Shown here piece by piece: positions 1 to 64,000 of a stretch of 64,000 nucleotides of DNA. The notes beneath the pieces were generated by a model. The model was not told the origin of the DNA, made no database searches, and saw only the letters and a program-made list of their open reading frames with translations. Source of the DNA: an uncultured Sphingomonadaceae bacterium (GTDB taxonomy: Bacteria > Pseudomonadota > Alphaproteobacteria > Sphingomonadales > Sphingomonadaceae); assembly GCA_947499255.1 (NCBI GenBank), contig CANMNF010000001.1, positions 1,364,001-1,428,000 of the forward strand, read 5' to 3'. Both the position numbers and the translations under genes were made by a program. Positions within the stretch are counted from its first letter, which is position 1, and the number at the start of each line of letters is the position of its first letter.

Positions 1-880
<880 letters not shown>

Positions 881-905
881 TGTGAAATCCAGCTTTTGCA
901 AGATC

Positions 906-935
906 AAGCCCCGGCAGCGATGTCGGGGCTTTTTC
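906..935 (+). terminator. Intrinsic terminator of katG
   Basis: An 8-bp perfect stem (AAGCCCCG with CGGGGCTT, 906-913 and 924-931) with a 10-base loop runs into a short T tract, 26 bases behind the katG stop codon. Confidence 0.85.
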
Positions 936-1047
936 TATATGCGGCAACTGCGTGCCCACATGCTTTGGCCGGCACGCTTTTGCACTTGCTCTTTGCCCGC
1001 GTGATGGCAATGGCTGGGCGCAAACAAGTTGCAAGAGAAAACGAACT

Positions 1048-1653
1048 ATGGTCGCCTCCAACCGCGCGCGTCTGTTTGCTGCTCTGATCGCTATGATCGC
1101 GGCATACAGTATGGGCTTGCAGCTTTATCTCAACACGCTGAACCTTGGATCGGTGACGGCGGGTGCGTTGCAAATGTCGCGCTATTTCACGATCCTTACC
1201 AATATCGCGGTGATGGTGATGATGGCGGGGATTGCGATGGGGTGGCGCGCGCCGCGTATGCTGATCCTATCGATGGTGACCGCGATTATTGGTGTGGGCA
1301 TTATCTATCACGTAGCGCTGTCGCATTTGCTCAATCAACAAGGGTGGGAGATTGTGTCGGATCAAGGCGTGCACACCGTTGTGCCTGTGCTCAGCGCGCT
1401 GTGGTGGGTGCTTTATGCGACCAGTGACAAGCGTGCTTTGCGGCAGATGCATTGGGTGACCTTGTGGCCGCTTTTGTATGCCGGTTATGCGCTTGTGCGC
1501 GGCAGTGTGGACGGGCTTTATCCCTATCCTTTTATGGATTTAAACGCGATTAGCCCCGGCATTTTGTCGCGCAATTTTGTGATCCTTCTGGTGATATTCT
1601 GGATCATCGGGGCAATCATGCATGGCGCAGCGCAATTGCGGCGCGGGCGATAG
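1048..1653 (+). CDS. Pr6Pr-type six-helix membrane protein
   Basis: A 201-residue very hydrophobic protein with about six predicted membrane segments (near residues 7-27, 40-60, 68-90, 107-127, 136-155 and 175-195). The segment QMSRYFTILTNIAVM resembles the signature of the Pr6Pr (FAR-17a/AIG1-like) membrane proteins, a family without a firm biochemical function in bacteria. The ATG at 1048 is chosen because the upstream in-frame extension (to 952) overlaps the katG terminator region and is not hydrophobic; AAGAGAA at 1032-1038 can serve as ribosome binding site. It stands alone between the katG terminator and a convergent minus-strand block. The family call is moderately sure; the role is unknown. 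Confidence 0.7.
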   Translation: MVASNRARLFAALIAMIAAYSMGLQLYLNTLNLGSVTAGALQMSRYFTILTNIAVMVMMAGIAMGWRAPRMLILSMVTAIIGVGIIYHVALSHLLNQQGWEIVSDQGVHTVVPVLSALWWVLYATSDKRALRQMHWVTLWPLLYAGYALVRGSVDGLYPYPFMDLNAISPGILSRNFVILLVIFWIIGAIMHGAAQLRRGR

Positions 1654-1656
1654 CTC

Positions 1657-2232
1657 TCACCGCCGCCGCAGCACGATATACAGCGCGCCCTCACCCCCGT
1701 GGCGGCGATGGGCTTTGCGGATGGCCGCGATATCAGAACCATGTGGCCCGGCCGCCAGCCAATCGAGGATTTTGGCACGAATTGCGCCGCGACGATGCGC
1801 TCTATCCGCAGCTTCAACCGGACGCGGCTTGCCCGTAATTACCAGCACCAGCCGCGCCCCCATCGCTTTGGCTTGCATCAGCCCGCTATCAAGCCGCCGA
1901 TGCGCAGAATCGAGTGTATGACCATGCAGATCGAGCGTGAAATCAGGCGCAGTCGAAGCGCGGCCCAAGCGCCGCTCCCAATGCGAATCAAGGCCATTTG
2001 CAGAGGCAGGCGGTGCAGGCTTTGCCGGCTGTTTGACCAATGGTGCAGGTCTGCGGTCTTTGGGCGATTTGGCAGGCGGTGCGACGGGTGCAGATTTCAC
2101 CGCGGGAACAGGCGCGGCAGGCGGGTTGGCGCGCAAAGTGGGCGATGGATGCAGCGGCGTCACGCTGGAGGCGAGTTTCGCCCACAAGGCCTGTTCTTCC
2201 GCTGACAGCCCTCTTGGCGTGCGCCCGCTCAT
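1657..2232 (-). CDS. Smr-domain protein (MutS2 C-terminal-like)
   Basis: A 191-residue protein with a flexible Ala/Pro/Lys-rich N-terminal half (about residues 30-80) and a C-terminal Smr domain. The Smr signature is visible as LDLHGHTLDSA at about residues 100-110, then the conserved VITGK near 134 and a glycine-containing HGGEGALYIVLRRR end. Stand-alone Smr domains can nick or bind nucleic acids; the exact substrate of the alphaproteobacterial short form is not established. Its start overlaps the mltA stop by four bases, and the order timA-like, mltA, smr next to secB is a common alphaproteobacterial block, which points to co-transcription. Confidence 0.88.
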   Translation of the reverse strand: MSGRTPRGLSAEEQALWAKLASSVTPLHPSPTLRANPPAAPVPAVKSAPVAPPAKSPKDRRPAPLVKQPAKPAPPASANGLDSHWERRLGRASTAPDFTLDLHGHTLDSAHRRLDSGLMQAKAMGARLVLVITGKPRPVEAADRAHRRGAIRAKILDWLAAGPHGSDIAAIRKAHRRHGGEGALYIVLRRR

Positions 2233-3473
2233 CGCTCCAGCCGTGCTGCGGCCTCTTTGGGCAGGAAGATCAGCGCCTCCCCGCGCCCGCTCATCCCGCC
2301 GGCAATCTGGCGTGCGCGCTCACCTGCGCCCCAAAAAGTGTCGAACCGGTTGGCGCCTTTGATTGCGCCGCCAGTGTCTTGAGCCACCCACAATCCATCT
2401 GCCACATTGCGGTCCAGATCGAGGTGGACGGGCGCGCCATAAGGCACAAAGCGCGGATCAACCGCCACCGTATCTTGCGCTTTCACAGCCACACCGATGG
2501 AGCCGAGCGGGCCATCACCTGTCAGCTCACGAAAAAACACCCAGCTGCGATTTTCGCGCATCAGCGCTTTGCCAGCTTCAGGTTGTTCGCGCAGATATTG
2601 CATAATGCCTTGCATAGAGCCTGCATATTGCCCCGGCCCATCACCCAGCAGCCCGCGTTGCCGCATCAATCCGCCAATCCCGGTATAGGCATGGCCGTTC
2701 TGCCCGGCATAGCCGATGCGAATGACATCGCCTTCAGGTGTGCGCAGGCGGCCAGAGCCTTGAATTTGCAGGAAGAAAAACTCAACCTCGTCCGCTGCCC
2801 AGGCAATCTCCAACCCGCGACCGGCCAAAGCGCCTTGTTCTATCTGGGTGCGATCAAAATAGGGGGCAACGCGGCCATTGTCATATTGGCGGACCAAAGG
2901 CGCGCGGCCCTCGCGCTCGGTAACAGGGACATCGGCGGGCCATGCGCGCACCAGATCATCGGGAACGGCGTAAACGGGGACTGTGAAGCCGGGGCGTCTT
3001 GTGCGGCTGCCCATGATTTCAGGTTCGAAATAGCCGGTGGCAAAAGCGGTGCCATCGCCAACGCGCACTGGCGTAAAATACCGGTCAAAAAACAACCGCG
3101 CACTTTCACGCGGCCAGCTTGGCGCTGCATCGCATGGGGCCCGCCAATCGGACAGGCGCGTGAGGCCCGAGACATCCTCTCGCCGGGTGGCCACATGGCA
3201 ACTTGCTTGAAAAGCGCTTAGCGCTTGTGCGGCATCATCATCGGTGAAGCGCAAGGCCAGCACCGATGGCCCGCGCGCAATGCCTGCAGCAATCGCGCTT
3301 GCAATTATCGGTCCAGTGGGAGCGGGCTGAGTTTCAGCAGGCTGGCTAGGGGCAGGCTGGCTTGGTGCAGGGCGTGGAGGCGCTGGCGGTACCGAGCTTT
3401 CAGGAATAACGCGGACACATGCCGTCAATGCGGCAAGCATCGCAATCGCAGTGATCGTTCGGAGACGCAGCAT
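2229..3473 (-). CDS. mltA: Membrane-bound lytic murein transglycosylase A
   Basis: Lytic transglycosylase that cleaves the MurNAc-GlcNAc bond of peptidoglycan and leaves 1,6-anhydro-MurNAc. The 414-residue protein has a lipoprotein signal (LTAC, Cys at residue 19), a proline/glutamine-rich spacer (about 25-52), an MltA domain with the inserted barrel, and a C-terminal 3D domain. The 3D part shows VDPRFVPYGAPVHLDLD and QDTGGAIKGANRFDTFWG, which carries the catalytic aspartate region of MltA. It is translationally coupled to smr downstream and lies 22 bases behind the Tim44-like gene. Length and motif content agree with an active enzyme anchored in the outer membrane. Confidence 0.95.
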   Translation of the reverse strand: MLRLRTITAIAMLAALTACVRVIPESSVPPAPPRPAPSQPAPSQPAETQPAPTGPIIASAIAAGIARGPSVLALRFTDDDAAQALSAFQASCHVATRREDVSGLTRLSDWRAPCDAAPSWPRESARLFFDRYFTPVRVGDGTAFATGYFEPEIMGSRTRRPGFTVPVYAVPDDLVRAWPADVPVTEREGRAPLVRQYDNGRVAPYFDRTQIEQGALAGRGLEIAWAADEVEFFFLQIQGSGRLRTPEGDVIRIGYAGQNGHAYTGIGGLMRQRGLLGDGPGQYAGSMQGIMQYLREQPEAGKALMRENRSWVFFRELTGDGPLGSIGVAVKAQDTVAVDPRFVPYGAPVHLDLDRNVADGLWVAQDTGGAIKGANRFDTFWGAGERARQIAGGMSGRGEALIFLPKEAAARLER

Positions 3474-3495
3474 CGTGCGCAGCGCCTCTCAACAA

Positions 3496-4152
3496 TCAAC
3501 CGATATCGGTTTCATCGAGCAGCCAGGCGGGATCCTGGCTCGTCACATCGCGGCTGAACGTCCAGATATCGCGGCTTTCCACCGCATCATCCAAAGACCC
3601 GGCGATAACATTGCCGTCTTTATCGCGCAGCACCGATGCAATGTCAGAGACAAACCGCACCGCAATGCGCGCCACTTTGCCATCCAGCATGGCGGAATGA
3701 ACCGTGGTGTCTTCCACCCGGATCAGCTTGTTATCAAGCGATTGGCCAGCGGCCTCGCGTTCATCGATGGCACCGGCAAAGCCTTCATAAACATCGTCAT
3801 CGCACAATTCGCGCAGCTCTTCCTTGTCGCCGCGCCAGAACGCTTCGAGCACCATTTCATACGCGCCGCGTGCACCTTCGAGGAAGGGCAGCAGTTTAAA
3901 CCGGCGATCAGCGCTGGAAATATCGCGCAGGCCGCGTTCAATGGCAGGCGGAAAGCCAGCCAACGCGCGATCGCTTTGCGGAGCTTCTGTCACGGCTTGC
4001 GGCGCGGTATTGGCAGCGCCAGCTTCATCGCCGCGTTCAAAGCGGTTGGGGATGACTTCTTCTTCATGTTCTGCACGCCGTCCCAGCACCGAATACAGGC
4101 GCATGCCGAGAAAAGCGGCGATCATGGCGAGAATGATGATTTCAGGTATCAC
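3496..4152 (-). CDS. Tim44/TimA-family membrane-associated adaptor
   Basis: A 218-residue protein with one N-terminal membrane anchor (about residues 3-20), an acidic spacer and a C-terminal Tim44-like domain (about 75-215) ending in ESRDIWTFSRDVTSQDPAWLLDET, which is typical of the family. Bacterial members are thought to be membrane-linked adaptors or envelope biogenesis factors; a direct role is not proven. The GTG at 4152 is preferred: GGGAA stands a few bases upstream and the protein then begins with the usual IPEIIILAMIAAFLGMRLY segment. The frame stays open a further 645 bases upstream, but that extension has no family similarity. First gene of the block with mltA and smr, divergent from secB. 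Confidence 0.88.
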   Translation of the reverse strand: MIPEIIILAMIAAFLGMRLYSVLGRRAEHEEEVIPNRFERGDEAGAANTAPQAVTEAPQSDRALAGFPPAIERGLRDISSADRRFKLLPFLEGARGAYEMVLEAFWRGDKEELRELCDDDVYEGFAGAIDEREAAGQSLDNKLIRVEDTTVHSAMLDGKVARIAVRFVSDIASVLRDKDGNVIAGSLDDAVESRDIWTFSRDVTSQDPAWLLDETDIG

Positions 4153-4467
4153 TAGTATTTCCCGTTTGGCGTCTTTGCCCGCATGGGCATCTTGAGCGTT
4201 TTGGCCGTTTCGCTGTTGGCCATCTGATATGAGCCGATTCGCAGCTGCATGGAATAACAGCCTTCCTCTTATCAACCTATTGTGACCCAGATAGGGTCCC
4301 TTTTCAATTGAACAACCAAGCCTTTCGCCTGCATGAAGCAACTGCGCAACAGATTTGCTGCAACATTGCGGGCCAGCGCGTGCAATGCTAGGCGCTCGCG
4401 CCCATAGAGGTATGAAGCGCTGGCGGATTGTCCGCCTGCCCGCACCAGTCAATGAGAGATAGTGATT
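4153..4467. other. Divergent intergenic region between the Tim44-like gene and secB
   Basis: About 315 bases without a gene. It must hold the promoters for both directions. A weak sigma70-like pair for secB can be seen (TTGCGG at 4366-4371 and an ATGCTAGG stretch around 4386-4392), but the match is poor. No tRNA, repeat or terminator hairpin was recognised. Confidence 0.4.
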
Positions 4468-5013
4468 ATGGCCGATGACGGCAATGTTCTGACCGACCTT
4501 GATAACGCAGCCAAAGCCAATGGCGAGGATACCCAGCCTGTCGCCGGATTGATTTCGCAATATGTGAAAGATCTCAGCGTTGAAAATCCCAAGGCTCCTG
4601 AAAGCTTCCAGTGGCGCGATCAGCCCGAAATGGACGTACAGTTCAATATCGGCGCACAATCGGTGAATGAGGAAGTGAGCGAAGTTGAGCTTAAGATCAC
4701 CGTCACCTCCAAAACGCCGCAGGGCACGCAGTTCATCGTTGATTTGGCCTATTGCGGCCTTGTTGGGATGCGCAATATCGGGGACGATCAAAAGCACGCC
4801 TTCACCTTTGCTGAAGCGCCGCGTTTGCTATTCCCTTTCGCGCGCCGTGTGGTGTCCGATGCGGTTCGTGATGCAGGCTTCCCGCCGGTAATGCTCGATC
4901 CTATTGATTTTAACGGCTTGTATGTCCAACGCCTGCAAGAAAAGCGCGCCCAAGAAACCGGCGCTGGCGGCGCCGCGCCAAGCACTCCGCCTGCTGGCGG
5001 CAGCGAAGGTTAA
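4468..5013 (+). CDS. secB: Protein-export chaperone SecB
   Basis: Tetrameric cytoplasmic chaperone that keeps preproteins unfolded and hands them to SecA. The 181-residue protein has the SecB fold signatures: IGAQSVNEEVSEVELKITV, FIVDLAYCGLVGM and the near-C-terminal LLFPFARRVVSDAVRDAGFPP followed by LDPIDFNGLYVQ. A Gly/Ala/Pro-rich tail closes the protein. The ATG at 4468 is used rather than the GTG at 4462 because GAGAG at 4453-4457 sits at better spacing and other SecB proteins start near here. It is followed after 27 bases by murJ. Confidence 0.97.
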   Translation: MADDGNVLTDLDNAAKANGEDTQPVAGLISQYVKDLSVENPKAPESFQWRDQPEMDVQFNIGAQSVNEEVSEVELKITVTSKTPQGTQFIVDLAYCGLVGMRNIGDDQKHAFTFAEAPRLLFPFARRVVSDAVRDAGFPPVMLDPIDFNGLYVQRLQEKRAQETGAGGAAPSTPPAGGSEG

Positions 5014-5040
5014 ACCCATCGGCGCGCGGGCTACAAAACT

Positions 5041-6612
5041 ATGAGCCTGCTCAAAAATGTCGGCACAATCGGTTCGCTGACAATGGTCAGCCGTGTCGCG
5101 GGAATGGCGCGCGAGATGATATTCTCGCGCGTCCTTGGCGCCAATGATGTGACCGATGCCTGGTTTCAGGCTTTCATCATTCCCAATGTGTTTCGCCGCC
5201 TGTTTGCCGAAGGCGCATTTTCAGCAGCCTTTGTGCCGATGTTCTCCAAACGCCTGCACGGTGATGGCGGGATAGAGGAAGCGCGCAGTTTCTCTGCCGA
5301 TGTCCTGTCCGTGCTGCTGCCTGTGCTGATTGCGCTCGCCGCAGTGTTTGAGATGGCGATGCCGGGCATTATCTGGCTGCTGGCGGAAAAGCCGATGGAT
5401 GCCGAAAACTTCCCGCTCGCAGTGGATTTCGCGCGGATCATGTTTCCTTATATCGTGCTGGTGAGCTTGGTGACTTTGTTCACCGGCATGCTCAATTCCG
5501 TGTCCCGCTTTGCGCCCGGCGCAAGCTTTCCGATCATTCTCAATCTGGTGCTGATCACCGCTTTGCTGGTGGGAGAACGCTGGATGGCGACAGGCGCGAG
5601 CCTTGAGCAGGTCACCTATGGCATTGCCTGGGCGGTGACTGTGGCAGGCGTGATGCAGCTCATCTGGCTGTATATCTGGGTGCGGGTCGAAGGTTTCGAA
5701 GTGAAGCTGCGCCTGCCCCGGTTAACGCCTGAGGTGAAGCGGCTGTGCATTATCGCTCTGCCTGCCGCGATTGGTGGCGGCGCGTATCAGATCAACACGC
5801 TGGTACAGCTCTATTTCCTCAATCAGCTCGATAGCGGCGCGGTAAGTTATATGAACTATGCCGACCGGCTTAATCAGCTGCCCTTGGGCATTATCGGCAT
5901 TGCGCTATCCACCGCGATCCTGCCCACGCTTTCCAAATTTGTGGGCGGCGATAACAAGGAAGGCGCAGACCGCATCCAAACCGATGCAATCGAACTTGCC
6001 ATGCTGCTGACTTTGCCTGCTGCGGTTGCCTTGGCAATTTGTGCAGCGCCTTTTGTGACGATGATCTTCCAAGGCGGGCGCTTCGAAATGGCCGATGCTG
6101 CGATCACGGGTGAAGTGCTGGCGATGCTGGTCTTGGGCTTGCCTGCCTATGTGCTGGTAAAGGTGCTGGTGCCCAATTTTTACGCCCGCGCCGATACCAA
6201 GACGCCCGTTTATGCCGCGTTTTTATCGCTGGCGATTTTCATTGCGCTCAACATTGCTTTTCTGGACGAGCTGGGCGTGCGCGGCGTGGCTTTGGCAAGC
6301 GTGATCGGCGCATGGCTCAACACTGCGTTTTTGTACGGCGTGCTGGTCCATCGCGGCCATTATAAAGCGCCGCCTGCCTTGTTCTTGCGCCTGTTTCGCC
6401 AACTGATCGCTGCCGCCGCGATGGGAGCTGCCTTGTGGTATGCGCGCGATTTGCTAACCGGCTTTTACGCAAGCGGTTTGTTTGAACGCCTGTTTGCTTT
6501 GGCGGTCCTCGTAGTGGGGGCCGTTATTGTCTATTTCGCCGTGGCCTTCGCGATTGGCGCGATTGACCGGACCAGAATTGCCAAGCTTACCAAGAAAAAG
6601 GCCCACGAATAA
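5041..6612 (+). CDS. murJ: Lipid II flippase MurJ (MviN)
   Basis: Integral membrane protein that moves lipid II across the inner membrane for peptidoglycan synthesis. The 523-residue sequence begins with the hallmark LLKNVGTIGSLTMVSRVAGM and RVLGANDVTDAWFQAFIIPN, followed by RRLFAEGAFSAAFVP, and continues with about 14 hydrophobic segments, including the conserved NYADRLNQLPLGIIGIALSTAILP region around residue 280. Length is normal for the family. Its TAA stop shares one base with the trpS start codon, so the two are translationally coupled. Confidence 0.96.
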   Translation: MSLLKNVGTIGSLTMVSRVAGMAREMIFSRVLGANDVTDAWFQAFIIPNVFRRLFAEGAFSAAFVPMFSKRLHGDGGIEEARSFSADVLSVLLPVLIALAAVFEMAMPGIIWLLAEKPMDAENFPLAVDFARIMFPYIVLVSLVTLFTGMLNSVSRFAPGASFPIILNLVLITALLVGERWMATGASLEQVTYGIAWAVTVAGVMQLIWLYIWVRVEGFEVKLRLPRLTPEVKRLCIIALPAAIGGGAYQINTLVQLYFLNQLDSGAVSYMNYADRLNQLPLGIIGIALSTAILPTLSKFVGGDNKEGADRIQTDAIELAMLLTLPAAVALAICAAPFVTMIFQGGRFEMADAAITGEVLAMLVLGLPAYVLVKVLVPNFYARADTKTPVYAAFLSLAIFIALNIAFLDELGVRGVALASVIGAWLNTAFLYGVLVHRGHYKAPPALFLRLFRQLIAAAAMGAALWYARDLLTGFYASGLFERLFALAVLVVGAVIVYFAVAFAIGAIDRTRIAKLTKKKAHE

Positions 6613-7634
6613 TGCAAGTCGTCTCAGGCATTCAGCCCACTGGCACCCCGCACCTGGGGAACTATCTGGGCGCTATCGTCAATTATGTGAAACTTCAGGA
6701 TGAAGAGGAAAAAGCAGGCCGCAAGTGCCTGATCTTCTTGGCCGACCTGCACGCCATTTCGATGCCGCACAAACCAGCTGAGCTGCATTCTGCCACGCTG
6801 GAAATGGTCGCGACTTTGGTGGCTTGCGGCGTTGATCCGAGCAAAACGGTCCTGTTCAATCAGGCCCAAGTGCCCGCCCATGCAGAAATGCAATGGTTGC
6901 TGACCGGCACTGCGCGGATGGGCTGGCTTAACCGCATGACGCAGTGGAAGGACAAAGCTGGCAAAAACCGCGAAGGCGCAAGCGCTGCGCTGTTTGGCTA
7001 TCCCGTGCTGCAAGCAGCTGATGTGCTGCTTTATCAAGCGACGCATGTGCCCGTGGGTGATGATCAGAAACAACATTTGGAGCTGGCGCGCGACATTGCG
7101 CAAAAGTTCAACAATGATTTCGCGAGCGAAGATGCACCCGTCTTCACTTTGCCCGAGCCATATATCCCGCCAATGGCTGCGCGCATTATGTCTCTGCGCG
7201 ATGGTTCGAAAAAGATGTCCAAATCCGAACCCTCGGAAATGAGCCGCATTAATCTGAACGATGATGCTGACACAATGGCGCAGAAAATTCGCAAAGCGCG
7301 CACCGATCCAGAACCTTTGCCAAGCGAGCTGGAAGGCCTTGAAGGCCGGCCCGAAGCGCTCAATCTGGTGACGATTTTTGCGGCGCTTTCTGGTTCCACA
7401 CCCGAAGCTGTGCTGGCCGAACATGGTAATCAGATGTTTGGCCATTTCAAGCCTGTTCTGGCAGAGTTGCTGGTGGAAAAGCTGGGGCCGCTGCGCGATC
7501 GGTTTGTTGAGCTGAAGGAGGATCGCGAGGCGCTCACTGCGATTTTAGCGCGCGGAGCCAGCCAAGCGCGTGAGCTGAGCGCACCCACGCTTGATAGCGC
7601 GTATAAGGCGCTTGGTCTGGTGCGCGGGCGATAG
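6612..7634 (+). CDS. trpS: Tryptophan-tRNA ligase
   Basis: Class I aminoacyl-tRNA synthetase that charges tRNA-Trp. The 340-residue protein opens with SGIQPTGTPHLGNYLGA, where PHLGN is the HIGH-type ATP-binding motif, and has KKMSKSEPS near residue 200 as the KMSKS loop. FGYPVLQAADVLLYQATHVPVGDDQKQHLE is the tryptophan-binding region. The ATG at 6612 overlaps the murJ stop. An inverted repeat follows 20 bases after the stop codon. Confidence 0.97.
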   Translation: MQVVSGIQPTGTPHLGNYLGAIVNYVKLQDEEEKAGRKCLIFLADLHAISMPHKPAELHSATLEMVATLVACGVDPSKTVLFNQAQVPAHAEMQWLLTGTARMGWLNRMTQWKDKAGKNREGASAALFGYPVLQAADVLLYQATHVPVGDDQKQHLELARDIAQKFNNDFASEDAPVFTLPEPYIPPMAARIMSLRDGSKKMSKSEPSEMSRINLNDDADTMAQKIRKARTDPEPLPSELEGLEGRPEALNLVTIFAALSGSTPEAVLAEHGNQMFGHFKPVLAELLVEKLGPLRDRFVELKEDREALTAILARGASQARELSAPTLDSAYKALGLVRGR

Positions 7635-7654
7635 GTTGAGCGGTTTGGCGGTTA

Positions 7655-7676
7655 AAGCGCGGTTCAGGCCGCGCTT
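7655..7676 (+). terminator. Inverted repeat behind trpS, possible terminator
   Basis: A perfect 8-bp stem (AAGCGCGG with CCGCGCTT) and a six-base loop lie 20 bases after trpS. No real T tract follows, so this may be a weak terminator or only an mRNA 3'-end stabiliser. Confidence 0.4.
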
Positions 7677-7777
7677 GCCATAAGTTGCTGCATAGTCGAG
7701 ATAAAGATTCGGTGCAAAGGCGTTTTGCCTGCGCAATGTTCGCCCCGGGTCGCAACAAGGTCTGCGAGAGAAGAGCT

Positions 7778-8497
7778 ATGTCAAAATCCACCACCACCGC
7801 GCGCTTTGCCAAGCTTGCCGCTGCTCCCCTGCTGTTGGCCGGACTTGGCGCATGCGCAAGCAACTTTAACGCCGATGTGTCGCGTTTTCAGGCGCAATTG
7901 CCTGCGCCTCAAGGGGAAAGTTTTGCCGTTGTGGCAGATGATCCTGCGCTTGCTGGCGGGCTTGAATTTGCCCTGTATTCCGATTTCGTCGAAGCAGAAA
8001 TGGCACAGCTTGGTTATGCCGCTGCCGCTTCGCCGGAAGAAGCAACGCTGCTCGTGCGGTTTGATTACGGTGTTGACGAAGGGCGCGAACGTGTCCGATC
8101 CACCGGTTTTGCCCGGCACCGCGATCCGTTTTTCAATTCATGGTACGGCTATCGCCCGGTATATTTCCGCGATCGTTTAGGCCGCACCCGCATCTCTTAC
8201 GCGCCCAGCCGCGCATGGGGTTATGGCTGGCACGATCCGTTCTTTGGCCGTGGCGGCGGCGTTTCCAGCGTCACTGTCTTTACCAGCGGTATCGATCTGA
8301 AAATCGATGACGTTTCAACTGGCGAACGCCTGTTTGAAGGCAAGGCCGAAGCGGTTTCAACTTCGAACCGATTGCAATATCTTGTGCCCAATCTGGTTGA
8401 AGCGATGTTCACCGATTTCCCTGGGGGAAATGGCGAAACAGTGCGCATTTCGGTCAAGCCGGAAGATCAGCCCGTGCAGCGTTCAGCGCGCCGCTGA
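7778..8497 (+). CDS. DUF4136 domain lipoprotein
   Basis: A 239-residue predicted lipoprotein: signal peptide with the lipobox LGAC (Cys 26), then a DUF4136-type domain. Typical features are the short AYATVxx-like SFAVVADDP start, the VEAEMAQLGYAAAASPEEATLLVRFDYGVDEG segment and the closing VEAMFTDFPGGNGETVRI. A Trp/Tyr/Arg-rich insert (FNSWYGYRPVYFRDRLGR, then a GYGWHDPFFGRGGG stretch) sits in the middle. Function of DUF4136 proteins is unknown; they are exported or outer-membrane lipoproteins. ATG 7778 is chosen because it gives a clean signal peptide and has GAGAAGAG just upstream. A second member of the family lies at 39453-40055. Confidence 0.85.
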   Translation: MSKSTTTARFAKLAAAPLLLAGLGACASNFNADVSRFQAQLPAPQGESFAVVADDPALAGGLEFALYSDFVEAEMAQLGYAAAASPEEATLLVRFDYGVDEGRERVRSTGFARHRDPFFNSWYGYRPVYFRDRLGRTRISYAPSRAWGYGWHDPFFGRGGGVSSVTVFTSGIDLKIDDVSTGERLFEGKAEAVSTSNRLQYLVPNLVEAMFTDFPGGNGETVRISVKPEDQPVQRSARR

Positions 8498-8507
8498 AAC
8501 TAAATTT

Positions 8508-8966
8508 CTAAAGCTTGGCGTGTCCGCCGGTGGAGCCAAAACCGCCTTCACCGCGGACCGTTTCGCCAAGCTCCTCAACCACTGCCCAATCAGCCAGCAC
8601 GACAGGTGCCAGCACCATCTGCGCAATCCTGTCCCCGCGCGCAATGGCGAAGTCTGCATCGCCCAGATTGATCATGATGATTTTCAGCTCGCCGCGATAA
8701 TCGCTGTCAATCGTGCCCGGCGTGTTGGGCAGGCTGATGCCGTGTTTTAACGCAAGGCCAGAACGCGGGCGGACCTGTATTTCAAAGCCCTCCGGGATCG
8801 CCACCGCAAAGCCTGTGGCAACCGCATGGCGCGCGCCCGGAGCCAGCGTCACACTTTCCGCCGCCAACACATCCATGCCCGCCGCGCCATCGGTGGCATA
8901 AGCAGGCAATGCCAAGCCGTTACCATGGGGCAGGCGGCGAATTTCAACGGCAATTTTCTGGGTCAC
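8508..8966 (-). CDS. dut: dUTP diphosphatase
   Basis: Trimeric dUTPase that hydrolyses dUTP to dUMP and pyrophosphate, preventing uracil incorporation and feeding dTMP synthesis. All five family motifs are present in the 152 residues: DGAAGMDV (26-33), RPRSGLA (66-72), the uracil-binding [10 protein letters not shown] with its catalytic Asp (84-93), RIAQMV, and the C-terminal GGFGSTG arm. The gene starts four bases behind coaBC, an arrangement common in Alphaproteobacteria, so it is probably expressed with it. Confidence 0.97.
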
Positions 8967-8970
8967 AACA

Positions 8971-10749
8971 TCAAGCGTCCTCGGTCAGCTTTTCAGAGAT
9001 GCGGGTGACTAGCGCAGTCGCCACATCCTGTTTCGTCATCGGGTCCCAATGCTCCACTTTGCCTTCGCGGATAAGGTGGACCTGATTGTCAGGCCCGCCC
9101 ATCACATCGCCAGACACATCATTGGCAACGATCCAGTCAACGCCTTTGCTTTTGCGCTTCTTGCGGGCATTTTCGACGACATTCTCTGTTTCAGCAGCAA
9201 AGCCGATCAACAAATCAGGCCGCTTTGCACCCGCTGCAATCGTTGCCAGAATATCGGGGTTTTCGGTCAGGATGAGAGCAGGCGGAGCAGAGCCGCGTTT
9301 CTTGATTTTCTCACCTTTGAAATCGCGCGGTTTCCAATCCGCGACGGCGGCCACCATAATCGCTGCATCAACGGGCAGAGCTTTCTTGGCCTCTTTCGCC
9401 ATCTCCTCTGCGCTTTCGACATTGATGCGATCAACGCCCGGCGGCGTTTTCAAATGCACCGGGCCAGATATCAGCGTGACCTGCGCCCCAGCGGCAGCCG
9501 CCGCCGCCGCAATGGCATAACCTTGCTTGCCCGAACTGCGATTGGCGAGATAACGCACCGGATCAATCGGCTCATGCGTGGGGCCTGCGGTGATCAGCAA
9601 ATGTTTGCCATAAAGCGGGCGATGTTTGATGTCTTTGGCAAAAGCTGGTTGTCCCGCCAGCGGATCGAAATCGCTTTCTTCCACTTCGACTTGCGGGGTG
9701 GCAACGCCGTCCTCATCCAGCGGGTTGACCGGAGCTGCTGCCTCTTCCCCTTCAAAAGGTTGCGGCGCTGTTTGCTTGGCGTTGACTTCGTGATTGATAG
9801 CTTCGCGATCGGTTGGCGGCGCTGCGGCAGCGCTGCCTTTTTTGGCGAGCAATTTGTCAGAACCTTCCAGATCGGGATCGGGCAGGTCGGGGCCTTCATT
9901 GGGGCCATCCTCGCCATCACCTTCTTCAAGATCGGCATATTCGACATCATCGTCATCGATTTTGCGCGGGGTAGAACGCGGGATGATGGAAGCGAGCGCA
10001 TCGGCGACCCCGCCTTTGGGCGCACCAGCGGTGGGATCGACAATGCCATCGGCATCCTCGGGCGCTTCCTCATCGCTGTTTTCCAGCTGTTTGAGATAGG
10101 CGACAACTTCGGCAGAATGCGCGCCGCCAAAACCGATATCGCCCGGATCAAGGCCCAGCATATCAGCAATTTCCAGCCACACCACTTCGGGTTCGGGCAA
10201 GCGGCCGGGGCCAAATTCACCGCATGCCATTTCGCCTTCATCAGGCATCATAACGCGCACATCGCTATCCACCAAAGTGGCGATATTGCGCTGTGTTGCG
10301 GCGTGTTCCCACATGCGCACATTCATTGCCGGAACGGTCAGCACCGGCTTATCTGTGGCCAGGATCATGGTGGTGGCCAGATCATCGGCAATACCCGCCG
10401 CCATTTTGGCCAGCATATTGGCTGTGGCCGGGCAAACCACCACCAGATCGGCTTCACGCGACAATTGGATATGGCCGATTTCAGCTTCGTTTTTCAGGTC
10501 CCACAGCGTGGAATGCACTTGATTGCCGGAGAGAGCAGCCAATGCCATTGGCGTCACAAATTGCGCGCCCCCTTCTGTCAAAACGCAGGTGACATCGCCG
10601 CCACCTTTTTTGATTAAGCGGACCAGTTCGCAGGACTTATATGCAGCAATTCCGCCGCCCACGACAAGCAAGACGCGTGGCCGCGCCACATCAGCGCTGC
10701 GATCATCGCTGCGATCATCCTGTTCAATTGTCTGTCCGTCTGCGCCCAA
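8971..10749 (-). CDS. coaBC: Bifunctional CoaBC with a long acidic interdomain insert
   Basis: Two steps of coenzyme A synthesis: ligation of cysteine to 4'-phosphopantothenate (CoaB) and decarboxylation of the product (CoaC). In the 592 residues the flavin-dependent CoaC domain is at about 24-200 with catalytic His 93 (IGHIQLS), PAMNVRMW (140-147) and the Cys in [11 protein letters not shown] (176). The CoaB domain is at about 380-590 with [20 protein letters not shown]. Between them lies an Asp/Glu/Pro-rich insert of about 155 residues (222-378), making the protein some 190 residues longer than the E. coli enzyme. The start is a TTG with GAGG eight bases upstream; a GTG at 10689, just before [10 protein letters not shown], is a fair alternative. 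Confidence 0.93.
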
Positions 10750-10821
10750 AGCCTAGACCTCAATAGTCGTCAAATTTGCCAAAATGCGTAAAAAAGTACG
10801 GCTTGCCTTGGCAGATGATGG

Positions 10822-11916
10822 TTAAGATTGGCTTTCTTTGGAGCCAGAAGCCGCCGCAAGCAAGTCTGCGATGGCTCGCGGCACAAAGGCGAAGCCAGCA
10901 AGATAGGCCGGCAGAACCAGCACGATCCAGTAAAAATTCTCAACTCGCGCAAACAACGCCATGGCCAGCAAGAAGCCTGCAAACCACAAAACTGCAAATG
11001 CCCCTATGCGCCCACCCGTTGCTGCCCAGCCCAGCAGCGGCAAAATCGCCAGCGCGCCGCCCATCGGCGTTGGCACGGCGAGCAGAAAGGTAAGCTTGGT
11101 CAGGCTTAGCAGCGGCAAAGCGGGCCCGGCCATTCCAGACCACCCCGGTGAAGGCTTATCAATGGGCAGCAGCAGCGCATTGATCGCTTGTGCATGAGCA
11201 TAAAGCGCAGCGGCGAATACCAGCAGCACAGCCGCCACCGAAGCAGCTTCGCGCCACCGCTTTTGCACAATTGCAAAGCCTAACCACAAGATCACGAATG
11301 GCAGCGCCAGCTCGCGCACAAACAGCGCCAACGCCCCCAGCAGCAGGCTCGGCCACCAGCGTTCCGGCTGATACGTCAAAAGCGCCAGTGACAGCAGCAA
11401 CCCAGCGACAAGCCCATGCGAATGCGCGGCCATATCATTGAGCACCGCGGCCCCGCTCAGCACCAAAATCAGCACTCCGCCGACAATTTCATACCGATGA
11501 AACCGCCGGTAAAAACGCCAGCCAAACAGCGCAATGACGGCCAGCATCATGGCGCAAACGAGAACTGTCATGCCCGTTTGACCCAATACGCTATGCCCCC
11601 ATGCCAAAGTGGGCAGGCGCACGGTGACGAAAGGTTTGGTGGGATAATTGTGCGCACGCTGCGCGGACAAAGCGGCCTTATAATATGGCTCTCCCGCCTG
11701 CACCTTTTGCGCGATCAGTTTGTAGAGGCCAAAATCACCGATCGATTCTTCGGATTTGGTGGCCTGCTGCGCGGCATCAACCGCGCCTGCACCGGGCACC
11801 GCAAATGCGCTCCACACCATCGCTGCCAATACCAGCGCCATCACCGCCAAAGCGGCAGCGCGCGGCAGGCGTCGCAAAGGATTGTCCGGCAATATCATGC
11901 GCAGGCTCTGGGTCAT
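10822..11916 (-). CDS. Polytopic membrane protein, tandem paralogue A
   Basis: A 364-residue protein with an N-terminal membrane segment, an extracytoplasmic stretch of about 90 residues and roughly eight further membrane segments. The soluble stretch reads DFGLYKLIAQKVQAGEPYYKAALSAQR and VTVRLPTLAW; the C-terminal end has FYWIVLVLPAYLAGFAFVPR. The same blocks occur at equivalent positions in the neighbour at 11948-13057, so the two genes are a tandem duplication. The GEPYY-to-RLPTLAW pattern resembles membrane glycosyltransferase-like (GT-C fold, DUF2029-like) proteins, but no catalytic DD motif could be named. ATG 11916 is taken because it lies behind the stop of the upstream gene. Function unknown. 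Confidence 0.75.
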   Translation of the reverse strand: MTQSLRMILPDNPLRRLPRAAALAVMALVLAAMVWSAFAVPGAGAVDAAQQATKSEESIGDFGLYKLIAQKVQAGEPYYKAALSAQRAHNYPTKPFVTVRLPTLAWGHSVLGQTGMTVLVCAMMLAVIALFGWRFYRRFHRYEIVGGVLILVLSGAAVLNDMAAHSHGLVAGLLLSLALLTYQPERWWPSLLLGALALFVRELALPFVILWLGFAIVQKRWREAASVAAVLLVFAAALYAHAQAINALLLPIDKPSPGWSGMAGPALPLLSLTKLTFLLAVPTPMGGALAILPLLGWAATGGRIGAFAVLWFAGFLLAMALFARVENFYWIVLVLPAYLAGFAFVPRAIADLLAAASGSKESQS

Positions 11917-11947
11917 GCGCCGGTTTTGGCTGCGTATGGTTAACGCA

Positions 11948-13057
11948 TCAATAATCGCGCGCGGAATTCCACAGGCTGGCAAGCGCGCGCGGCACGAAGG
12001 CAAAGCCCACAAACCACACCGGCATCACGATCAGCGCCCAGTAAAAGTTGTTGTCACGCCCCGCGATCATAAAGGCGAGACCATAGCCTAAACATAGCAG
12101 CAGCCCCGTCTCACCCAGATCGCTTTTCCACCCGGCCCAGCCGATCAGCGGCACAATGACCAACATCGCCGCCAGCCATCCCGGCAACAGCTGAAGCGGG
12201 CTTGAAGTCACGATATTGGAAGTCCACCCACCAAGTCCGCGCAATGTTAGCCAGCCCGGCGAAGCGGGATCAGCTTCGCTCGTCAATTGTGCAACCACAG
12301 ACAGGTGAAACGCCAGCGCAATGCCGAAAACCAGCGCAAGTCCCAGCCATGCAAATGCTTCGCGCCTTTGCCCCCGCATCCAGCCCATAGCCGCCATCAA
12401 CAAGACAAACGGCAAGGCATGTTCGCGAATAGCCAAAGCAAGCGCTGCCGCCACCCATGACCACACCCATTGTTGCGGCCTGTGTAGCCCCAACGACAGG
12501 GCAATCAGCATCCCTGCCCACACCTCATGCAATGCCAGATATTGCAGTTTGAACCCGACCCCTGCGCCAATCACGAGCAGCAGCAGGATATAGAGTTTAC
12601 GCTCCTGCCCGCCCTGCTCATCCTGCAAGCGGACCCACCATGCCAGCAAAGTCAGCACCGCCAGCAACACGCCCAAAGAGGCCATGCCCCATGTCTCAAA
12701 CACCGCCGTCGCATAGGCCAAAGTGGGCAAACGAACCGCAAGGCCGGGGCGCACAGGGAAATCGCGCGCGCGCTGTTCCTCAACCGCGACTTCATAATAA
12801 TTTTCGCCAGCATCGACCCGCTCAACGATGCGATCATATAGCCTGAGATCGGTATCGCGCGCCGGGTTTTCACCATGAGAGGTGGTCGTGGCCGTAGGCG
12901 CTTCTACTGGAGCGGCGCTTTCGGGCAAATCGGTGCGCTGTGTCCATGCGGCAAGCGCCAGCAATATCGCAAAGCCAACCAGTGTCAGGATCGCTGCACC
13001 CGGCGCCCATCCGGCAAACCTGTCCCAGCGCCGGGGTCTGCGCCTTAACCGATCCAT
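11948..13057 (-). CDS. Polytopic membrane protein, tandem paralogue B
   Basis: A 369-residue membrane protein with a basic N-terminus (RRRPRRWDR), one membrane segment, a soluble stretch with DLRLYDRIVERVDAGENYY and VRLPTLAYA, and about eight more membrane segments ending in FYWALIVMPVWFVGFAFVPR. It shares this architecture with the gene just downstream (10822-11916) but the two are clearly diverged, so the duplication is old. An aspartate/glutamate pair typical of GT-C glycosyltransferases may be in the first loop, which is only a suggestion. It overlaps the ubiB 3' end by 13 bases, so it is probably part of the ubiE-ubiB transcript. Confidence 0.75.
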   Translation of the reverse strand: MDRLRRRPRRWDRFAGWAPGAAILTLVGFAILLALAAWTQRTDLPESAAPVEAPTATTTSHGENPARDTDLRLYDRIVERVDAGENYYEVAVEEQRARDFPVRPGLAVRLPTLAYATAVFETWGMASLGVLLAVLTLLAWWVRLQDEQGGQERKLYILLLLVIGAGVGFKLQYLALHEVWAGMLIALSLGLHRPQQWVWSWVAAALALAIREHALPFVLLMAAMGWMRGQRREAFAWLGLALVFGIALAFHLSVVAQLTSEADPASPGWLTLRGLGGWTSNIVTSSPLQLLPGWLAAMLVIVPLIGWAGWKSDLGETGLLLCLGYGLAFMIAGRDNNFYWALIVMPVWFVGFAFVPRALASLWNSARDY

Positions 13058-14601
13058 CCCGCCATGCTCCCTGCCACCACCAATGCCGCACCCCCTGCTG
13101 CTGCCAGCACGTAGCCCATCCAGCCGCGACCTTCGCGTTGGCGGCGCTCCCGGATCAGCTCCACATCGGGCAGCGGCGCAGGTTCAGGCGCGCCGCCTTT
13201 CGGCGGATACATTTCTTCCAAACGCCGGATCAATGCGGGCACGCGCAGCAGCGTTTCGGTATCGTCCTTGATCCGTTCTGCCAGCTTGCTTTCCGGCCCC
13301 AGCTCATCACGGATCCAACTGCGCACATAAGGCGCAGAAACGTCCCACATATTGATCGAGGGATCGAGCTGCGTGGCGATGCCTTCAACCATCACCATGG
13401 TTTTTTGCAGCAGCAGCAAATGCGGCTGTGTCTGCATGTCAAAATCGCGGGTGATCGCGAACAATCCATCCAGCATCTGGCCAACGCTCAATTCGCTCAC
13501 CGGCTTGCCGCGCATCGGCTCCCCCACTGCGCGCAGGGCGGTCGCAAATTCATCAACCGAGTGATAGCTGGGCACATATTGCGCTTCGAAATGGATTTCG
13601 GCGACACGTTTGTAATTGCCTGTCGTCAGGCCATAGAGAATTTCCGCCAGCCATTGCCGCGCGCGTCGATCAATCCGGCCCATAATGCCAAAATCAATCG
13701 CGACAATCGTGCCGTCTTTTTCCACGAACAGATTGCCCTGGTGCATATCGGCATGGAAGAACCCCGCGCTGATCGCCTGGGTTAAAAATGCGATCACCAG
13801 ACGCCGCGCCATTTCGGGGCGATCATGGCCTGCCGCGCTCAAAGCGTCGGTGTTGGAGATTTTGACGCCATCGACCCATTCAATGCTCATCACCCGGCTG
13901 TTTGACCGGTCCCAATCAACTTTGGGGATACGATAGCGTTCAATCCCGCGCATGAAATCTGCCAGCTCAGACGCTGATGCGGCTTCTCGCCGCAGATCCA
14001 GCTCGCTATTGGTCCAGCGTTTGAAATTGGCGATGGTCAGGCGCGGGCGCAGGCGCGATGCTTCACCGCCCATGCCTTCAAGATGGGCAGCGGCCCATTC
14101 ATAGGTCTGAATATCCTGCGCAAACTTTTCCCGAATGCCGGGACGCAACACTTTGATGGCGACGGTGCGGCCATCTGTGGTGATGCCTTTATGGACCTGC
14201 GCAATGCTGGCTGCGCCCACAGGTTCGGGATCGATTTGGGTAAAGAGATCGGAAATCGGGCATTCAAAGCTGGCTTCGATTGCAGCTTCGATTTGTGCAA
14301 AAGCAACAGGGGGCAGATTGTCCTGCAGGCTAAGCAAATTGCGCGCTGCATCCTCGCCCACAATATCAGGCCGGGTGGCCAGCGTTTGCCCCAGCTTGAT
14401 CGCGGCCGGGCCAATATCGCGGAAAGCGGCGGCATAATCGGGTTCATCAGGTTGAAACGTGCCAAAGCGCGCCAGCCGGACAAGGCGGCGCACTGGTGCT
14501 GGCGTATTGGGATTGGCTTCGATCCCGCGCAATGCGCCATGCCGCGCCAGCGTCCGGCCCCATTTCAGAAGCCGCCAGATATGCGTTGCGGGGCGCGTCA
14601 C
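13045..14601 (-). CDS. ubiB: Ubiquinone biosynthesis kinase-like protein UbiB
   Basis: ABC1/ADCK-family atypical kinase-like ATPase needed for ubiquinone synthesis at the inner membrane. The 518-residue form has the KxGQ motif in AAIKLGQTLATRPDI, the alanine-rich nucleotide loop in EPVGAASIAQVHK, the invariant lysine in VAIKVLRPG, and FFHADMHQGNLFV with IDFGIMG as the catalytic and metal-binding segments. Two C-terminal hydrophobic segments end the protein. The GTG at 14601 is chosen: it starts one base behind the ubiE stop, with GGAAG inside the ubiE end as ribosome binding site. Members of this family begin near VTRPATHIWRLLKWGRTLARHG. Confidence 0.94.
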   Translation of the reverse strand: MTRPATHIWRLLKWGRTLARHGALRGIEANPNTPAPVRRLVRLARFGTFQPDEPDYAAAFRDIGPAAIKLGQTLATRPDIVGEDAARNLLSLQDNLPPVAFAQIEAAIEASFECPISDLFTQIDPEPVGAASIAQVHKGITTDGRTVAIKVLRPGIREKFAQDIQTYEWAAAHLEGMGGEASRLRPRLTIANFKRWTNSELDLRREAASASELADFMRGIERYRIPKVDWDRSNSRVMSIEWVDGVKISNTDALSAAGHDRPEMARRLVIAFLTQAISAGFFHADMHQGNLFVEKDGTIVAIDFGIMGRIDRRARQWLAEILYGLTTGNYKRVAEIHFEAQYVPSYHSVDEFATALRAVGEPMRGKPVSELSVGQMLDGLFAITRDFDMQTQPHLLLLQKTMVMVEGIATQLDPSINMWDVSAPYVRSWIRDELGPESKLAERIKDDTETLLRVPALIRRLEEMYPPKGGAPEPAPLPDVELIRERRQREGRGWMGYVLAAAGGAALVVAGSMAGWIG

Positions 14602-14602
14602 C

Positions 14603-15385
14603 CTATATCTTCCACCCCGAATGGATCGCGACAAGGCCGCCCAAAATCGGCTCCACCTTGGTCCGGGCAAAGCCTGCATTGGCGATCATCTGTTCAAATT
14701 CAGGCATAGGCGGGAAGCGGCGAATGCTTTCAATCAAATAGCGATAGCTGTCCTCGTCACCGGCAACCGCTTTGCCGATTTGTGGCACCAGCTTGTGCGA
14801 ATACAGGTCATAGGCTTCTTTCATGCCCGGCCATGTCATGGTGGAAAATTCCAGGCAGAAGAACCGCCCGCCATATTTCAACACGCGATGCGCTTCGGCC
14901 AAAGCTGTGTCGATATGGGTGACGTTGCGGATGCCAAAGGCGATTGTGTACGCATCGAACTGCTTATCGGGATAGCTGAGTTCTTCTGCGTTTTGGCATG
15001 ACCATGTGAGCGAGCCTTCGCTCTCTCCACCGCCTTCACCGCTACCTGCACCAATTCCGCGCTGCATCGCACGTTCCACGCCCACATCGAGCATGTCCTG
15101 ATTGATATCAGCAACCACAATATCCGCGCCGCTTTTGACCATGCGAAACGCGATATCGCCTGTGCCGCCCGCCATATCGAGGATCACTTCACCAGCGCGC
15201 GGTTTAACGCGGCGAACGAATTGATCCTTCCACAACCGGTGCATGCCGCCAGACATCGCATCGTTCATAATGTCATATTTGCGCGCAACGCCGGAAAAGA
15301 CCGCGCCTACGCGTCCTTCCTTTTCGGACGCATCGACCGTTTCGTAACCGAAAGAGACCTGCTCATTCATGGGGGTATCGCTCAT
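14603..15385 (-). CDS. ubiE: Ubiquinone/menaquinone C-methyltransferase UbiE
   Basis: SAM-dependent methyltransferase of ubiquinone (and, where present, menaquinone) synthesis. The 260 residues show VFSGVARKYDIMNDAMSGG, RLWKDQFVRRV, the SAM motif LDMAGGTGDIAFR, and AFGIRNVTH with RVLKYGGRFFCLEFS. Between the SAM motif and QNAEELSYPD there is a short insert rich in Gly, Ser and Glu (about residues 110-126) not usual for the family. The gene is divergent from mutM with only 55 bases between the starts, and is followed at once by ubiB. Confidence 0.96.
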   Translation of the reverse strand: MSDTPMNEQVSFGYETVDASEKEGRVGAVFSGVARKYDIMNDAMSGGMHRLWKDQFVRRVKPRAGEVILDMAGGTGDIAFRMVKSGADIVVADINQDMLDVGVERAMQRGIGAGSGEGGGESEGSLTWSCQNAEELSYPDKQFDAYTIAFGIRNVTHIDTALAEAHRVLKYGGRFFCLEFSTMTWPGMKEAYDLYSHKLVPQIGKAVAGDEDSYRYLIESIRRFPPMPEFEQMIANAGFARTKVEPILGGLVAIHSGWKI

Positions 15386-15440
15386 GGGGGCGTCTTAGGA
15401 CCAATTGCGGCGCGCGCAAAGGGTGATAGAGGCTATTTTC

Positions 15441-16271
15441 ATGCCTGAATTGCCCGAAGTTGAAACCACTGTGCGCGGACTTGCCCGCTTCCTTGATGGG
15501 GAGCGGATCCAAAGCGTGACGCTGAACCGCCCTGACATGCGCTTTCCCTTTCCCGATGGATTGGTGCAAGCGATATCTGGCGCGCAGGTGACAGGGCTTG
15601 GGCGGCGTGCAAAATATGGCCTTATTCATACAGCGCGCGATACCTCTTTAATCTTTCATCTGGGCATGAGCGGGCGTTGGCGGATCGATCCAGAGGAAGC
15701 CGACAAGCACGATCATCTGGTGATCACCACCGCCGATCATGTGTTCGCTTTGAACGATCCGCGCCGCTTTGGTTTTGTCGATCTGGTAGACACTGCCAAG
15801 CTAGACAAATGGCCAGCCTTTAGCGTGATGGGACCAGAACCTTTGGGCGATGGCCTGACAGCAGATCACCTTCGCGCAGCATTGAAAGGCCGCAAGCAAG
15901 CGATCAAGCTGCTGCTGCTCGATCAACGCATCGTGGCCGGCCTTGGCAATATATATGTGTGCGAAGCGCTGTTTCGTGCAGGCATCCATCCAAAGCGGGC
16001 GGGCGGTAAAGTCTGGCGGCCTGCATTGGACAAACTGGTGCCCGCCATTCGCGAGGTCTTGCTCCAATCGATAGAGGATGGCGGTTCATCCCTGCGCGAT
16101 TATGCACGGCCCGATGGCGAGCTTGGATACTTCGCCACCCGCTTTGCCGTTTATGGCCGCGAGGGCGAATCATGTTTGCGCGATACCTGCGCAAATGCAG
16201 GTGGCAGTGTCATCCGCCGCATCGTACAAGGGGGCCGCAGCAGCTGGTTCTGCCCCAAGTGCCAGCGATAA
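15441..16271 (+). CDS. mutM: Formamidopyrimidine-DNA glycosylase
   Basis: Base-excision repair glycosylase/AP lyase that removes 8-oxoguanine and formamidopyrimidines. The mature N-terminus PELPEVETTVRGL carries the catalytic Pro 2 and Glu 3. The helix-two-turn-helix region includes LLLDQRIVAGLGNIYVCEALFRAGIHP. The C-terminal zinc finger has Cys pairs in ESCLRDTC and FCPKCQR; the first pair has four residues between cysteines, as often in alphaproteobacterial enzymes. ATG 15441 is fixed by the need for Pro at position 2. 276 residues is normal. Confidence 0.97.
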   Translation: MPELPEVETTVRGLARFLDGERIQSVTLNRPDMRFPFPDGLVQAISGAQVTGLGRRAKYGLIHTARDTSLIFHLGMSGRWRIDPEEADKHDHLVITTADHVFALNDPRRFGFVDLVDTAKLDKWPAFSVMGPEPLGDGLTADHLRAALKGRKQAIKLLLLDQRIVAGLGNIYVCEALFRAGIHPKRAGGKVWRPALDKLVPAIREVLLQSIEDGGSSLRDYARPDGELGYFATRFAVYGREGESCLRDTCANAGGSVIRRIVQGGRSSWFCPKCQR

Positions 16272-16294
16272 GGCAGATGGCGGGGCGGATTCGC

Positions 16295-16323
16295 TTGACG
16301 ATACGCACCGCTGGACTTATGTG
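16295..16323 (+). promoter_or_regulatory. Candidate promoter of rpsT
   Basis: TTGACG (16295-16300), a 17-base spacer and TATGTG (16318-16323) lie 92 bases in front of the rpsT start codon, in the short gap behind mutM. The -35 element is good and the -10 element is modest. Confidence 0.45.
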
Positions 16324-16414
16324 CGCGCCTTTCCGGCAGGCAACTGCCAATTCCAAAGTTTAGACAACGCTACAGTAATCCGGCCGCAGGGGCGGTTGAG
16401 AGACAAGGACAGAC

Positions 16415-16675
16415 ATGGCCAATTCGCCGCAAGCCAAAAAGCGCATCCGTCGCAATAACAATCGCGCCCTTATCAATGGCGCCCGCATGAGCCGCATTCG
16501 CGGTTTTGTGAAAAAGGTCGAGACGGCCTGCACCGAAGGCAAGAAAGACGAAGCTGCAGCAGCTTTGTCCGCCGCTCAGCCTGAGCTGGCCAAAGGCGTT
16601 GCCAAAGGCGTGCTCCACAAAAACACCGCCGCTCGCAAGTTGAGCCGGCTGTCCAAGCGCGTCGCTGCATTGTGA
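16415..16675 (+). CDS. rpsT: 30S ribosomal protein S20
   Basis: Small-subunit protein that binds 16S rRNA. The 86-residue, lysine- and arginine-rich sequence starts [21 protein letters not shown] and ends with the family-typical [26 protein letters not shown] at 16405-16410 is the ribosome binding site. It has its own promoter candidate and an intrinsic terminator 65 bases behind the stop, so it is a single-gene unit, placed between mutM and dnaA. Confidence 0.97.
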
Positions 16676-16740
16676 TTCGCTTTTGCTGCGCGTGATTCGC
16701 GGCAAACTGGGTAAACCAACCCAGAACGGAAAAAGAACGA

Positions 16741-16769
16741 GGTCGGTGGTTTATCCACCGGCCTTTTTT
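16741..16769 (+). terminator. Intrinsic terminator of rpsT
   Basis: Nine paired bases (GGTCGGTGG with CCACCGGCC, one G-T wobble), a five-base loop and a run of six T. The 3' arm contains TTATCCACC, which looks like a DnaA box by chance. Confidence 0.85.
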
Positions 16770-17213
16770 GCATGTGCGAAGAGCGCGGGGGCAAATCTGC
16801 AAAGCGTCCAGCAAAGTGTAGGAAATACAACGATTCGCGAGATCGTCACAAAACTTTCGTTGAAAATCAAACAGATCAACGCAAGCCTGCGCTTTAGAGC
16901 CGAGTCAACACGGTATATTTAAGAATTTTTACAGCCTGCCTATTGGCTTTCCCGCAGCAGGCTGCATAACTCAATCCCGGTGCTGGCGGAGGCGTCTTGC
17001 ACCATCAACAGATGAGATAACAACCGATAGCCGGTGCGCCAATATGCGCGCCCCGGAAAGGGAAGTTTTGTCCCCAGTTCGGGGGCTCGTTTGGGGCAAA
17101 TCGCAGGCAGGCATTTTCGCAATAACTAGAACAAGCGGGATTTTGGGATGATACGAATGGGGCCAAATAGCGGGCGGGCAAATTCGGCCAAAGATGAGGT
17201 GGTAAAGGACAAT
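16770..17213. other. Upstream region of dnaA without a gene
   Basis: About 440 bases between the rpsT terminator and dnaA. A locally AT-rich stretch (16900-16931) contains TATATT at 16914-16919, a plausible -10 element without a clear -35. A perfect 8-bp inverted repeat follows (16932-16964). No DnaA-box cluster is present here, in contrast to the region behind dnaA. Confidence 0.4.
16932..16964. repeat. Inverted repeat upstream of dnaA
   Basis: CAGCCTGC (16932-16939) and its exact complement GCAGGCTG (16957-16964) are separated by 17 bases. No T tract follows on either strand, so a terminator is unlikely; an operator or mRNA leader hairpin of dnaA is possible. Confidence 0.5.
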
Positions 17214-18617
17214 ATGGAAGAGCGAGATGCAGTTGATCTGGCCGCCGACTGGGCGGATATCAATCAGGGGCTGCGCAAGGATTTGGGGCATCAACTGCAC
17301 ACGCAGTGGATCAAGCCTATCCAGCTGGGTAAATTCTCTCGCGAAACCGGCGTTCTGGAATTGTATCTACCAACCGAGTTCGCCGCGAACTGGGTGAATG
17401 ACCGCTATGCAGATCGCCTGTCGCTGGCATGGAAGATTGCCAGCAACAAGGTGCGCGAAGTCAACATCATGGTGCATCCCGGTCGCCGCCGGATTGCTGA
17501 TATCGATCTAAAAAACCATGACGGCTTTGGCCACCATGCTGCCAATGATGGCACGATGGCGATGGAATCCATTGGTGATGATGGCTTTACCGCGTCGATC
17601 GGGCTTGATCCTTCACAAACTTTCGCCGCTTTCGTAACCGGCACGACCAACATTCTCGCCAAGAATGCTGCTGAACGTATGGCCAAGCCGGAAAAACCGC
17701 AATTCTCGCCGCTCTATCTCAAAGGTGCGACCGGTCAGGGCAAATCGCATTTGATGCACGCCATTGGCCATTCTTACCTGCAAGCCCATCCGCGTGCGCG
17801 CATATTCTATTGCTCGGCCGAACGTTTCATGGTGGAATTTGTCCAAGCGTTAAAATCCAATGCCATGATGGAATTCAAAGCGCGGTTGCGCGGTTTCGAT
17901 CTGCTGCTGGTTGATGACATTCAATTCATCATCGGCAAGGCATCCGCACAAGAAGAACTGCTGTACACCATCGATGCGCTGCTGGCGGAAGGCAAACGTT
18001 TGGTCTTTGCCGCTGACCGTGCTCCGCAAGCTTTGGACGGCGTTGAACCGCGCCTGCTCTCGCGCCTGTCGATGGGCTTGGTGGCCGATATTCAGCCTGC
18101 CGATATTGAGCTGCGCCGAGCGATCCTGGAATCCAAGCTGACCAAATTTGCACCGCTCGAAGTGCCAGCTGATGTGATCGAGTTTCTCGCTCGCACCGTC
18201 AGTCGCAATGTGCGCGAACTGGTCGGCGGATTGAACAAGCTGATCGCTTATGCGCAATTGACCGGACAAGAAGTGTCGCTGCAACTCGCTGAAGAACAGC
18301 TGACCGATATCCTGTCGGCCAATCGCAAGCGCATCACCATTGATGAGATCCAGCGCACCGTGTGCCAGTTTTACCGCATTGATCGCAGCGAAATGTCGAG
18401 CAAGCGCCGCGCGCGCGCGGTGGTTCGTCCGCGCCAAGTGGCGATGTATCTGGCCAAAGTGCTCACCCCGCGCAGCTATCCTGAAATTGGCCGCAAATTT
18501 GGCGGGCGTGATCACTCCACCGTCATCCATGCGGTGCGTTTGATCGAAGATCTGCGCACGCGTGATGCCGATATGGATGGCGATGTGCGCTCTTTGCTGC
18601 GCCAGTTGGAAAGCTAA
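17214..18617 (+). CDS. dnaA: Chromosomal replication initiator DnaA
   Basis: AAA+ initiator that binds DnaA boxes and opens oriC. The 467-residue product has the N-terminal oligomerisation domain (LAADWADINQGLRKDLG), the Walker A region LKGATGQGKSHLMHAIGH, Walker B LLLVDDIQFI and the C-terminal DNA-binding domain with the signature GGRDHSTVIHAV. In the usual family pattern GxxGxGKTHL the Thr after Lys is replaced by Ser (GKSHL), a conservative change. ATG 17214 has AAAGGAC directly upstream; an in-frame ATG at 17148 would add 22 residues without family similarity. A strong terminator and a row of DnaA-box-like sites lie just behind the gene. Confidence 0.95.
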   Translation: MEERDAVDLAADWADINQGLRKDLGHQLHTQWIKPIQLGKFSRETGVLELYLPTEFAANWVNDRYADRLSLAWKIASNKVREVNIMVHPGRRRIADIDLKNHDGFGHHAANDGTMAMESIGDDGFTASIGLDPSQTFAAFVTGTTNILAKNAAERMAKPEKPQFSPLYLKGATGQGKSHLMHAIGHSYLQAHPRARIFYCSAERFMVEFVQALKSNAMMEFKARLRGFDLLLVDDIQFIIGKASAQEELLYTIDALLAEGKRLVFAADRAPQALDGVEPRLLSRLSMGLVADIQPADIELRRAILESKLTKFAPLEVPADVIEFLARTVSRNVRELVGGLNKLIAYAQLTGQEVSLQLAEEQLTDILSANRKRITIDEIQRTVCQFYRIDRSEMSSKRRARAVVRPRQVAMYLAKVLTPRSYPEIGRKFGGRDHSTVIHAVRLIEDLRTRDADMDGDVRSLLRQLES

Positions 18618-18624
18618 CAAGTTA

Positions 18625-18666
18625 CCGGCAACGCGGTCTCAATGGCTGCGTTGCCGGACCATTTTT
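18625..18666 (+). terminator. Intrinsic terminator of dnaA
   Basis: A perfect 10-bp stem (CCGGCAACGC with GCGTTGCCGG), a 13-base loop and a run of five T, starting 7 bases behind the dnaA stop. Confidence 0.88.
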
Positions 18667-18673
18667 CCGCAAC

Positions 18674-18883
18674 AGCTCCACACGATATCCACCCGATATC
18701 CACACGGTTGCCCACAATTTGCGCCTGCGCAGTTATGCCGGATGCATCCACAAGCTTGTGCGCAGCGTTTCAACAGGTCTGTCCACAGGCACCAAGCTGC
18801 ACCGCACTAACGGCAATAGATGACATTATCCCAAGCCAATCCCCCGCTCTTTCCCCGCCGCATCGCAGCCGTGCTCATCCACA
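18674..18883 (+). other. Cluster of DnaA-box-like 9-mers, candidate origin or DnaA-binding region
   Basis: Seven 9-mers close to TTATCCACA lie on the plus strand within 210 bases: 18674 AGCTCCACA, 18685 ATATCCACC, 18696 ATATCCACA, 18708 TTGCCCACA, 18744 GCATCCACA, 18779 CTGTCCACA and 18875 TCATCCACA; TTATCCCAA at 18826 is a weaker eighth. All share the CCAC core, and two differ from the consensus at one position or nearly so. The region holds no gene and lies between dnaA and the MoeB-like gene. It could be part of oriC or a DnaA titration/autoregulation site. No clear AT-rich unwinding element was seen inside it. Confidence 0.5.
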
Positions 18884-18933
18884 GCTTCGCAAGCAGCATT
18901 TGCACAGGCCCTCCCCTGCGTTAAGGGCAGCGC

Positions 18934-19698
18934 ATGGCCATGTCTCCAGAACGCCTTGATCGCTTTGCCCGGCATATTGTGCTGCCCGAAATTGGCGGCG
19001 CGGGTCAGGCCGCTTTGGTCGATACGCATATCGCCATTGTAGGGCTTGGCGGGATCGGTTCGCCCGCTTTGCAATATCTGGCGGGCGCGGGTGTCGGGCG
19101 TTTGACGCTGATCGATGATGATCAAGTCAGCGTGAGCAATCTGCAACGCCAGACGATCTATACCAGCCGCGATATCGGGCACGGCAAAGCTGTCGCCGCG
19201 CGCGGTTGGCTGGCCAATTTTGATGCCAAGCTGGAGGTGACGATCCACGATGATCGCCTTTCGCCAGACAATGCCGCTGCGCTGATCGGAACAGTTGATC
19301 TGGTGCTTGATGGCACAGACAATTTCGCCACCCGGCTTGCCGTGTCTGATGCTTGCGTGGCGCTTGGCGTGCCATTATTGTCGGCAGCTATTGGCCGGTT
19401 TCAGGGCCAGGTTGGCGCATTCGCTGGCCATCTTCGGGACCAGCCGTGTTACCGGTGCTTTGTTGGCGATGCCTTCGATGCCGAGGATTGCGACACTTGT
19501 GCCGAAGACGGCGTTTTGGGCGCGATGGTCGGCTGGGTTGGCAGCTTTGCCGCGATGCAGGCCGTGCGCGTCGCGATGGAAGGCAAAGCCGCATTTGGCG
19601 ATCCGGGCTGGGGGAAATTACACCTACTGGATGGGTTGAAGCCGGGGATGCGGACTTTGCGCATTGCAAAGGATGCTGAGTGTAGTGGCTGTGGTTAA
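18934..19698 (+). CDS. MoeB/ThiF-family adenylyltransferase (HesA/MoeB/ThiF)
   Basis: E1-like enzyme that adenylates the C-terminal glycine of a small sulfur carrier (MoaD or ThiS) for molybdopterin or thiamine synthesis. The 254 residues start with the family-typical RFARHIVLPEIGGAGQAAL, then the ATP loop AIVGLGGIGSPALQYLAGAG, the DDDQVSVSNLQRQ segment, LDGTDNFATR with its magnesium-binding Asp, and two zinc Cys pairs (CYRC and, near the end, CSGC). No rhodanese domain is attached. Which carrier it serves cannot be told, as no moa or thi gene lies nearby; the name moeB is the likelier choice. Confidence 0.9.
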   Translation: MAMSPERLDRFARHIVLPEIGGAGQAALVDTHIAIVGLGGIGSPALQYLAGAGVGRLTLIDDDQVSVSNLQRQTIYTSRDIGHGKAVAARGWLANFDAKLEVTIHDDRLSPDNAAALIGTVDLVLDGTDNFATRLAVSDACVALGVPLLSAAIGRFQGQVGAFAGHLRDQPCYRCFVGDAFDAEDCDTCAEDGVLGAMVGWVGSFAAMQAVRVAMEGKAAFGDPGWGKLHLLDGLKPGMRTLRIAKDAECSGCG

Positions 19699-19701
19699 GA
19701 C

Positions 19702-20403
19702 TTAACCCCCCAACACCTCCTCCACCCAAGCAGGCACCAATTCACTCGCCGGGCCGAGCTGTGTCTCATCGAAGAAGCGGCTGCCTTGCGATGGTTCTAA
19801 ATTCAGCTCCAGCGTGCGCGCGCCTGCTTGGCTGGCCTGAGCGACAAAGCCTGCGGCGGGATAGACTGCGCCGCTTGTGCCGATGCTGACGAACAGATCG
19901 GCGCGCGCCAGCGCATCGAAAATCCGCTCCATTTGATACGGCATTTCGCCAAACCACACGATGTCAGGCCGCATGGCCACTGCGCCGCATGATGGACATT
20001 GCGGGCCATCGCGCAAAGTGCCCCGCCAATCATGGCGCGCATCGCAGCTTTGGCACCACACGCGCAAAGCTTGCCCGTGCATATGCAGCACATCGCGCGC
20101 GCCGCCACGTTCATGCAGATCATCGATATTTTGCGTGACCAGCAACAGCTCGCCTGCAAATTCGCCGCTTAACCGGCCCAGCGCGATATGCGCGGCATTG
20201 GGCTGCGCAGCGATCACTTGCGCGCGGCGTTCATCATAAAAGCGCTGCACCAGATCGGGATCGCGGGCAAAGCCTTCAGGCGTTGCGACTTCTTCCACCG
20301 GGTGACCTTCCCACAAGCCATCTTCGGCGCGAAACGTGCGCAGGCCGCTTTCCGCGCTGACACCTGCACCTGTCAGGATTACGATTCTCTGCAAACTCGT
20401 CAT
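19702..20403 (-). CDS. cobB: NAD-dependent protein deacylase (sirtuin, CobB type)
   Basis: Sir2-family lysine deacylase using NAD. The 233-residue protein shows ILTGAGVSAESGLRTFR, the NAD-binding TQNIDDLHERGG, catalytic His in VLHMHGQ, and the zinc cysteines in WCQSC and CPSCG. The YDERR segment (Tyr and Arg three apart) is the pattern of class III sirtuins, which remove succinyl and other acidic acyl groups as well as acetyl; this specificity is inferred. The ATG at 20403 is selected because it begins directly before the Rossmann strand; the gene converges on the MoeB-like gene with three bases between the stops. Confidence 0.95.
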   Translation of the reverse strand: MTSLQRIVILTGAGVSAESGLRTFRAEDGLWEGHPVEEVATPEGFARDPDLVQRFYDERRAQVIAAQPNAAHIALGRLSGEFAGELLLVTQNIDDLHERGGARDVLHMHGQALRVWCQSCDARHDWRGTLRDGPQCPSCGAVAMRPDIVWFGEMPYQMERIFDALARADLFVSIGTSGAVYPAAGFVAQASQAGARTLELNLEPSQGSRFFDETQLGPASELVPAWVEEVLGG

Positions 20404-20488
20404 AGGCCAACCATACTGCGCCAGCCGAGCTTGTCGAAGCCGGGTTGTTCCTATTACAGCAGGTGATCGCAACAAGCGGGGACATTAG

Positions 20489-21217
20489 GTGGCACGAATC
20501 GGAATTATCGGCAGCGCTGGACGCATGGGGCAAGCGATTGCGGCGGTGCTGGAAAATGGCGCTCATGAACATGCAGGCGGTGTGGATGCAGGCGATGATC
20601 TCAGCGCGCTGGCCGCCGCGGCGCAATCGCTGGTGGATTTCTCCTCCCCCGCTGCTTTGGAAGCCAATTGCACCGCTGCTGCCAAGGCCGGTGTCCCTTT
20701 GCTGATCGGCACCACAGGGTTGGAGCAGGTCCATCACGCAATCATCGATGAGGCCGCCAAATCCATCCCTGTTCTGCAAACGGGCAACACCTCGCTCGGC
20801 GTCAATCTGCTGTGCCATCTGGCGCACCGCGCGGCAGAAACCTTGGGCGAGGATTGGGATATCGAGATCCTTGAAATGCACCACCGCGCCAAAGTGGATG
20901 CGCCTTCTGGTACAGCTTTGCTGCTTGGCATGGCAGCCGCCGAAGGACGCGGCATCAAGCTATCGGACCATAGCGAGCGCGGCCGCGATGGCATCACCGG
21001 AGCGCGCGAAGAAGGCGCAATCGGCTTTGCGAGCCTTCGCGGCGGCACTGTTGCAGGCGATCACAGCGTAATCCTGGCGGGAGAAGAAGAACGCATCACG
21101 CTCTCCCACTCAGCAGAGAACCGCGCGATTTTCGCACGCGGCGCGGTGAAAGCGGCGAGCTGGCTGATCGGGCGCGAGCCGGGCCGCTATACGATGAATG
21201 ATGTGCTGGGGTTGTGA
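20489..21217 (+). CDS. dapB: 4-hydroxy-tetrahydrodipicolinate reductase
   Basis: Second committed step of lysine and diaminopimelate synthesis; reduces the dehydrated dapA product with NAD(P)H. The 242 residues have the Rossmann loop IGSAGRMGQAI at the start, DFSSP, GTTG, and the catalytic signature HHRAKVDAPSGTALLLG. The start codon is GTG with GGGGA about nine bases upstream; an ATG start is not available. Its TGA overlaps the ATG of the next gene (TGATG), so translation is coupled. dapE of the same pathway lies at 26754-27902. Confidence 0.97.
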   Translation: MARIGIIGSAGRMGQAIAAVLENGAHEHAGGVDAGDDLSALAAAAQSLVDFSSPAALEANCTAAAKAGVPLLIGTTGLEQVHHAIIDEAAKSIPVLQTGNTSLGVNLLCHLAHRAAETLGEDWDIEILEMHHRAKVDAPSGTALLLGMAAAEGRGIKLSDHSERGRDGITGAREEGAIGFASLRGGTVAGDHSVILAGEEERITLSHSAENRAIFARGAVKAASWLIGREPGRYTMNDVLGL

Positions 21218-21873
21218 TGGAGCGCGATGCGAGCCTTGCGCATTACAAAGAGCAATTGCGTATCCTCGTTTGGTCCGGTTTCTTCAACGAGGCCGACCTT
21301 AGTGATTACCTTGAAGACACTGACTACGATGAGGATGCCAAGCCGCACAAATCGGCGCTAAGGGAATACGCTGTTGCCGAGATCGCGGCCAAACGCGAGG
21401 CCGAAGCTGATTGGCCTGAAGAAACCGATTGGGATCGACTCAATTCTGCATTCGGCGAACTGACGGCAAACGGCATTCTGGCTTTACATAATGCTGGATA
21501 CACCTCGAGCGATGCGCATGCGGACGCCTGGGGGATCATCAACACAGATAGCCCGGGAGCCTGGCGCGGCTTCGCTTACTACCACGGTCAGGACGTAGAA
21601 CGTGCTGTTGAGGGCTTGTCACTCTTTCTGGGGTTCGACGCCATAGCAGAAGGGATTGATGCCAAGCGCGCCATCGGTGAGGAAATCGTCGCTACACTTC
21701 GGGAGAGCGGCCTTGAGGTTCAGTGGAACGGCGATCCCGAAGTTCGCTTCCAAATCGACAATCTCGATTGGAAAAAACGGACCGATCCTCCCGAAGAAGG
21801 CAGCGATCAAGATGACGACGATGAGGGATCGCGCACCCTCTTCGGTTTCTTTCGCAGCATATTGCCCAGATGA
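21217..21873 (+). CDS. DUF6891-like protein of unknown function
   Basis: A 218-residue acidic, soluble protein without membrane segments or signal. Features that suggest the DUF6891 family are LVWSGFFNEADLSDYLED at the start, then a central DWDRLNSAFGELTANGILALHNAGYTSSDAHAD block and FAYYHGQDVERAVEG. The tail is very acidic (EGSDQDDDDEGS) and ends FGFFRSILPR. It overlaps dapB by one base and nth by four, so it is inserted in frame with their operon. Codon choice appears less GC-biased at third positions than in dapB and nth. Function is unknown. Confidence 0.7.
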   Translation: MERDASLAHYKEQLRILVWSGFFNEADLSDYLEDTDYDEDAKPHKSALREYAVAEIAAKREAEADWPEETDWDRLNSAFGELTANGILALHNAGYTSSDAHADAWGIINTDSPGAWRGFAYYHGQDVERAVEGLSLFLGFDAIAEGIDAKRAIGEEIVATLRESGLEVQWNGDPEVRFQIDNLDWKKRTDPPEEGSDQDDDDEGSRTLFGFFRSILPR

Positions 21874-22532
21874 CCAAAGACCAGATCTTCGAATTTTTCC
21901 GCCGCCTTGCCGAAGACAATCCCGCGCCGGAGACAGAGCTTGAATATGGCAATGCCTATCAGCTGGTCGTGGCCGTCGCGTTATCGGCGCAGGCGACGGA
22001 TGTGGGGGTGAACAAAGCGACGCGCGCGTTGTTTGCCAAGGTGGAGACGCCTGAGCAGATGCTGGAATTGGGCGAGGATGGGCTGAAACAGCACATCAAA
22101 ACTATCGGCCTGTTCAATTCCAAAGCCAAGAACGTGATCGCGCTGTCGCAATTGCTGGTCGACGAATATGGCGGCGAGGTTCCTGATACGCGTGAGGATC
22201 TGGTGCGGCTGCCCGGTGTGGGCCGCAAGACCGCCAATGTCGTGCTCAATTGCTGGTTTGGCCAAGAGACTTTCGCGGTCGACACGCATATTTTGCGCAT
22301 GGGCAATCGCACTGGCCTTGCCAAAGGCAAGACGCCTGATCATGTCGAGGCGAAGCTTGAAAGCCGCGTGCCGCAGCCTTTTCGCCTGCATGCGCATCAC
22401 TGGTTGATCCTGCATGGCCGCTATATCTGCAAAGCGCGCACACCGGAATGCTGGCGCTGTCAGCTCACCGATCTGTGCAGTTTCCACAAGAAAGTGCTTG
22501 CGGACCCCAAGGCGAAGGCGAAGAGGCAGTAA
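21870..22532 (+). CDS. nth: Endonuclease III
   Basis: DNA glycosylase/AP lyase for oxidised pyrimidines. The 220-residue protein has the helix-hairpin-helix LPGVGRKTANVVLNC with the catalytic lysine, the catalytic aspartate in FAVDTHILRMGNR, and the four-cysteine iron-sulfur motif in CKARTPECWRCQLTDLC (C-X6-C-X2-C-X5-C). It overlaps the DUF6891 gene by four bases. With mutM in the same window this is the second base-excision glycosylase. Confidence 0.97.
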   Translation: MTKDQIFEFFRRLAEDNPAPETELEYGNAYQLVVAVALSAQATDVGVNKATRALFAKVETPEQMLELGEDGLKQHIKTIGLFNSKAKNVIALSQLLVDEYGGEVPDTREDLVRLPGVGRKTANVVLNCWFGQETFAVDTHILRMGNRTGLAKGKTPDHVEAKLESRVPQPFRLHAHHWLILHGRYICKARTPECWRCQLTDLCSFHKKVLADPKAKAKRQ

Positions 22533-22591
22533 CGACCCGCGCCCCTTGCCCTCGCGCGCCATGTGCGGCATTTTCATAGGCGGAGGGATAT

Positions 22592-23347
22592 ATGATGGCA
22601 CAAGCTGCAAGACCGCAGATCGCGCGCGATTTGACCGCGGCCGATCTCACCCACGCGCTTGTCGCAGGGTGGCGCGATTTTATCAGCGCTCCGCTTTTCG
22701 GTCTGTTTTTTGGCGGCATCTATGTCGCAGCCGGGATCGGATTGTACTTTCTGGCTTTTGTAAAAGGCGAAGTCGCGCTGCTTATTCCGGCAGCCGCTGG
22801 CTTCCCCCTGCTAGCCCCGTTTGTTGCGGTGGGCCTGTATGAGGTGAGCCGCCGCCGCGAGCAGGCGCAGCCTTTGCGATGGAGGGCTATACTTGGCGCA
22901 ATACGCGGTCGCGGCGATGGGCAATTGTGGCTGATGGGCGGGATCGTGTTTGTCGGCTTCAGCTTCTGGGTAATTATCGCGCACACGATTTTTGCGATCT
23001 TTGTGGCAGGCTCTCCTGCTGGGGAATCGCTGGCCTTTCTTGCCACGCAGGAAGGCATTGCGATGCTGATCGTGGGCGGCGCTGTGGGCGCAGGGATCGC
23101 TTTTATCTTCTACGCCATCACTTTGATGAGCCTGCCCATGTTGGTGGACCGCGATGTCGATTTCATCACCGCGATCATCACCAGTTTTGGCGCGATTGGC
23201 GCGAATACCGGCGTGCTGATGAGCTGGGCCGTGATCATCGCGGTCGCTTTGTTCATCGCCATGCTGCCGCTGTTTCTGGGGCTGCTGGTGGTGCTGCCTG
23301 TGCTGGGCCATGCCACGTGGCATTTGTATCGCCGGGTGGTGATCTGA
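22592..23347 (+). CDS. DUF2189 family integral membrane protein
   Basis: A 251-residue protein with about six membrane segments. The start region ADLTHALVAGWRDFISAPLFGLFFGGIYVAAG and the loop FPLLAPFVAVGLYEVSRRRE are characteristic of DUF2189 membrane proteins, often found near respiratory genes, with no known function. GGAGGG at 22581-22586 is an excellent ribosome binding site for ATG 22592. The MSLPMLVDRDVDFITAIITS segment is the most conserved part. Located between nth and the potassium uptake genes, with its own unit likely. Confidence 0.85.
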   Translation: MMAQAARPQIARDLTAADLTHALVAGWRDFISAPLFGLFFGGIYVAAGIGLYFLAFVKGEVALLIPAAAGFPLLAPFVAVGLYEVSRRREQAQPLRWRAILGAIRGRGDGQLWLMGGIVFVGFSFWVIIAHTIFAIFVAGSPAGESLAFLATQEGIAMLIVGGAVGAGIAFIFYAITLMSLPMLVDRDVDFITAIITSFGAIGANTGVLMSWAVIIAVALFIAMLPLFLGLLVVLPVLGHATWHLYRRVVI

Positions 23348-23390
23348 CGCGCGCAGCGGTGCGGCATTATCTCTTTACGATCAAACAATA

Positions 23391-24737
23391 ATGCGCAACG
23401 AGAGCGATATGCTGGCCTTGCGCGATCCGATCCGGTTAATCCCGGCTTTGTTTCTTGGAGCGATTGTGGCGGGCACGTGCCTGCTCGCCCTGCCTTTTGC
23501 CACCAATTCCGGCGTGCCCGCCCCGCTGATGACGGCGTTGTTTACCTCCACATCGGCGGTGGCTGTAACCGGGCTGATCGTGGTGGATACGGCGACCTAT
23601 TGGTCCACCTTTGGCCAGATCGTGATCTTGCTGCTGTTCCAGATTGGCGGCTTTGGCATCATGACAGCGGCCACGTTGTTTGGCTTAATGGCCGGACGCG
23701 GTTTTGGCCTGCGCGACAGGATGGCAACGCAGGTTGAGCGCAATCGGTTGCAAACAGGCGATGCACGTTCGGTGCTGTGGCTGGTGATGAAAATCACGCT
23801 GGCGGTGGAATTGGTCGTGGCCACGATCTTGGCCGCGCGGCTTTACATCGCATATGATCACACCCCTCGCGAAGCGATCTGGCACGGCATATTTCATGCG
23901 ATCAGCGCGTTCAACAATGCCGGATTTTCCAGCTATTCAAACAGTTTGATGGGTTTTCAAACCGATCCTGTGATCCTTGTTCCCATTATGCTCGCGGTAA
24001 TCCTTACAGCGCTTGGTTTTCCGGTGATGCAGGATTTGCGCAGGCATCGCCGGCAATGGCGCGAATGGAGCTTGCACACCAAGATCACGATCTGGGGCAC
24101 GATCGCTTTGCTGGTGGTGGGCTTTTTCGCCTTATTGGTGATGGAATGGGGCAATGCCAAGACGCTGGGCCCGATGGGGCTTGGCGGCAAAATGCTCAAC
24201 GCTGCGGTTCATTCGGTGATGCCGCGCACGGCGGGCTTTAACAGCCTTGATGTGGGCGCTTTTCGTGATGAAACCTTGATGGTGAATTACTTCCTGATGT
24301 TCGTAGGCGGTGGCAGCGCCGGCACGGCAGGCGGCATCAAGATCACAACTTTTGTCGTCCTGCTCGCGATTGTTGTTTCAGAAATCTCGCGGCGCCGCGA
24401 TGCGGGCTTGTTCGGGCGCCGGTTTGGCCAAGCGGTGGAGCGCCAGGCGTTAACCGTGATCACACTGGCCGGAACGCTGATTTTTGGCGCGACTGTCTTG
24501 TTGTCCATGGTGACACCGCTGGCTTTTGAAGACCTGTTATTTGAAGCGATTTCGGCTTTTTCCACTGTCGGACTTTCCACTGGCATTACGGCTGAATTGC
24601 CGCCCACAGGGCAGCTTGTGATCATCGCGCTAATGTTCATTGGACGGGTTGGCACGATTACTGTGGCAACCGCGCTGGCCCTTGGCGCACAACCGCGCCC
24701 CTATCGCTATCCTGAGGAGAATCCCATTGTCGGCTAG
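23391..24737 (+). CDS. TrkH/KtrB-family potassium transporter subunit
   Basis: Integral membrane pore subunit for potassium uptake. The 448 residues contain four P-loop type repeats: SAVAVTGL, SAFNNAGFSSYS, RTAGFNSLD, and STVGLSTGITAELPP, each with the filter glycine. Length and the partner protein are those of the KtrB class rather than the longer TrkH. The partner gene starts inside the last codons of this one, with its ribosome binding site GAGGAGA at 24714-24720. Together they would form a gated, nucleotide-regulated K+ channel complex. Confidence 0.93.
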   Translation: MRNESDMLALRDPIRLIPALFLGAIVAGTCLLALPFATNSGVPAPLMTALFTSTSAVAVTGLIVVDTATYWSTFGQIVILLLFQIGGFGIMTAATLFGLMAGRGFGLRDRMATQVERNRLQTGDARSVLWLVMKITLAVELVVATILAARLYIAYDHTPREAIWHGIFHAISAFNNAGFSSYSNSLMGFQTDPVILVPIMLAVILTALGFPVMQDLRRHRRQWREWSLHTKITIWGTIALLVVGFFALLVMEWGNAKTLGPMGLGGKMLNAAVHSVMPRTAGFNSLDVGAFRDETLMVNYFLMFVGGGSAGTAGGIKITTFVVLLAIVVSEISRRRDAGLFGRRFGQAVERQALTVITLAGTLIFGATVLLSMVTPLAFEDLLFEAISAFSTVGLSTGITAELPPTGQLVIIALMFIGRVGTITVATALALGAQPRPYRYPEENPIVG

Positions 24738-25395
24738 CAATCCCAGACCTGCCCTTGTCATTGGCCTTGGCCGTTTTGGCGTGGCCGTTGGCCGCACGCT
24801 TGAACGCATGGGGCACGAAGTGCTTGGCGCGGACACATCGCCTGCATTGGTGCAGCAATATGCAAGCGACTTCACACAGATTGTTGAAGCCGATGGCACC
24901 GATATGGCCGCGCTCACCCAATTGGGCGTGGCCGATTTCAACGCCGCCGTCGTCGCCATCGGGAGCGATATTGAAGCAAGTGTTTTGAGCGTGCTGGCGT
25001 TAAGCGATCTGGGTGTCGCGAACATTTGGGCCAAAGCCACCAATGATAAACACGCCCGCATTCTGGAACGCACCGGCGCGCATCATGTGGTCTTCCCGGA
25101 ACAGCGGATGGGCGAACGCGTGGCGCGCCTTTTGAATGAGCGGTTGCTGGATTTTATCGATTTTGGCGATGACTTTGCGATTGCAAAACTCTCTGCCCCC
25201 TCCCCCATCGTGGGCGTCCCTTTGGTGACGAGCGAATGCCGCAAAAAGCATGACGTGACTGTGATTGGCGTAAAGCGAGAAGGCGAGGATTTTATCCACG
25301 CCGTGCCCGACACGCTGATTATGCCGGGCGATCAGCTGGTGGTTTCGGGCAAAGTTGATCGTATCGAAGCGTTCGCCGCGATTGATGGCGAGTGA
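24727..25395 (+). CDS. TrkA/KtrA-family regulatory subunit of K+ uptake
   Basis: Cytoplasmic RCK ring subunit that gates the membrane partner in response to nucleotides. The 222 residues have an RCK_N Rossmann domain (VIGLGRFGVAVGRTL, then ADTSP and VEADGTD) and an RCK_C domain (about 140-222, with PGDQLVVSGKVD). The single-RCK length is that of KtrA. The start is a TTG at 24727: SD GAGGAGA lies six bases before it, no ATG or GTG stands at a sensible place, and the next upstream in-frame start would sit 29 codons earlier inside the partner gene. It overlaps the transporter gene by 11 bases. Confidence 0.92.
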   Translation: MSASNPRPALVIGLGRFGVAVGRTLERMGHEVLGADTSPALVQQYASDFTQIVEADGTDMAALTQLGVADFNAAVVAIGSDIEASVLSVLALSDLGVANIWAKATNDKHARILERTGAHHVVFPEQRMGERVARLLNERLLDFIDFGDDFAIAKLSAPSPIVGVPLVTSECRKKHDVTVIGVKREGEDFIHAVPDTLIMPGDQLVVSGKVDRIEAFAAIDGE

Positions 25396-25407
25396 TGCGC
25401 TTATCGC

Positions 25408-26643
25408 TTAAACATCATCCGCGCTGACCAATTCGGCCCGGTCCAGATCACCCGTCATTGCAGCCACAGTGGTGGCGATGGTGGAATCCGATGTGACGTT
25501 GGTGGTGGTGCGCATCATGTCCATGATCCGGTCCACCCCTGCTACAAAGGCGATGGTTTCCAGCGGAACACCCACACTGCCCATCACCAGCGTCATCATG
25601 ATCAGGCCCGTGCCCGGAATGCCGGCCGCTCCCACTGATCCCAAAGTCGCGGTGACAGCGATCAGGATGTAATCGCTAAACGCCAGATCAACGCCAAAAA
25701 TCTGCGCGCCGAACAGCGTGGCAAGACCCAGATACATCGCCGTGCCATCCATATTGATGGTCGCGCCCAAAGATGCAGTAAAGCTCGATACGCTGCGCCC
25801 AACGCCGATATTGCGTTCCAAACAGCGCAGCGTGACCGGCAAAGTCGCGCTGGAGCTGGCGGTGGAATACGACACTGCAATCGCATCCGCGATCCCGCGG
25901 AAAAACGCGATTACCGGCACTTTCGCCACGAATTTGAGCAAGCCCACATAAACAATGCCGATCAAAAGGAAGCAGCCCAGATAGTTAAGCAGCACCATCT
26001 GACCCAGTGCCGCCAACGCATCGATGCCAAGCGTTCCGGTGACCCAGGCGATTAGCGCAAAAACGCCAAACGGGGTCAATTCCATCACAATTGCGGTGAC
26101 TTTTTGCATCACAATCGCGCCGCTATCAAAGATGCTAATCAGCGGTTCGCCTTCTTTCTTCGCCATCAGGATGCCGATGCCGATCAACAGCGCGAACACG
26201 ATCAGCGGCAGCACCGCGCCTTCTGCCATCACGCGCACCGGATTATCGGGCACGGTTTGGACGATCATATCTGTCCAGCCGGTAAAATTGCTTTCCGGAA
26301 CCGCGCCTGTTTGAATGCCGGAGGTATCCAGAGTTGATCCCGGCTTAAACAATGTGCCCAATGCCAAACCAAGCCACACCGCAATCTGTCCGGTGATCAG
26401 GAACAAGATCACCGCGCGCCCGCCCACAGCGCCCAGCTTCTTCAAATCGCCGATGGAGGCAACACCTGCCACAAGGCTGAAAAAGATCAGCGGGACGACC
26501 AGCATCTTGATCGAGGCAATAAAGAAATCGCCAATCCATTTGATTGCGACAGCTTCTGGCCCCCACACAAACCCGGTAATGATGCCTAAAATCAGCGCCG
26601 CAATCACGCGCTGCCACAATGGAATGGCGAACCAGAATTTCAT
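25408..26643 (-). CDS. Dicarboxylate/amino acid:cation symporter (DAACS family)
   Basis: Secondary transporter of the GltP/DctA family that takes up glutamate, aspartate or C4-dicarboxylates with Na+ or H+. The 411 residues contain the hallmark serine-rich motif STASSSATLPVTLRC, the NMDGTAMYLGLATLF segment, and a GIPGTGLIMMTLVM hairpin region. About eight membrane segments and two re-entrant loops are expected. The substrate cannot be decided from the sequence alone. It converges on the potassium uptake genes with 12 bases between stops. Confidence 0.93.
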   Translation of the reverse strand: MKFWFAIPLWQRVIAALILGIITGFVWGPEAVAIKWIGDFFIASIKMLVVPLIFFSLVAGVASIGDLKKLGAVGGRAVILFLITGQIAVWLGLALGTLFKPGSTLDTSGIQTGAVPESNFTGWTDMIVQTVPDNPVRVMAEGAVLPLIVFALLIGIGILMAKKEGEPLISIFDSGAIVMQKVTAIVMELTPFGVFALIAWVTGTLGIDALAALGQMVLLNYLGCFLLIGIVYVGLLKFVAKVPVIAFFRGIADAIAVSYSTASSSATLPVTLRCLERNIGVGRSVSSFTASLGATINMDGTAMYLGLATLFGAQIFGVDLAFSDYILIAVTATLGSVGAAGIPGTGLIMMTLVMGSVGVPLETIAFVAGVDRIMDMMRTTTNVTSDSTIATTVAAMTGDLDRAELVSADDV

Positions 26644-26753
26644 GCGAGCAACCCCTTCGTCCCTGAATTGGATGAGCCTAGCGCCGCGATTGGGCGCGGC
26701 AAGGGGCGAATTGCATTGATGCTATAGACGCAGGTTTGGCACCCGCGCGGGTT

Positions 26754-27902
26754 TTACGCCAAAACGCCGTCCACAATGCGCCGGTAAATGCGGGTGAGAG
26801 CATAGAGATCATCCACGGCCACCGCCTCATCGCGCTTATGCATTGTCGCATTGACGAGGCCAAATTCGATCACCGGACACACGCTGCGCAGGAAGCGAGC
26901 ATCCGAAGTCCCGCCCGTGGTGGAGCGTTCCGGCGCGCTGCCTGTCTCTGCCTCGATCGCATTGGCGATCAGGTCTGAAAATTCGCCCGGCGGGGTTAAG
27001 AACGGTTCACCAGAGATCACCGGACGCGCGCGCCCGCCGTGCTTTTCAGCTATTGCGGTGATCGCCTTGGACAGGCTTTCGCCCGAATGCAGATCGTTGA
27101 ACCGGATGGAGATACGCGCGCTCGCCATGCCGGGGATCACATTGTGCGCTTTGTTGGGCACATTGATCTCGGTCACTTCCAGATTGCTGGGCTGGAACCA
27201 GTCCGTGCCATCATCCAGCACCAGCGCATCAAGCTCTGCCAGCATCGCGATCAGCTTGGGCAGCGGATTGTCGGCCAGATGGGGATAGGCAACATGGCCT
27301 TGCGTACCTGCAACCTCCAGCCAGATATTGACCGAGCCGCGCCGCCCGATCTTCATCATATCGCCCAGCTGGTTAACGCTTGTCGGCTCTCCCACAAGAC
27401 ACAGATCAGGGGTGACACCTTCAGCACGCATATAATCAATCAAAGCGCGCGTGCCGTGCAGCGCGGGGCCTTCTTCATCGCCGGTGATGATAAAACTGAT
27501 CGTGCCAGCATCGCGCGGAATATCGGCCAATGCCGCCACCATGCACGCGATGGAGCTTTTCATATCAACCGCGCCCCGGCCAAACAGCAAATCACCGCCC
27601 GGCATAGAGCGTATTTCGGGCGTGAAAGGATCGCTTTCCCAATCATCGCCCGGCGGCACCACATCCAAATGCCCGGCGAAGGAAAAATGCGCGCTGCCTT
27701 GTGGTCCTTGGCGAATGGCAAAGCAGTTCTCAACCGCTTCTTCATCACTGCCTACTGGCCCGTCACCGCGCGTAAAACGATGCACAGCAAAGCCCAGCGG
27801 CTCCAACATGGCAGCAAACGCATCGAACACGCTGCCGCGCGCAGGCGTCACACTTTCACAAGCGATCAGTGCTTTGGATAGGTCTAATGGATCAAGCTTC
27901 AC
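26754..27902 (-). CDS. dapE: Succinyl-diaminopimelate desuccinylase
   Basis: Dizinc M20 hydrolase of the succinylase branch of lysine/DAP synthesis. In 382 residues the metal sites are seen in FAGHLDVVPPGDDW (His and bridging vicinity), the catalytic base in ITGDEEGPALHGT, and KIGRRGSVNIWLEVAGTQGHVAYPHLADNP is the dimerisation-domain start. STTGGTSDARFLR and the C-terminal NATMHKRDEAV with the last zinc His complete the family pattern. It overlaps the GST gene upstream by four bases. Confidence 0.96.
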   Translation of the reverse strand: MKLDPLDLSKALIACESVTPARGSVFDAFAAMLEPLGFAVHRFTRGDGPVGSDEEAVENCFAIRQGPQGSAHFSFAGHLDVVPPGDDWESDPFTPEIRSMPGGDLLFGRGAVDMKSSIACMVAALADIPRDAGTISFIITGDEEGPALHGTRALIDYMRAEGVTPDLCLVGEPTSVNQLGDMMKIGRRGSVNIWLEVAGTQGHVAYPHLADNPLPKLIAMLAELDALVLDDGTDWFQPSNLEVTEINVPNKAHNVIPGMASARISIRFNDLHSGESLSKAITAIAEKHGGRARPVISGEPFLTPPGEFSDLIANAIEAETGSAPERSTTGGTSDARFLRSVCPVIEFGLVNATMHKRDEAVAVDDLYALTRIYRRIVDGVLA

Positions 27903-28564
27903 GCGCTTTCACTCACTTCAAACTGCTGAATGGTCCACTGTTCGGCCAAAGCCGCCTCGCGCCATTGGGCCATCCAATCATGTTCCCACAAGGCCTGCAT
28001 ATACGCCTGTGCGAAGCCGGGAACACCTATACCATAGGTCAGGAAGCGGCTGACGATGGGGGCATAGAAAATATCGGCAGCGCCAAAAGTGCCGAACAGA
28101 AATGGTCCGCCTTTGCCATAACGTGCCCGCGCTTCTGCCCACAGGCCAAGGATGCGCACGATATTGGCTCGCACATCATCGGTCAGCTCAAGGTGTATCT
28201 GCGCGCGCATATTCATCGGGCAGGCGCGGCGTAGCGGCAAGTACGAACTGTGCATTTCGGCCACCATCGCACGGGCCATGGCGCGCGGTTCATCCGCTTT
28301 GGGCCAGAAGCGATCGCGGCCAACCTTGTCAGCCAGATACTCCATGATCGCGAGGCTATCCCACACCACCACATCATCATCCCACAAGACCGGCACTTTG
28401 CCTGCCGAGGGTTGAAATTCACCGGAATTGGCCTTCATCGCCTGCCAATCATCACCATCGATATGGACGGTCAACTCTTCAAAAGAGAGCCCCGATTGCT
28501 TCACCGCCAGCCAGCCGCGCAAGGACCAACTGGAATAGTTCTTATTGCCGATAATCAGCTTCAT
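27899..28564 (-). CDS. Glutathione S-transferase family protein
   Basis: A 221-residue GST-fold protein. The thioredoxin-like N-terminal domain opens with LIIGNKNYSSWSLRGWLAV, where the Ser in YSSWS is the likely glutathione-activating residue, and has the cis-proline in GKVPVLWDDDVVVWDSLAIMEYL. The helical domain begins at about residue 90 (RAMVAEMHSSY). The pattern is that of the YfcF/zeta-like bacterial GSTs; substrate unknown. First gene of a two-gene unit with dapE, to which it overlaps by four bases. Confidence 0.9.
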   Translation of the reverse strand: MKLIIGNKNYSSWSLRGWLAVKQSGLSFEELTVHIDGDDWQAMKANSGEFQPSAGKVPVLWDDDVVVWDSLAIMEYLADKVGRDRFWPKADEPRAMARAMVAEMHSSYLPLRRACPMNMRAQIHLELTDDVRANIVRILGLWAEARARYGKGGPFLFGTFGAADIFYAPIVSRFLTYGIGVPGFAQAYMQALWEHDWMAQWREAALAEQWTIQQFEVSESA

Positions 28565-28774
28565 GCCTGCCGCTTCGCCCCTGTGAACTTGGTAAATTCA
28601 ACAGCCGGTTAGCCGTTCATTGGAACGGTGTCGAGAATGAACAAATAGCTCTTCCCCCACGTCCAGCGGTGCAAACCAACGCAGTTTAAACGCGATCGTG
28701 TGGAACCTTTGTTAACCATCACGTGGCAGTAACCACCTTGCGTAGCCGAAAATTCGGCATGGAAAAGGTGAACG

Positions 28775-31096
28775 GTGGCGAAGGATAAGTCCCCAGCTAA
28801 GGCACAAAAGGTAGTGCGGGAACGGCTCAAGCATGTTGCTTGGGCGGGCCTGATTTCGCTTGTCCTTCAAGTACTTACGCTTATCTTACCTTTCGATCAA
28901 CTGGCTTGGACGCTGCAATCACGGCTTGGCTCTTCGCAAGCGTCCGGCGAGATCGTTTTTGTCGGTGCACAAGAAGATCTAACCGATCCGCAATTTCCCG
29001 CACGGCGGCAGGAACTTGCTGAATTGGTTGAGCGGATTGACCGCGCGGGCGCAAAAAATATCTATGTCGACATCCTGTTTGATCAGCGCGCTGGTACCCC
29101 TGACAATGCGCTCAACACAGCGTTGCAAAACACGCAAGGCCGCGCATTTCTGACAGAGACGATGCGCACCGGCTTAAATGGTGTTGATGAAGTTGAAGCA
29201 TCGGTCAGCAGCATTTCAAATGGCGTACCAAGCGTTGGCACATGGATTTGGAGCAATGTTTTTGGCCAGGTGTGGTGGATGCCATTTTCTGTCGAAACGG
29301 ATGCCGAAATTATCCCGACGCTATCAGCGCGGTTATCCGGCTTGTATCCACCCGGTGCGGAGCAAGAAAATCATTCTGTCAGTTATTTTTTCGATCTTGG
29401 CAGCATCCCTACATATGATTTCAATACTTTGGGGGACGCAGGCCGCAGCCTGAGCATGCTGGAGGGTAAATCGGTTATTATCGGCTTGGCTGATCCGCCT
29501 TTGGCCAATGACCTTAATGTGCCTGGCCTGCCAAATGTTGCGCCATCGCTGGTACATATCTTCGCTGCTGAAACGCTCAAGGCGGACCAGACCCGGCAGG
29601 TGAACGGATACACCGCTTTGTTTGCCGTGTTGGCGATGCTCGCTTTGGCCGCCTTGCTCGGCTCGCGCCAGATCCGTTCTTTTGGATATGTCACGGTGGC
29701 CATTGCTGTGCCTGTTGCGCTGGCCATTTTCGCGCAGCTGGCTACATATTTCTCGCCTGCCAGCGCAGTTGTCGCATTGATGGCATATGGTATCTATCGT
29801 GGACGCGCGCGGTGGAAACAAACTTTCCATCTGGTCGATGCGGAAACTGAACTTCCCACTTTTGGTGCGCTTGAAGCGGATAAGAAAGTATCTGAGCAGG
29901 TTCCCGCCATTATCGTTGCACGTATTCATCGGTTTGAAGATGTCCGCCGCACTTTGCCGCGTGAACTGCATACAGAATATGTCCTGCGCATTATCGCCCG
30001 TTTGAAAGCGGCGACACAGGATGCGACGATCTATATCGGCAAAGGTTCGATGCTGTCCTGGACCATGCGCGATACAGATCCGGATCTTTTGACAGAACAT
30101 CTCGAAGGCCTGCGCGCCCTGTTTTCCTCTCCACTCATCGTTGGGGAAAATCAGGTTGATGTGGGCATCACCTTCGGCGTTGACGTGACGCCAAGCCCCA
30201 ATGTCACCCGGCGCGTGGCTGCCGCAGTCTCCGCTGCCGAGCGTACGAACGAAACCTTCGATCCCATCGTAGTGGCCGATTCAGCCAGCGAAGAAGATCT
30301 GATCTGGAATATCTCTTTGCAGGCGCGGATTGACGCAGCGCTTGCCAATGGCGAAATCTTCCTTGTGTACCAGCCCAAGGTGCAGGTGCAGACAGGGCAG
30401 CTGGTGGGTGTGGAATCGCTGGTACGGTGGCGCGATCCCATCAAAGGGACCATCTCTCCCGATCAATTTATCCGCCAATGTGAAAATGCTGGGCGCATGG
30501 CACATTTGACCCGGCACGTGTTGAAGCAAGCTTGTGAAGCCAGCTTACGATTTGATGCACAAGGTGTGCGTGTTCCAGTTGCGGTGAACATTTCTGCCAC
30601 CATGCTGCATGAACGTTCCGTTGTGGATATGGTGCGCGAAGTGCTGGAAGCAACGCAGCTTGAACCCACCCGGCTTACGCTGGAGGTAACCGAGACTTAT
30701 CGCATCACCAATCTTGACCGCGCGGCGCAGATCCTTCGCGAACTCGAAGCGCTTGGCACAAAAATCTCGATGGATGATTTTGGTGTTGGCGCCGCCAGTT
30801 TAGAAGCGCTGGTCCGCTTGCCCTTCAGTGAGATCAAAATCGATCGGCTGTTCGTCAGCCGTATGCTGGAGGATAGTAAAGCGCTCGCTATTGTTCGATC
30901 TGTTCTACAACTGGGTCGCGAATCGCGAATCAGTGTGGTGGCAGAAGGCGTCGAAGACGTCGAAACCCTTAATCTTCTACGAGATTCAGGCTGCCCAATT
31001 GCCCAGGGTTACGTCATTTCAAAGCCAGTCTCATTCCAAGAAATCGTTGAGTTTCAGAGTGATATGGAAAACAGCACCTTAACAAATATAGTTTAG
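28775..31096 (+). CDS. CHASE2-(degenerate GGDEF)-EAL protein, predicted c-di-GMP phosphodiesterase
   Basis: A 773-residue inner-membrane signalling protein. Layout: one membrane segment (about 21-41), an extracytoplasmic CHASE2 sensor (about 45-270), three membrane segments (about 280-350), a GGDEF-like domain (about 360-510) and an EAL domain (about 520-765). The EAL residues are kept: E547 in ESLVRW, N605, E637 in LEVTET, D667-D668 in MDDFG, K688 and E724 in AEGVED, so it should hydrolyse c-di-GMP. The GGDEF motif is lost (GKGSMLSW at the place), so that domain is not a cyclase and may be regulatory. The start is a GTG with AAGGTG before it. The sensor ligand is unknown. Confidence 0.93.
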   Translation: MAKDKSPAKAQKVVRERLKHVAWAGLISLVLQVLTLILPFDQLAWTLQSRLGSSQASGEIVFVGAQEDLTDPQFPARRQELAELVERIDRAGAKNIYVDILFDQRAGTPDNALNTALQNTQGRAFLTETMRTGLNGVDEVEASVSSISNGVPSVGTWIWSNVFGQVWWMPFSVETDAEIIPTLSARLSGLYPPGAEQENHSVSYFFDLGSIPTYDFNTLGDAGRSLSMLEGKSVIIGLADPPLANDLNVPGLPNVAPSLVHIFAAETLKADQTRQVNGYTALFAVLAMLALAALLGSRQIRSFGYVTVAIAVPVALAIFAQLATYFSPASAVVALMAYGIYRGRARWKQTFHLVDAETELPTFGALEADKKVSEQVPAIIVARIHRFEDVRRTLPRELHTEYVLRIIARLKAATQDATIYIGKGSMLSWTMRDTDPDLLTEHLEGLRALFSSPLIVGENQVDVGITFGVDVTPSPNVTRRVAAAVSAAERTNETFDPIVVADSASEEDLIWNISLQARIDAALANGEIFLVYQPKVQVQTGQLVGVESLVRWRDPIKGTISPDQFIRQCENAGRMAHLTRHVLKQACEASLRFDAQGVRVPVAVNISATMLHERSVVDMVREVLEATQLEPTRLTLEVTETYRITNLDRAAQILRELEALGTKISMDDFGVGAASLEALVRLPFSEIKIDRLFVSRMLEDSKALAIVRSVLQLGRESRISVVAEGVEDVETLNLLRDSGCPIAQGYVISKPVSFQEIVEFQSDMENSTLTNIV

Positions 31097-31098
31097 GC

Positions 31099-31127
31099 TT
31101 TACAAACAAGAATGGTTAATGCATAAA
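31099..31127 (+). promoter_or_regulatory. Candidate promoter of the 15-codon gene
   Basis: TTTACA (31099-31104), 17 bases, then CATAAA (31122-31127). The elements match the sigma70 consensus at five and four positions. Transcription would begin near 31134, about 20 bases before the tiny ORF. Confidence 0.5.
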
Positions 31128-31153
31128 ACTCCTAAGCAACTAGGAGACTTATT

Positions 31154-31201
31154 ATGGGCCGCGGTTTTTGGGACTGGCTCTTCGGTGGCCGTTCAGGTTA
31201 A
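31154..31201 (+). CDS. Tiny free-standing ORF of 15 codons, putative small protein
   Basis: The reading frame encodes MGRGFWDWLFGGRSG. AGGAG at 31142-31146 is a perfect ribosome binding site seven bases before the ATG. A promoter candidate lies upstream and a strong terminator 20 bases behind the stop, so a transcript of about 115 bases would serve only this ORF. The peptide is glycine-, aromatic- and arginine-rich, with an FWDWLF core that could lie in a membrane surface. I do not recognise it. The alternative is a small regulatory RNA whose ORF is accidental, but the ideal ribosome binding site argues for translation. Confidence 0.6.
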   Translation: MGRGFWDWLFGGRSG

Positions 31202-31221
31202 TCGAATCTAGCAAATAAATG

Positions 31222-31250
31222 AAAAGGGCGCTTTCGGGCGCCCTTTTTTT
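31222..31250 (+). terminator. Intrinsic terminator of the 15-codon gene
   Basis: Six G-C pairs (GGGCGC with GCGCCC, 31226-31231 and 31238-31243) extended by four A-T pairs, a six-base loop, and a run of seven T. Confidence 0.92.
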
Positions 31251-31364
31251 GTGCTTGATGCCTTATCGTATGGCGAAGCGCTGGAATAGCTTGGCGAAAA
31301 GCCGCTAGGGTCTCCTGGCAAAAACCATTGTGTTTCAGCTATATGGATTGCAATCTTGCGGGCG

Positions 31365-32018
31365 TTATCCGCGCAGATCGCTCAATACAGCGGCGCGCAG
31401 TTCAGGAATGCCCATCCCTTTTTCAGAACTGGTCACATGCATTTCTGGGAAAGCTGCGGGATGTTTGCGCGCTTCTGCAGCCACTTTCTCCTGCACCGCT
31501 GCCAATTCACTGGCCTTGATCTTGTCCGCTTTGGTTAAGACCAGCCGGTATCCGACGGCTGCTTCATCGAGCATTGTCATCATATCGCGGTCCACATCTT
31601 TCAAGCCATGGCGGCTATCGACCAGCACCAGCGTCCGCTTGAGTACCACGCGCCCGCGCAGGAAGGTCTTCACCAGCTTGCGCCATTTCTCAACGACTTT
31701 CACCGGCGCTTTGGCAAAGCCATAGCCGGGCATATCGACCAGCCGAAACTGCGTTGGATCACCCACTTCGAAGAAGTTCAGCTCCTGCGTGCGCCCCGGC
31801 GTCACGGATGTGCGCGCAATCGATTTGCGCCCCGTCAAAGCATTGAGCAGCGAGGATTTGCCGACATTGGATCGTCCGCAAAAGGCGACTTCGGGAAAAT
31901 CGGCATCGGGCAGGAATTTTAGCTGCGGCGCAGACAGCAAAAACTCCACCCGGCGCGCAAACAAGCGGCGCGCTTCTTCGGCCAGCATGGCCTGTGCAGG
32001 ATCAGCTTCAATCGACAT
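31365..32018 (-). CDS. engB: Ribosome-biogenesis GTP-binding protein EngB (YihA/YsxC)
   Basis: Essential GTPase for assembly of the large ribosomal subunit. The 217 residues include the P-loop FCGRSNVGKSSLLNAL (about 47-62), the G2-like TPGRTQELNFF, G3 DMPGYGFAK and G4 LTKADKI. The end carries the SSEKGMGIPELRA box used for guanine contact. It is the last gene of the rpmH-rnpA-yidD-yidC-engB cluster, a common alphaproteobacterial order, 41 bases behind yidC. Confidence 0.96.
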   Translation of the reverse strand: MSIEADPAQAMLAEEARRLFARRVEFLLSAPQLKFLPDADFPEVAFCGRSNVGKSSLLNALTGRKSIARTSVTPGRTQELNFFEVGDPTQFRLVDMPGYGFAKAPVKVVEKWRKLVKTFLRGRVVLKRTLVLVDSRHGLKDVDRDMMTMLDEAAVGYRLVLTKADKIKASELAAVQEKVAAEARKHPAAFPEMHVTSSEKGMGIPELRAAVLSDLRG

Positions 32019-32059
32019 GGTTCGCCAGCAAGACTGCGAAAAGGAACGCTTGGCTCCTT

Positions 32060-33835
32060 TTAGGCCTTATCCGTCTCCTCGCTCTTTTCCCGCTCCGCCG
32101 CTTTCGCTTTTTCGGTAGCATCTTTTTCTGCCTGCGCGCGCAGCTGCGGGTGCTTGGAATACAGATATTTCTGTTGCGCCAGCGTCAGGATGTTCGACGT
32201 GATCCAGTATAGCAGCAAGCCTGCGGCAAACGGCGCCATCACGAACATCAGCACCCATGGCATGATCATGAAGATCTGTTGCTGCATTGGGTCCATCGCG
32301 GCGGGATTAAGTTTAAATTGCAGCCACATGGTAAAGCCCAGCAGCACTGCAAGAATGCCGATGCCAAGGAATCCGGTTGGCGTGAAATCAAGCAGGCCAA
32401 ACAGGTTCAAAATTGTCGCCGGATCGGGCGCGGACAAATCCTTGAGCCACAAAAAGAACGGTTCATGCCGCATTTCGATGGCCAGCATCAGCACCTTGTA
32501 CAAAGCAAAGAAGATCGGAATTTGCAGGAAGATCGGCAGACAACCCGCAAGCGGATTGACCTTTTCTTCCTTATACATCTTCGCCATTTCTTGCTGCAGC
32601 TTGGGCTTATCTTCTTTGTAACGTTCTTGCAGCGCTTTCATTTTGGGCTGCACCGCGCGCATTTGCGCCATGGAGGCGAACTGCTTTTGCGCGATGGGGA
32701 ACAATAGCAAGCGGATGATAAAGGTGAGGCAGATGATCGCCACGCCAAAATTGCCGACCACGCCAAACAGGAAAATCAGCACCTGCCACATCGGCCAGGC
32801 GATGAAACCGAACCAGCCCCAGTCAATCGCATTGCCAAATTTGGCGACGCCCTGATCTTGATACTGATCAAGAACCGCGCTTTCCTTGGCTCCTGCATAA
32901 AGCTGCGTGGTGTGCGTGACGGCTTCGCCAGCGGCCAACGTCATCGGCTCATAATACAGATCGGCGCGGTAGCGTTCGTTACCCAGAGAGCGGAAAGCGC
33001 TGGTGGCTTCGCGGTCGTTTTCGGGGATAAGCGCGCTCATCCAATAGACATCGGTGAAGCCGACCCAATTGGTTGCGCCTTCATTGTTGACCGTGCCTTC
33101 TTCAACAATGTCGTCATAATCCCAGCCGAAATCAACTTCGGCATCGAAGGCCCCAATCGGGCCGGAATGCACGTTAAACAGATCATCGCTGGCATTGGCG
33201 CTGGTGCGGTTCACCACGGCATAGGGGCGCAGGGCAACAGAGCCTTCGCCGCTATTTTCTACCGACTGTTCGACGGTGAACATGTAATGCTCATCAATCT
33301 CGTATTTGAGCGTAAAAGACAGGCCTTCGCCATTGTCCCAGCCCAGCGTGACCGGCGTTGCCTGTGTCAGCTCGTCACCATCGACAAGCTGCCAAACGGT
33401 ATCGCCATCGGGCAAAGCCACGCCTTCACCAACCCAGCCAAATTGCGCGAATTTCTGTCCCGCGGTGCCGGATGGGGCGTAAAGACGGATCGGACCGCTA
33501 TCTTCCTCCACGGTCTGACGGTGAGTTTTGAGTTCAATATCATCGATGCGCGCACCGATGGGGTTGAGCGAGCCGCGCAGTTCAGGGGCATCAATGCGCA
33601 CCCGGCCTGCTCCTGCCAGCGATTCATCAAGATCACGCACAACCGATCCAGCCGGATCAGCACTTGGCGTGCCGGGATCAATTGCCGCGCGTTCACCGGG
33701 CGCATCCACCCGGGATGCGACTTCAGCGGGGCTGACCTCTGGTTCCGGATAGAATTTTTGCATGGCAAAATCCCACCCAAACAGCAGGGCGGCGCTCAGC
33801 ACGATGGCGAGAATGAGATTACGCTGATTGTCCAA
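32060..33835 (-). CDS. yidC: Membrane protein insertase YidC
   Basis: Inner-membrane insertase of the YidC/Oxa1 family, working alone or with SecYEG. The 591-residue protein has one N-terminal membrane segment (about 6-22), a large periplasmic beta-supersandwich domain (about 60-340) and the conserved five-helix core (about 350-560) with FPIAQKQFASMAQMRAVQPKMKALQERYK as its cytoplasmic hairpin. The tail is charged, rich in Lys, Glu and Ala. It follows yidD by 12 bases. Confidence 0.97.
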   Translation of the reverse strand: MDNQRNLILAIVLSAALLFGWDFAMQKFYPEPEVSPAEVASRVDAPGERAAIDPGTPSADPAGSVVRDLDESLAGAGRVRIDAPELRGSLNPIGARIDDIELKTHRQTVEEDSGPIRLYAPSGTAGQKFAQFGWVGEGVALPDGDTVWQLVDGDELTQATPVTLGWDNGEGLSFTLKYEIDEHYMFTVEQSVENSGEGSVALRPYAVVNRTSANASDDLFNVHSGPIGAFDAEVDFGWDYDDIVEEGTVNNEGATNWVGFTDVYWMSALIPENDREATSAFRSLGNERYRADLYYEPMTLAAGEAVTHTTQLYAGAKESAVLDQYQDQGVAKFGNAIDWGWFGFIAWPMWQVLIFLFGVVGNFGVAIICLTFIIRLLLFPIAQKQFASMAQMRAVQPKMKALQERYKEDKPKLQQEMAKMYKEEKVNPLAGCLPIFLQIPIFFALYKVLMLAIEMRHEPFFLWLKDLSAPDPATILNLFGLLDFTPTGFLGIGILAVLLGFTMWLQFKLNPAAMDPMQQQIFMIMPWVLMFVMAPFAAGLLLYWITSNILTLAQQKYLYSKHPQLRAQAEKDATEKAKAAEREKSEETDKA

Positions 33836-33847
33836 GATGTTTGCCCG

Positions 33848-34087
33848 TTATCCGATATCGACGTCGTTCAGGTGGCGCTTTGGCACAGGATCGTAGCCGT
33901 GTCCCCCCCAAGGATTGCAGCGCAATAGCCGCTTGGTCGCCAACCATCCACCCCTGATTGCACCATGCGATGCAATAGCCTGGATCGCATATTCGCTGCA
34001 TGATGGTTGATAGCGGCATGTGGGCGGCAAAATCCGGCTTGGCCCCCATTGCCAAAAGCGCGCGATGAAGATCAACACGTGCTTCAT
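33848..34087 (-). CDS. yidD: Membrane protein insertion efficiency factor YidD
   Basis: Small membrane-associated factor that helps YidC-dependent insertion. The 79 residues have the family signature CRYQPSCSEYAIQAI and CNPWGGHGYDPVP, and begin with a short hydrophobic stretch. It overlaps rnpA by four bases and is followed by yidC. Length is normal. Confidence 0.96.
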   Translation of the reverse strand: MKHVLIFIARFWQWGPSRILPPTCRYQPSCSEYAIQAIASHGAIRGGWLATKRLLRCNPWGGHGYDPVPKRHLNDVDIG

Positions 34088-34464
34088 TTGTTGCGCTTTC
34101 GATTGCCTCTACGGGGCCGGCGCGCAGGATCTGCTTTGCCTTGGGAAATGCGCTGTAATGCAATACCCAATTCTTCGCGAAGGGCCAGAAAGTCACGTTC
34201 AATCCCGCCTTCACGGCCAATCAGCACATGATCATGATCGGGCAGGCCCAATTGCGGCAGCGCTTCCCACAAGAGTTCGCGAAAACGGCGCTTCATGCGA
34301 TTGCGCACCACCGCATTGCCGATCTTTTTGGTCACCGTGATGCCATAACGCACCCCGCGCCCGTCATTAGGCTTGGCGAGCAACACAAAACCGGGCCGCG
34401 CAACACGAAGCCCGCGATTCGCCGCGAGAAAGTCTGCACGCTTGGTGATGACGGTGGGTGTCAT
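34084..34464 (-). CDS. rnpA: Ribonuclease P protein component
   Basis: Protein subunit of RNase P that assists the RNA in 5' maturation of tRNA. The 126-residue basic protein shows TKRADFLAANRG at the start and the RNR motif in IGNAVVRNRMKRRFRELL. ATG 34464 is selected; a TTG two codons upstream is an alternative of little consequence. The gene overlaps yidD and lies 280 bases behind rpmH. That gap is filled with hairpins and would be part of the transcript if rpmH and rnpA are co-expressed. Confidence 0.96.
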   Translation of the reverse strand: MTPTVITKRADFLAANRGLRVARPGFVLLAKPNDGRGVRYGITVTKKIGNAVVRNRMKRRFRELLWEALPQLGLPDHDHVLIGREGGIERDFLALREELGIALQRISQGKADPARRPRRGNRKRNK

Positions 34465-34532
34465 GGGCAATGAGATAGGAAAAAAGCCCCGTATCGCCGA
34501 GTCTTTATTGTTTAGGCCCTCAAGCGCCGGGC

Positions 34533-34734
34533 GCAGGCCATCCGGCCTGCTTGGCTTTCGCGGCGAGAGCCGCGGCGTGCGGTCGCACGCTGTCGGTGCC
34601 TTAACGGCACCGAGGCCAGCGCTAAAATTGTGAGGTGGAAATTCGGCCGACCAGGCCGCAAGGGCGACTGCCCGCCCGCAGCGGGGGCAGCTTGCTGCCC
34701 ATCTAGCGAGGACGATCGCCCGGATGGGCGATCG
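34533..34734 (-). repeat. Array of consecutive hairpins between rpmH and rnpA
   Basis: Seven to eight stem-loops lie almost end to end: 34533-34550 (7-bp stem, 4-base loop), 34559-34574 (6 bp, 4-base loop), 34575-34590 (6 bp, 4-base loop), 34593-34613 (8 bp, 5-base loop), 34644-34658 (5 bp), 34668-34690 (6 bp), 34685-34700 (6 bp) and 34713-34734 (9 bp, 4-base loop). The sixth and seventh share an arm and exclude each other. The stems differ in sequence, so these are not copies of one repeat. In the transcribed (minus) sense the loops of the first and last stem read ATCC and GGAT and could pair. Possible roles are control of expression between rpmH and rnpA or RNA processing. Confidence 0.75.
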
Positions 34735-34743
34735 AAAAGAGAA

Positions 34744-34878
34744 TCAAGCGCTAAGCTTGTTGCGACCGCGGCGACGGCGGTTGCGCAGGACCTTGCGGCC
34801 ACCGGGTGTAGCTTTGCGGGCAAAGAAACCGTGGCGGCGAGCGCGCACGAGATTGCTCGGTTGGAAAGTGCGCTTCAT
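34744..34878 (-). CDS. rpmH: 50S ribosomal protein L34
   Basis: The 44-residue product, [20 protein letters not shown] to [13 protein letters not shown], is unmistakable L34. It starts the rpmH-rnpA-yidD-yidC-engB cluster. TAAGGAC, about 6 bases before the ATG, is the ribosome binding site. A terminator hairpin ends only about 20 bases upstream of the start codon, leaving no room for a separate promoter between them. Confidence 0.97.
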
Positions 34879-34898
34879 GGCAAACGTCCTTACAGAAT

Positions 34899-34927
34899 TA
34901 AAAAGGGCCGCCAATCAAGCGGCGGCC
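34899..34927 (-). terminator. Intrinsic terminator just upstream of rpmH
   Basis: On the minus strand a perfect 7-bp stem (GGCCGCC with GGCGGCC), eight-base loop and five T. It ends the gene at 34945-35754, and because it sits inside the rpmH leader it may also act as an attenuator for rpmH. Confidence 0.82.
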
Positions 34928-34944
34928 TCACATAGAGCGGGCAC

Positions 34945-35754
34945 TTACTGCCGCGTCAGGTCCAAGTCAACATAGGCAAGTTCAGGTTTTGCATCATCTG
35001 ACAACGTTTGCGCCACCTTGGCCCCTTGCGCCAACCACTTGAGCATTTCGCTGCCGGTCAACCAGCGCGCTTGTTCAAACGGCACCGAATTGGTCATCGC
35101 ATAAAAAGCCTGCGCGTGATCTTCGGCCATTCCCATTTCGACGTAATAGTCGAGGTAGCGGCGATGTTCGGGTGCGCCGGGAGCAAAATCTTCTGCCCCC
35201 CTGCCCCAATCATCCAGCCAGCCATGCACGGCAAATTCCGCGTCGCGATCAATCTCGCGAGTTTCGCCTGCCAAAAACAATTCCACCGCGCCAGAACGCA
35301 CAGAGCCGCCTTCGTTAACCCGCGTGGCCAAGCCGGCTTCGCGAATCATCCGGCCAAGCTGCAAATTGGCACGATCATCATAAGTGCCCGGCGCTTCGAC
35401 AAATTCGAGCACCGCGATTGTGGGATAGGCATCCAGCATCGCGGCAAAGGCCTGCGGAGCATTGCTTTGCGTGATATCGACCAGAGCCGCCGTGTTGCCA
35501 TCCATCACGCGGAACGGACCGTAGGCGGCAATCGCCGCGTCCTCTGCCTCCGCATGGAGCGGGGAGACATAGCGTGAGGCGGTAGCGCTCTCCTCGGCCA
35601 CGACCCATTCCTCGGTCACAATCGTCTCGGTCACGATCGTCTCAGTCACAACTGTCTCAGTCACCACCCAGCCATCCTGCGCAGCGGCAGGCATTGCAAC
35701 AGGCACGGCGATAAGGGCCGAGGCGATTGCAATAAGGCGTGCGAACAAAGTCAT
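34945..35754 (-). CDS. Exported ClpP/crotonase-fold-like protein with VTET repeats
   Basis: A 269-residue protein with a signal peptide (cleavage likely after MPAAAQ, about residue 26). Residues 31-50 are four five-residue repeats, VTETV/VTETI/VTETI/VTEEW. The rest resembles exported ClpP/crotonase-like proteins (COG3904-like): the NLQLGRMIREAGLATRV helix, then GGSVRSGAVELFLAGETR where a catalytic Ser would be expected, and the AEFAVHGW strand with a His. Whether it is a protease or inactive is not clear. It is followed by a terminator; the relation to rpmH downstream is only positional. Confidence 0.6.
   Translation of the reverse strand: MTLFARLIAIASALIAVPVAMPAAAQDGWVVTETVVTETIVTETIVTEEWVVAEESATASRYVSPLHAEAEDAAIAAYGPFRVMDGNTAALVDITQSNAPQAFAAMLDAYPTIAVLEFVEAPGTYDDRANLQLGRMIREAGLATRVNEGGSVRSGAVELFLAGETREIDRDAEFAVHGWLDDWGRGAEDFAPGAPEHRRYLDYYVEMGMAEDHAQAFYAMTNSVPFEQARWLTGSEMLKWLAQGAKVAQTLSDDAKPELAYVDLDLTRQ
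35605..35664 (-). repeat. Imperfect 15-base tandem repeat coding VTET(V/I)
   Basis: Four consecutive 15-base units (on the plus strand around GTCTCGGTCAC, GTCTCAGTCAC) encode the repeated pentapeptide in the exported protein. Copy number could vary between strains. Confidence 0.7.
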
Positions 35755-35878
35755 TGCGCCCTTTGTGAAGGCCGCGCCCTACGGCATTCTCAATAGACAG
35801 GGTTTGCAAGGCTTTAACCGCGTTGTTCCCAAGAACCCTGCTAACGTCTTTTTCGATACGTTTTTAAGGGTTTTGTTC

Positions 35879-37375
35879 ATGGTCGCAGTGGTTTCGACAG
35901 TCGCCTATCTTGGCTTGGATGCGCGCGCGATTGAAGTGCAGTGCCAGTTAACGGCCGGAATGCCGCGCTTTGCCGTAGTGGGCCTGCCGGACAAAGCTGT
36001 CGCGGAAAGCCGTGAACGGGTGCAATCCGCGCTTGCCGCGATGGGGTTGGCGCTACCGCCAAAGCGGATCATTGTGAACCTATCTCCAGCAGATTTGCCC
36101 AAAGAAGGATCGCATTACGATCTGCCCATTGCGCTGGCTTTGCTGGCGGCAATGGGCGTGCTTGATGCAGAGGAGCTGTCTGAATGGGTGGCGGTGGGAG
36201 AGCTTGCGCTGGATGGGCGAGTAGTGGCATCGCCGGGCGTATTGCTCGCAGCGCTGCATGCAAGCGAGACGGATAAGGGCCTGATCTGTCCGGCCAAACA
36301 AGGCGCCGAAGCACGCTGGGCCAGCGGGATCAGCGTTTGCGCAGCGCCAAACCTTGTTGATCTGATCGCCCATCTTAAAGGCAATTCGCAGCTACCTTTG
36401 GCCGAAGCGGGCGAAGTCGAAGCCGCCGATCACGGGCCGGATCTCAAGCAGGTGAAAGGACAGGAAACCGCCCGGCGCGCTTTGGAGATTGCGGCAGCTG
36501 GCGGGCACAATCTGTTAATGAACGGACCGCCGGGATCGGGCAAAAGCCTGCTGGCCGCTTGTCTTCCTGGCATCCTGCCACCGCTTTCCCCGTCAGAGGC
36601 GCTGGAAGTGAGCATGGTGCAATCGGTCGCCGGAATGCTGGAAGGCGGCAAGATCAGCCGCACCCGCCCTTTTCGCGCGCCGCACCATTCAGCCAGCATG
36701 GCCGCGTTAACAGGCGGCGGCTTGAAAGTGCGCCCCGGCGAAGTCAGCCTGGCGCATTTGGGCGTGCTGTTCCTCGATGAATTGCCTGAATTTCAACGCG
36801 CCGTGCTCGATTCGCTGCGTCAGCCATTGGAGACGGGCCGTGTCGATGTCGCGCGGGCCAATGCGCATGTGCAATACCCTGCCCGCGTGCAATTGGTGGC
36901 CGCGATGAACCCGTGCCGTTGTGGCCATTTGGGCGATCCGGCAATGGCCTGTTCACGCGCGCCCAAATGTGCAGCGGATTATCAGAGCAAAGTGTCAGGC
37001 CCGCTGCTCGACCGGATTGATCTGCATGTCGAAGTAGAGCCAGTGCGCGCGGTTGATCTGGCCATGCCGCCGCCCGCAGAAGACAGCGCGCAAGTGGCGC
37101 AGCGCGTAGCCAGAGCGCGCGAAGTGCAAGTGGCCAGAGGCGTTCGCGCCAATGCTGAGCTTGATGGCGATCTGTTGGAAGAGGTGGCGACGCCTGACGA
37201 GGCAGGCCGCACGCTATTATTGCAAGCTGCCGAAGCCATGCGCCTGTCAGCGCGCGCCTATACGCGAATATTGCGTGTGGCGCGCACCGTGGCGGATTTG
37301 GCCGGATCGCAAGATGTGGGCCGCGTGCACGTGGCCGAAGCGCTGAGTTATCGGCGGCAGGCACCGCGCGCTTAA
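35879..37375 (+). CDS. YifB/ComM-type Mg-chelatase-like AAA+ ATPase
   Basis: A 498-residue protein of the YifB/ComM family, helicase-like ATPases that help branch migration and DNA integration. It has the N-terminal ChlI-type domain (VSTVAYLGLDARAIEVQCQLTAG, AVAESRERVQSALAAMG), the AAA+ core with NGPPGSGKSLLAACLPGILP (Walker A) and the RPFRAPHHSASMAALTGGG segment, a Cys cluster CRCGHLGDPAMAC in the fold, and the Mg_chelatase C-terminal domain. ATG 35879 is taken over an upstream start at 35765 because family members begin right before the VAVVSTVAYLG strand. It stands alone. Confidence 0.93.
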   Translation: MVAVVSTVAYLGLDARAIEVQCQLTAGMPRFAVVGLPDKAVAESRERVQSALAAMGLALPPKRIIVNLSPADLPKEGSHYDLPIALALLAAMGVLDAEELSEWVAVGELALDGRVVASPGVLLAALHASETDKGLICPAKQGAEARWASGISVCAAPNLVDLIAHLKGNSQLPLAEAGEVEAADHGPDLKQVKGQETARRALEIAAAGGHNLLMNGPPGSGKSLLAACLPGILPPLSPSEALEVSMVQSVAGMLEGGKISRTRPFRAPHHSASMAALTGGGLKVRPGEVSLAHLGVLFLDELPEFQRAVLDSLRQPLETGRVDVARANAHVQYPARVQLVAAMNPCRCGHLGDPAMACSRAPKCAADYQSKVSGPLLDRIDLHVEVEPVRAVDLAMPPPAEDSAQVAQRVARAREVQVARGVRANAELDGDLLEEVATPDEAGRTLLLQAAEAMRLSARAYTRILRVARTVADLAGSQDVGRVHVAEALSYRRQAPRA

Positions 37376-37382
37376 AGCTGGT

Positions 37383-37871
37383 TTAGGACCCCGCAGCAGG
37401 CGTATCGTGGCAGCACCATTCTTGTGAACCTGCTTCGCGCCATGCCAGATCGTGCCAGCCCAATTGGCGGCCATCGTGCGAATTGATCGTGATCGGCGCA
37501 ATCGGTTCGCCATCGCGCGCATCCACAAGGATCAGATCGGGATTAACGTTGGTACCATATTTCTCGCCCCATTGCCGCAAGGATAACATCGCAGGCAGCA
37601 AGCCAACGCCCTTTTCGGTCAGGCGATATTCGACTTTGCGCTTATCGCCTTCGCACCGTTCACGCACCAACACCCCATGTTCCACCAGTTTGGCGAGGCG
37701 ATTGGACAGGATATTGCGAGCAATGCCAAGTTCGCTGGAAAATTCTTCGAAATGGATAAGACCGTTAAAAGCTGCGCGCAGGATCAGAAATGACCACCGC
37801 TCTCCCATCACCTCAAGGGCGTGGGGCAGGCCGCATTCGGCCACTTCGCGCAACGGTTCTCTCAATCCCAT
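37383..37871 (-). CDS. HxlR-family transcriptional regulator
   Basis: A 162-residue MarR/HxlR-type winged-helix regulator. The HxlR core shows the early Cys in AECGLPHALEVMGERWSFLILRAAF, the recognition part FEEFSSELGIARNILSNRLAKLVEHGVL and the wing DKRKVEYRLTEKG. Redox or thiol-sensing members use the N-terminal Cys; this one has AECG at about residue 13-16, compatible with that but not proof. ATG 37871 is the start that fits the family length. It is divergent from the CC_3452-like gene, with a nested dyad between the two. Confidence 0.9.
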   Translation of the reverse strand: MGLREPLREVAECGLPHALEVMGERWSFLILRAAFNGLIHFEEFSSELGIARNILSNRLAKLVEHGVLVRERCEGDKRKVEYRLTEKGVGLLPAMLSLRQWGEKYGTNVNPDLILVDARDGEPIAPITINSHDGRQLGWHDLAWREAGSQEWCCHDTPAAGS

Positions 37872-37975
37872 AGGTGCCTTTCTATAGCGGACTTTTTCTG
37901 GCCTTATCCGCAAATTGCTCAAAACCAAAGTTTTCTCAAAAATGGGTTGCGTTTGAAAACTGACAAGGTTAGGTA

Positions 37976-38020
37976 GCGTTTCGCAACCAGTTGTTATTTG
38001 CAACTGTATTGCTGAAACGC
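37976..38020. promoter_or_regulatory. Nested inverted repeat, candidate HxlR operator
   Basis: An inner dyad CAGTTG-N7-CAACTG (37988-38006) is centred at about 37997. An outer dyad, GCGTTTC (37976-37982) and GAAACGC (38014-38020), has almost the same centre. It lies between the HxlR gene and the divergent exported-protein gene, 24 bases before the latter's start. Such symmetry is typical of winged-helix dimer operators. Confidence 0.55.
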
Positions 38021-38043
38021 AAGCCCTTACTCAGGATACGCTT

Positions 38044-38358
38044 ATGCCTCGCCTTTTCTCCCTTGCCGCAATGGCTCTCACCGTCACGGCCATCTCTGGC
38101 GCACCCACCACCCTTTCTGCCGCTGAAGGCGGGGTTTATTACACTGCCAAACTCGCCGCTCCGGCGTCTGAAGACCGCTATATGGCTGGCGGCCGCGAAT
38201 GGCTTTGTGATGGTGACAATTGCATTGCCCAACGCAGCAATGCGCGCCCGTTACGCGTGTGCCGCGATCTCAAACGCACAATTGGTACTGTTGAAGAGTT
38301 TACCGCCGATGGCCGCACTTTGGATGCGGAAAAGCTTGCGAAGTGCAACGCGCAATAG
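38044..38358 (+). CDS. CC_3452-family exported protein
   Basis: A 104-residue protein with a signal peptide (cleavage near residue 26, LSAAEGG). The sequence GGVYYTAKLAAPASEDRYMAGGREWLCDGDNCIAQRSNARPLRVCRDL is typical of the alphaproteobacterial CC_3452 family, with three cysteines (CDGDNC and VCRDL) that may form a disulfide, then a C-terminal Cys. The function is unknown. It starts 24 bases behind the dyad and is divergent from the HxlR regulator, which probably controls it. Confidence 0.85.
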   Translation: MPRLFSLAAMALTVTAISGAPTTLSAAEGGVYYTAKLAAPASEDRYMAGGREWLCDGDNCIAQRSNARPLRVCRDLKRTIGTVEEFTADGRTLDAEKLAKCNAQ

Positions 38359-38423
38359 GTTTTCACGAACTTCCCCGGGAACCTCCCCCATCTCAGGGTT
38401 CCCGAATACGAAGCTGGCGGCGT

Positions 38424-39074
38424 TCAGGTCATAAGGCCTAGCGTCGCCAGATTTGTTTTAAGGGCAGCGGCATCGGTGAACACATGGCCTGACCAGCCGC
38501 GCGCTTTGGCCGCAGCGATGTTTTCGGCCCGATCATCAACAAAAAACAGCTCTTGCGGGGCGATACCATGGCGCGCGGCGCGCTCTTCCAAAACGGCATA
38601 GATCGCCGGATCAGGTTTCACGCATTTCTCGCGGCCAGACACCACAATCTCTCGCATATGACGAAAAATCGGCGCGGTGGGCACAAACCCATCCCAAAAC
38701 TCCGCTCCAAAATTGGTCAGCGCCAATTGCGGCACGCCCTGCACGGCCAACGTTTCCACCAATGCATGGGTGCCGGGCACAGGGCCGGGGATCGTTTCGT
38801 TAAAGCGCGTCGCATAAGCGGCGATCAGATCGGCATATTTGGGGAATAGCGCTTGGCGCTCTGGCACCATGCGCGCCAATGGACGGCCCGCATCGTGTTC
38901 AAAATGCCATTGCTCGGTCACAACATGGGCAAGGAACCAGTCCAGTTCGTGTTCATCGACAATCAGCTTCGCAAATAGCGCGCGCAATTCCCATTGATAC
39001 AGCACACGGCCAACATCCCACACCACCGCGCGCGGGCGATCTGCATCGGGAATGGGGGTGAGAGCCTCAGACAT
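38424..39074 (-). CDS. HAD-superfamily phosphatase-like hydrolase
   Basis: A 216-residue HAD protein of the YihX/epoxide-hydrolase-N type. Motif I is VVWDVGRVLYQWE (nucleophile Asp; the second Asp is a Gly-Arg as in YihX-like enzymes), motif II QLALTNFG, motif III with GREKCVKPDPAIY and motif IV FFVDDRAENIAAAKARGW. Substrate unknown; sugar phosphates are likely in this group. It follows rpmJ on the same strand with a hairpin in between. Confidence 0.9.
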   Translation of the reverse strand: MSEALTPIPDADRPRAVVWDVGRVLYQWELRALFAKLIVDEHELDWFLAHVVTEQWHFEHDAGRPLARMVPERQALFPKYADLIAAYATRFNETIPGPVPGTHALVETLAVQGVPQLALTNFGAEFWDGFVPTAPIFRHMREIVVSGREKCVKPDPAIYAVLEERAARHGIAPQELFFVDDRAENIAAAKARGWSGHVFTDAAALKTNLATLGLMT

Positions 39075-39080
39075 GCAAAT

Positions 39081-39102
39081 AGCCCCCGCATCGGCAGGGG
39101 CT
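39081..39102 (-). terminator. Terminator-like hairpin behind rpmJ
   Basis: A 9-position stem with one mismatch (AGCCCC-C-GC with GC-A-GGGGCT) and a four-base loop. On the minus strand ATTTGC follows, a weak T tract; on the plus strand TTTT follows. It separates rpmJ from the HAD gene. Confidence 0.5.
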
Positions 39103-39146
39103 TTTCAAGAAACCAGCACCGCGCAAGATACGCGGCGGGCGCTGCA

Positions 39147-39272
39147 TCAGCCCTGACGGGCTTTAAAGCGTCGGTTGGTCTTGTTAATCACATAGGTCCG
39201 GCCACGACGGCGAATCACGCGGCAATCGCGGTGGCGGTTCTTCAGCGACTTGAGGCTGTTGCGAATCTTCAT
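39147..39272 (-). CDS. rpmJ: 50S ribosomal protein L36
   Basis: A 41-residue basic protein, [20 protein letters not shown] to [12 protein letters not shown]. This is the alphaproteobacterial L36 form with only one cysteine, so it lacks the four-ligand zinc ribbon of the classical form. ATG 39272 is certain from the conserved N-terminus; the frame continues upstream without meaning. Single-gene unit. Confidence 0.96.
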
Positions 39273-39452
39273 GGCGGTTCTTCCAATATAAAAGGCACCG
39301 GAAACGCCCCCGGTGCCGCAATTTCTTGAGCGCGCAGCTACGGGTGAGAGGCGCAAAAGTCAAGGCTTTGTCGAGCGATATTGCCTCCACCGCAACACGC
39401 CAAAATGCAACGTTCATGAACCAGTTGGCCGATTATGCGTTATAGAGGCATT

Positions 39453-40055
39453 ATGCGCATGATCACAACACGCTCCGCCATGGCCGCTGCCATCCTCGCC
39501 ACTCTCTCCGCCTGCGCCGCGCCGGCCTATGTTTCCCCTGTCGAAGTCACGCGCTTTGTCGGGCAGGCTGATACCTATCTAGCACAAGGCACCATTGAGA
39601 TTGCCCCTGCACCAGGCATCAATGGCGATGGTTTGGAATATGGCTTTTACGCAGAAGCTGTGCGGATCGAGCTGGAAGAGCTGGGATACCGCGTGGTTGC
39701 CCAAAATGGTGATCAGGTGGCGGCACTGGACTTTGACCAAAACGTCGGCGCCCCCGCTGAACGCGGCGGCCCTGTCAGTGTGGGCGTTGGCGGATCGACC
39801 GGATCATTTGGTTCTGGCCTTGGCGTTGGCATCGGCCTTAATCTCACCCCGCGCCCGTCAGAACAGATCAACACGGTCATCTCGGTCGCAATCAAAGCGG
39901 CGGATGGCGGCACCAATTTGTGGGAAGGCCGCGCAGCCATGTCTGCCACTGCGAACAGCGATTTTGCACCAAGCGATGCCGCCGCTGGCAGATTGGCCGA
40001 TGCGCTGTTCGCTGATTTCCCCGGCAATTCGGGCGAAACGGTGATCGTGGAATGA
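39453..40055 (+). CDS. DUF4136 domain lipoprotein, second copy
   Basis: A 200-residue predicted lipoprotein (lipobox LSAC, Cys 21) with DUF4136-like features: [34 protein letters not shown], and the closing [15 protein letters not shown] that mirrors the paralogue at 7778-8497. A glycine-rich middle ([20 protein letters not shown]) takes the place of the aromatic insert of the other copy. ATG 39453 gives the clean signal peptide. The gene overlaps the M14 peptidase gene by four bases, which suggests a shared envelope-related transcript. Function unknown. Confidence 0.82.
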
Positions 40056-41191
40056 GCGACATTGTTATCGATGCCGCTTTCGATAGCGGCAATATCGCGG
40101 TCTCCAGCGTCGATGGGACCAAAGCGCACCTGACAATCCCGGCAGACCGCAACAGCGAATTTGCGCAATGGTTTCACTTCCGCGTTTCAGGCAGTGCCGG
40201 GCGCAGTTTGGAATTGCGGATCGAAGGGCTGGAATCCTCTGCCTATCCCGCCGGATGGCCCGGATATCGTGCCTGTGTTTCAGAAGATCGCGAATATTGG
40301 GCCCGCGCGGACAGCACTTATGACAAGGGCGATGCAGGCGGCACGTTGACAATCGCCTATACGCCTGCCTCCGACATCGCGTATTTCGCCTATTTCGCGC
40401 CCTATTCGATGGAGCGGCATCATGATCTGGTGACCGAAGCGGCAGCAGCAGAAGGTGTCACCTATCGCCGCCTTGGCGAAACGCTTGATGGACGCCCGGT
40501 GGATTGTCTGGAAGTTGGCGAAGGGGACACGCAAGTCTGGCTCTATGCGCGACAACATCCGGGCGAAAGCATGGCCGAATGGTGGATGGAAGGCGCGCTT
40601 GAAGTGTTAACCGATCCCGCTGATCCGGTGGCCAAAGTGCTGCGCGAAAAATGCCGTTTGCACATTGTGCCCAATTGCAATCCTGATGGCAGTTTTCGCG
40701 GACATTTGCGCACCAATGCAGAGGGAGTGAACCTCAACCGCGAATGGGCCACACCTAGTACCCAGCGCTCTCCCGAAGTGCTCGCCATCCGCAATGCGAT
40801 GGATGCGAGCGGCGTAGATTTTGCAATGGATGTGCATGGGGATGAAGCGATCCCTGCTAATTTTATCGCCGGGTTTGAAGGCATTCCATCATGGAGCGAT
40901 GAACTAGGCGATGCCTATGCGCGCTATCGCAGCATTCTTGATCGCCGCACCGCCGATTTCCAAACCGCTAAGGGCTATCCCATTGCACCTGCGGGCCGTG
41001 CCAATCTAACGATCAGCACCAATCAGGTGGCCGAGCGATTTGGCGCCTGCGCGATGACGCTGGAAATGCCGTTCAAGGATCACGATGATTGCCCGGATGA
41101 AGCGCAAGGGTGGAGCCCGGAACGGTGCAAATTGCTGGCGCGCGATTGCTTGGCTGCGCTGGCGGAGTGGCTGGAGAGCCGGGACGCTTAA
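40052..41191 (+). CDS. M14-family carboxypeptidase (cytosolic carboxypeptidase-like)
   Basis: A 379-residue zinc carboxypeptidase. The N-terminal 115 residues are the beta-sandwich that goes with bacterial M14-type carboxypeptidases. Zinc ligands are H169 and E172 in RQHPGES and H262 in DVHGD; NPDG (210-213), NLNREW (227-232) and catalytic E338 in TLEMPFK complete the site. No signal peptide is seen, so it is probably cytoplasmic. Natural substrate unknown. Coupled to the DUF4136 gene by the ATGA overlap. Confidence 0.9.
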
Positions 41192-42090
41192 CCGCCGCGG
41201 CCATCGTCATAAAGACGCTCCGGAGTCAGCTCGCAATCGACGTTTGCACCGGCAAAATCGAAGCTGAGTGCTGTCACATCACCGGCGGCGTTGATCACGA
41301 TAGCATCGTCCACCGCATCGCTATTGGTCAAGCGCAGCTCAAGCGTTTCACCGCGCGCCTCGCTATATCTGCGCTGGAGCGCTGCATACATCGCTTCGCG
41401 CGGGGTTATCATGCCAAATCTGCCGCCTTGATCGTGTAGCCAAACTTCGCTCACAGGATCGGCTTTGGGAAACTGGCCTGAGCACACAAAAGGGCGGACC
41501 CGCTTGGCAATTATGGCGTGGGCAGATTTCCTACCAAGCAGCAAAGCATCTGCGCGCAGTGTAGCAACTGCCTCGAATGGCGCAGGGCAATCATCCGCCA
41601 CCGTTTTAGCTCGAAACTCGCCATCATCCCAACGCCAAAGCCAATCGCAGCTCGCCCAATTGCGCGTCATTTCAGGATCAAACCCGTCCAGCAGTGACGC
41701 ATCGCTGTAAGCCCCAAGCAGCTTGTCAGGCTCATGCGGGATATAGACGCGCAGGCGAATAGCCTCATTGTCAAAATCGCGCGTGGCGATGTAGATATGC
41801 TGGTGCGCCACTTTGTCCGGGTCCGCATCGCGATATTGCTCAGCATAAAAGGCAAGCGCGCCAAATCGCGGCAGGTCAACGCGGCGGATAATCACATGGC
41901 GGCGGTCAATCCGCGCATCTTGGGATGTATTCGCCGCTTGCTGCTGCTCGACCTGCAAACCATTGTCATACCGGCCGGGAAACCAATCGAGAAACAGGTC
42001 AAGCTGCTCCTCGAACGTTTCAGGATTTTGTGCAGTGGCAGGCGATGCCAAAACCAATGCGGCGAGCGCGGCAAATATCAGGCGGATCAT
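41188..42090 (-). CDS. CpcT/CpeT-like exported protein
   Basis: A 300-residue protein with a signal peptide (cleavage after ASPATAQ, about residue 21). The sequence [21 protein letters not shown] followed by [25 protein letters not shown] and [25 protein letters not shown] resembles the CpcT/CpeT family, lyases that attach phycobilins in cyanobacteria. Outside phycobilisome organisms the family has no defined role, so a function is not assigned. ATG 42090 overlaps the cdd stop by four bases, and the gene converges on the M14 gene with overlapping stops. Confidence 0.72.
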
Positions 42091-42500
42091 TCGCCCAAGC
42101 TGGCAGGTCCAAATGCCTCGGGCAAGAGCTGCGACAAGCGCCATTCCTTGTCAGCGCTGATCACCAGCGGATCGGTGCTGCCAAGCTGTGCCAGCTCGCC
42201 CAACATCTGGCGGCAGCGGCCACATGGTGTGATCGGCTTTGCACTCGGCCCGGCAACAGCAATGGCCAGCAATCCGCCGCGCCGCCCTCCGCGCGGCCCG
42301 CCATTCATCGCCTTGGCCACAGCCACCGCTTCTGCACAAAGCGACAGGCCATAGCTGGCATTCTCAACATTGCTGGCGGTGATCACCGCACCATCGTCAA
42401 ACAGCAAGGCCGCTCCGACCGCGAAGCCCGAATAAGGCGCATAGGCCGCGCCCGCCGCTTCGCGCGCTTTGGCCAATATAGCGGCGCGATCCAAACTCAC
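42087..42500 (-). CDS. cdd: Cytidine deaminase
   Basis: Zinc deaminase that converts cytidine and deoxycytidine to uridine forms. The 137-residue homotetrameric type has AYAPYSGFAVGAALL, the catalytic CAE (C55, E57) in LCAEAVAVAKA, and the metal pair in ITPCGRCRQML (C93, C96). The start is the GTG at 42500, which overlaps the stop of the upstream gene as GTGA. It is followed by the CpeT-like gene in the same overlap style. Confidence 0.95.
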   Translation of the reverse strand: MSLDRAAILAKAREAAGAAYAPYSGFAVGAALLFDDGAVITASNVENASYGLSLCAEAVAVAKAMNGGPRGGRRGGLLAIAVAGPSAKPITPCGRCRQMLGELAQLGSTDPLVISADKEWRLSQLLPEAFGPASLGE

Positions 42501-43195
42501 GGCTGCACCACCACCCAGCGGATCGGACCAGCGGCAACATCGGAACGCAGCGCGCTGTTCGCAGTCCACAAAGCCCATGGCCGCCCCGCATAATCGGGCT
42601 GCACCCAATCGCGCTCCAGCCACAAATTGCGCTCAATACGCGATGCAACCTTGTAAGCCGCTTCGAATTCGGGCGAGAGTTTGAGGACTACGGGCTGGCC
42701 CGCATGGGTTTCCACCTGATTGATAAATGTGGTCAGCTCGCTTTCCACTGACGCTTCGATCACCGGATCACCGCAAGTGCTGGCCAGCGTATCAAGCGCG
42801 ATGACAGGCGGCAGCAAAGCGGGATCGCGCGGCACAATGGTGACGAAATTTGCAGCTTGTTCTTCCGCAGGCACGCACGGGTCGTAAATATGCACTGCGC
42901 CATGAGCCATCCGGCCACCTTCCAGCTCAGCCAAATGGTCTGCAAAACGCGCATCACGCCCTGCGCCGCCCCGGCTGGCTTCGAGATAGGCAAACTTGGC
43001 ACCCGTTGCCATTAACGCGATGAAATCAACAGCGCCGTCGGCTTCACCGATCAAAGCGCCTTGTGCAGGAAACTCTGCGGCTGCCGGGGTCCATTTGCCC
43101 GCCTGCCACCAGGCCCAGCCCGCGCCCACCGTTGCCGCCAAAAGCAACAGAGCGATGATCCGCCCGCGCCACACGGTTTTGCGCCCACGTCCCAT
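42497..43195 (-). CDS. GH25-like (lysozyme-fold) protein with altered active site
   Basis: A 232-residue protein with an N-terminal membrane anchor (about 13-29) and a GH25 muramidase-like domain: KFAYLEASRGGAGRDARFADHLAELEGGRMAHGAVHIYDPC, then PPVIALDTLAS and a closing WTANSA and VVVQP. In active GH25 enzymes the first strand carries an Asp (DVS) and the central strand DxE; here the places read GEADGAVDF and ALDTLAS, so the Glu is missing and the first Asp is doubtful. It may bind rather than cleave peptidoglycan. Sits before cdd with a GTGA overlap. Confidence 0.75.
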   Translation of the reverse strand: MGRGRKTVWRGRIIALLLLAATVGAGWAWWQAGKWTPAAAEFPAQGALIGEADGAVDFIALMATGAKFAYLEASRGGAGRDARFADHLAELEGGRMAHGAVHIYDPCVPAEEQAANFVTIVPRDPALLPPVIALDTLASTCGDPVIEASVESELTTFINQVETHAGQPVVLKLSPEFEAAYKVASRIERNLWLERDWVQPDYAGRPWALWTANSALRSDVAAGPIRWVVVQP

Positions 43196-43214
43196 GGTTC
43201 ACACCTGCCTTTGG

Positions 43215-43706
43215 TCAGCCGCGAATATGCAAGACGCAGATCAGCGTGAAGAGCCGTCTTGCGGTGGCAAAGTCTGTTTCGACTTTGCCTTCCAAAGCGT
43301 CGAGCAAATGGCGCGTGCCGCGATCGTGAATGCCGCGCCGTGCCATATCGATAGTTTCGATTTCCTGCGCGGAATTGCGGCGCAAAGCTTTGTAATAGCT
43401 ATCGCAAATAGCGAAATAATCGCGCACGCTGCGGCGCATACGGGCAAGGCCCAGCCCGATTGTGCCTGCCGCTTCGCCAGACGACGCCGTCAAATGCCAG
43501 GCCAGCATCGAATCGATGACCGACAGGTGTACCGTCCACGGGCCTTCATGGCCGTCTTGTGTGGCACGCAAAGGGTGAAAAAGGTTCTCTTCCACAAGAT
43601 CACGCAAAGCGATCTCGCGCTCCTTTTCCACGTCTTCGCTGCGCGCAAGGACGGTCGCCTCATCAAGCGTGATCGCTACGATTTTGTTGCGCGTTTCGTC
43701 ATCCAT
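43215..43706 (-). CDS. UPF0262 family protein
   Basis: A 163-residue protein of the alphaproteobacterial UPF0262 family. Typical are the RNKIVAITLDE start, EREIALRDLVEENLFHP, LARMRRSVRDYFAICDSYYKALR and the ARRGIHDRGTRHLLDALEGK stretch. ATG 43706 fits the family length. No biochemical role is known. It is divergent from dnaB. Confidence 0.9.
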   Translation of the reverse strand: MDDETRNKIVAITLDEATVLARSEDVEKEREIALRDLVEENLFHPLRATQDGHEGPWTVHLSVIDSMLAWHLTASSGEAAGTIGLGLARMRRSVRDYFAICDSYYKALRRNSAQEIETIDMARRGIHDRGTRHLLDALEGKVETDFATARRLFTLICVLHIRG

Positions 43707-43854
43707 AGTCCGGCGCGTTTTGCCGAGCCGCTCTGGCTTTGGCAATCGTCAATCCACTCCGCACCCAAATCGTCCCCGCTTTCCACAGGGTGTGTGTGAT
43801 AAATTCCCCTCATGCGCTCTTGTCCCAAAGGGCAGTCGCGCGCAGTAAGGCGCG

Positions 43855-45390
43855 ATGGCCGATAACGAATTGCTCACCCGACCCGACACCGCGAAAAACA
43901 GCGATAATGCCTCATCCGATGAGATTGCGGGCCGTACTCTGCCTGCAAATTTGGAAGCAGAAGCTGCGTTTCTGGGCGCGGTGTTGATCGATAATGGCCT
44001 GATTGAAGAGCTTTCCACGCCGCTTTTAGCGGATCACTTCTACGCCCCCATCCATCAACGCATTTATGAGCGCATCTTGACGCTGATCGATCGGCAGATG
44101 GTGGTAACGCCCGTCACGCTCAAACCATATTTCGATGGCGATGAAGCTTTGGCCGAGCTTGGCGGCACATCCTATCTGATGCAGCTTACCGCCGATGGTC
44201 AGGGCTTGTTGGCGGTGCGCGATCTGGCGCAGCAGATCTATGATCTGGCACTGCTGCGCGAACTGGCCACTGTGGGGCGGCACTTGGTCGAAGGCGCGCT
44301 TGATACCTCGCAAGAGGTTGAGCCGATGAAGCAGATCGAAGAGGCGGAAGCCAATCTGTTCCGCGTTGCCGAAGGGACCGTGACCGAAGGGCAATCGACC
44401 AGCTTTCGCGATGCTTCGATCACCGCGATCAAAATGGCCGAGGCCGCGATGGCTTCTGGCGGGGGGCTTTCGGGAAAGACAACGGGCCTTAAAACCATCG
44501 ATGATAAGACAGCGGGCCTGCATAATTCCGATCTGATCATTCTTGCCGGACGCCCCGGCATGGGCAAAACCTCGCTCGCCACGAATATCGCGTTCAATTG
44601 TGCTGAAAAGCACCTCGAATGGGAGCATGATGGCGGCGAATTCGACTATGGCGCACCCACCGCATTTTTCAGCCTAGAGATGAGCGCGGATCAGCTCGCC
44701 ACGCGTATTCTAGCCGAACAAGCGGAGATCAGCTCTGAATCGCTGCGGTCTGGTAAATTGACGCGTGAGGAGTTTCTTGAGCTATCGCGTGCCAGCCAGC
44801 GTTTGGCCAAATTGCCGCTGTTTATTGATGACACGCCTGCGCTGACCATCGGCGCATTGCGCACGCGGGCGCGTCGATTGAAACGGCGGCATGATATCGG
44901 CCTGATCGTCGTTGATTATCTGCAATTGCTGCAAGGCTCTGGCCGCGCAAACGATAACCGCGTGAATGAGATTTCGGAAATCAGCCGCGGTCTCAAAACG
45001 CTGGCGAAAGAGCTGGAAGTGCCTGTGATCGCGCTCTCCCAGCTTAGCCGTGCGGTGGAGCAGCGCGAAGATAAGCGGCCAATGCTGTCTGACTTGCGCG
45101 AATCGGGTTCGATTGAGCAAGACGCCGATATGGTCTGGTTCATTTTCCGCGCGGAATATTATCACGAAGCGATCCGCCCGGACATGCCAACCGAAACCAG
45201 CCCCGCCGATGTGCAGGATAAGTTTCGCGCATGGGAGGATCAGTATCTTGAGTTGAAGAACAAGGCGACGCTCGTCGTGGCCAAGCAACGGCATGGCTCC
45301 ACCGGCAATGTGCCACTGTTGTTCCAAAGCGAGTTCACCAAGTTCACTTCGCCCGAATTTCGCGATTATTCCGACTATGGGATGGAGTAA
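43855..45390 (+). CDS. dnaB: Replicative DNA helicase
   Basis: Hexameric 5'-3' helicase at the replication fork. The 511 residues comprise the N-terminal helicase-primase interaction domain (LPANLEAEAAFLGAVLID, about 25-130), a linker and the RecA-like motor with LAGRPGMGKTSLA (Walker A), FSLEMSADQLATRIL, LIVVDYLQLLQG (Walker B) and ALSQLSRAVEQREDKRPMLSDLRESGSIEQD. The motor has a 15-25 residue extension before FFSLEMS (HLEWEHDGGEFDYG), a feature of alphaproteobacterial DnaB. Full length. Confidence 0.97.
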   Translation: MADNELLTRPDTAKNSDNASSDEIAGRTLPANLEAEAAFLGAVLIDNGLIEELSTPLLADHFYAPIHQRIYERILTLIDRQMVVTPVTLKPYFDGDEALAELGGTSYLMQLTADGQGLLAVRDLAQQIYDLALLRELATVGRHLVEGALDTSQEVEPMKQIEEAEANLFRVAEGTVTEGQSTSFRDASITAIKMAEAAMASGGGLSGKTTGLKTIDDKTAGLHNSDLIILAGRPGMGKTSLATNIAFNCAEKHLEWEHDGGEFDYGAPTAFFSLEMSADQLATRILAEQAEISSESLRSGKLTREEFLELSRASQRLAKLPLFIDDTPALTIGALRTRARRLKRRHDIGLIVVDYLQLLQGSGRANDNRVNEISEISRGLKTLAKELEVPVIALSQLSRAVEQREDKRPMLSDLRESGSIEQDADMVWFIFRAEYYHEAIRPDMPTETSPADVQDKFRAWEDQYLELKNKATLVVAKQRHGSTGNVPLLFQSEFTKFTSPEFRDYSDYGME

Positions 45391-45420
45391 GCAGCGCTGC
45401 GTTGACGCCTGCGCATTTGC

Positions 45421-45449
45421 TTGACTTTTCGCGCTGTACGCCCTAGCTG
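45421..45449 (+). promoter_or_regulatory. Candidate promoter of rpoZ
   Basis: CTTGACT with TTGACT at 45421-45426, a 17-base spacer and TAGCTG at 45444-45449. The CTTGAC element is typical of alphaproteobacterial sigma70 promoters; the -10 element is weak. Confidence 0.45.
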
Positions 45450-45485
45450 TCACGCTTTCCGCAACACCAGAATATCGGAGTGCTT

Positions 45486-45830
45486 ATGGCACGCGTTACC
45501 GTCGAAGATTGTATCGACAAGGTTCCCAATCGTTTTGATCTCGTCCTGCTCGCTGCACAGCGCGCTCGTGAGATTTCCGGCGGGGCAGAGCTGACCATTG
45601 ATCGGGACCGGGACAAAAATCCCGTTGTCGCACTTCGCGAGATGGCTGATCAGACGGTGAAGCCCAAGCATTTGCAAGAATCGCTGGTCCAATCAATGCA
45701 GCGTATTTTGCCCGATGAAGAAGACGAAGCTGATGATATCGGTTCACTGAGCCAGTCTGCTGAAGCCATGCGGCTTTCTGCTGCTGCGCCAACGCGCTCA
45801 ACTTCAATCGGCAGCGATTACGAAGGGTAA
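45486..45830 (+). CDS. rpoZ: RNA polymerase omega subunit
   Basis: Omega subunit that stabilises the beta' fold. The 114-residue protein opens with the hallmark [30 protein letters not shown] and has the [11 protein letters not shown] segment. The C-terminal half is acidic and then serine/alanine-rich, as usual in Alphaproteobacteria. GGAG at 45476-45479 serves ATG 45486. An intrinsic terminator follows. No spoT gene follows it here, although that order is common elsewhere. Confidence 0.96.
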
Positions 45831-45870
45831 TTCCCGGCGCGATATCATACGCATATTGATTGCGAGACAA

Positions 45871-45898
45871 AGGGGCGGCCTGACGGGTCGCCCTTTTT
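45871..45898 (+). terminator. Intrinsic terminator of rpoZ
   Basis: An 8-bp stem with one wobble (GGGCGGCC with GGTCGCCC), a five-base loop and five T, 40 bases after the rpoZ stop. Confidence 0.85.
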
Positions 45899-46033
45899 CG
45901 TTGGGACATACTGTTCGCAAACGGCGCGCTTTGGCCCGCTTCGGCACGTTCTTTCCTACGCCCTTGAAAGCGCATACGAAATCGCGACATAGGCTGGGTC
46001 TGACAAACAGTCCGAGAGGTTCAAAAACACCGC

Positions 46034-46771
46034 GTGGCCGTCATTGCGATTTACAGCGTCAAAGGCGGCGTGGGCAAGACCACAATAGCGGCCAACCTCG
46101 CATGGTTCTCCGCGCAAGTTTCACGTCGCAAGACTTTGCTGTGGGATCTGGATGCAGCGGGTGGAGCTGGCTTTCTTTATGGCGTAGATTCGAAAAAGCG
46201 CGCGCAGGCCGGTGCCCTGTTTGGTCGCAATGTCGCTGCTGAAGATCTGATCCGCAAGACAGGCTATGATCGGCTGCACCTGCTTCCTGCCGATGAAAGC
46301 CTGCGCGATCTCGATGGCGTTCTGGCCAGGATCGGCAAGAAGAAACGCCTTGCCAAAACTGCCGACAGCCTCAGCCGTAAATATGATCGGATTATCCTCG
46401 ATTGTCCGCCTGTTCTCAACGAAATCAGTGCGCAAGTGGTGCGCGCGGCAGATTGTGTGATTGTGCCACTGCCGCCCTCCCCGCTTTCCACCCGCGCTTT
46501 TGAGCTGGTGACCAAAGAGATCAAGAAACACGCCAAAATCCATCCGCCGATCTTGCCCGTATTATCGATGGTGGATCGTCGGCGCACTCTGCACCGCGAT
46601 GCGGCGCAGCAAAATGCCAGTTGGCCGATCATCCCGCTTGCCAGCGCGGTGGAGCAATGTGCGGTGCGCCAGGAACCGGTTGGCGTTTTTGCGCCGCGCA
46701 GCCCGGCCGCGCGCGGTTTCCGCCAGTTGTGGACCGCGATCGAACGCAAGCTGGCACAGGGCAAATCCTGA
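46034..46771 (+). CDS. ParA/MinD-family ATPase
   Basis: A 245-residue deviant Walker-type ATPase. The P-loop is YSVKGGVGKTTIAANLAWF (residues 8-17), switch I/II appear as WDLDAAGGAGF and ILDCPPVLNE, and PPSPLSTRAFELV is a typical ParA segment. No ParB partner gene follows, so it is not the chromosomal segregation pair; an orphan ParA positioning cargo is more likely. The start is a GTG at 46034 with no strong ribosome binding site. Fairly sure on family, unsure on role. Confidence 0.85.
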   Translation: MAVIAIYSVKGGVGKTTIAANLAWFSAQVSRRKTLLWDLDAAGGAGFLYGVDSKKRAQAGALFGRNVAAEDLIRKTGYDRLHLLPADESLRDLDGVLARIGKKKRLAKTADSLSRKYDRIILDCPPVLNEISAQVVRAADCVIVPLPPSPLSTRAFELVTKEIKKHAKIHPPILPVLSMVDRRRTLHRDAAQQNASWPIIPLASAVEQCAVRQEPVGVFAPRSPAARGFRQLWTAIERKLAQGKS

Positions 46772-46811
46772 CCGGCTCGACGCAGCGTGAAGCCCGCGAT
46801 AGGATGCGCGG

Positions 46812-47807
46812 ATGAGCGATATCATCGAAGGCATCGGGACAGCAACGCAAGGCGGGTTGTTCGCGCGCGCATTGGAACCCGCATCCGGCGCGAAAAAGCG
46901 TCATCCCGATCAACCCGATGAATGCGCCAATTGCGGCACAAAACTGGAAGGCGCGTATTGCCATGCCTGCGGGCAACAAGCGCATCTGCATCGGTCTTTG
47001 CAAGGTGTGATCCATGATGTGATGCATGGCGCGCTGCATCTTGATGGCAAGATGTGGCGGACATTGCCGATGCTGATGGTGCGTCCAGGCCGATTGACCC
47101 GGCGTTATATCGATGGGGCACGCGCGCGCTTTGTCTCACCCATGGCGTTGTTTTTGTTCTCGGTATTCCTGATGTTCGCCGTGTTTCAAGTACTCGGCAT
47201 TGGTGTTGGCAGCAGTCCAACGCAAGACGATAGCATTGCGCAGATTTCTGAAGAAATTGAGCAAGCGACAGCCGACGCAAAGGCTCCTGTTGAACAGCTT
47301 GAAACGGAGGATGACCATACGGTCTTGGCGAGCAATGAGGACGGCTCAGCCAATCTCAAGCTCAACCCCACGGGCATTGCTTGGCTTGATGAAGGGGTGA
47401 CCAGGAAGTGGCGCGATAACCCGTCCCTCATGCTCTACAAATTGCAAGCAAATGCGTATAAATTCAGCTGGTTTCTTATCCCGATCTCGCTGCCTTTTAT
47501 GTGGCTGCTCTTTGTTTGGAAGCGACGTTTCAAGATATATGATCACGCCATCTTCGTTACCTATTCGCTAAGCTTTATGACTTTGATGTTCGTCATCCTG
47601 TCATTGGCAGGCGCGGCGGGAATTACGGCTGGCTGGCTTTTCACGATCTTCGCAACGATCGCGCCGCTACATATCTATAAGCACTTGAAAGGCGCTTATG
47701 AACTGTTACGCTTCTCGGCGACATGGCGGCTGGTAGCGCTGATCATCTGCATCACGATGATATTGGTGATTTTCCTGCAGGCGCTGTTTGTGTTGGGATT
47801 GTTCTAG
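46812..47807 (+). CDS. DUF3667 domain membrane protein
   Basis: A 331-residue protein with an N-terminal zinc ribbon, CANCGTKLEGAYCHACGQ (about residues 38-55), and then the DUF3667 core: LHRSLQGVIHDVMHGALHLDGKMWRTLPMLMVRPGRLTRRYIDGARARFVSPMALFLF. An acidic soluble stretch separates the first membrane segment from four or five C-terminal ones. The family is predicted to sit in the inner membrane; its role is unknown. It follows the ParA gene after 40 bases and may be co-transcribed. Confidence 0.88.
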   Translation: MSDIIEGIGTATQGGLFARALEPASGAKKRHPDQPDECANCGTKLEGAYCHACGQQAHLHRSLQGVIHDVMHGALHLDGKMWRTLPMLMVRPGRLTRRYIDGARARFVSPMALFLFSVFLMFAVFQVLGIGVGSSPTQDDSIAQISEEIEQATADAKAPVEQLETEDDHTVLASNEDGSANLKLNPTGIAWLDEGVTRKWRDNPSLMLYKLQANAYKFSWFLIPISLPFMWLLFVWKRRFKIYDHAIFVTYSLSFMTLMFVILSLAGAAGITAGWLFTIFATIAPLHIYKHLKGAYELLRFSATWRLVALIICITMILVIFLQALFVLGLF

Positions 47808-47818
47808 GCAAAGAAATA

Positions 47819-47847
47819 GGGCGCCGCCCTTGCCAGCGACGCCCCTT
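47819..47847. terminator. Bidirectional terminator between the DUF3667 gene and ftsH
   Basis: A 9-bp stem with one wobble (GGGCGCCGC with GCGACGCCC), an eight-base loop and short T tracts in both senses (CTTTC on plus, TATTTC on minus), placed in the convergent gap. Confidence 0.75.
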
Positions 47848-47867
47848 TCAAATTTCTCGCAAAAGGA

Positions 47868-49811
47868 TCAGGCGCCTTGCGGTGCCTCACCCGAGCCGCC
47901 AAATCGCTTGCCTGCTTGCGGCACGGCAGAGCCATGGGTTGGCGTGGGCATAGCCGGGCCACTGGGCAGATCAGGGCGATCAATCTTGCCATCTTCGAGC
48001 AAAGTCTTGATCTCGTCACCTGTCAGCGTTTCATATTCGAGCAAAGCTTGCGCCAGCAAGTGAAGTTGATCTTCGTGCTTGGTCAAAAGGTCTGTCGCGC
48101 GTTTGTGGCTGCCTTCGACAAGATCCTTGATTTCAGCATCAATCATCTTGTTCGTTTCAGCACCCGCCATGGTGCGCGTGGTTTGCCCCATGCCAAGATA
48201 GCCTTCCTGGCTTTGCTCATACATCAACGGGCCTAGCTTGTCCGACATGCCCCATTTGGTGACCATGTTCTTGGCCAGATCGGTGGCGTATTGGATGTCT
48301 GACGATGCGCCAGAGGACACTTTGTCATGGCCAAAGATGATCTCTTCAGCCACGCGTCCACCCATGCTGACAGACAGGTTGGCGTGCATTTTATCCCGAT
48401 GATAGGAATAATTGTCGCGTTCGGGCAGACGCATCACCATGCCCAGCGCGCGGCCACGCGGAATGATCGTGGCTTTGTGGATCGGGTCCGATGCGTCTTC
48501 GTGCACGGCGACGATAGCATGGCCAGCCTCATGATAGGCGGTCATTTTCTTTTCATCGTCGGTCATGACCATGGACTTGCGCTCTGTGCCCATCATCACC
48601 TTGTCTTTGGCGTCTTCAAATTCCTGCATGGCGACAAGGCGTTTGTTACGCCGCGCGGCCAGCAAAGCTGCTTCGTTGACAAGGTTGGCAAGGTCCGCAC
48701 CAGAAAAGCCCGGCGTACCGCGCGCAATGGTGCGCGGGTTTACATCGGGCGCGAGTGGCACCTTCTTCATATGGACAGACAGGATCTTTTCACGCCCATC
48801 AATATCAGGGATCGGCACCACAACCTGACGGTCAAAACGGCCCGGACGCAGCAGCGCAGGGTCAAGCACATCGGGACGGTTGGTCGCCGCGATGATGATG
48901 ATGCCTTCGTTGGCTTCAAAACCATCCATTTCGACAAGCAGCTGGTTCAACGTCTGTTCGCGTTCATCGTTGGAATTGCCAACGCCATTGCCACGGTGAC
49001 GGCCCACGGCATCAATTTCATCGATAAAGACGATGCACGGCGCGTTTTTCTTTGCCTGTTCAAACATGTCGCGCACGCGGCTTGCGCCCACGCCCACGAA
49101 CATTTCAACAAAGTCAGAACCTGAAATCGTGAAAAACGGCACCCGCGCTTCACCCGCAATTGCGCGGGCCAGCAGCGTTTTACCCGTACCGGGCGAGCCG
49201 ACCAGCAGCGCGCCTTTGGGGATTTGGCCACCCAGCTTGGAAAAGCGCTGTGGATCTTTCAGAAATTCGACAATTTCCTGCAATTCTTCGCGCGCTTCAT
49301 CAATGCCGGCCACATCTTCAAAAGTGACCCGGCCCTGCTTTTCGGTCAGCAGTTTCGCTTTGGATTTGCCAAAGCCCATTGCGCCAGACCCGCCGCCTTT
49401 TTGCACCTGTCGCAGCGCGAAAAACGCGATGCCCAGGATCAGCAGGAACGGTAATGTCTGGATCAGGATATAAAGCAGCAGACTGCCATCGTCAGCCGGG
49501 CTTCCGGTATAGGTGACACCGGCGGCTTCTAATTGCTCTGTCAGGCGCGTATCGGGCACCGGCGTGGTGGTGAAGCTTTCCTCATTGGTAAGCTTGCCTT
49601 TGATGGCATCGGGACCGATTTCAACCGATTGTACCGTGCCTTCAGAGACTTTGGCTTTGAAGTCTGAATAATCGATTTGCGTACTGGGCGTCTCACGCCC
49701 ACTGCCAAACATCGATACCGCCAGCACCAGCGCGACAAAAATGCCGCCCCACACCAGCAGACTTTTCATCCAGGGATTTCCGCCGTTTTCCGGCTCGTTA
49801 TTCTCACTCAT
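47868..49811 (-). CDS. ftsH: ATP-dependent zinc metalloprotease FtsH
   Basis: Membrane-bound AAA+ protease that degrades misfolded membrane proteins, sigma-32 and other regulators. The 647-residue protein has two N-terminal membrane segments around a small periplasmic domain, the AAA core with [21 protein letters not shown] (Walker A), [13 protein letters not shown] (Walker B), [21 protein letters not shown] (second region of homology), and the protease site HEAGHAIV (HEXXH) with the distal Asp in the [14 protein letters not shown] region. Full length; ends in a Gly/Pro tail. Its gene is divergent from the isomerase gene. Confidence 0.97.
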
Positions 49812-50032
49812 GAGTAACAGCGTCCTTTGCTATGGCAATAATGTAGGGTCACGCAGGTGAATGGCAAGCTAACATCGCGCCAAGAATTTGCATGTGTAAC
49901 ACGATAGGAGGATTTTGCTGATACTGGACGCAAATGTGCATTTCATTATGGTGCAATGCAGCATATAGTAGAGCAACACGGTATAGGCCGTCATCACAGG
50001 CCTGTATTTTGGTCCATGGAGGCAAAGCGCGT

Positions 50033-50842
50033 ATGATCCTGCCCACCCGCACGGTCGAAAAAGTATGGGGCTGCGATGTGCTGCCTGCGCCCTTTGTCGC
50101 GCCTGAAGGCAAACGGATTGGCGAAATCTGGTTTGAACCGCCGCAAGATCTGCCCCAATTGCTGGTGAAATATCTGTTCGCCTCTGAAAAGCTTTCCGTC
50201 CAGTGCCACCCTTGTGATGAACAAACGCAGGCCAAGGGTCTGGGCAAACAGGGCAAGGAAGAATGCTGGCTGGTGGTTCATGCAGAACCCGGCGCGCAAT
50301 TGGGCATCGGATTTCATGAAGAGATCAGCGCCGCCGATATGCGCGCCGCAGCTTTGGATGGCAGCATTGAAGGCAAAATGGCGTGGCACGATGTGCAGGC
50401 GGGCGATTTTTTCTACATTCCGGCCAATACGGTGCACGCTATCGGGCCAGGCTGCACGATTATCGAGATTCAGCAGAATTCTGACATCACCTACCGCCTG
50501 TATGATTATGGCCGCCCGCGTGAATTGCATCTGGACGAAGGGATGGAAGTTGCTTGTGGTGCGCCTTTTGATCCGGCCACACACCAGGTGCTGCCACCTC
50601 GTGGCAACACCACGCTGGTCGATGGCCCGCATTTCCGGCTCGACCGGGTGGACGGCATTCCTGATGAAGCGCTGCTCTATGCTTATGCGGGCAAGCTGCT
50701 GGTGATCCCGCTCAAAGGCGAAGTCGCCATTGCTGGCGGCGATCTGGTGCAGCCGGGCGAATGCGGCATGGCCAATGATCTGGCGTCAGTAGCGTTCGCG
50801 CCGGAAGGACAGTGTCTGGTGGCAATGCCGCTGAATGCATAA
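50033..50842 (+). CDS. manA: Class I mannose-6-phosphate isomerase
   Basis: Zinc isomerase that interconverts mannose 6-phosphate and fructose 6-phosphate, feeding GDP-mannose and polysaccharide synthesis. In the 269 residues the metal site is visible: QCHPCDEQ, the following KEECWLVV glutamate, and YIPANTVHAIG with its His. VWGCD near the start corresponds to the usual WGG/WGS segment. A short enzyme compared with E. coli ManA, but the length is normal for the type found in Alphaproteobacteria. GGAGG at 50018-50022 is the ribosome binding site at a slightly long spacing. Confidence 0.9.
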   Translation: MILPTRTVEKVWGCDVLPAPFVAPEGKRIGEIWFEPPQDLPQLLVKYLFASEKLSVQCHPCDEQTQAKGLGKQGKEECWLVVHAEPGAQLGIGFHEEISAADMRAAALDGSIEGKMAWHDVQAGDFFYIPANTVHAIGPGCTIIEIQQNSDITYRLYDYGRPRELHLDEGMEVACGAPFDPATHQVLPPRGNTTLVDGPHFRLDRVDGIPDEALLYAYAGKLLVIPLKGEVAIAGGDLVQPGECGMANDLASVAFAPEGQCLVAMPLNA

Positions 50843-50869
50843 GCTGAATGCGTAAATAGCGCGGGAATG

Positions 50870-50894
50870 AAAAAGGGGAGCACAATGGCTCCCC
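50870..50894 (-). terminator. Intrinsic terminator of gdhA
   Basis: On the minus strand a perfect 7-bp stem (GGGGAGC with GCTCCCC), a six-base loop and five T. It lies in the gap between the convergent isomerase and gdhA genes. Confidence 0.85.
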
Positions 50895-50920
50895 TCCCTC
50901 AATCTGGTTTGCAGTAAAGC

Positions 50921-52273
50921 TTACACCACGCCAAAGGCCAGCATCGCATCGGCCACTTTCTTGAAGCCGGCGATATTTGCGCCTTTCACATAGTCGACAT
51001 AACCATCGCCCTGATCGCCATATTCCACGCATTTGTCGTGAATGCCTTGCATCAGATCGGTTAGCATGTCGCCAAGACGGTCCTGATTCCAGCTGATGCG
51101 TTCTGCATTCTGGCTCATCTCCAGGCCGGATACAGCAACACCGCCAGCATTGGCCGCTTTGCCCGGTGCATACATCACTCTGGCATCATGGAAGACGTGC
51201 ACACCTTCCAGCGTGGTGGGCATATTCGCGCCTTCAGAAACAGCTTTCACACCATTGCTGACCAGCGTTTTGGCCTCATCTTCGTTCAGCTCATTTTGCG
51301 TGGCACATGGCAGCGCCAGATCAGCGGCAACGCCCCACGGACGCCCTTCGTGGAAGCTGGCGCTTTTGAATTCATCGCAATATTCGCTGATCCGCCCACG
51401 CTTCACAGTTTTGAGATGTTTGACCCAATCGATCTTTTCCTGATCGATGCCGTCGGGATCGTGAATATAGCCGCCTGAATCCGACAAAGTGAGCACTTTG
51501 CCGCCCAGCTGCGTGATCTTTTCGGCAGCATGCGTTGCCACATTGCCTGAGCCTGAGATGACAGCTGTGTGGCCTTCCACATCAGAGCCTGCATGTTTGA
51601 GCATGTTCTGCAGGAAATACACCGCGCCATAACCGGTTGCCTCTGGCCGCATTTCAGAGCCGCCATATTCGATGGCTTTGCCCGTCAACACGCCTTCCCA
51701 GCGATTGGTGATGCGCTTGTACTGGCCAAACATATAGCCGATTTCGCGGCCGCCAACGCCGATATCGCCTGCCGGAACGTCCGTGTCAGGGCCGATATGG
51801 CGGTACAGTTCTGTCATGAAGCTTTGGCAAAAGCGCATTACTTCAGCATCGGATTTGCCGCGCGGATTAAAGTTCGCGCCGCCTTTACCACCGCCCATTG
51901 GCAAGCCGGTAAGCGAGTTTTTGAAGGTTTGCTCAAAAGCGAGGAATTTCAGCACGCTTTCGGTCACGCTAGGGTGGAACCGAATACCGCCTTTATACGG
52001 GCCAATGGCGTTGTTGTTTTGCACCCGCCAGCCGCGTTGAACGCGGATATTGTGATTGTCATCTTCCCAGCACACGCGGAAGGAAACCACCCGATCAGGC
52101 TCTGCCATACGGCGCAGGATTTGCGCTTCGTGATATTGCTCTTTGTCTTCGATAAAGTCGAAAATGTCCTGCGCAACTTCTTGAACGGCCTGAATAAATT
52201 CAGTTTGCCCTGGATTGCGCTTTTTCACGCCTTCCATAAATGTTGGAAAGTCCACGTGATCAGATACAGCCAT
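50921..52273 (-). CDS. gdhA: NADP-specific glutamate dehydrogenase
   Basis: Hexameric enzyme for the reversible amination of 2-oxoglutarate to glutamate, joining carbon and nitrogen metabolism. The 450 residues include YKGGIRFHPSV, the glutamate/2-oxoglutarate site PMGGGKGGANFNPRGKSDAEVMRFCQ with the catalytic Lys, DIGVGGREIGYMFGQYKRI with the catalytic Asp, and the nucleotide-binding VISGSGNVATHAAEK. The AVSGLEMSQN box near the end is typical of the NADP form. ATG 52273 has a GGGGGA ribosome binding site. The frame runs on upstream without family similarity. Confidence 0.97.
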   Translation of the reverse strand: MAVSDHVDFPTFMEGVKKRNPGQTEFIQAVQEVAQDIFDFIEDKEQYHEAQILRRMAEPDRVVSFRVCWEDDNHNIRVQRGWRVQNNNAIGPYKGGIRFHPSVTESVLKFLAFEQTFKNSLTGLPMGGGKGGANFNPRGKSDAEVMRFCQSFMTELYRHIGPDTDVPAGDIGVGGREIGYMFGQYKRITNRWEGVLTGKAIEYGGSEMRPEATGYGAVYFLQNMLKHAGSDVEGHTAVISGSGNVATHAAEKITQLGGKVLTLSDSGGYIHDPDGIDQEKIDWVKHLKTVKRGRISEYCDEFKSASFHEGRPWGVAADLALPCATQNELNEDEAKTLVSNGVKAVSEGANMPTTLEGVHVFHDARVMYAPGKAANAGGVAVSGLEMSQNAERISWNQDRLGDMLTDLMQGIHDKCVEYGDQGDGYVDYVKGANIAGFKKVADAMLAFGVV

Positions 52274-52426
52274 TGTATTTCCCCCTTCTTCATACCCGTT
52301 TTTAAGCGATTCTCTCACCCTTATTGCGCGAATACCGCATTCTGCCAAAGGCCTTATCCAGTTTTTCGCGCTTGCCTTGGGGTGATTGCTTGCGCCACAC
52401 AGTAACCGGGCAAGAGGGGATTGGTT

Positions 52427-54499
52427 TTGGCCGAGGCGAAAAAGCGCGGACTGCTGACAAAAGGTTGGCGCTCTATGCGAGAAGCAGGGCCGCAGCGTTT
52501 GGGGCTGACTGCGGTACTGCTTATTGTCGCGCTTTTGCTGGCACGGATGAGCTGGGGCCTGCCTTTCACTGATAATGCGGAACGCGCGCTGTTCGATTAT
52601 CGCAGCTTTGTTTTGGCCGAGCAGGTCGAACAAGATGATCGTATCGTGATGATCACTTATGATGATCAATTGCTGATCGAGCTGCAAAAACGCTCGCCGC
52701 TGGATCGCGGGATGCTGGCCGCAGCGTTGCGCAATATGGATACGATGGGTGCCAAAGCGATCGGCATCGATATCCTGTTCGATCAAGAACAAAATGAAGA
52801 TGCGGAGCTGATCGAGACAATCCGCGCGATGCAAACGCCCGTCTCCATCGCTTATGCCGAAACTGGCACCAATGCCGAAGACATCGAATATGAACAGCAG
52901 GCACGCCTTGACTGGTTCATGGCGCAATTGGAAGGGTCCAACGCGCATCCTGCAAGCGTTCGCCTGTCATCTGATTCCAGCGATGTGGTGCGCGCATGGC
53001 CGGAGATTTTTGAGGGCCTGCCACCATTATTGGGCCGCGCGATGGTGGCCGCAGCCGATAATGGCGTGGATGATCCGTTTCCAGGCTATGTCGGCGCAAT
53101 CCGGTATCGCAAACCGCTCTATGTGGAAGAACCGGTGATCCCGCGTTTGGGGATTAAACTGTTTGCCGATGAAACGCTGCTTGCCATTCCAGAGGTGCGG
53201 CAACAATTCGCAGACCAGATCAATGGCCGCTATGTCGTGATTGGCGGCGATATTACCGATTATGACCGCGCCTCCACGCCTTTCACACCTTATGTTGATG
53301 AAGCCGTGACGGCAGGCGGGCGCGAAATTCGCCCACCGGGGATGGAAGTCCACGCGCAAACCATCGCGCAAATGCTGGATGATGCAATGCTGCATAAACC
53401 CAGTGAGGCGTGGTTGTGGCTTTATGCCGCATTGGTAGTGCTTGCTGCCGCGCTAACCGCTTTGCTGGAGCTGAAAAGCTGGAAGCTGATCCCGATCTTC
53501 CTGATACAAGCGGGCCTGTTTTTGGGCCTGCCTTTCTTCCTGCATGATCGCGGCGTTGATACGCTGGGCTTTCCGGCCATTGGCCCCATGCTGGGCTGGG
53601 TCGTGGCTTTTTCCGCCATGACCTCAACCGCGCGCGCAGCCAATGCCGAACAGCGCAAATTTGCTCAAGGTGCGCTGGGCAAATATCTGCCGCGCGAAAT
53701 GGCGGATCAAATCCTTGAGAACCCCGATCTGCTCTCGCTGCATGGGGAAAAGAGGCCGATCTTCGTGCTGTTTTCCGATCTGGAAGGCTTCACTAAGATG
53801 AGCCATGCGATTGAACCAGAAATGGTCGCCAAGCTGATCAACCGGTATCTGGAAGTGATCAGCCAGGTGATCCTTGATCATGGCGGCGTGATTGATAAAT
53901 TTATCGGCGATGCGGTTGTCGCCTTTTGGGGCGCACCGATTTCCAAACCTGATGACGCTACAAGAGCGGCCAAGGCAGGATACGCGGTATGGGCTGCTGG
54001 CGAAGAGTTTCGCAAAGAAGTGGCCGCAATGGACCCTGACCTGCCCAAGATCGGCAAAACGCGCGTGGGCCTGCATTATGGCGAAGCTGTTGTTGGCAAT
54101 TTTGGCGGTGATACGCGCATCCAATATACCGCGCTGGGCGATTCCATGAACACCGCCGCGCGATTGGAATCGGGCAACAAAACCTTTCAAAGCTGCGTCA
54201 TGGCATCGGAGGAATTTGCCGGCCAATCCGAAGTTGATTGGTGGCGACGCATGGGCCGCGTGGTGTTGTCCGGGCGCGCACAGCCGGTTAATCTGTATGA
54301 GCCAAGGCCCGATTTTCCGGCGGAAGATCGCGAAGCCTTGAATGCCGCCGTGATCCAATTGGACAGTGACCGCGAAACCGCCCTTGGTAAGATCGAAGCC
54401 ATCGCAAATCGGTACAAGGACGACACCGCCTTGCAGGCTTTGGCCACGCGCAGCCGCGATCTGAATGAGGCGGGCGCGCATGTTATGGGTTCAAAATAG
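52427..54499 (+). CDS. CHASE2-domain class III adenylyl cyclase
   Basis: A 690-residue inner-membrane cyclase. One membrane segment (about 24-40), an extracytoplasmic CHASE2 sensor (about 50-300), three membrane segments (about 315-390) and a class III cyclase domain (about 440-620). Metal-binding D451 is in FSDLEGFT and D495 in DKFIGDAVVAFWG; K491 and D572 (LGDSMNTAAR) are the adenine-selecting pair, N575 and R579 the transition-state residues. It should therefore make cAMP. The TTG at 52427 is preferred over one at 52421 because GAGGGGA (52414-52420) sits six bases before it. Together with the gene at 28775 this window has two CHASE2 sensors with different outputs. Confidence 0.92.
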   Translation: MAEAKKRGLLTKGWRSMREAGPQRLGLTAVLLIVALLLARMSWGLPFTDNAERALFDYRSFVLAEQVEQDDRIVMITYDDQLLIELQKRSPLDRGMLAAALRNMDTMGAKAIGIDILFDQEQNEDAELIETIRAMQTPVSIAYAETGTNAEDIEYEQQARLDWFMAQLEGSNAHPASVRLSSDSSDVVRAWPEIFEGLPPLLGRAMVAAADNGVDDPFPGYVGAIRYRKPLYVEEPVIPRLGIKLFADETLLAIPEVRQQFADQINGRYVVIGGDITDYDRASTPFTPYVDEAVTAGGREIRPPGMEVHAQTIAQMLDDAMLHKPSEAWLWLYAALVVLAAALTALLELKSWKLIPIFLIQAGLFLGLPFFLHDRGVDTLGFPAIGPMLGWVVAFSAMTSTARAANAEQRKFAQGALGKYLPREMADQILENPDLLSLHGEKRPIFVLFSDLEGFTKMSHAIEPEMVAKLINRYLEVISQVILDHGGVIDKFIGDAVVAFWGAPISKPDDATRAAKAGYAVWAAGEEFRKEVAAMDPDLPKIGKTRVGLHYGEAVVGNFGGDTRIQYTALGDSMNTAARLESGNKTFQSCVMASEEFAGQSEVDWWRRMGRVVLSGRAQPVNLYEPRPDFPAEDREALNAAVIQLDSDRETALGKIEAIANRYKDDTALQALATRSRDLNEAGAHVMGSK

Positions 54500-54630
54500 G
54501 CGCATAAGGACACGACAAGTTCAGTCGGCCTGCAATAGCCAAAAGCATAGTTTAACTTATCTCAGGAAAACAGACTGACAAAAGCGATCCAAATTTGCTA
54601 AGGATCGATAAAGAAATGAGGAGGGAACTC

Positions 54631-55380
54631 ATGATCTCACGCAAGAAATGGTTTATCGCCGCAGCAGGCGCTGTTGCCGCACTTGCTTTTGGCGCACCCG
54701 GCGCTTTGGCTGGAACGGTTGTTGCCGTCACCGGTCCATCGGCCAGCGATTATCCGGTCGGCACGCAAATCGGCGATACACAGCGCATTTCGCTGTCGAA
54801 TGGTGATCGGCTGACTGTGCTCGACAATGGCGGAACCCGCGTTTTCAGCGGTCCGGGCACGTATATTCTGGCGCGGCAGGGGCGGCAATCGTCAAACTCT
54901 GCACTCAACGCGCTGACCCGTCAACGCCAAGCAAGCCGCGCCCGCACAGGTGCGGTTCGCGGCACAGGTGCACCGGCCACGCGGCCCAATTTGTGGTATG
55001 TTGATGTGGCAACCGAAGGCAAAGTTTGCCTTAGCGATCCCACCTCTGTCCGGCTTTGGCGCGCAGATACCACGTTTGAACGTCCTTATGTCATTTCCGC
55101 CGTCGCTGATCCTGACGCAAAGGTAGAGCTGACTTTCAATGAAGGCGAAATGCTTGCCGGATGGGATTCGCGCATCGCGCTTACCGAAGGGCTGATTTAT
55201 ACAATCGCTGCGCAACCAGCAGGGGCCGGTGCCGATGCTCCGGCAGAGCCGATCAATGTGGATTTCGTCTTCCTTGATGAAGTGCCTGATGATGCAGAAG
55301 GATTGGCAGGCAAGTTGATCGAACATGGCTGCATGGGTCAAGTTGAGGTATTAGCGACTAGCGAGGACCTAAGGTCTTGA
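54631..55380 (+). CDS. Exported protein, possibly FecR-like, unknown function
   Basis: A 249-residue protein with a signal peptide (cleavage after ALAG, about residue 30). The next 60 residues (VVAVTGPSASDYPVGTQIG, SLSNGDRLTVLDNGGTRVFSGPGTYIL) look like the beta-sandwich of FecR-type domains, in which G and D/N turns recur, and the rest (CLSDPTSVRLWRADTTFERP) is not assigned. Two cysteines lie far apart. ATG 54631 is chosen because GAGGAGGG at 54618-54625 precedes it by five bases; the frame opens at 54595. FecR-like proteins are often neighbours of CHASE2 cyclases, as here. The gap to the next gene is 74 bases. Confidence 0.6.
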   Translation: MISRKKWFIAAAGAVAALAFGAPGALAGTVVAVTGPSASDYPVGTQIGDTQRISLSNGDRLTVLDNGGTRVFSGPGTYILARQGRQSSNSALNALTRQRQASRARTGAVRGTGAPATRPNLWYVDVATEGKVCLSDPTSVRLWRADTTFERPYVISAVADPDAKVELTFNEGEMLAGWDSRIALTEGLIYTIAAQPAGAGADAPAEPINVDFVFLDEVPDDAEGLAGKLIEHGCMGQVEVLATSEDLRS

Positions 55381-55387
55381 GAAAAGT

Positions 55388-55407
55388 GCACAGTTGATAC
55401 ACTGTGC
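55388..55407 (+). repeat. Inverted repeat ahead of the multiheme gene cluster
   Basis: GCACAG (55388-55393) and CTGTGC (55402-55407) around an eight-base loop. It lies between the FecR-like gene and the first cytochrome gene, 48 bases before the latter's start. No T tract follows; an operator or an mRNA hairpin is possible. Confidence 0.5.
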
Positions 55408-55454
55408 GTGACGGACATGCAGCGGGGGCTGCCGGGCAAAAGGGGGGACCAGAT

Positions 55455-56882
55455 ATGCGTGAAAGCGCGAATCGGGTAAGAGATATTGCTGGTGTAATGG
55501 CCGCTGTTCAGCGGCGGTGCCCACGCGCTGTGTCTGGACTTGCCCTCACCTTCGCGCTTTGCTTTGCGCTTTTCGCTGGATTTGCACCGACCCACAGTCT
55601 TCAGGCGCAAAACGCCACCGGCTTTACCGGCGTTGCCTCCTGTGCTGGTTCAACCTGTCATGGCCGCAGCGAAGGCAATGGCGCGGTTGTGCGTCAGGAT
55701 GAAATCGCCACATGGCAAGAACCTTCCGCCGTCAGCGGCGCGCATAGCCGCGCTTACGCTTTGCTTGGCAGTCGGCGTGGTCAGCAGATCACGGCATCGC
55801 TTGGTATGGGCGATGCGCGGCAGGCGCAAGCTTGCCTTGGTTGTCATGCGACCTTCGCCCCTGTGTCACAGCGCGGCCCCAAATTCCGCCTTGATGATGG
55901 TGTGGGTTGTGAAAGCTGTCACGGCTCTGCGGGCGATTGGATCGCATCACATTACGAAGTGAACGGCAGCCATGCGAACAATGTCGCCAATGGTTTAACC
56001 CCGCTGGAACAACCGCAAGCGCGCGCCAATGTATGCCTTGATTGCCATTATGGCAGCACGGATCGCGGACAATTTGTCACCCATGCGATGATGGCAGCAG
56101 GCCACCCGCGCATCACCTTTGAACTCGACCTGTTCAGCTCCTTCCAACAACATCACGATGTGGATGACGATTACGTGCAGCGCAAAGGCGCGCCTGACTC
56201 GCTGCAATTGTGGGCCGTTGGACAAGCCGAAGCCGTTGTGCGCGCAACCGATCTGTTCGCACGGCCAGATTATGGAACTGAAGGCGTGTTCCCGCAGCTT
56301 TATTTCTATGATTGCCATTCATGTCACCGCGCGATTACCGATGGATCATCGCGCCGTCTGACGTTTCAAACCAATCCGGGCCGCCCGATCACCTTTGGTC
56401 AGCCGCCTTTCAATGATGAGAATATCATCATGCTGGGCACGATTGCAGAAACGTTTGCACCTGCTCGTGCCGACGCATTCCGCAATGCCAGCCGCAATTT
56501 TCACGCCAGCATGGATAAAGGCCGCAGCGAGGCGCAAGCCGCAGCGATTGCCTTGCGCGGTGAAGCGCGTGCCTTGTCCAATCTGTTGGCCTCGCGTTCG
56601 GGCCGGGGCAATGATGCCTTCGCTGTGATCGCAGCGATTGGCGATAAAGCAACTGCGCCGCGCTTTACCGATTATGCCGGATCAGTGCAGGCGGTGATGG
56701 CCATTGATACCATGCTTAACGCGATGGTGGTCGATGGCCGTGTGACCTATGGCGCAGCAGCCGGTATTCGTGCCAATTTGAACCGCGCATATAGTGCCGT
56801 TCGCGCGCCTGATAGCTACAAGCCTGCAGATTTCCGCACCGCCTTGGCCAGCGCAACACGCGCGATAGGACGGCTTCGGTAA
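55455..56882 (+). CDS. Pentaheme cytochrome c (c554-like)
   Basis: A 475-residue exported multiheme cytochrome. An internal signal or anchor segment (about 25-45) precedes heme sites CAGSTCH (63-69, an unusual C-X4-CH), CLGCH (127-131), CESCH (152-156), CLDCH (194-198) and CHSCH (287-291). The arrangement up to residue 200 resembles cytochrome c554/c-prime proteins; the C-terminal 150 residues are helical without heme sites. Distal ligands could be the His in GSHANN and FVTHAMMAAGHP. ATG 55455 has AGGGGGGA before it. The stop shares one base with the next start codon. First gene of a coupled four-gene unit. Confidence 0.88.
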   Translation: MRESANRVRDIAGVMAAVQRRCPRAVSGLALTFALCFALFAGFAPTHSLQAQNATGFTGVASCAGSTCHGRSEGNGAVVRQDEIATWQEPSAVSGAHSRAYALLGSRRGQQITASLGMGDARQAQACLGCHATFAPVSQRGPKFRLDDGVGCESCHGSAGDWIASHYEVNGSHANNVANGLTPLEQPQARANVCLDCHYGSTDRGQFVTHAMMAAGHPRITFELDLFSSFQQHHDVDDDYVQRKGAPDSLQLWAVGQAEAVVRATDLFARPDYGTEGVFPQLYFYDCHSCHRAITDGSSRRLTFQTNPGRPITFGQPPFNDENIIMLGTIAETFAPARADAFRNASRNFHASMDKGRSEAQAAAIALRGEARALSNLLASRSGRGNDAFAVIAAIGDKATAPRFTDYAGSVQAVMAIDTMLNAMVVDGRVTYGAAAGIRANLNRAYSAVRAPDSYKPADFRTALASATRAIGRLR

Positions 56883-58909
56883 TGCGCTTTCGGGGGGCGA
56901 CATCTGTGTTAGCGGCCAGCGCACTGGTGCTTGCCTCATGCGGCGGCGGCGGTGGTGGTAATGGCGGCAACGGTAATGGCGGCGGCAATGCTGGCGGCGG
57001 CGGAACGCCTGCTCCAACTCCCACGCCCACACCTGCAGGCTCGCTCTATCTTGCGCCTGCGCAGGAATCGCTTTCCGTCGCAGACGTACAGCAAATCATC
57101 GCGCAAGCCGTTGGCGAAGCGCAAGCGCGCAGCCTGCCATCGGTGATCGCGGTGACAGACCGGGTGGGCAATGTGCTTGCGGTCTTCAATATGAACGGGG
57201 CAAACCCGGATGCCTTGATCAGCCTTGAACAACTGGGCGGCAGCGCATCGCCGGGCAATGGCATCGGCCTTCAAGGGATCACCGTGCCATCTGCTGCAGG
57301 CGCAATCGCAAAGGCCATCACCGGCGCCTATTTGTCGAGCGGTGGCAATGCGTTTTCCAGCCGCACAGCCAGCCAGATTGTGCAGCAACATTTCCCACCT
57401 GCCCCCACAACGATTGGGCTTGAAAGCGGGCCATTGTTTGGTGTGCAATTCAGCCAGCTGCCCTGCTCTGATCTTTCCGCCCGCTTTGATGCAGGCGGCG
57501 GTGCAGGCGCGCTGATCGGGCCAAAGCGGTCTCCGCTGGGTCTCTCGGCCGATCCGGGCGGTCTGCCGATTTACAAAAACGGCGTTGTGGTTGGCGGCAT
57601 CGGTGTGATGGGTGATGGCGATTACGGGTTCGATGCCAATATCCTCGATATCGATATTGATGATGAAGAAGGCATCGCGCTGGCCGGCATCCAAAGCTTT
57701 ATGCCGCCCACCACAATTCGTGCAGAACGCATCTTCGTTGATGGAACAGCGCTGCGTTTTAGCGATGTGACCGTGGGCGATATCGGCCCTGCCTCCACCA
57801 ATTTTGACGCGATTAATGGAGTTGCAGGCAATCTCATCCCGATCCCGGGTTATAGCGATGGGACGATTGTCTCTGGCACGGTTTACGGCAGCGAAGCGTC
57901 TGGCATTCGCGCAGCTGGGCCAAGCGAATTTGCAACCGATGAAGCCTTTATCCTGACAGATGGTAGTGGCAATCCACGCTTCCCGGCCCGCGCTGGCACC
58001 GATGCGGGCAGCGTTGCACAACCGCTCACCCAAGGTGAAGTCACAGCCATTCTGGAAGAAGCGTTTGGCATTCTGAGCCGTTCACGCGCGCAAATCCGTC
58101 AACCGCTGGATAGCAGGATGCAGGCGACCGTTTCCATCGTTGACACACATGGCGCAATCCTTGGCATTATCCGCACGCCAGACGGTCCGATCTTCGGCAC
58201 CGATGTGAGCTTGCAAAAAGCGCGCACCGCGACCTTCTTCTCCAATTCGGTGGCTGCACAGCAATTGTCCGCGGTTGCCGCCATTCCAGGCGTGGCCGAT
58301 GTCGCGGCCTATGTTCAACGTGTTCGCACATTCCTGAATGATGCCAATGCGTTGACCGGCAGTTTTGCTTTTGCGGATCGTTCAGGCGGCAATTTGTCGC
58401 GGCCGTATTTTCCAGATGGTGAAGTGGGCACCCCGCCCGGACCGCTGTCAGTAGCCAACACTGCTGAGTTCAGCCCCTTTGCCGTTGGTTTGCAAACCGA
58501 TCTGGTGATCGCCAACCTCGCGCAGCACGTGGCCTTTGTGCAATCGGGCGGCGCTTCGCCTGATACCGATATTGGCTGTACCCAAGTACCCGAAGCTGCG
58601 CCCGGCCAACGCCGCCTTGCCAATGGCATCCAGATCTTCCCCGGCTCCGTTCCCATTTATCGCGGGAATGAGCTGATCGGCGGGATCGGTGTTTCTGGCG
58701 ATGGTATCGATCAAGATGACATGGTCAGCTTTTTGGGCTTGCACAATGCAGGGGTCCGCCTTGGCTCTATCAGCAATGCACCGCAAGCCATCCGCGCGGA
58801 CCGTGTCGAAGTCAATGTGAACGGCAGGCTGGTGCGGCTGCGCTATATCAGCTGTCCGTTCGCGCCCTTCCTTGATGATCCGGCGCAAAATGTCTGCGAG
58901 GGGCTGTGA
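56882..58909 (+). CDS. Lipoprotein with two HbpS/GlcG-type domains
   Basis: A 675-residue predicted lipoprotein (lipobox LASC, Cys 20), then a Gly/Asn and Pro/Thr spacer (about 21-50). The rest is two related domains, about 57-300 and 375-650. Each has the HbpS/GlcG (DUF336) pattern of a long helix (VQQIIAQAVGEAQARSLPSVIAVTDRVGNVLAVF and VTAILEEAFGILSRSRAQIRQ with ATVSIVDTHGAILGII), the AxAKA-type helix, and a closing GLPIYKNGVVVGGIGVMGDG or SVPIYRGNELIGGIGVSGDG strand-turn. Such domains bind heme or small ligands in other organisms. The start overlaps the cytochrome stop, the stop overlaps the next start. Confidence 0.88.
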   Translation: MRFRGATSVLAASALVLASCGGGGGGNGGNGNGGGNAGGGGTPAPTPTPTPAGSLYLAPAQESLSVADVQQIIAQAVGEAQARSLPSVIAVTDRVGNVLAVFNMNGANPDALISLEQLGGSASPGNGIGLQGITVPSAAGAIAKAITGAYLSSGGNAFSSRTASQIVQQHFPPAPTTIGLESGPLFGVQFSQLPCSDLSARFDAGGGAGALIGPKRSPLGLSADPGGLPIYKNGVVVGGIGVMGDGDYGFDANILDIDIDDEEGIALAGIQSFMPPTTIRAERIFVDGTALRFSDVTVGDIGPASTNFDAINGVAGNLIPIPGYSDGTIVSGTVYGSEASGIRAAGPSEFATDEAFILTDGSGNPRFPARAGTDAGSVAQPLTQGEVTAILEEAFGILSRSRAQIRQPLDSRMQATVSIVDTHGAILGIIRTPDGPIFGTDVSLQKARTATFFSNSVAAQQLSAVAAIPGVADVAAYVQRVRTFLNDANALTGSFAFADRSGGNLSRPYFPDGEVGTPPGPLSVANTAEFSPFAVGLQTDLVIANLAQHVAFVQSGGASPDTDIGCTQVPEAAPGQRRLANGIQIFPGSVPIYRGNELIGGIGVSGDGIDQDDMVSFLGLHNAGVRLGSISNAPQAIRADRVEVNVNGRLVRLRYISCPFAPFLDDPAQNVCEGL

Positions 58910-60951
58910 TGAGTATCGGCCTTTCTTTGCTCATTGCTTTGCAACCCGGTGAATTGCCGCCGGACCCGGCGATGTTGGTCGCAGCAAAAGCAGACGCTGT
59001 GCTCGTGCGTTCGCTGGATACCCAGGCGCCTGAACAAGAGCCGGAGACCGAACAGCGCAGTGTTGAAGGACAGCAGCAAGGCAAGCTCCCCGAAGGCGGA
59101 CTTGGCACCGCTATCGATACCGCTGAACCGCTTGATCCCGGCATTATCGATGGTCGCCGCCGCCCTGGATATAATGCCGAATTGCCCGATGCGATTACGC
59201 AGGACAATCCTGGCGCCGTGCGCGCACCGCCGCCGCAAGCTTTTCCCAATGAACAGATCCCGATCCCTGATCGCTGGCGCTTGATCCAAAATCTGGGTCT
59301 GGTGACTGAGAAATGGTACGATCCGTATAATCAGAACACCTATAAGGGCGATCGCCCGATCTGCATCCCATCCGATAAAGAGCAGGAACGCCGCCGCGTG
59401 GCGCGCGAAGAAGCGGCAGCAGCGGGTGTTGAACCGCCTTATGGCAGCGCGCCATGCAAAACCCCCAAATTCCTGGGGCTGACAGCGGAGAATGAGTGGT
59501 TCTTTATTGTCAACGCAATCAGCGATACGGTGTTTGAACCACGCACTTTCCCCATCCCTGTTGGTGTGCAAACCACCGAAGATCCCGACCGTCTTGATGT
59601 GTTTGGCAATGATTTTTCGCCGGTCTTGTCGCAGACATTTATCGCCGGTTTTGCGCTCCTTAAAGGCTCCACCGCCTATAAGCCGCCTGACGTGGAATAT
59701 CGCCTGACGCTGGCGTATAATGTGAACCATGTCGATGTGCCTGAACGGCGTGTTTTGCTGGTTGAACCCAGCGCGCCCAGCCATCGGACAGATCACTTCC
59801 TCGGCGTACAGGAAGCCTTCTTCGATTATCACATCCGCAACACTTCCAAGCGGTATGACTTTGACAGTTTCCGTATCGGGATCCAACCGATCCAGGCCGA
59901 TTTTCGCGGCTTCTTGTTCAATGATAGCCAGTTGGGCTTCCGCCTGTTTGGGACGCGCGATAACAACCGCTTCCAATATAATCTGGGCGCGTTTTGGCGG
60001 CTTGAGAAAGACACCAATTCCGGCCTCAATTCCGTGGTCCAGACGCCGCGCAAAGACTATGTCTTTATGGCCAATGCCTATCGGCAGGATTTCCTGATCC
60101 CTGCACTCACCAGCCAGGTGACCGTGGTGTATAATATGAACCGGGAGCGCAATGACGTCGAGATTGACGACAATGGCTTCCCCGTGCGCCCTGCCCTTTT
60201 GGGTTCGTTGCGCGGGCGCGAATATGATGTGGTCTATTTAGGCTATAATGCAGATGGCCGCGTGGGCCGGATCAACATTTCGGGCAGCTTTTATTGGGCG
60301 CTGGGCGAAGATCGCAACAATTTCTTCACGGACCGTCCCGCCGATATCAACGCGCAGTTTGGCGCGCTGGAACTCAGCTATGACAAAGACTGGATGCGCT
60401 TTCGCCTATCGGGTGCCTATGCCAGCGGGGATAGCGATCCGTTTGACGATACCGAAACCGGCTATGACGCGATTTTTGAAAATCCGATCTTTGCTGGCGC
60501 TGATACAAGTTACTGGATTCGCCAGACTATTCCGTTTGCCGGGGGTGGCCGCGCGATTGCAGTGAATGGCCGCAATGGCATTCTCAATTCGCTGCGTTCT
60601 TCAAAAGAACAAGGGCAAAGCAATTTCAACAATCCGGGCCTGATGTTGCTGGGCGTTGGCGCGGATTTTGATCTCACGCCGGAACTGCGCGTGTCGGCCA
60701 ATGCCAACCATTTATGGTTCGAAGATACAGCCACTTTGCAAGCGCTAAGAGTTGAAGGATCGATCCCCAAAGAGATCGGCTATGACCTGTCCGCCAGCGC
60801 GATCTGGCGGCCCAAAGCTACGCAAAACATCGTCCTGCGCCTATCTGGCGCAGCCCTTCTGGGCGGCGATGGTTTTGATGACCTGTTCGACCGGCTGGGC
60901 TCGGGCAGCGATTATTATTCCGTCCTCGCCAATGTGGTGTTGAGTTACTGA
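58909..60951 (+). CDS. Predicted outer-membrane beta-barrel of the cytochrome cluster
   Basis: A 680-residue protein. After a short hydrophobic start (IGLSLLIAL) comes an about 200-residue soluble part rich in Pro, Glu and Gln with two Cys (RPICIPS, SAPCKT), then alternating aromatic/polar strands typical of an outer-membrane barrel, ending in VLANVVLSY with the terminal aromatic residue that is a barrel-assembly signal. I do not recognise the family; the pattern NFFTDRPADINAQFG is the most distinctive block. A role as porin sheath for the neighbouring cytochromes is an inference from position. TGATG overlap with the gene before; ATG 58909 preferred over GTG 58906. Confidence 0.75.
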   Translation: MSIGLSLLIALQPGELPPDPAMLVAAKADAVLVRSLDTQAPEQEPETEQRSVEGQQQGKLPEGGLGTAIDTAEPLDPGIIDGRRRPGYNAELPDAITQDNPGAVRAPPPQAFPNEQIPIPDRWRLIQNLGLVTEKWYDPYNQNTYKGDRPICIPSDKEQERRRVAREEAAAAGVEPPYGSAPCKTPKFLGLTAENEWFFIVNAISDTVFEPRTFPIPVGVQTTEDPDRLDVFGNDFSPVLSQTFIAGFALLKGSTAYKPPDVEYRLTLAYNVNHVDVPERRVLLVEPSAPSHRTDHFLGVQEAFFDYHIRNTSKRYDFDSFRIGIQPIQADFRGFLFNDSQLGFRLFGTRDNNRFQYNLGAFWRLEKDTNSGLNSVVQTPRKDYVFMANAYRQDFLIPALTSQVTVVYNMNRERNDVEIDDNGFPVRPALLGSLRGREYDVVYLGYNADGRVGRINISGSFYWALGEDRNNFFTDRPADINAQFGALELSYDKDWMRFRLSGAYASGDSDPFDDTETGYDAIFENPIFAGADTSYWIRQTIPFAGGGRAIAVNGRNGILNSLRSSKEQGQSNFNNPGLMLLGVGADFDLTPELRVSANANHLWFEDTATLQALRVEGSIPKEIGYDLSASAIWRPKATQNIVLRLSGAALLGGDGFDDLFDRLGSGSDYYSVLANVVLSY

Positions 60952-63900
60952 TGCGCGTTTTCAAGCCTTCCGCAATCGCAACTGCGATCATGCTAGCCGC
61001 CTCGACCCTGTTTTCGGGCCAAGCTCTTATGGCCGCCGGCGATAAGGAGAAACCGGTCAGCCGCGATTATTCGCTGGTGACGGCTGCGCCCGCGCCGCAA
61101 AATCAGACTTTGGCAGAGATGATGGCAAAGTCCGATGGCTGCTTCTCCTGCCATACGCAAACCGATGCGCCGACCATGCATGTCAGCGCGTCTGTGCGGC
61201 TGGGCTGTACCGATTGTCATGGCGGCAATGCAGAAGTGATGGGCAATCCTGATCTGGGTTTTGATCACCCTGATTATGCCGCTGCGCGCGACGCCGCCCA
61301 CGTGCTACCAAAATATCCTGACAGCTGGCATTTCCCCTCTTCCGCCAATCCGGAACGGTCTTATTCGCTGCTCAACCGGGAAAGCCCGGAATTCATCAAG
61401 TTCAACAACCCTTCTGATTACCGTGTGGCGCGCGAGGCTTGCGGTTCGTGCCATATGGATCTGGTCGAAGCGAATGAGCGTTCCTTGATGGCAACAGGCG
61501 CGATGCTATGGGGCGGAGCGGCCTATAATAACGGGATTTTGCCGTATAAGAATTATGTGATTGGAGAGGCATACACGCGCGATGGCGTTGCCGCACAATT
61601 GCTCAGCCCAGGAGCGCCCCCGGGCACCGTTTCCCAAGCGCAGGCCAATCGCGGCGCATTGGGTACGCTTTATCCTTTGCCGACATGGCAGGTGGTGCCG
61701 CCGGGCGATGTGTTCCGCGTGTTTGAGCGGGGTGGACGCACAATCAACTCACAATTCCCCGAAATCGGCATCCCCAATCCAACCGGTCAGATCCAGCGCC
61801 TCGAAGAACCCGGCCGCCCCGATCTCAAACAATCCAATCGCGGCCCGGCCACAGGTTTGCGCGCCGCAATTCCTGTGCTCAATATCCACAAGACGCGCCT
61901 CAACGATCCTTTCACCTTGTTCATGGGCACCAATGATCAGCCCGGTGATTATCGCCATTCCGGCTGCGCATCATGTCATGTGGTCTACGCCAATGACCGG
62001 GAACCGCGCCATTCTTCGGTCTATGCGAAATACGGGCGTGACGGACAGTCTGTAACTGTCGATCCCACCATTGCTGGCCAGTATCAAGATGACCATGGTT
62101 ATGACGATCATGGCCACGCTGGTCTGAAACAACCCGGCCATGGCGATGATCATCATGGTGAGGACAAGGAGAAAGAACGCGGCCACCCGCTGCGCCACGT
62201 CTTCACCCGCGCCATTCCCACCGCGCAGTGCATGAATTGCCACATGCACCAGCCAAATATCTTCCTCAATTCCTATCTCGGTTACACGATGTGGGATTAC
62301 GAGAGCGATGCGCCCTTCATGTGGCCCGGCCCTGAAAACACGACACCGCGCCCCGAAGGCATGTCAGATGAAGAATACCAGGCCTTCTTCAAAACACAGC
62401 GTTTCCCAACAGCGGAAGAAGTGCGCAAAGTCCTTGATCGCAACCCTGAAGGTGCAGCACCGCGCGGGCTGTGGGCGGATCTCGATTTCCTGCGCAATGT
62501 GTATGACCTCAATGAGCATTTGAACGACACGCAATTTGCCGATTATCATGGACACGGGTGGAACTTCCGCGCGATCTTCAAACGCGATCGCGAAGGCAAT
62601 CTGCTCGATGCTGAGGGCGACATTGTCGATCCCGATGATCCTGAAAAATGGCGCCGCGAAGGCGAAGGCAAATTCGTCGAACCCGGTACCAATCCGGGCA
62701 AAGCAGTGCATTTGATGAGCATCCATGCCGAAAAGGGCATGCAATGCGCAGACTGCCACTATTCGCAAGACAGCCACGGCAATGGCCTTATCTATGGCGA
62801 GGTTGCAAATGCGATTGAGATCGGTTGTAAGGATTGCCACGGGACGGCGGACGCGCTGCCAACCTTGCGCACTTCTGGCCCGGCCGCACCGCCACAAGGC
62901 CATGACCTTACCCTTATCCGCAACCCCGATGGCCGCCGCCGGTTTGAATGGGTTGAGACAGAAGCGGGCCGTCAGCAGCTGATCCAGCGTTCGATTATCG
63001 ATCCTGAACTGGAATGGGTTGTCAGCCTTACCAAAGACAGCGTCGATCCCGAAGCGCCCGGCTTCAACGCCAAATCTGCACGCGCCAAATTGATGAGCCG
63101 TGACGGCGCAGAAACGGGCAATTTTGAATTCGGCGCCGGCATCGCGCCGCAAGATCGCGCGCATGGCGAAACCGAAATGGCGTGCTTCACCTGCCACCTG
63201 TCATGGACGACAAGTTGCGGCGGGTGTCACTTGCCAATCGAGGCCAATTGGCAAAGCGAAGTGCACCGCTATGATGGCGAAACCACGCGTAACTTTGCGA
63301 CATATAACCCACAGGTCGCGCGTGATCAGATGTTCCAATTGGGCAAGCATCAGACGACCAAAGGCAATCAAATTGCGCCTGTCCGCTCAACTTCGGCGCT
63401 GGTGCTCTCTTCTACCAATATCAACCGCGAACGCATCTATGTGCAGCAGCCGCCAATCAGCGCGGTCGGCTTCTCATCCCAGGCCTTCGCGCCGCATTTC
63501 CCGCATACAGTCCGCCTGACAGAGACGAAGACGTGTTCAGATTGTCATCTCTCCGAAGCGGAAGACAACAATGCGATCATGGCGCAGCTTATGCTGCTGG
63601 GCACCAATTTCGTGAACTTTGTCGGCATGAATGCGTGGACCGGTCTTGAAGGTGGGTTCGAAGCGATCCGCGTTACCGAATATGATGAGCCGCAGGCAGT
63701 GCTTGGCTCTTACTTGCACCGCTATTCCTATCCTGACTATTACCGCCAGCATGTCGAAGACAATGATCGCGAGCTCAAGGATTGGACGCGCGGTGTGTTC
63801 TTCGATGGCGATCTGTCAGGTGAGACCAAGCCGGTTGAGCAGTTCGCCAATGTGCACGAATCCACCAGCGACCGAGTTGGCTGTTTGCAAATGCGCGGCG

Positions 63901-64000
63901 AATACATGTTCGTTGCCGAAGGTTCGGGTGGCTTGCGCGTTTACGATATCGCCAGCATTGCGAACAAAGGCTTCTCAGAACGGATCATCACCGCGCCGTT
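60951..64000 (+). CDS. Decaheme (or larger) cytochrome c with LVIVD-type C-terminal start, incomplete
   Basis: At least 1016 residues; the gene runs past the window end. A signal peptide (cleavage about residue 28) is followed by ten CXXCH sites: CFSCH 64, CTDCH 86, CGSCH 164, CASCH 339, CMNCH 427, CADCH 599, CKDCH 626, CFTCH 745, CGGCH 756 and CSDCH 862. Extra distal His are plentiful, with a His/Asp-rich loop near residues 375-405. After the last heme, VGCLQMRGEYMFVAEGSGGLRVYDIASI looks like the first LVIVD repeat of a beta-propeller. ATG 60951 shares a base with the stop of the barrel gene. Function unknown, an electron-transfer protein. Confidence 0.88.
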   Translation, partial: MRVFKPSAIATAIMLAASTLFSGQALMAAGDKEKPVSRDYSLVTAAPAPQNQTLAEMMAKSDGCFSCHTQTDAPTMHVSASVRLGCTDCHGGNAEVMGNPDLGFDHPDYAAARDAAHVLPKYPDSWHFPSSANPERSYSLLNRESPEFIKFNNPSDYRVAREACGSCHMDLVEANERSLMATGAMLWGGAAYNNGILPYKNYVIGEAYTRDGVAAQLLSPGAPPGTVSQAQANRGALGTLYPLPTWQVVPPGDVFRVFERGGRTINSQFPEIGIPNPTGQIQRLEEPGRPDLKQSNRGPATGLRAAIPVLNIHKTRLNDPFTLFMGTNDQPGDYRHSGCASCHVVYANDREPRHSSVYAKYGRDGQSVTVDPTIAGQYQDDHGYDDHGHAGLKQPGHGDDHHGEDKEKERGHPLRHVFTRAIPTAQCMNCHMHQPNIFLNSYLGYTMWDYESDAPFMWPGPENTTPRPEGMSDEEYQAFFKTQRFPTAEEVRKVLDRNPEGAAPRGLWADLDFLRNVYDLNEHLNDTQFADYHGHGWNFRAIFKRDREGNLLDAEGDIVDPDDPEKWRREGEGKFVEPGTNPGKAVHLMSIHAEKGMQCADCHYSQDSHGNGLIYGEVANAIEIGCKDCHGTADALPTLRTSGPAAPPQGHDLTLIRNPDGRRRFEWVETEAGRQQLIQRSIIDPELEWVVSLTKDSVDPEAPGFNAKSARAKLMSRDGAETGNFEFGAGIAPQDRAHGETEMACFTCHLSWTTSCGGCHLPIEANWQSEVHRYDGETTRNFATYNPQVARDQMFQLGKHQTTKGNQIAPVRSTSALVLSSTNINRERIYVQQPPISAVGFSSQAFAPHFPHTVRLTETKTCSDCHLSEAEDNNAIMAQLMLLGTNFVNFVGMNAWTGLEGGFEAIRVTEYDEPQAVLGSYLHRYSYPDYYRQHVEDNDRELKDWTRGVFFDGDLSGETKPVEQFANVHESTSDRVGCLQMRGEYMFVAEGSGGLRVYDIASIANKGFSERIITAP

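Follow-up and report, generated by a model that had tools for sequence, protein, structure and literature searches.

The window analysed here, a 64,000-nucleotide stretch of the genome of an uncultured Sphingomonadaceae bacterium (G000, C1:1364001-1428000), ends in four overlapping genes which, judging from their sequences, belong to a conserved electron-transfer system of seven components plus accessory proteins, with an inner half of the PCC3/PCC4 type. The four genes are read here as the outer-membrane half of a trans-envelope chain that would carry electrons from cytosolic NAD(P)H through an outer-membrane complex to an external acceptor, an interpretation that we regard as having an even chance of being correct. 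Its computed basis is gene content, motifs, co-occurrence, gene order, domain order and the predicted fold of the barrel, and the inner half of the system is better supported than the exit of electrons. The preliminary description had treated these genes as a four-gene unit; an adjacent inner-membrane module co-occurs with them, so the system is larger.

The four overlapping genes and the barrel

All four genes are located on the plus strand. CytA extends from the ATG at 55455 to the stop at 56882 (55455..56882, 475 aa) and is followed by the HbpS/GlcG-type protein (56882..58909, ATG at 56882, 675 aa), the outer-membrane barrel (58909..60951, 680 aa from the ATG at 58909) and BigCyt, a decaheme protein with LVIVD repeats, which begins with the ATG at 60951 and is cut by the window end (60951..64000). 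The full BigCyt gene was taken from the genome (G000:C1:1424951-1429075, corresponding to L007:6952-11076) and encodes 1374 aa; neither its LVIVD region nor the neighbouring inner-membrane module, both located past the window end, appears in the preliminary description. The open reading frames agree with the four consecutive genes and the one-base overlaps first noted (at 56882, 58909 and 60951), the second of which requires that the barrel start at the ATG at 58909 and not at the alternative GTG at 58906. In gene order, the proteins contain four CxxCH motifs plus one Cx4CH motif, none, none and ten CxxCH motifs.

CytA is a cytochrome of the c554 type (PF13435, 1.5e-10), with an N-terminal hydrophobic stretch at residues 25-43 that was read by eye as a signal peptide. 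It had been called pentaheme; four CxxCH sites were confirmed, and a fifth heme counts only if the unusual Cx4CH motif binds it. The 4+1 arrangement is kept in 123 of 124 homologues longer than 430 aa, the exception being that of locus L149. For the HbpS-type protein, the family given in the preliminary description held; a lipobox (LASC-GGG) was assigned by eye, and PF03928 matches four stretches (1.9e-21). Domains of the HbpS type bind heme. Using a regular expression, the lipobox was found in 118 of 138 homologues, and 15 of the 20 misses belong to distant loci, which speaks against the proposed chain. BigCyt, predicted to carry ten or more hemes, has exactly ten CxxCH motifs, followed by the C-terminal LVIVD repeats (PF08309, 1.8e-13), and a Sec-type signal without a lipobox was recognised by eye. 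Ten motifs are present in 134 of 137 homologues longer than 1250 aa and nine in the other three (L042, L052 and L166); in L042 and L052 the automatically chosen start codon falls past the first heme, which accounts for the lower number, an explanation that does not apply to L166. The structure model of the window part of BigCyt (1016 aa, 42-row alignment) reached a pLDDT of 40.6 and a pTM of 0.28 and was discarded, and the BigCyt profile gave no matches among sequences of solved structures at E values up to 1.

Neither Pfam nor NCBIfam offered a family for the barrel at E 0.1, and its profile gave no matches among sequences of solved structures at E values up to 10. Its predicted model (pLDDT 66.7) has 18 strands in residues 197-679, preceded by a low-confidence N-terminal extension (residues 1-148 nearly all below 50). 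The best fold match was AlgE, the alginate exporter of Pseudomonas aeruginosa (Foldseek 5.7e-17; VIA Z 24.2, rmsd 3.2, 356 residues aligned, 5d5d), followed by substrate porins of the OprD type. The likeness to AlgE is one of predicted fold only, with 15% identity across the structural alignment and no membership of a sequence family. The model supports an outer-membrane barrel, as had been predicted, and speaks against a sheath of MtrB size. MtrB has 26 strands. In the available part of PMC5877670, 28 predicted motifs are given for it. A decaheme cytochrome housed inside the barrel is doubtful, because the model has 18 strands and MtrB is larger; that a heme protein crosses the outer membrane or lies outside it is what we infer for the proposed chain. 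No match to the MtrB_PioB family (PF11854) was obtained in the barrel (E 0.1) or in the genome (E 0.001), which sets the system apart from MtrB/PioB and agrees with the suggestion of an independent route; the absence of MtrB-type chains among the fold matches listed carries no weight as proof. The system resembles MtrCAB, PioAB and MtoAB in having a barrel gene beside decaheme cytochrome genes and in the general task proposed, and differs from them in its AlgE-like 18-strand barrel model.

With Z values of about 21-24 to AlgE and porins of the OprD type, the barrel model would also suit the main alternative, which we consider possible but tentative. According to it, a multiheme reductase would work either within the periplasm or at the inner surface of the outer membrane, with the barrel as a channel that admits a small acceptor (selenite, tellurite or another oxyanion) or releases a product, and with BigCyt or CytA as the terminal reductase fed by the inner module. 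BigCyt matches the NCBIfam model of ExtM, from a selenite/tellurite operon, with 62.8 bits (46.5 in the genome search), far below the cut-off of 800, and this weak match may only reflect common heme motifs. The sphingomonad Erythromonas ursincola offers a second point of comparison. In the available text of PMC5488091, this aerobic phototroph is described with a tellurite reductase that is associated with the membrane and takes electrons from NADH; however, the subunits are of 62 and 55 kDa, and the words heme and cytochrome are absent from that text. The Geobacter extHIJKLMNOPQS genes, as presented in the available part of PMC5877670, encode a porin-like barrel, a b-type cytochrome, an Fe-S protein and several multiheme cytochromes, including ones with 5, 10 and 12 hemes, which is a combination like the one described here, and selenite and tellurite reduction is affected when the ExtI porin is lost. 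The same source gives Ext a Rieske protein, where the sphingomonad system has the FAD/cNMP/[4Fe-4S] protein, and a rhodanese-like ExtH, whereas the rhodanese family was not found among the scanned neighbours. Sequence cannot decide whether the working mode is that of a porin-cytochrome conduit or of a barrel-fed multiheme reductase.

The inner-membrane module and its PCC3/PCC4-type relatives

Downstream of BigCyt, the minus strand encodes the inner-membrane module (L007:12784-17878), composed of an FHA-like cytochrome, a cytochrome b-like membrane protein and a FAD/Fe-S protein, the gene of which comes immediately before the membrane-protein gene. The FAD/Fe-S protein (835 aa) combines a Pyr_redox_3 domain (8.8e-31), two cNMP stretches and a C-terminal ferredoxin domain with Fer4 families, and matches PF13247 (4.3e-10). 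In 29 of 29 complete homologues, 16 cysteines are present within the last 230 residues. Both dinucleotide glycine motifs are conserved. A motif test of the preference for NAD or NADP was not decisive (7 of 29), and the donor is therefore written as NAD(P)H. In the proposed route, cytosolic NAD(P)H would reduce the FAD domain, and electrons would pass to [4Fe-4S] clusters, for four of which the 16 cysteines are enough, and from these to the two hemes b that the membrane protein would bind.

The cytochrome b-like protein (286 aa) has Pfam matches below the cut-off and owes its name to motifs. Two WX3HX13H motifs are present in 90 of 91 complete homologues, with a single copy in the remaining one, and SGXXG in 76 of the 91, that of the window genome included; the protein presumably binds heme b. 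Its hemes would deliver electrons to the FHA-like cytochrome (576 aa), which matches PF16697 at residues 18-101 (5.7e-8; PF00498 was below cut-off) and has one transmembrane segment (143-161), the first heme at residue 202 and ten CxxCH motifs. Both the ten motifs and one transmembrane segment past residue 100 were found in 93 of 93 complete homologues. PF14522 was detected once in the genome, within this protein, and no NapC/NirT-type protein (PF03264) was found in the genome. Because the single transmembrane segment separates the FHA-like stretch from the first heme, topology places the decaheme arm in the periplasm. From there, electrons would reach, directly or via CytA, an outer-membrane complex of barrel, HbpS-type protein and BigCyt, and finally an acceptor on the cell surface or outside it, the contacts between these proteins being presumed. 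On the cytosolic side, the pair of cyclic-nucleotide domains and the FHA-like domain probably serve for switching or docking.

In two genomes of family f190 (G606 and G713), the FAD/Fe-S and cytochrome b-like proteins are fused in one frame of ~1120 aa (L244:6844-10203 and L245:3046-6420), adjoining a homologue of the FHA-like cytochrome with nine motifs; the stretch fetched contains no barrel. The flanks fetched around the inner module of G581, where the contig ends just beyond the module, lack a barrel as well. Such modules speak against the proposed chain.

The combination of genes had not been recognised in the preliminary description; however, a precedent exists in the cytochrome b-like protein, which has the hallmark motifs of the PCC3/PCC4 inner-membrane protein. 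In the available part of He et al. 2017 (PMC5566968), PCC3 and PCC4 are putative porin-cytochrome complexes with an inner-membrane protein that contains two WX3HX13H motifs plus SGXXG and is read by those authors as a di-heme b protein. PCC4 is described there with an Fe-S protein (pfam13247) upstream of the inner-membrane protein (subgroup II) and with three multiheme cytochromes in the periplasm that carry 4, 5 and 10 hemes, and the extracellular and periplasmic cytochromes of PCC3 with 22-39 residues per heme. The term PCC4 occurs once in PMC13264449. As far as these accounts go, the window genome shares with PCC3 and PCC4 the WX3HX13H pair and, in most homologues, SGXXG; with PCC4 a decaheme cytochrome, an Fe-S protein and a porin; and with subgroup II the position of a PF13247-matching (here FAD/Fe-S) gene directly before that of the membrane protein. 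It differs from PCC4 in its heme motifs (5, 10 and 10, with LVIVD repeats in one decaheme protein), in the fusion of a FAD domain to the cNMP/Fe-S protein, in the FHA-like anchor and in the HbpS-type protein. Identity with PCC3 was ruled out by heme density, which is 58, 95 and 137 residues per heme here (576/10, 475/5 and 1374/10).

The profile of the membrane protein matched 21 of 398 phylum genomes and retrieved counterparts in L246 (1.2e-10), L249 (3.6e-8) and L251 (1.9e-5). L246 and L249 combine a cytochrome of the c554 type with a cNMP/Fe-S protein, a membrane protein of the same kind and a decaheme cytochrome, and they were tentatively read as PCC4-like. For the weak matches in L247 and L250 no clear locus was found. 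The genomes of the two loci tentatively read as PCC4-like (G693 and G628) are outside the 12 of 398 that match the barrel profile. In another genome of the same class (G707), a PCC3-like inner-membrane protein lies beside a frame with 24 CxxCH motifs (L248:9116-11888). When this protein was used as query, 41 of 109 family genomes matched, none more strongly than E 2.6e-12, and the barrel system is present in 35 of these 41. The six matches in genomes without that system (G003, G011, G017, G069, G085 and G091) may be further relatives of this membrane protein. No locus of the 'Erythrobacter sp.' PCC3 entry of He et al. was matched in this search of the 109 family genomes.

The same chain could run inwards, with oxidation of an Mn(II) or Fe(II) donor at the surface and delivery of electrons to the quinone pool or to NAD(P)+. 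We consider this unlikely: the reduction of NAD(P)+ by Fe(II) or Mn(II) is energetically uphill, and the cytosolic FAD/[4Fe-4S] arm favours NAD(P)H as donor. Inward flow, with the quinone pool receiving electrons from a donor outside the cell, is nevertheless how He et al. depict PCC3 and PCC4, and the available part of their paper (PMC5566968) names an Erythrobacter that oxidises Mn(II) and has PCC3. The route preferred here would run outwards, starting from NAD(P)H.

Co-occurrence, gene order and neighbouring genes

In a sample of 249 genomes drawn evenly over the Sphingomonadaceae, the barrel was found in 94, and BigCyt in the identical 94, which supports the view that barrel and multiheme cytochromes belong together. 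As the two sets of genomes coincide, homologues of the barrel do not occur mostly without a cytochrome, which the preliminary description had named as grounds for rejecting its proposal. The FAD/Fe-S protein gave a strong match (best E 2.5e-216 or lower) in 93 genomes, all within the 94, and in none of the other 155; any match, through common domains, was obtained in 241 of 249, with 1.9e-12 as the lowest E value printed outside the 94. The one barrel genome without a strong match (G022) is 67% complete. Systems of this kind had been described as not expected in this lineage, but the barrel system is present in 40 of the 96 genera sampled.

The gene-order search proposed at the outset yielded HbpS, barrel and BigCyt in the same order on one strand at all 146 loci with the three genes (48 of 50 family loci, 2 of 2 on plasmids, 77 of 80 in the named set and 19 of 20 distant ones). 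The six loci short of all three (L065, L069, L116, L157, L181 and L199) have a contig end beside the barrel. CytA is immediately upstream at 48 of 48 family, 2 of 2 plasmid, 69 of 77 named and 2 of 19 distant loci; it was found in ten of the 20 distant stretches, in four of them on the barrel strand.

This fixed order, with no barrel lacking BigCyt among the 249 genomes, argues against a reading in which the barrel would export polysaccharide like AlgE, or the set would serve iron or heme acquisition, with the cytochromes as chance neighbours or for sensing only. AlgE is indeed the best fold match and HbpS-type domains do bind heme, yet at least 6 of 19 positions of the Fur-like sites upstream of CytA are mismatched in all 125 sequences, and we regard this reading as very improbable.

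The membrane protein and the FHA-like cytochrome were found in the same fetched stretch at 25 of 48 family, 1 of 2 plasmid, 50 of 77 named and 17 of 19 distant loci; in the remaining loci the sequence fetched may not reach far enough, or the module may lie elsewhere. In several genomes the FAD/Fe-S gene is away from the barrel, as in G087, where it is on another contig. At the 17 distant loci with all five genes, those of the membrane protein, FHA-like cytochrome, HbpS-type protein, barrel and BigCyt are colinear, which suggests that the two-operon layout of the sphingomonads is derived. A piece of the FAD/Fe-S protein was detected at 16 of 20 distant loci; it follows BigCyt in L205 and precedes the membrane protein in all the others.

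A class draw of alphaproteobacteria gave 25 matches to the barrel system in 337 genomes, three of them Sphingomonadaceae, and the 12 matches to the barrel profile in the phylum draw comprise eight Sphingomonadaceae, two genomes elsewhere in the class and two outside it (G714 and G904). In distant alphaproteobacterial families and in these two outside genomes, both halves are found together, mostly colinear. GTDB contigs, when scanned, yielded at least 552 stretches encoding a relative, of which 80 loci were kept as the named set; Erythrobacter, Aurantiacibacter, Pontixanthobacter, Sphingobium, Novosphingobium and Sphingopyxis are carriers among the matches listed. BigCyt matched 15 records of a plasmid collection, 13 of which cover at least 80% (12 Sphingobium, 1 Sphingopyxis), and none of 106 pattern matches in viral contigs was confirmed as a relative by tblastn.

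Two possible accessory genes precede CytA on the plus strand. The first encodes a CHASE2-class III nucleotide cyclase (52421..54499; PF05226, PF00211), with homologues in 26 of the 80 named loci, and the second (54595..55380) a protein without a Pfam family at E 0.1, which we provisionally label FecR and which was found in 22 of the 80, always together with the cyclase. The position of a cyclase beside genes for cNMP domains is a hint that control may be local. Between the two operons, on the minus strand, lie the genes of a cytochrome c'-type protein with an apparent lipobox (L007:11265-11774; PF01322, 2.3e-28) and, between this and the FHA-like cytochrome, of a metallophosphoesterase. Past the inner module, the plus strand encodes a CcmH/CycH-type TPR protein and then an apparent two-partner secretion pair of the ShlB/FhaC type (L007:18967-19998 and L008:2-7010, from G000:C1:1436966 onward), whose exoprotein frame (L008:816-7010) has a very long terminal proline run and extends off the contig end. 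Such a pair is also present on pMSHV of Sphingobium herbicidovorans (L039:524-8677), on the other side of the system, and the two exoproteins are related (31.5% over about 455 aa, 3e-35); TpsB-like matches occur in just two further fetched stretches of the compared sets (L063 and L202).

Regulation was addressed with consensus strings and with shuffled sequences that preserve base composition only. The hosts are aerobic heterotrophs, which speaks against the proposed chain. FNR-like boxes upstream of CytA were found in 15 of 125 sequences at two mismatches and in none at fewer, with 7.6 expected at two or fewer after shuffling. This exceeds the shuffled sequences only mildly and gives no real support for anaerobic control, and FNR, CRP, RegA and Fur boxes showed no clear excess upstream of that gene. 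An excess upstream of HbpS and the FHA-like cytochrome was rejected, as the boxes lie in neighbouring coding sequence common to related loci.

Significance for the Sphingomonadaceae

A bolder version of the proposal, which we put forward as speculative, is that the system may be a cyclic-nucleotide-gated NAD(P)H oxidase with electron exit through a new outer-membrane unit of AlgE-like 18-strand barrel, HbpS-type lipoprotein and decaheme/LVIVD protein. It might then be a standard outlet of many aerobic Sphingomonadaceae that megaplasmids carry as well and that also occurs in distant alphaproteobacterial families and, outside the class, in other genomes of the phylum. Literature titles and abstract openings named no such sphingomonad locus and gave no description of the outer half, which is weak evidence of absence.

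The Sphingomonadaceae are a large family known as aerobes, and the named carriers include aerobic phototrophs (Erythrobacter) and degraders of pollutants (Sphingobium, Sphingopyxis). A wire to the outside is not expected in such bacteria. Because the system is patchily distributed (94 of 249 genomes) and its two halves co-occur so closely, a deletion test would be direct. If the proposed route is correct, over a third of the sampled Sphingomonadaceae genomes would hold a complete path from cytosolic reductant to the outer membrane, a system of the porin-cytochrome type would be available in culturable aerobes, and the finding would bear on survival without oxygen, on metal and metalloid turnover and on the use of electrodes.
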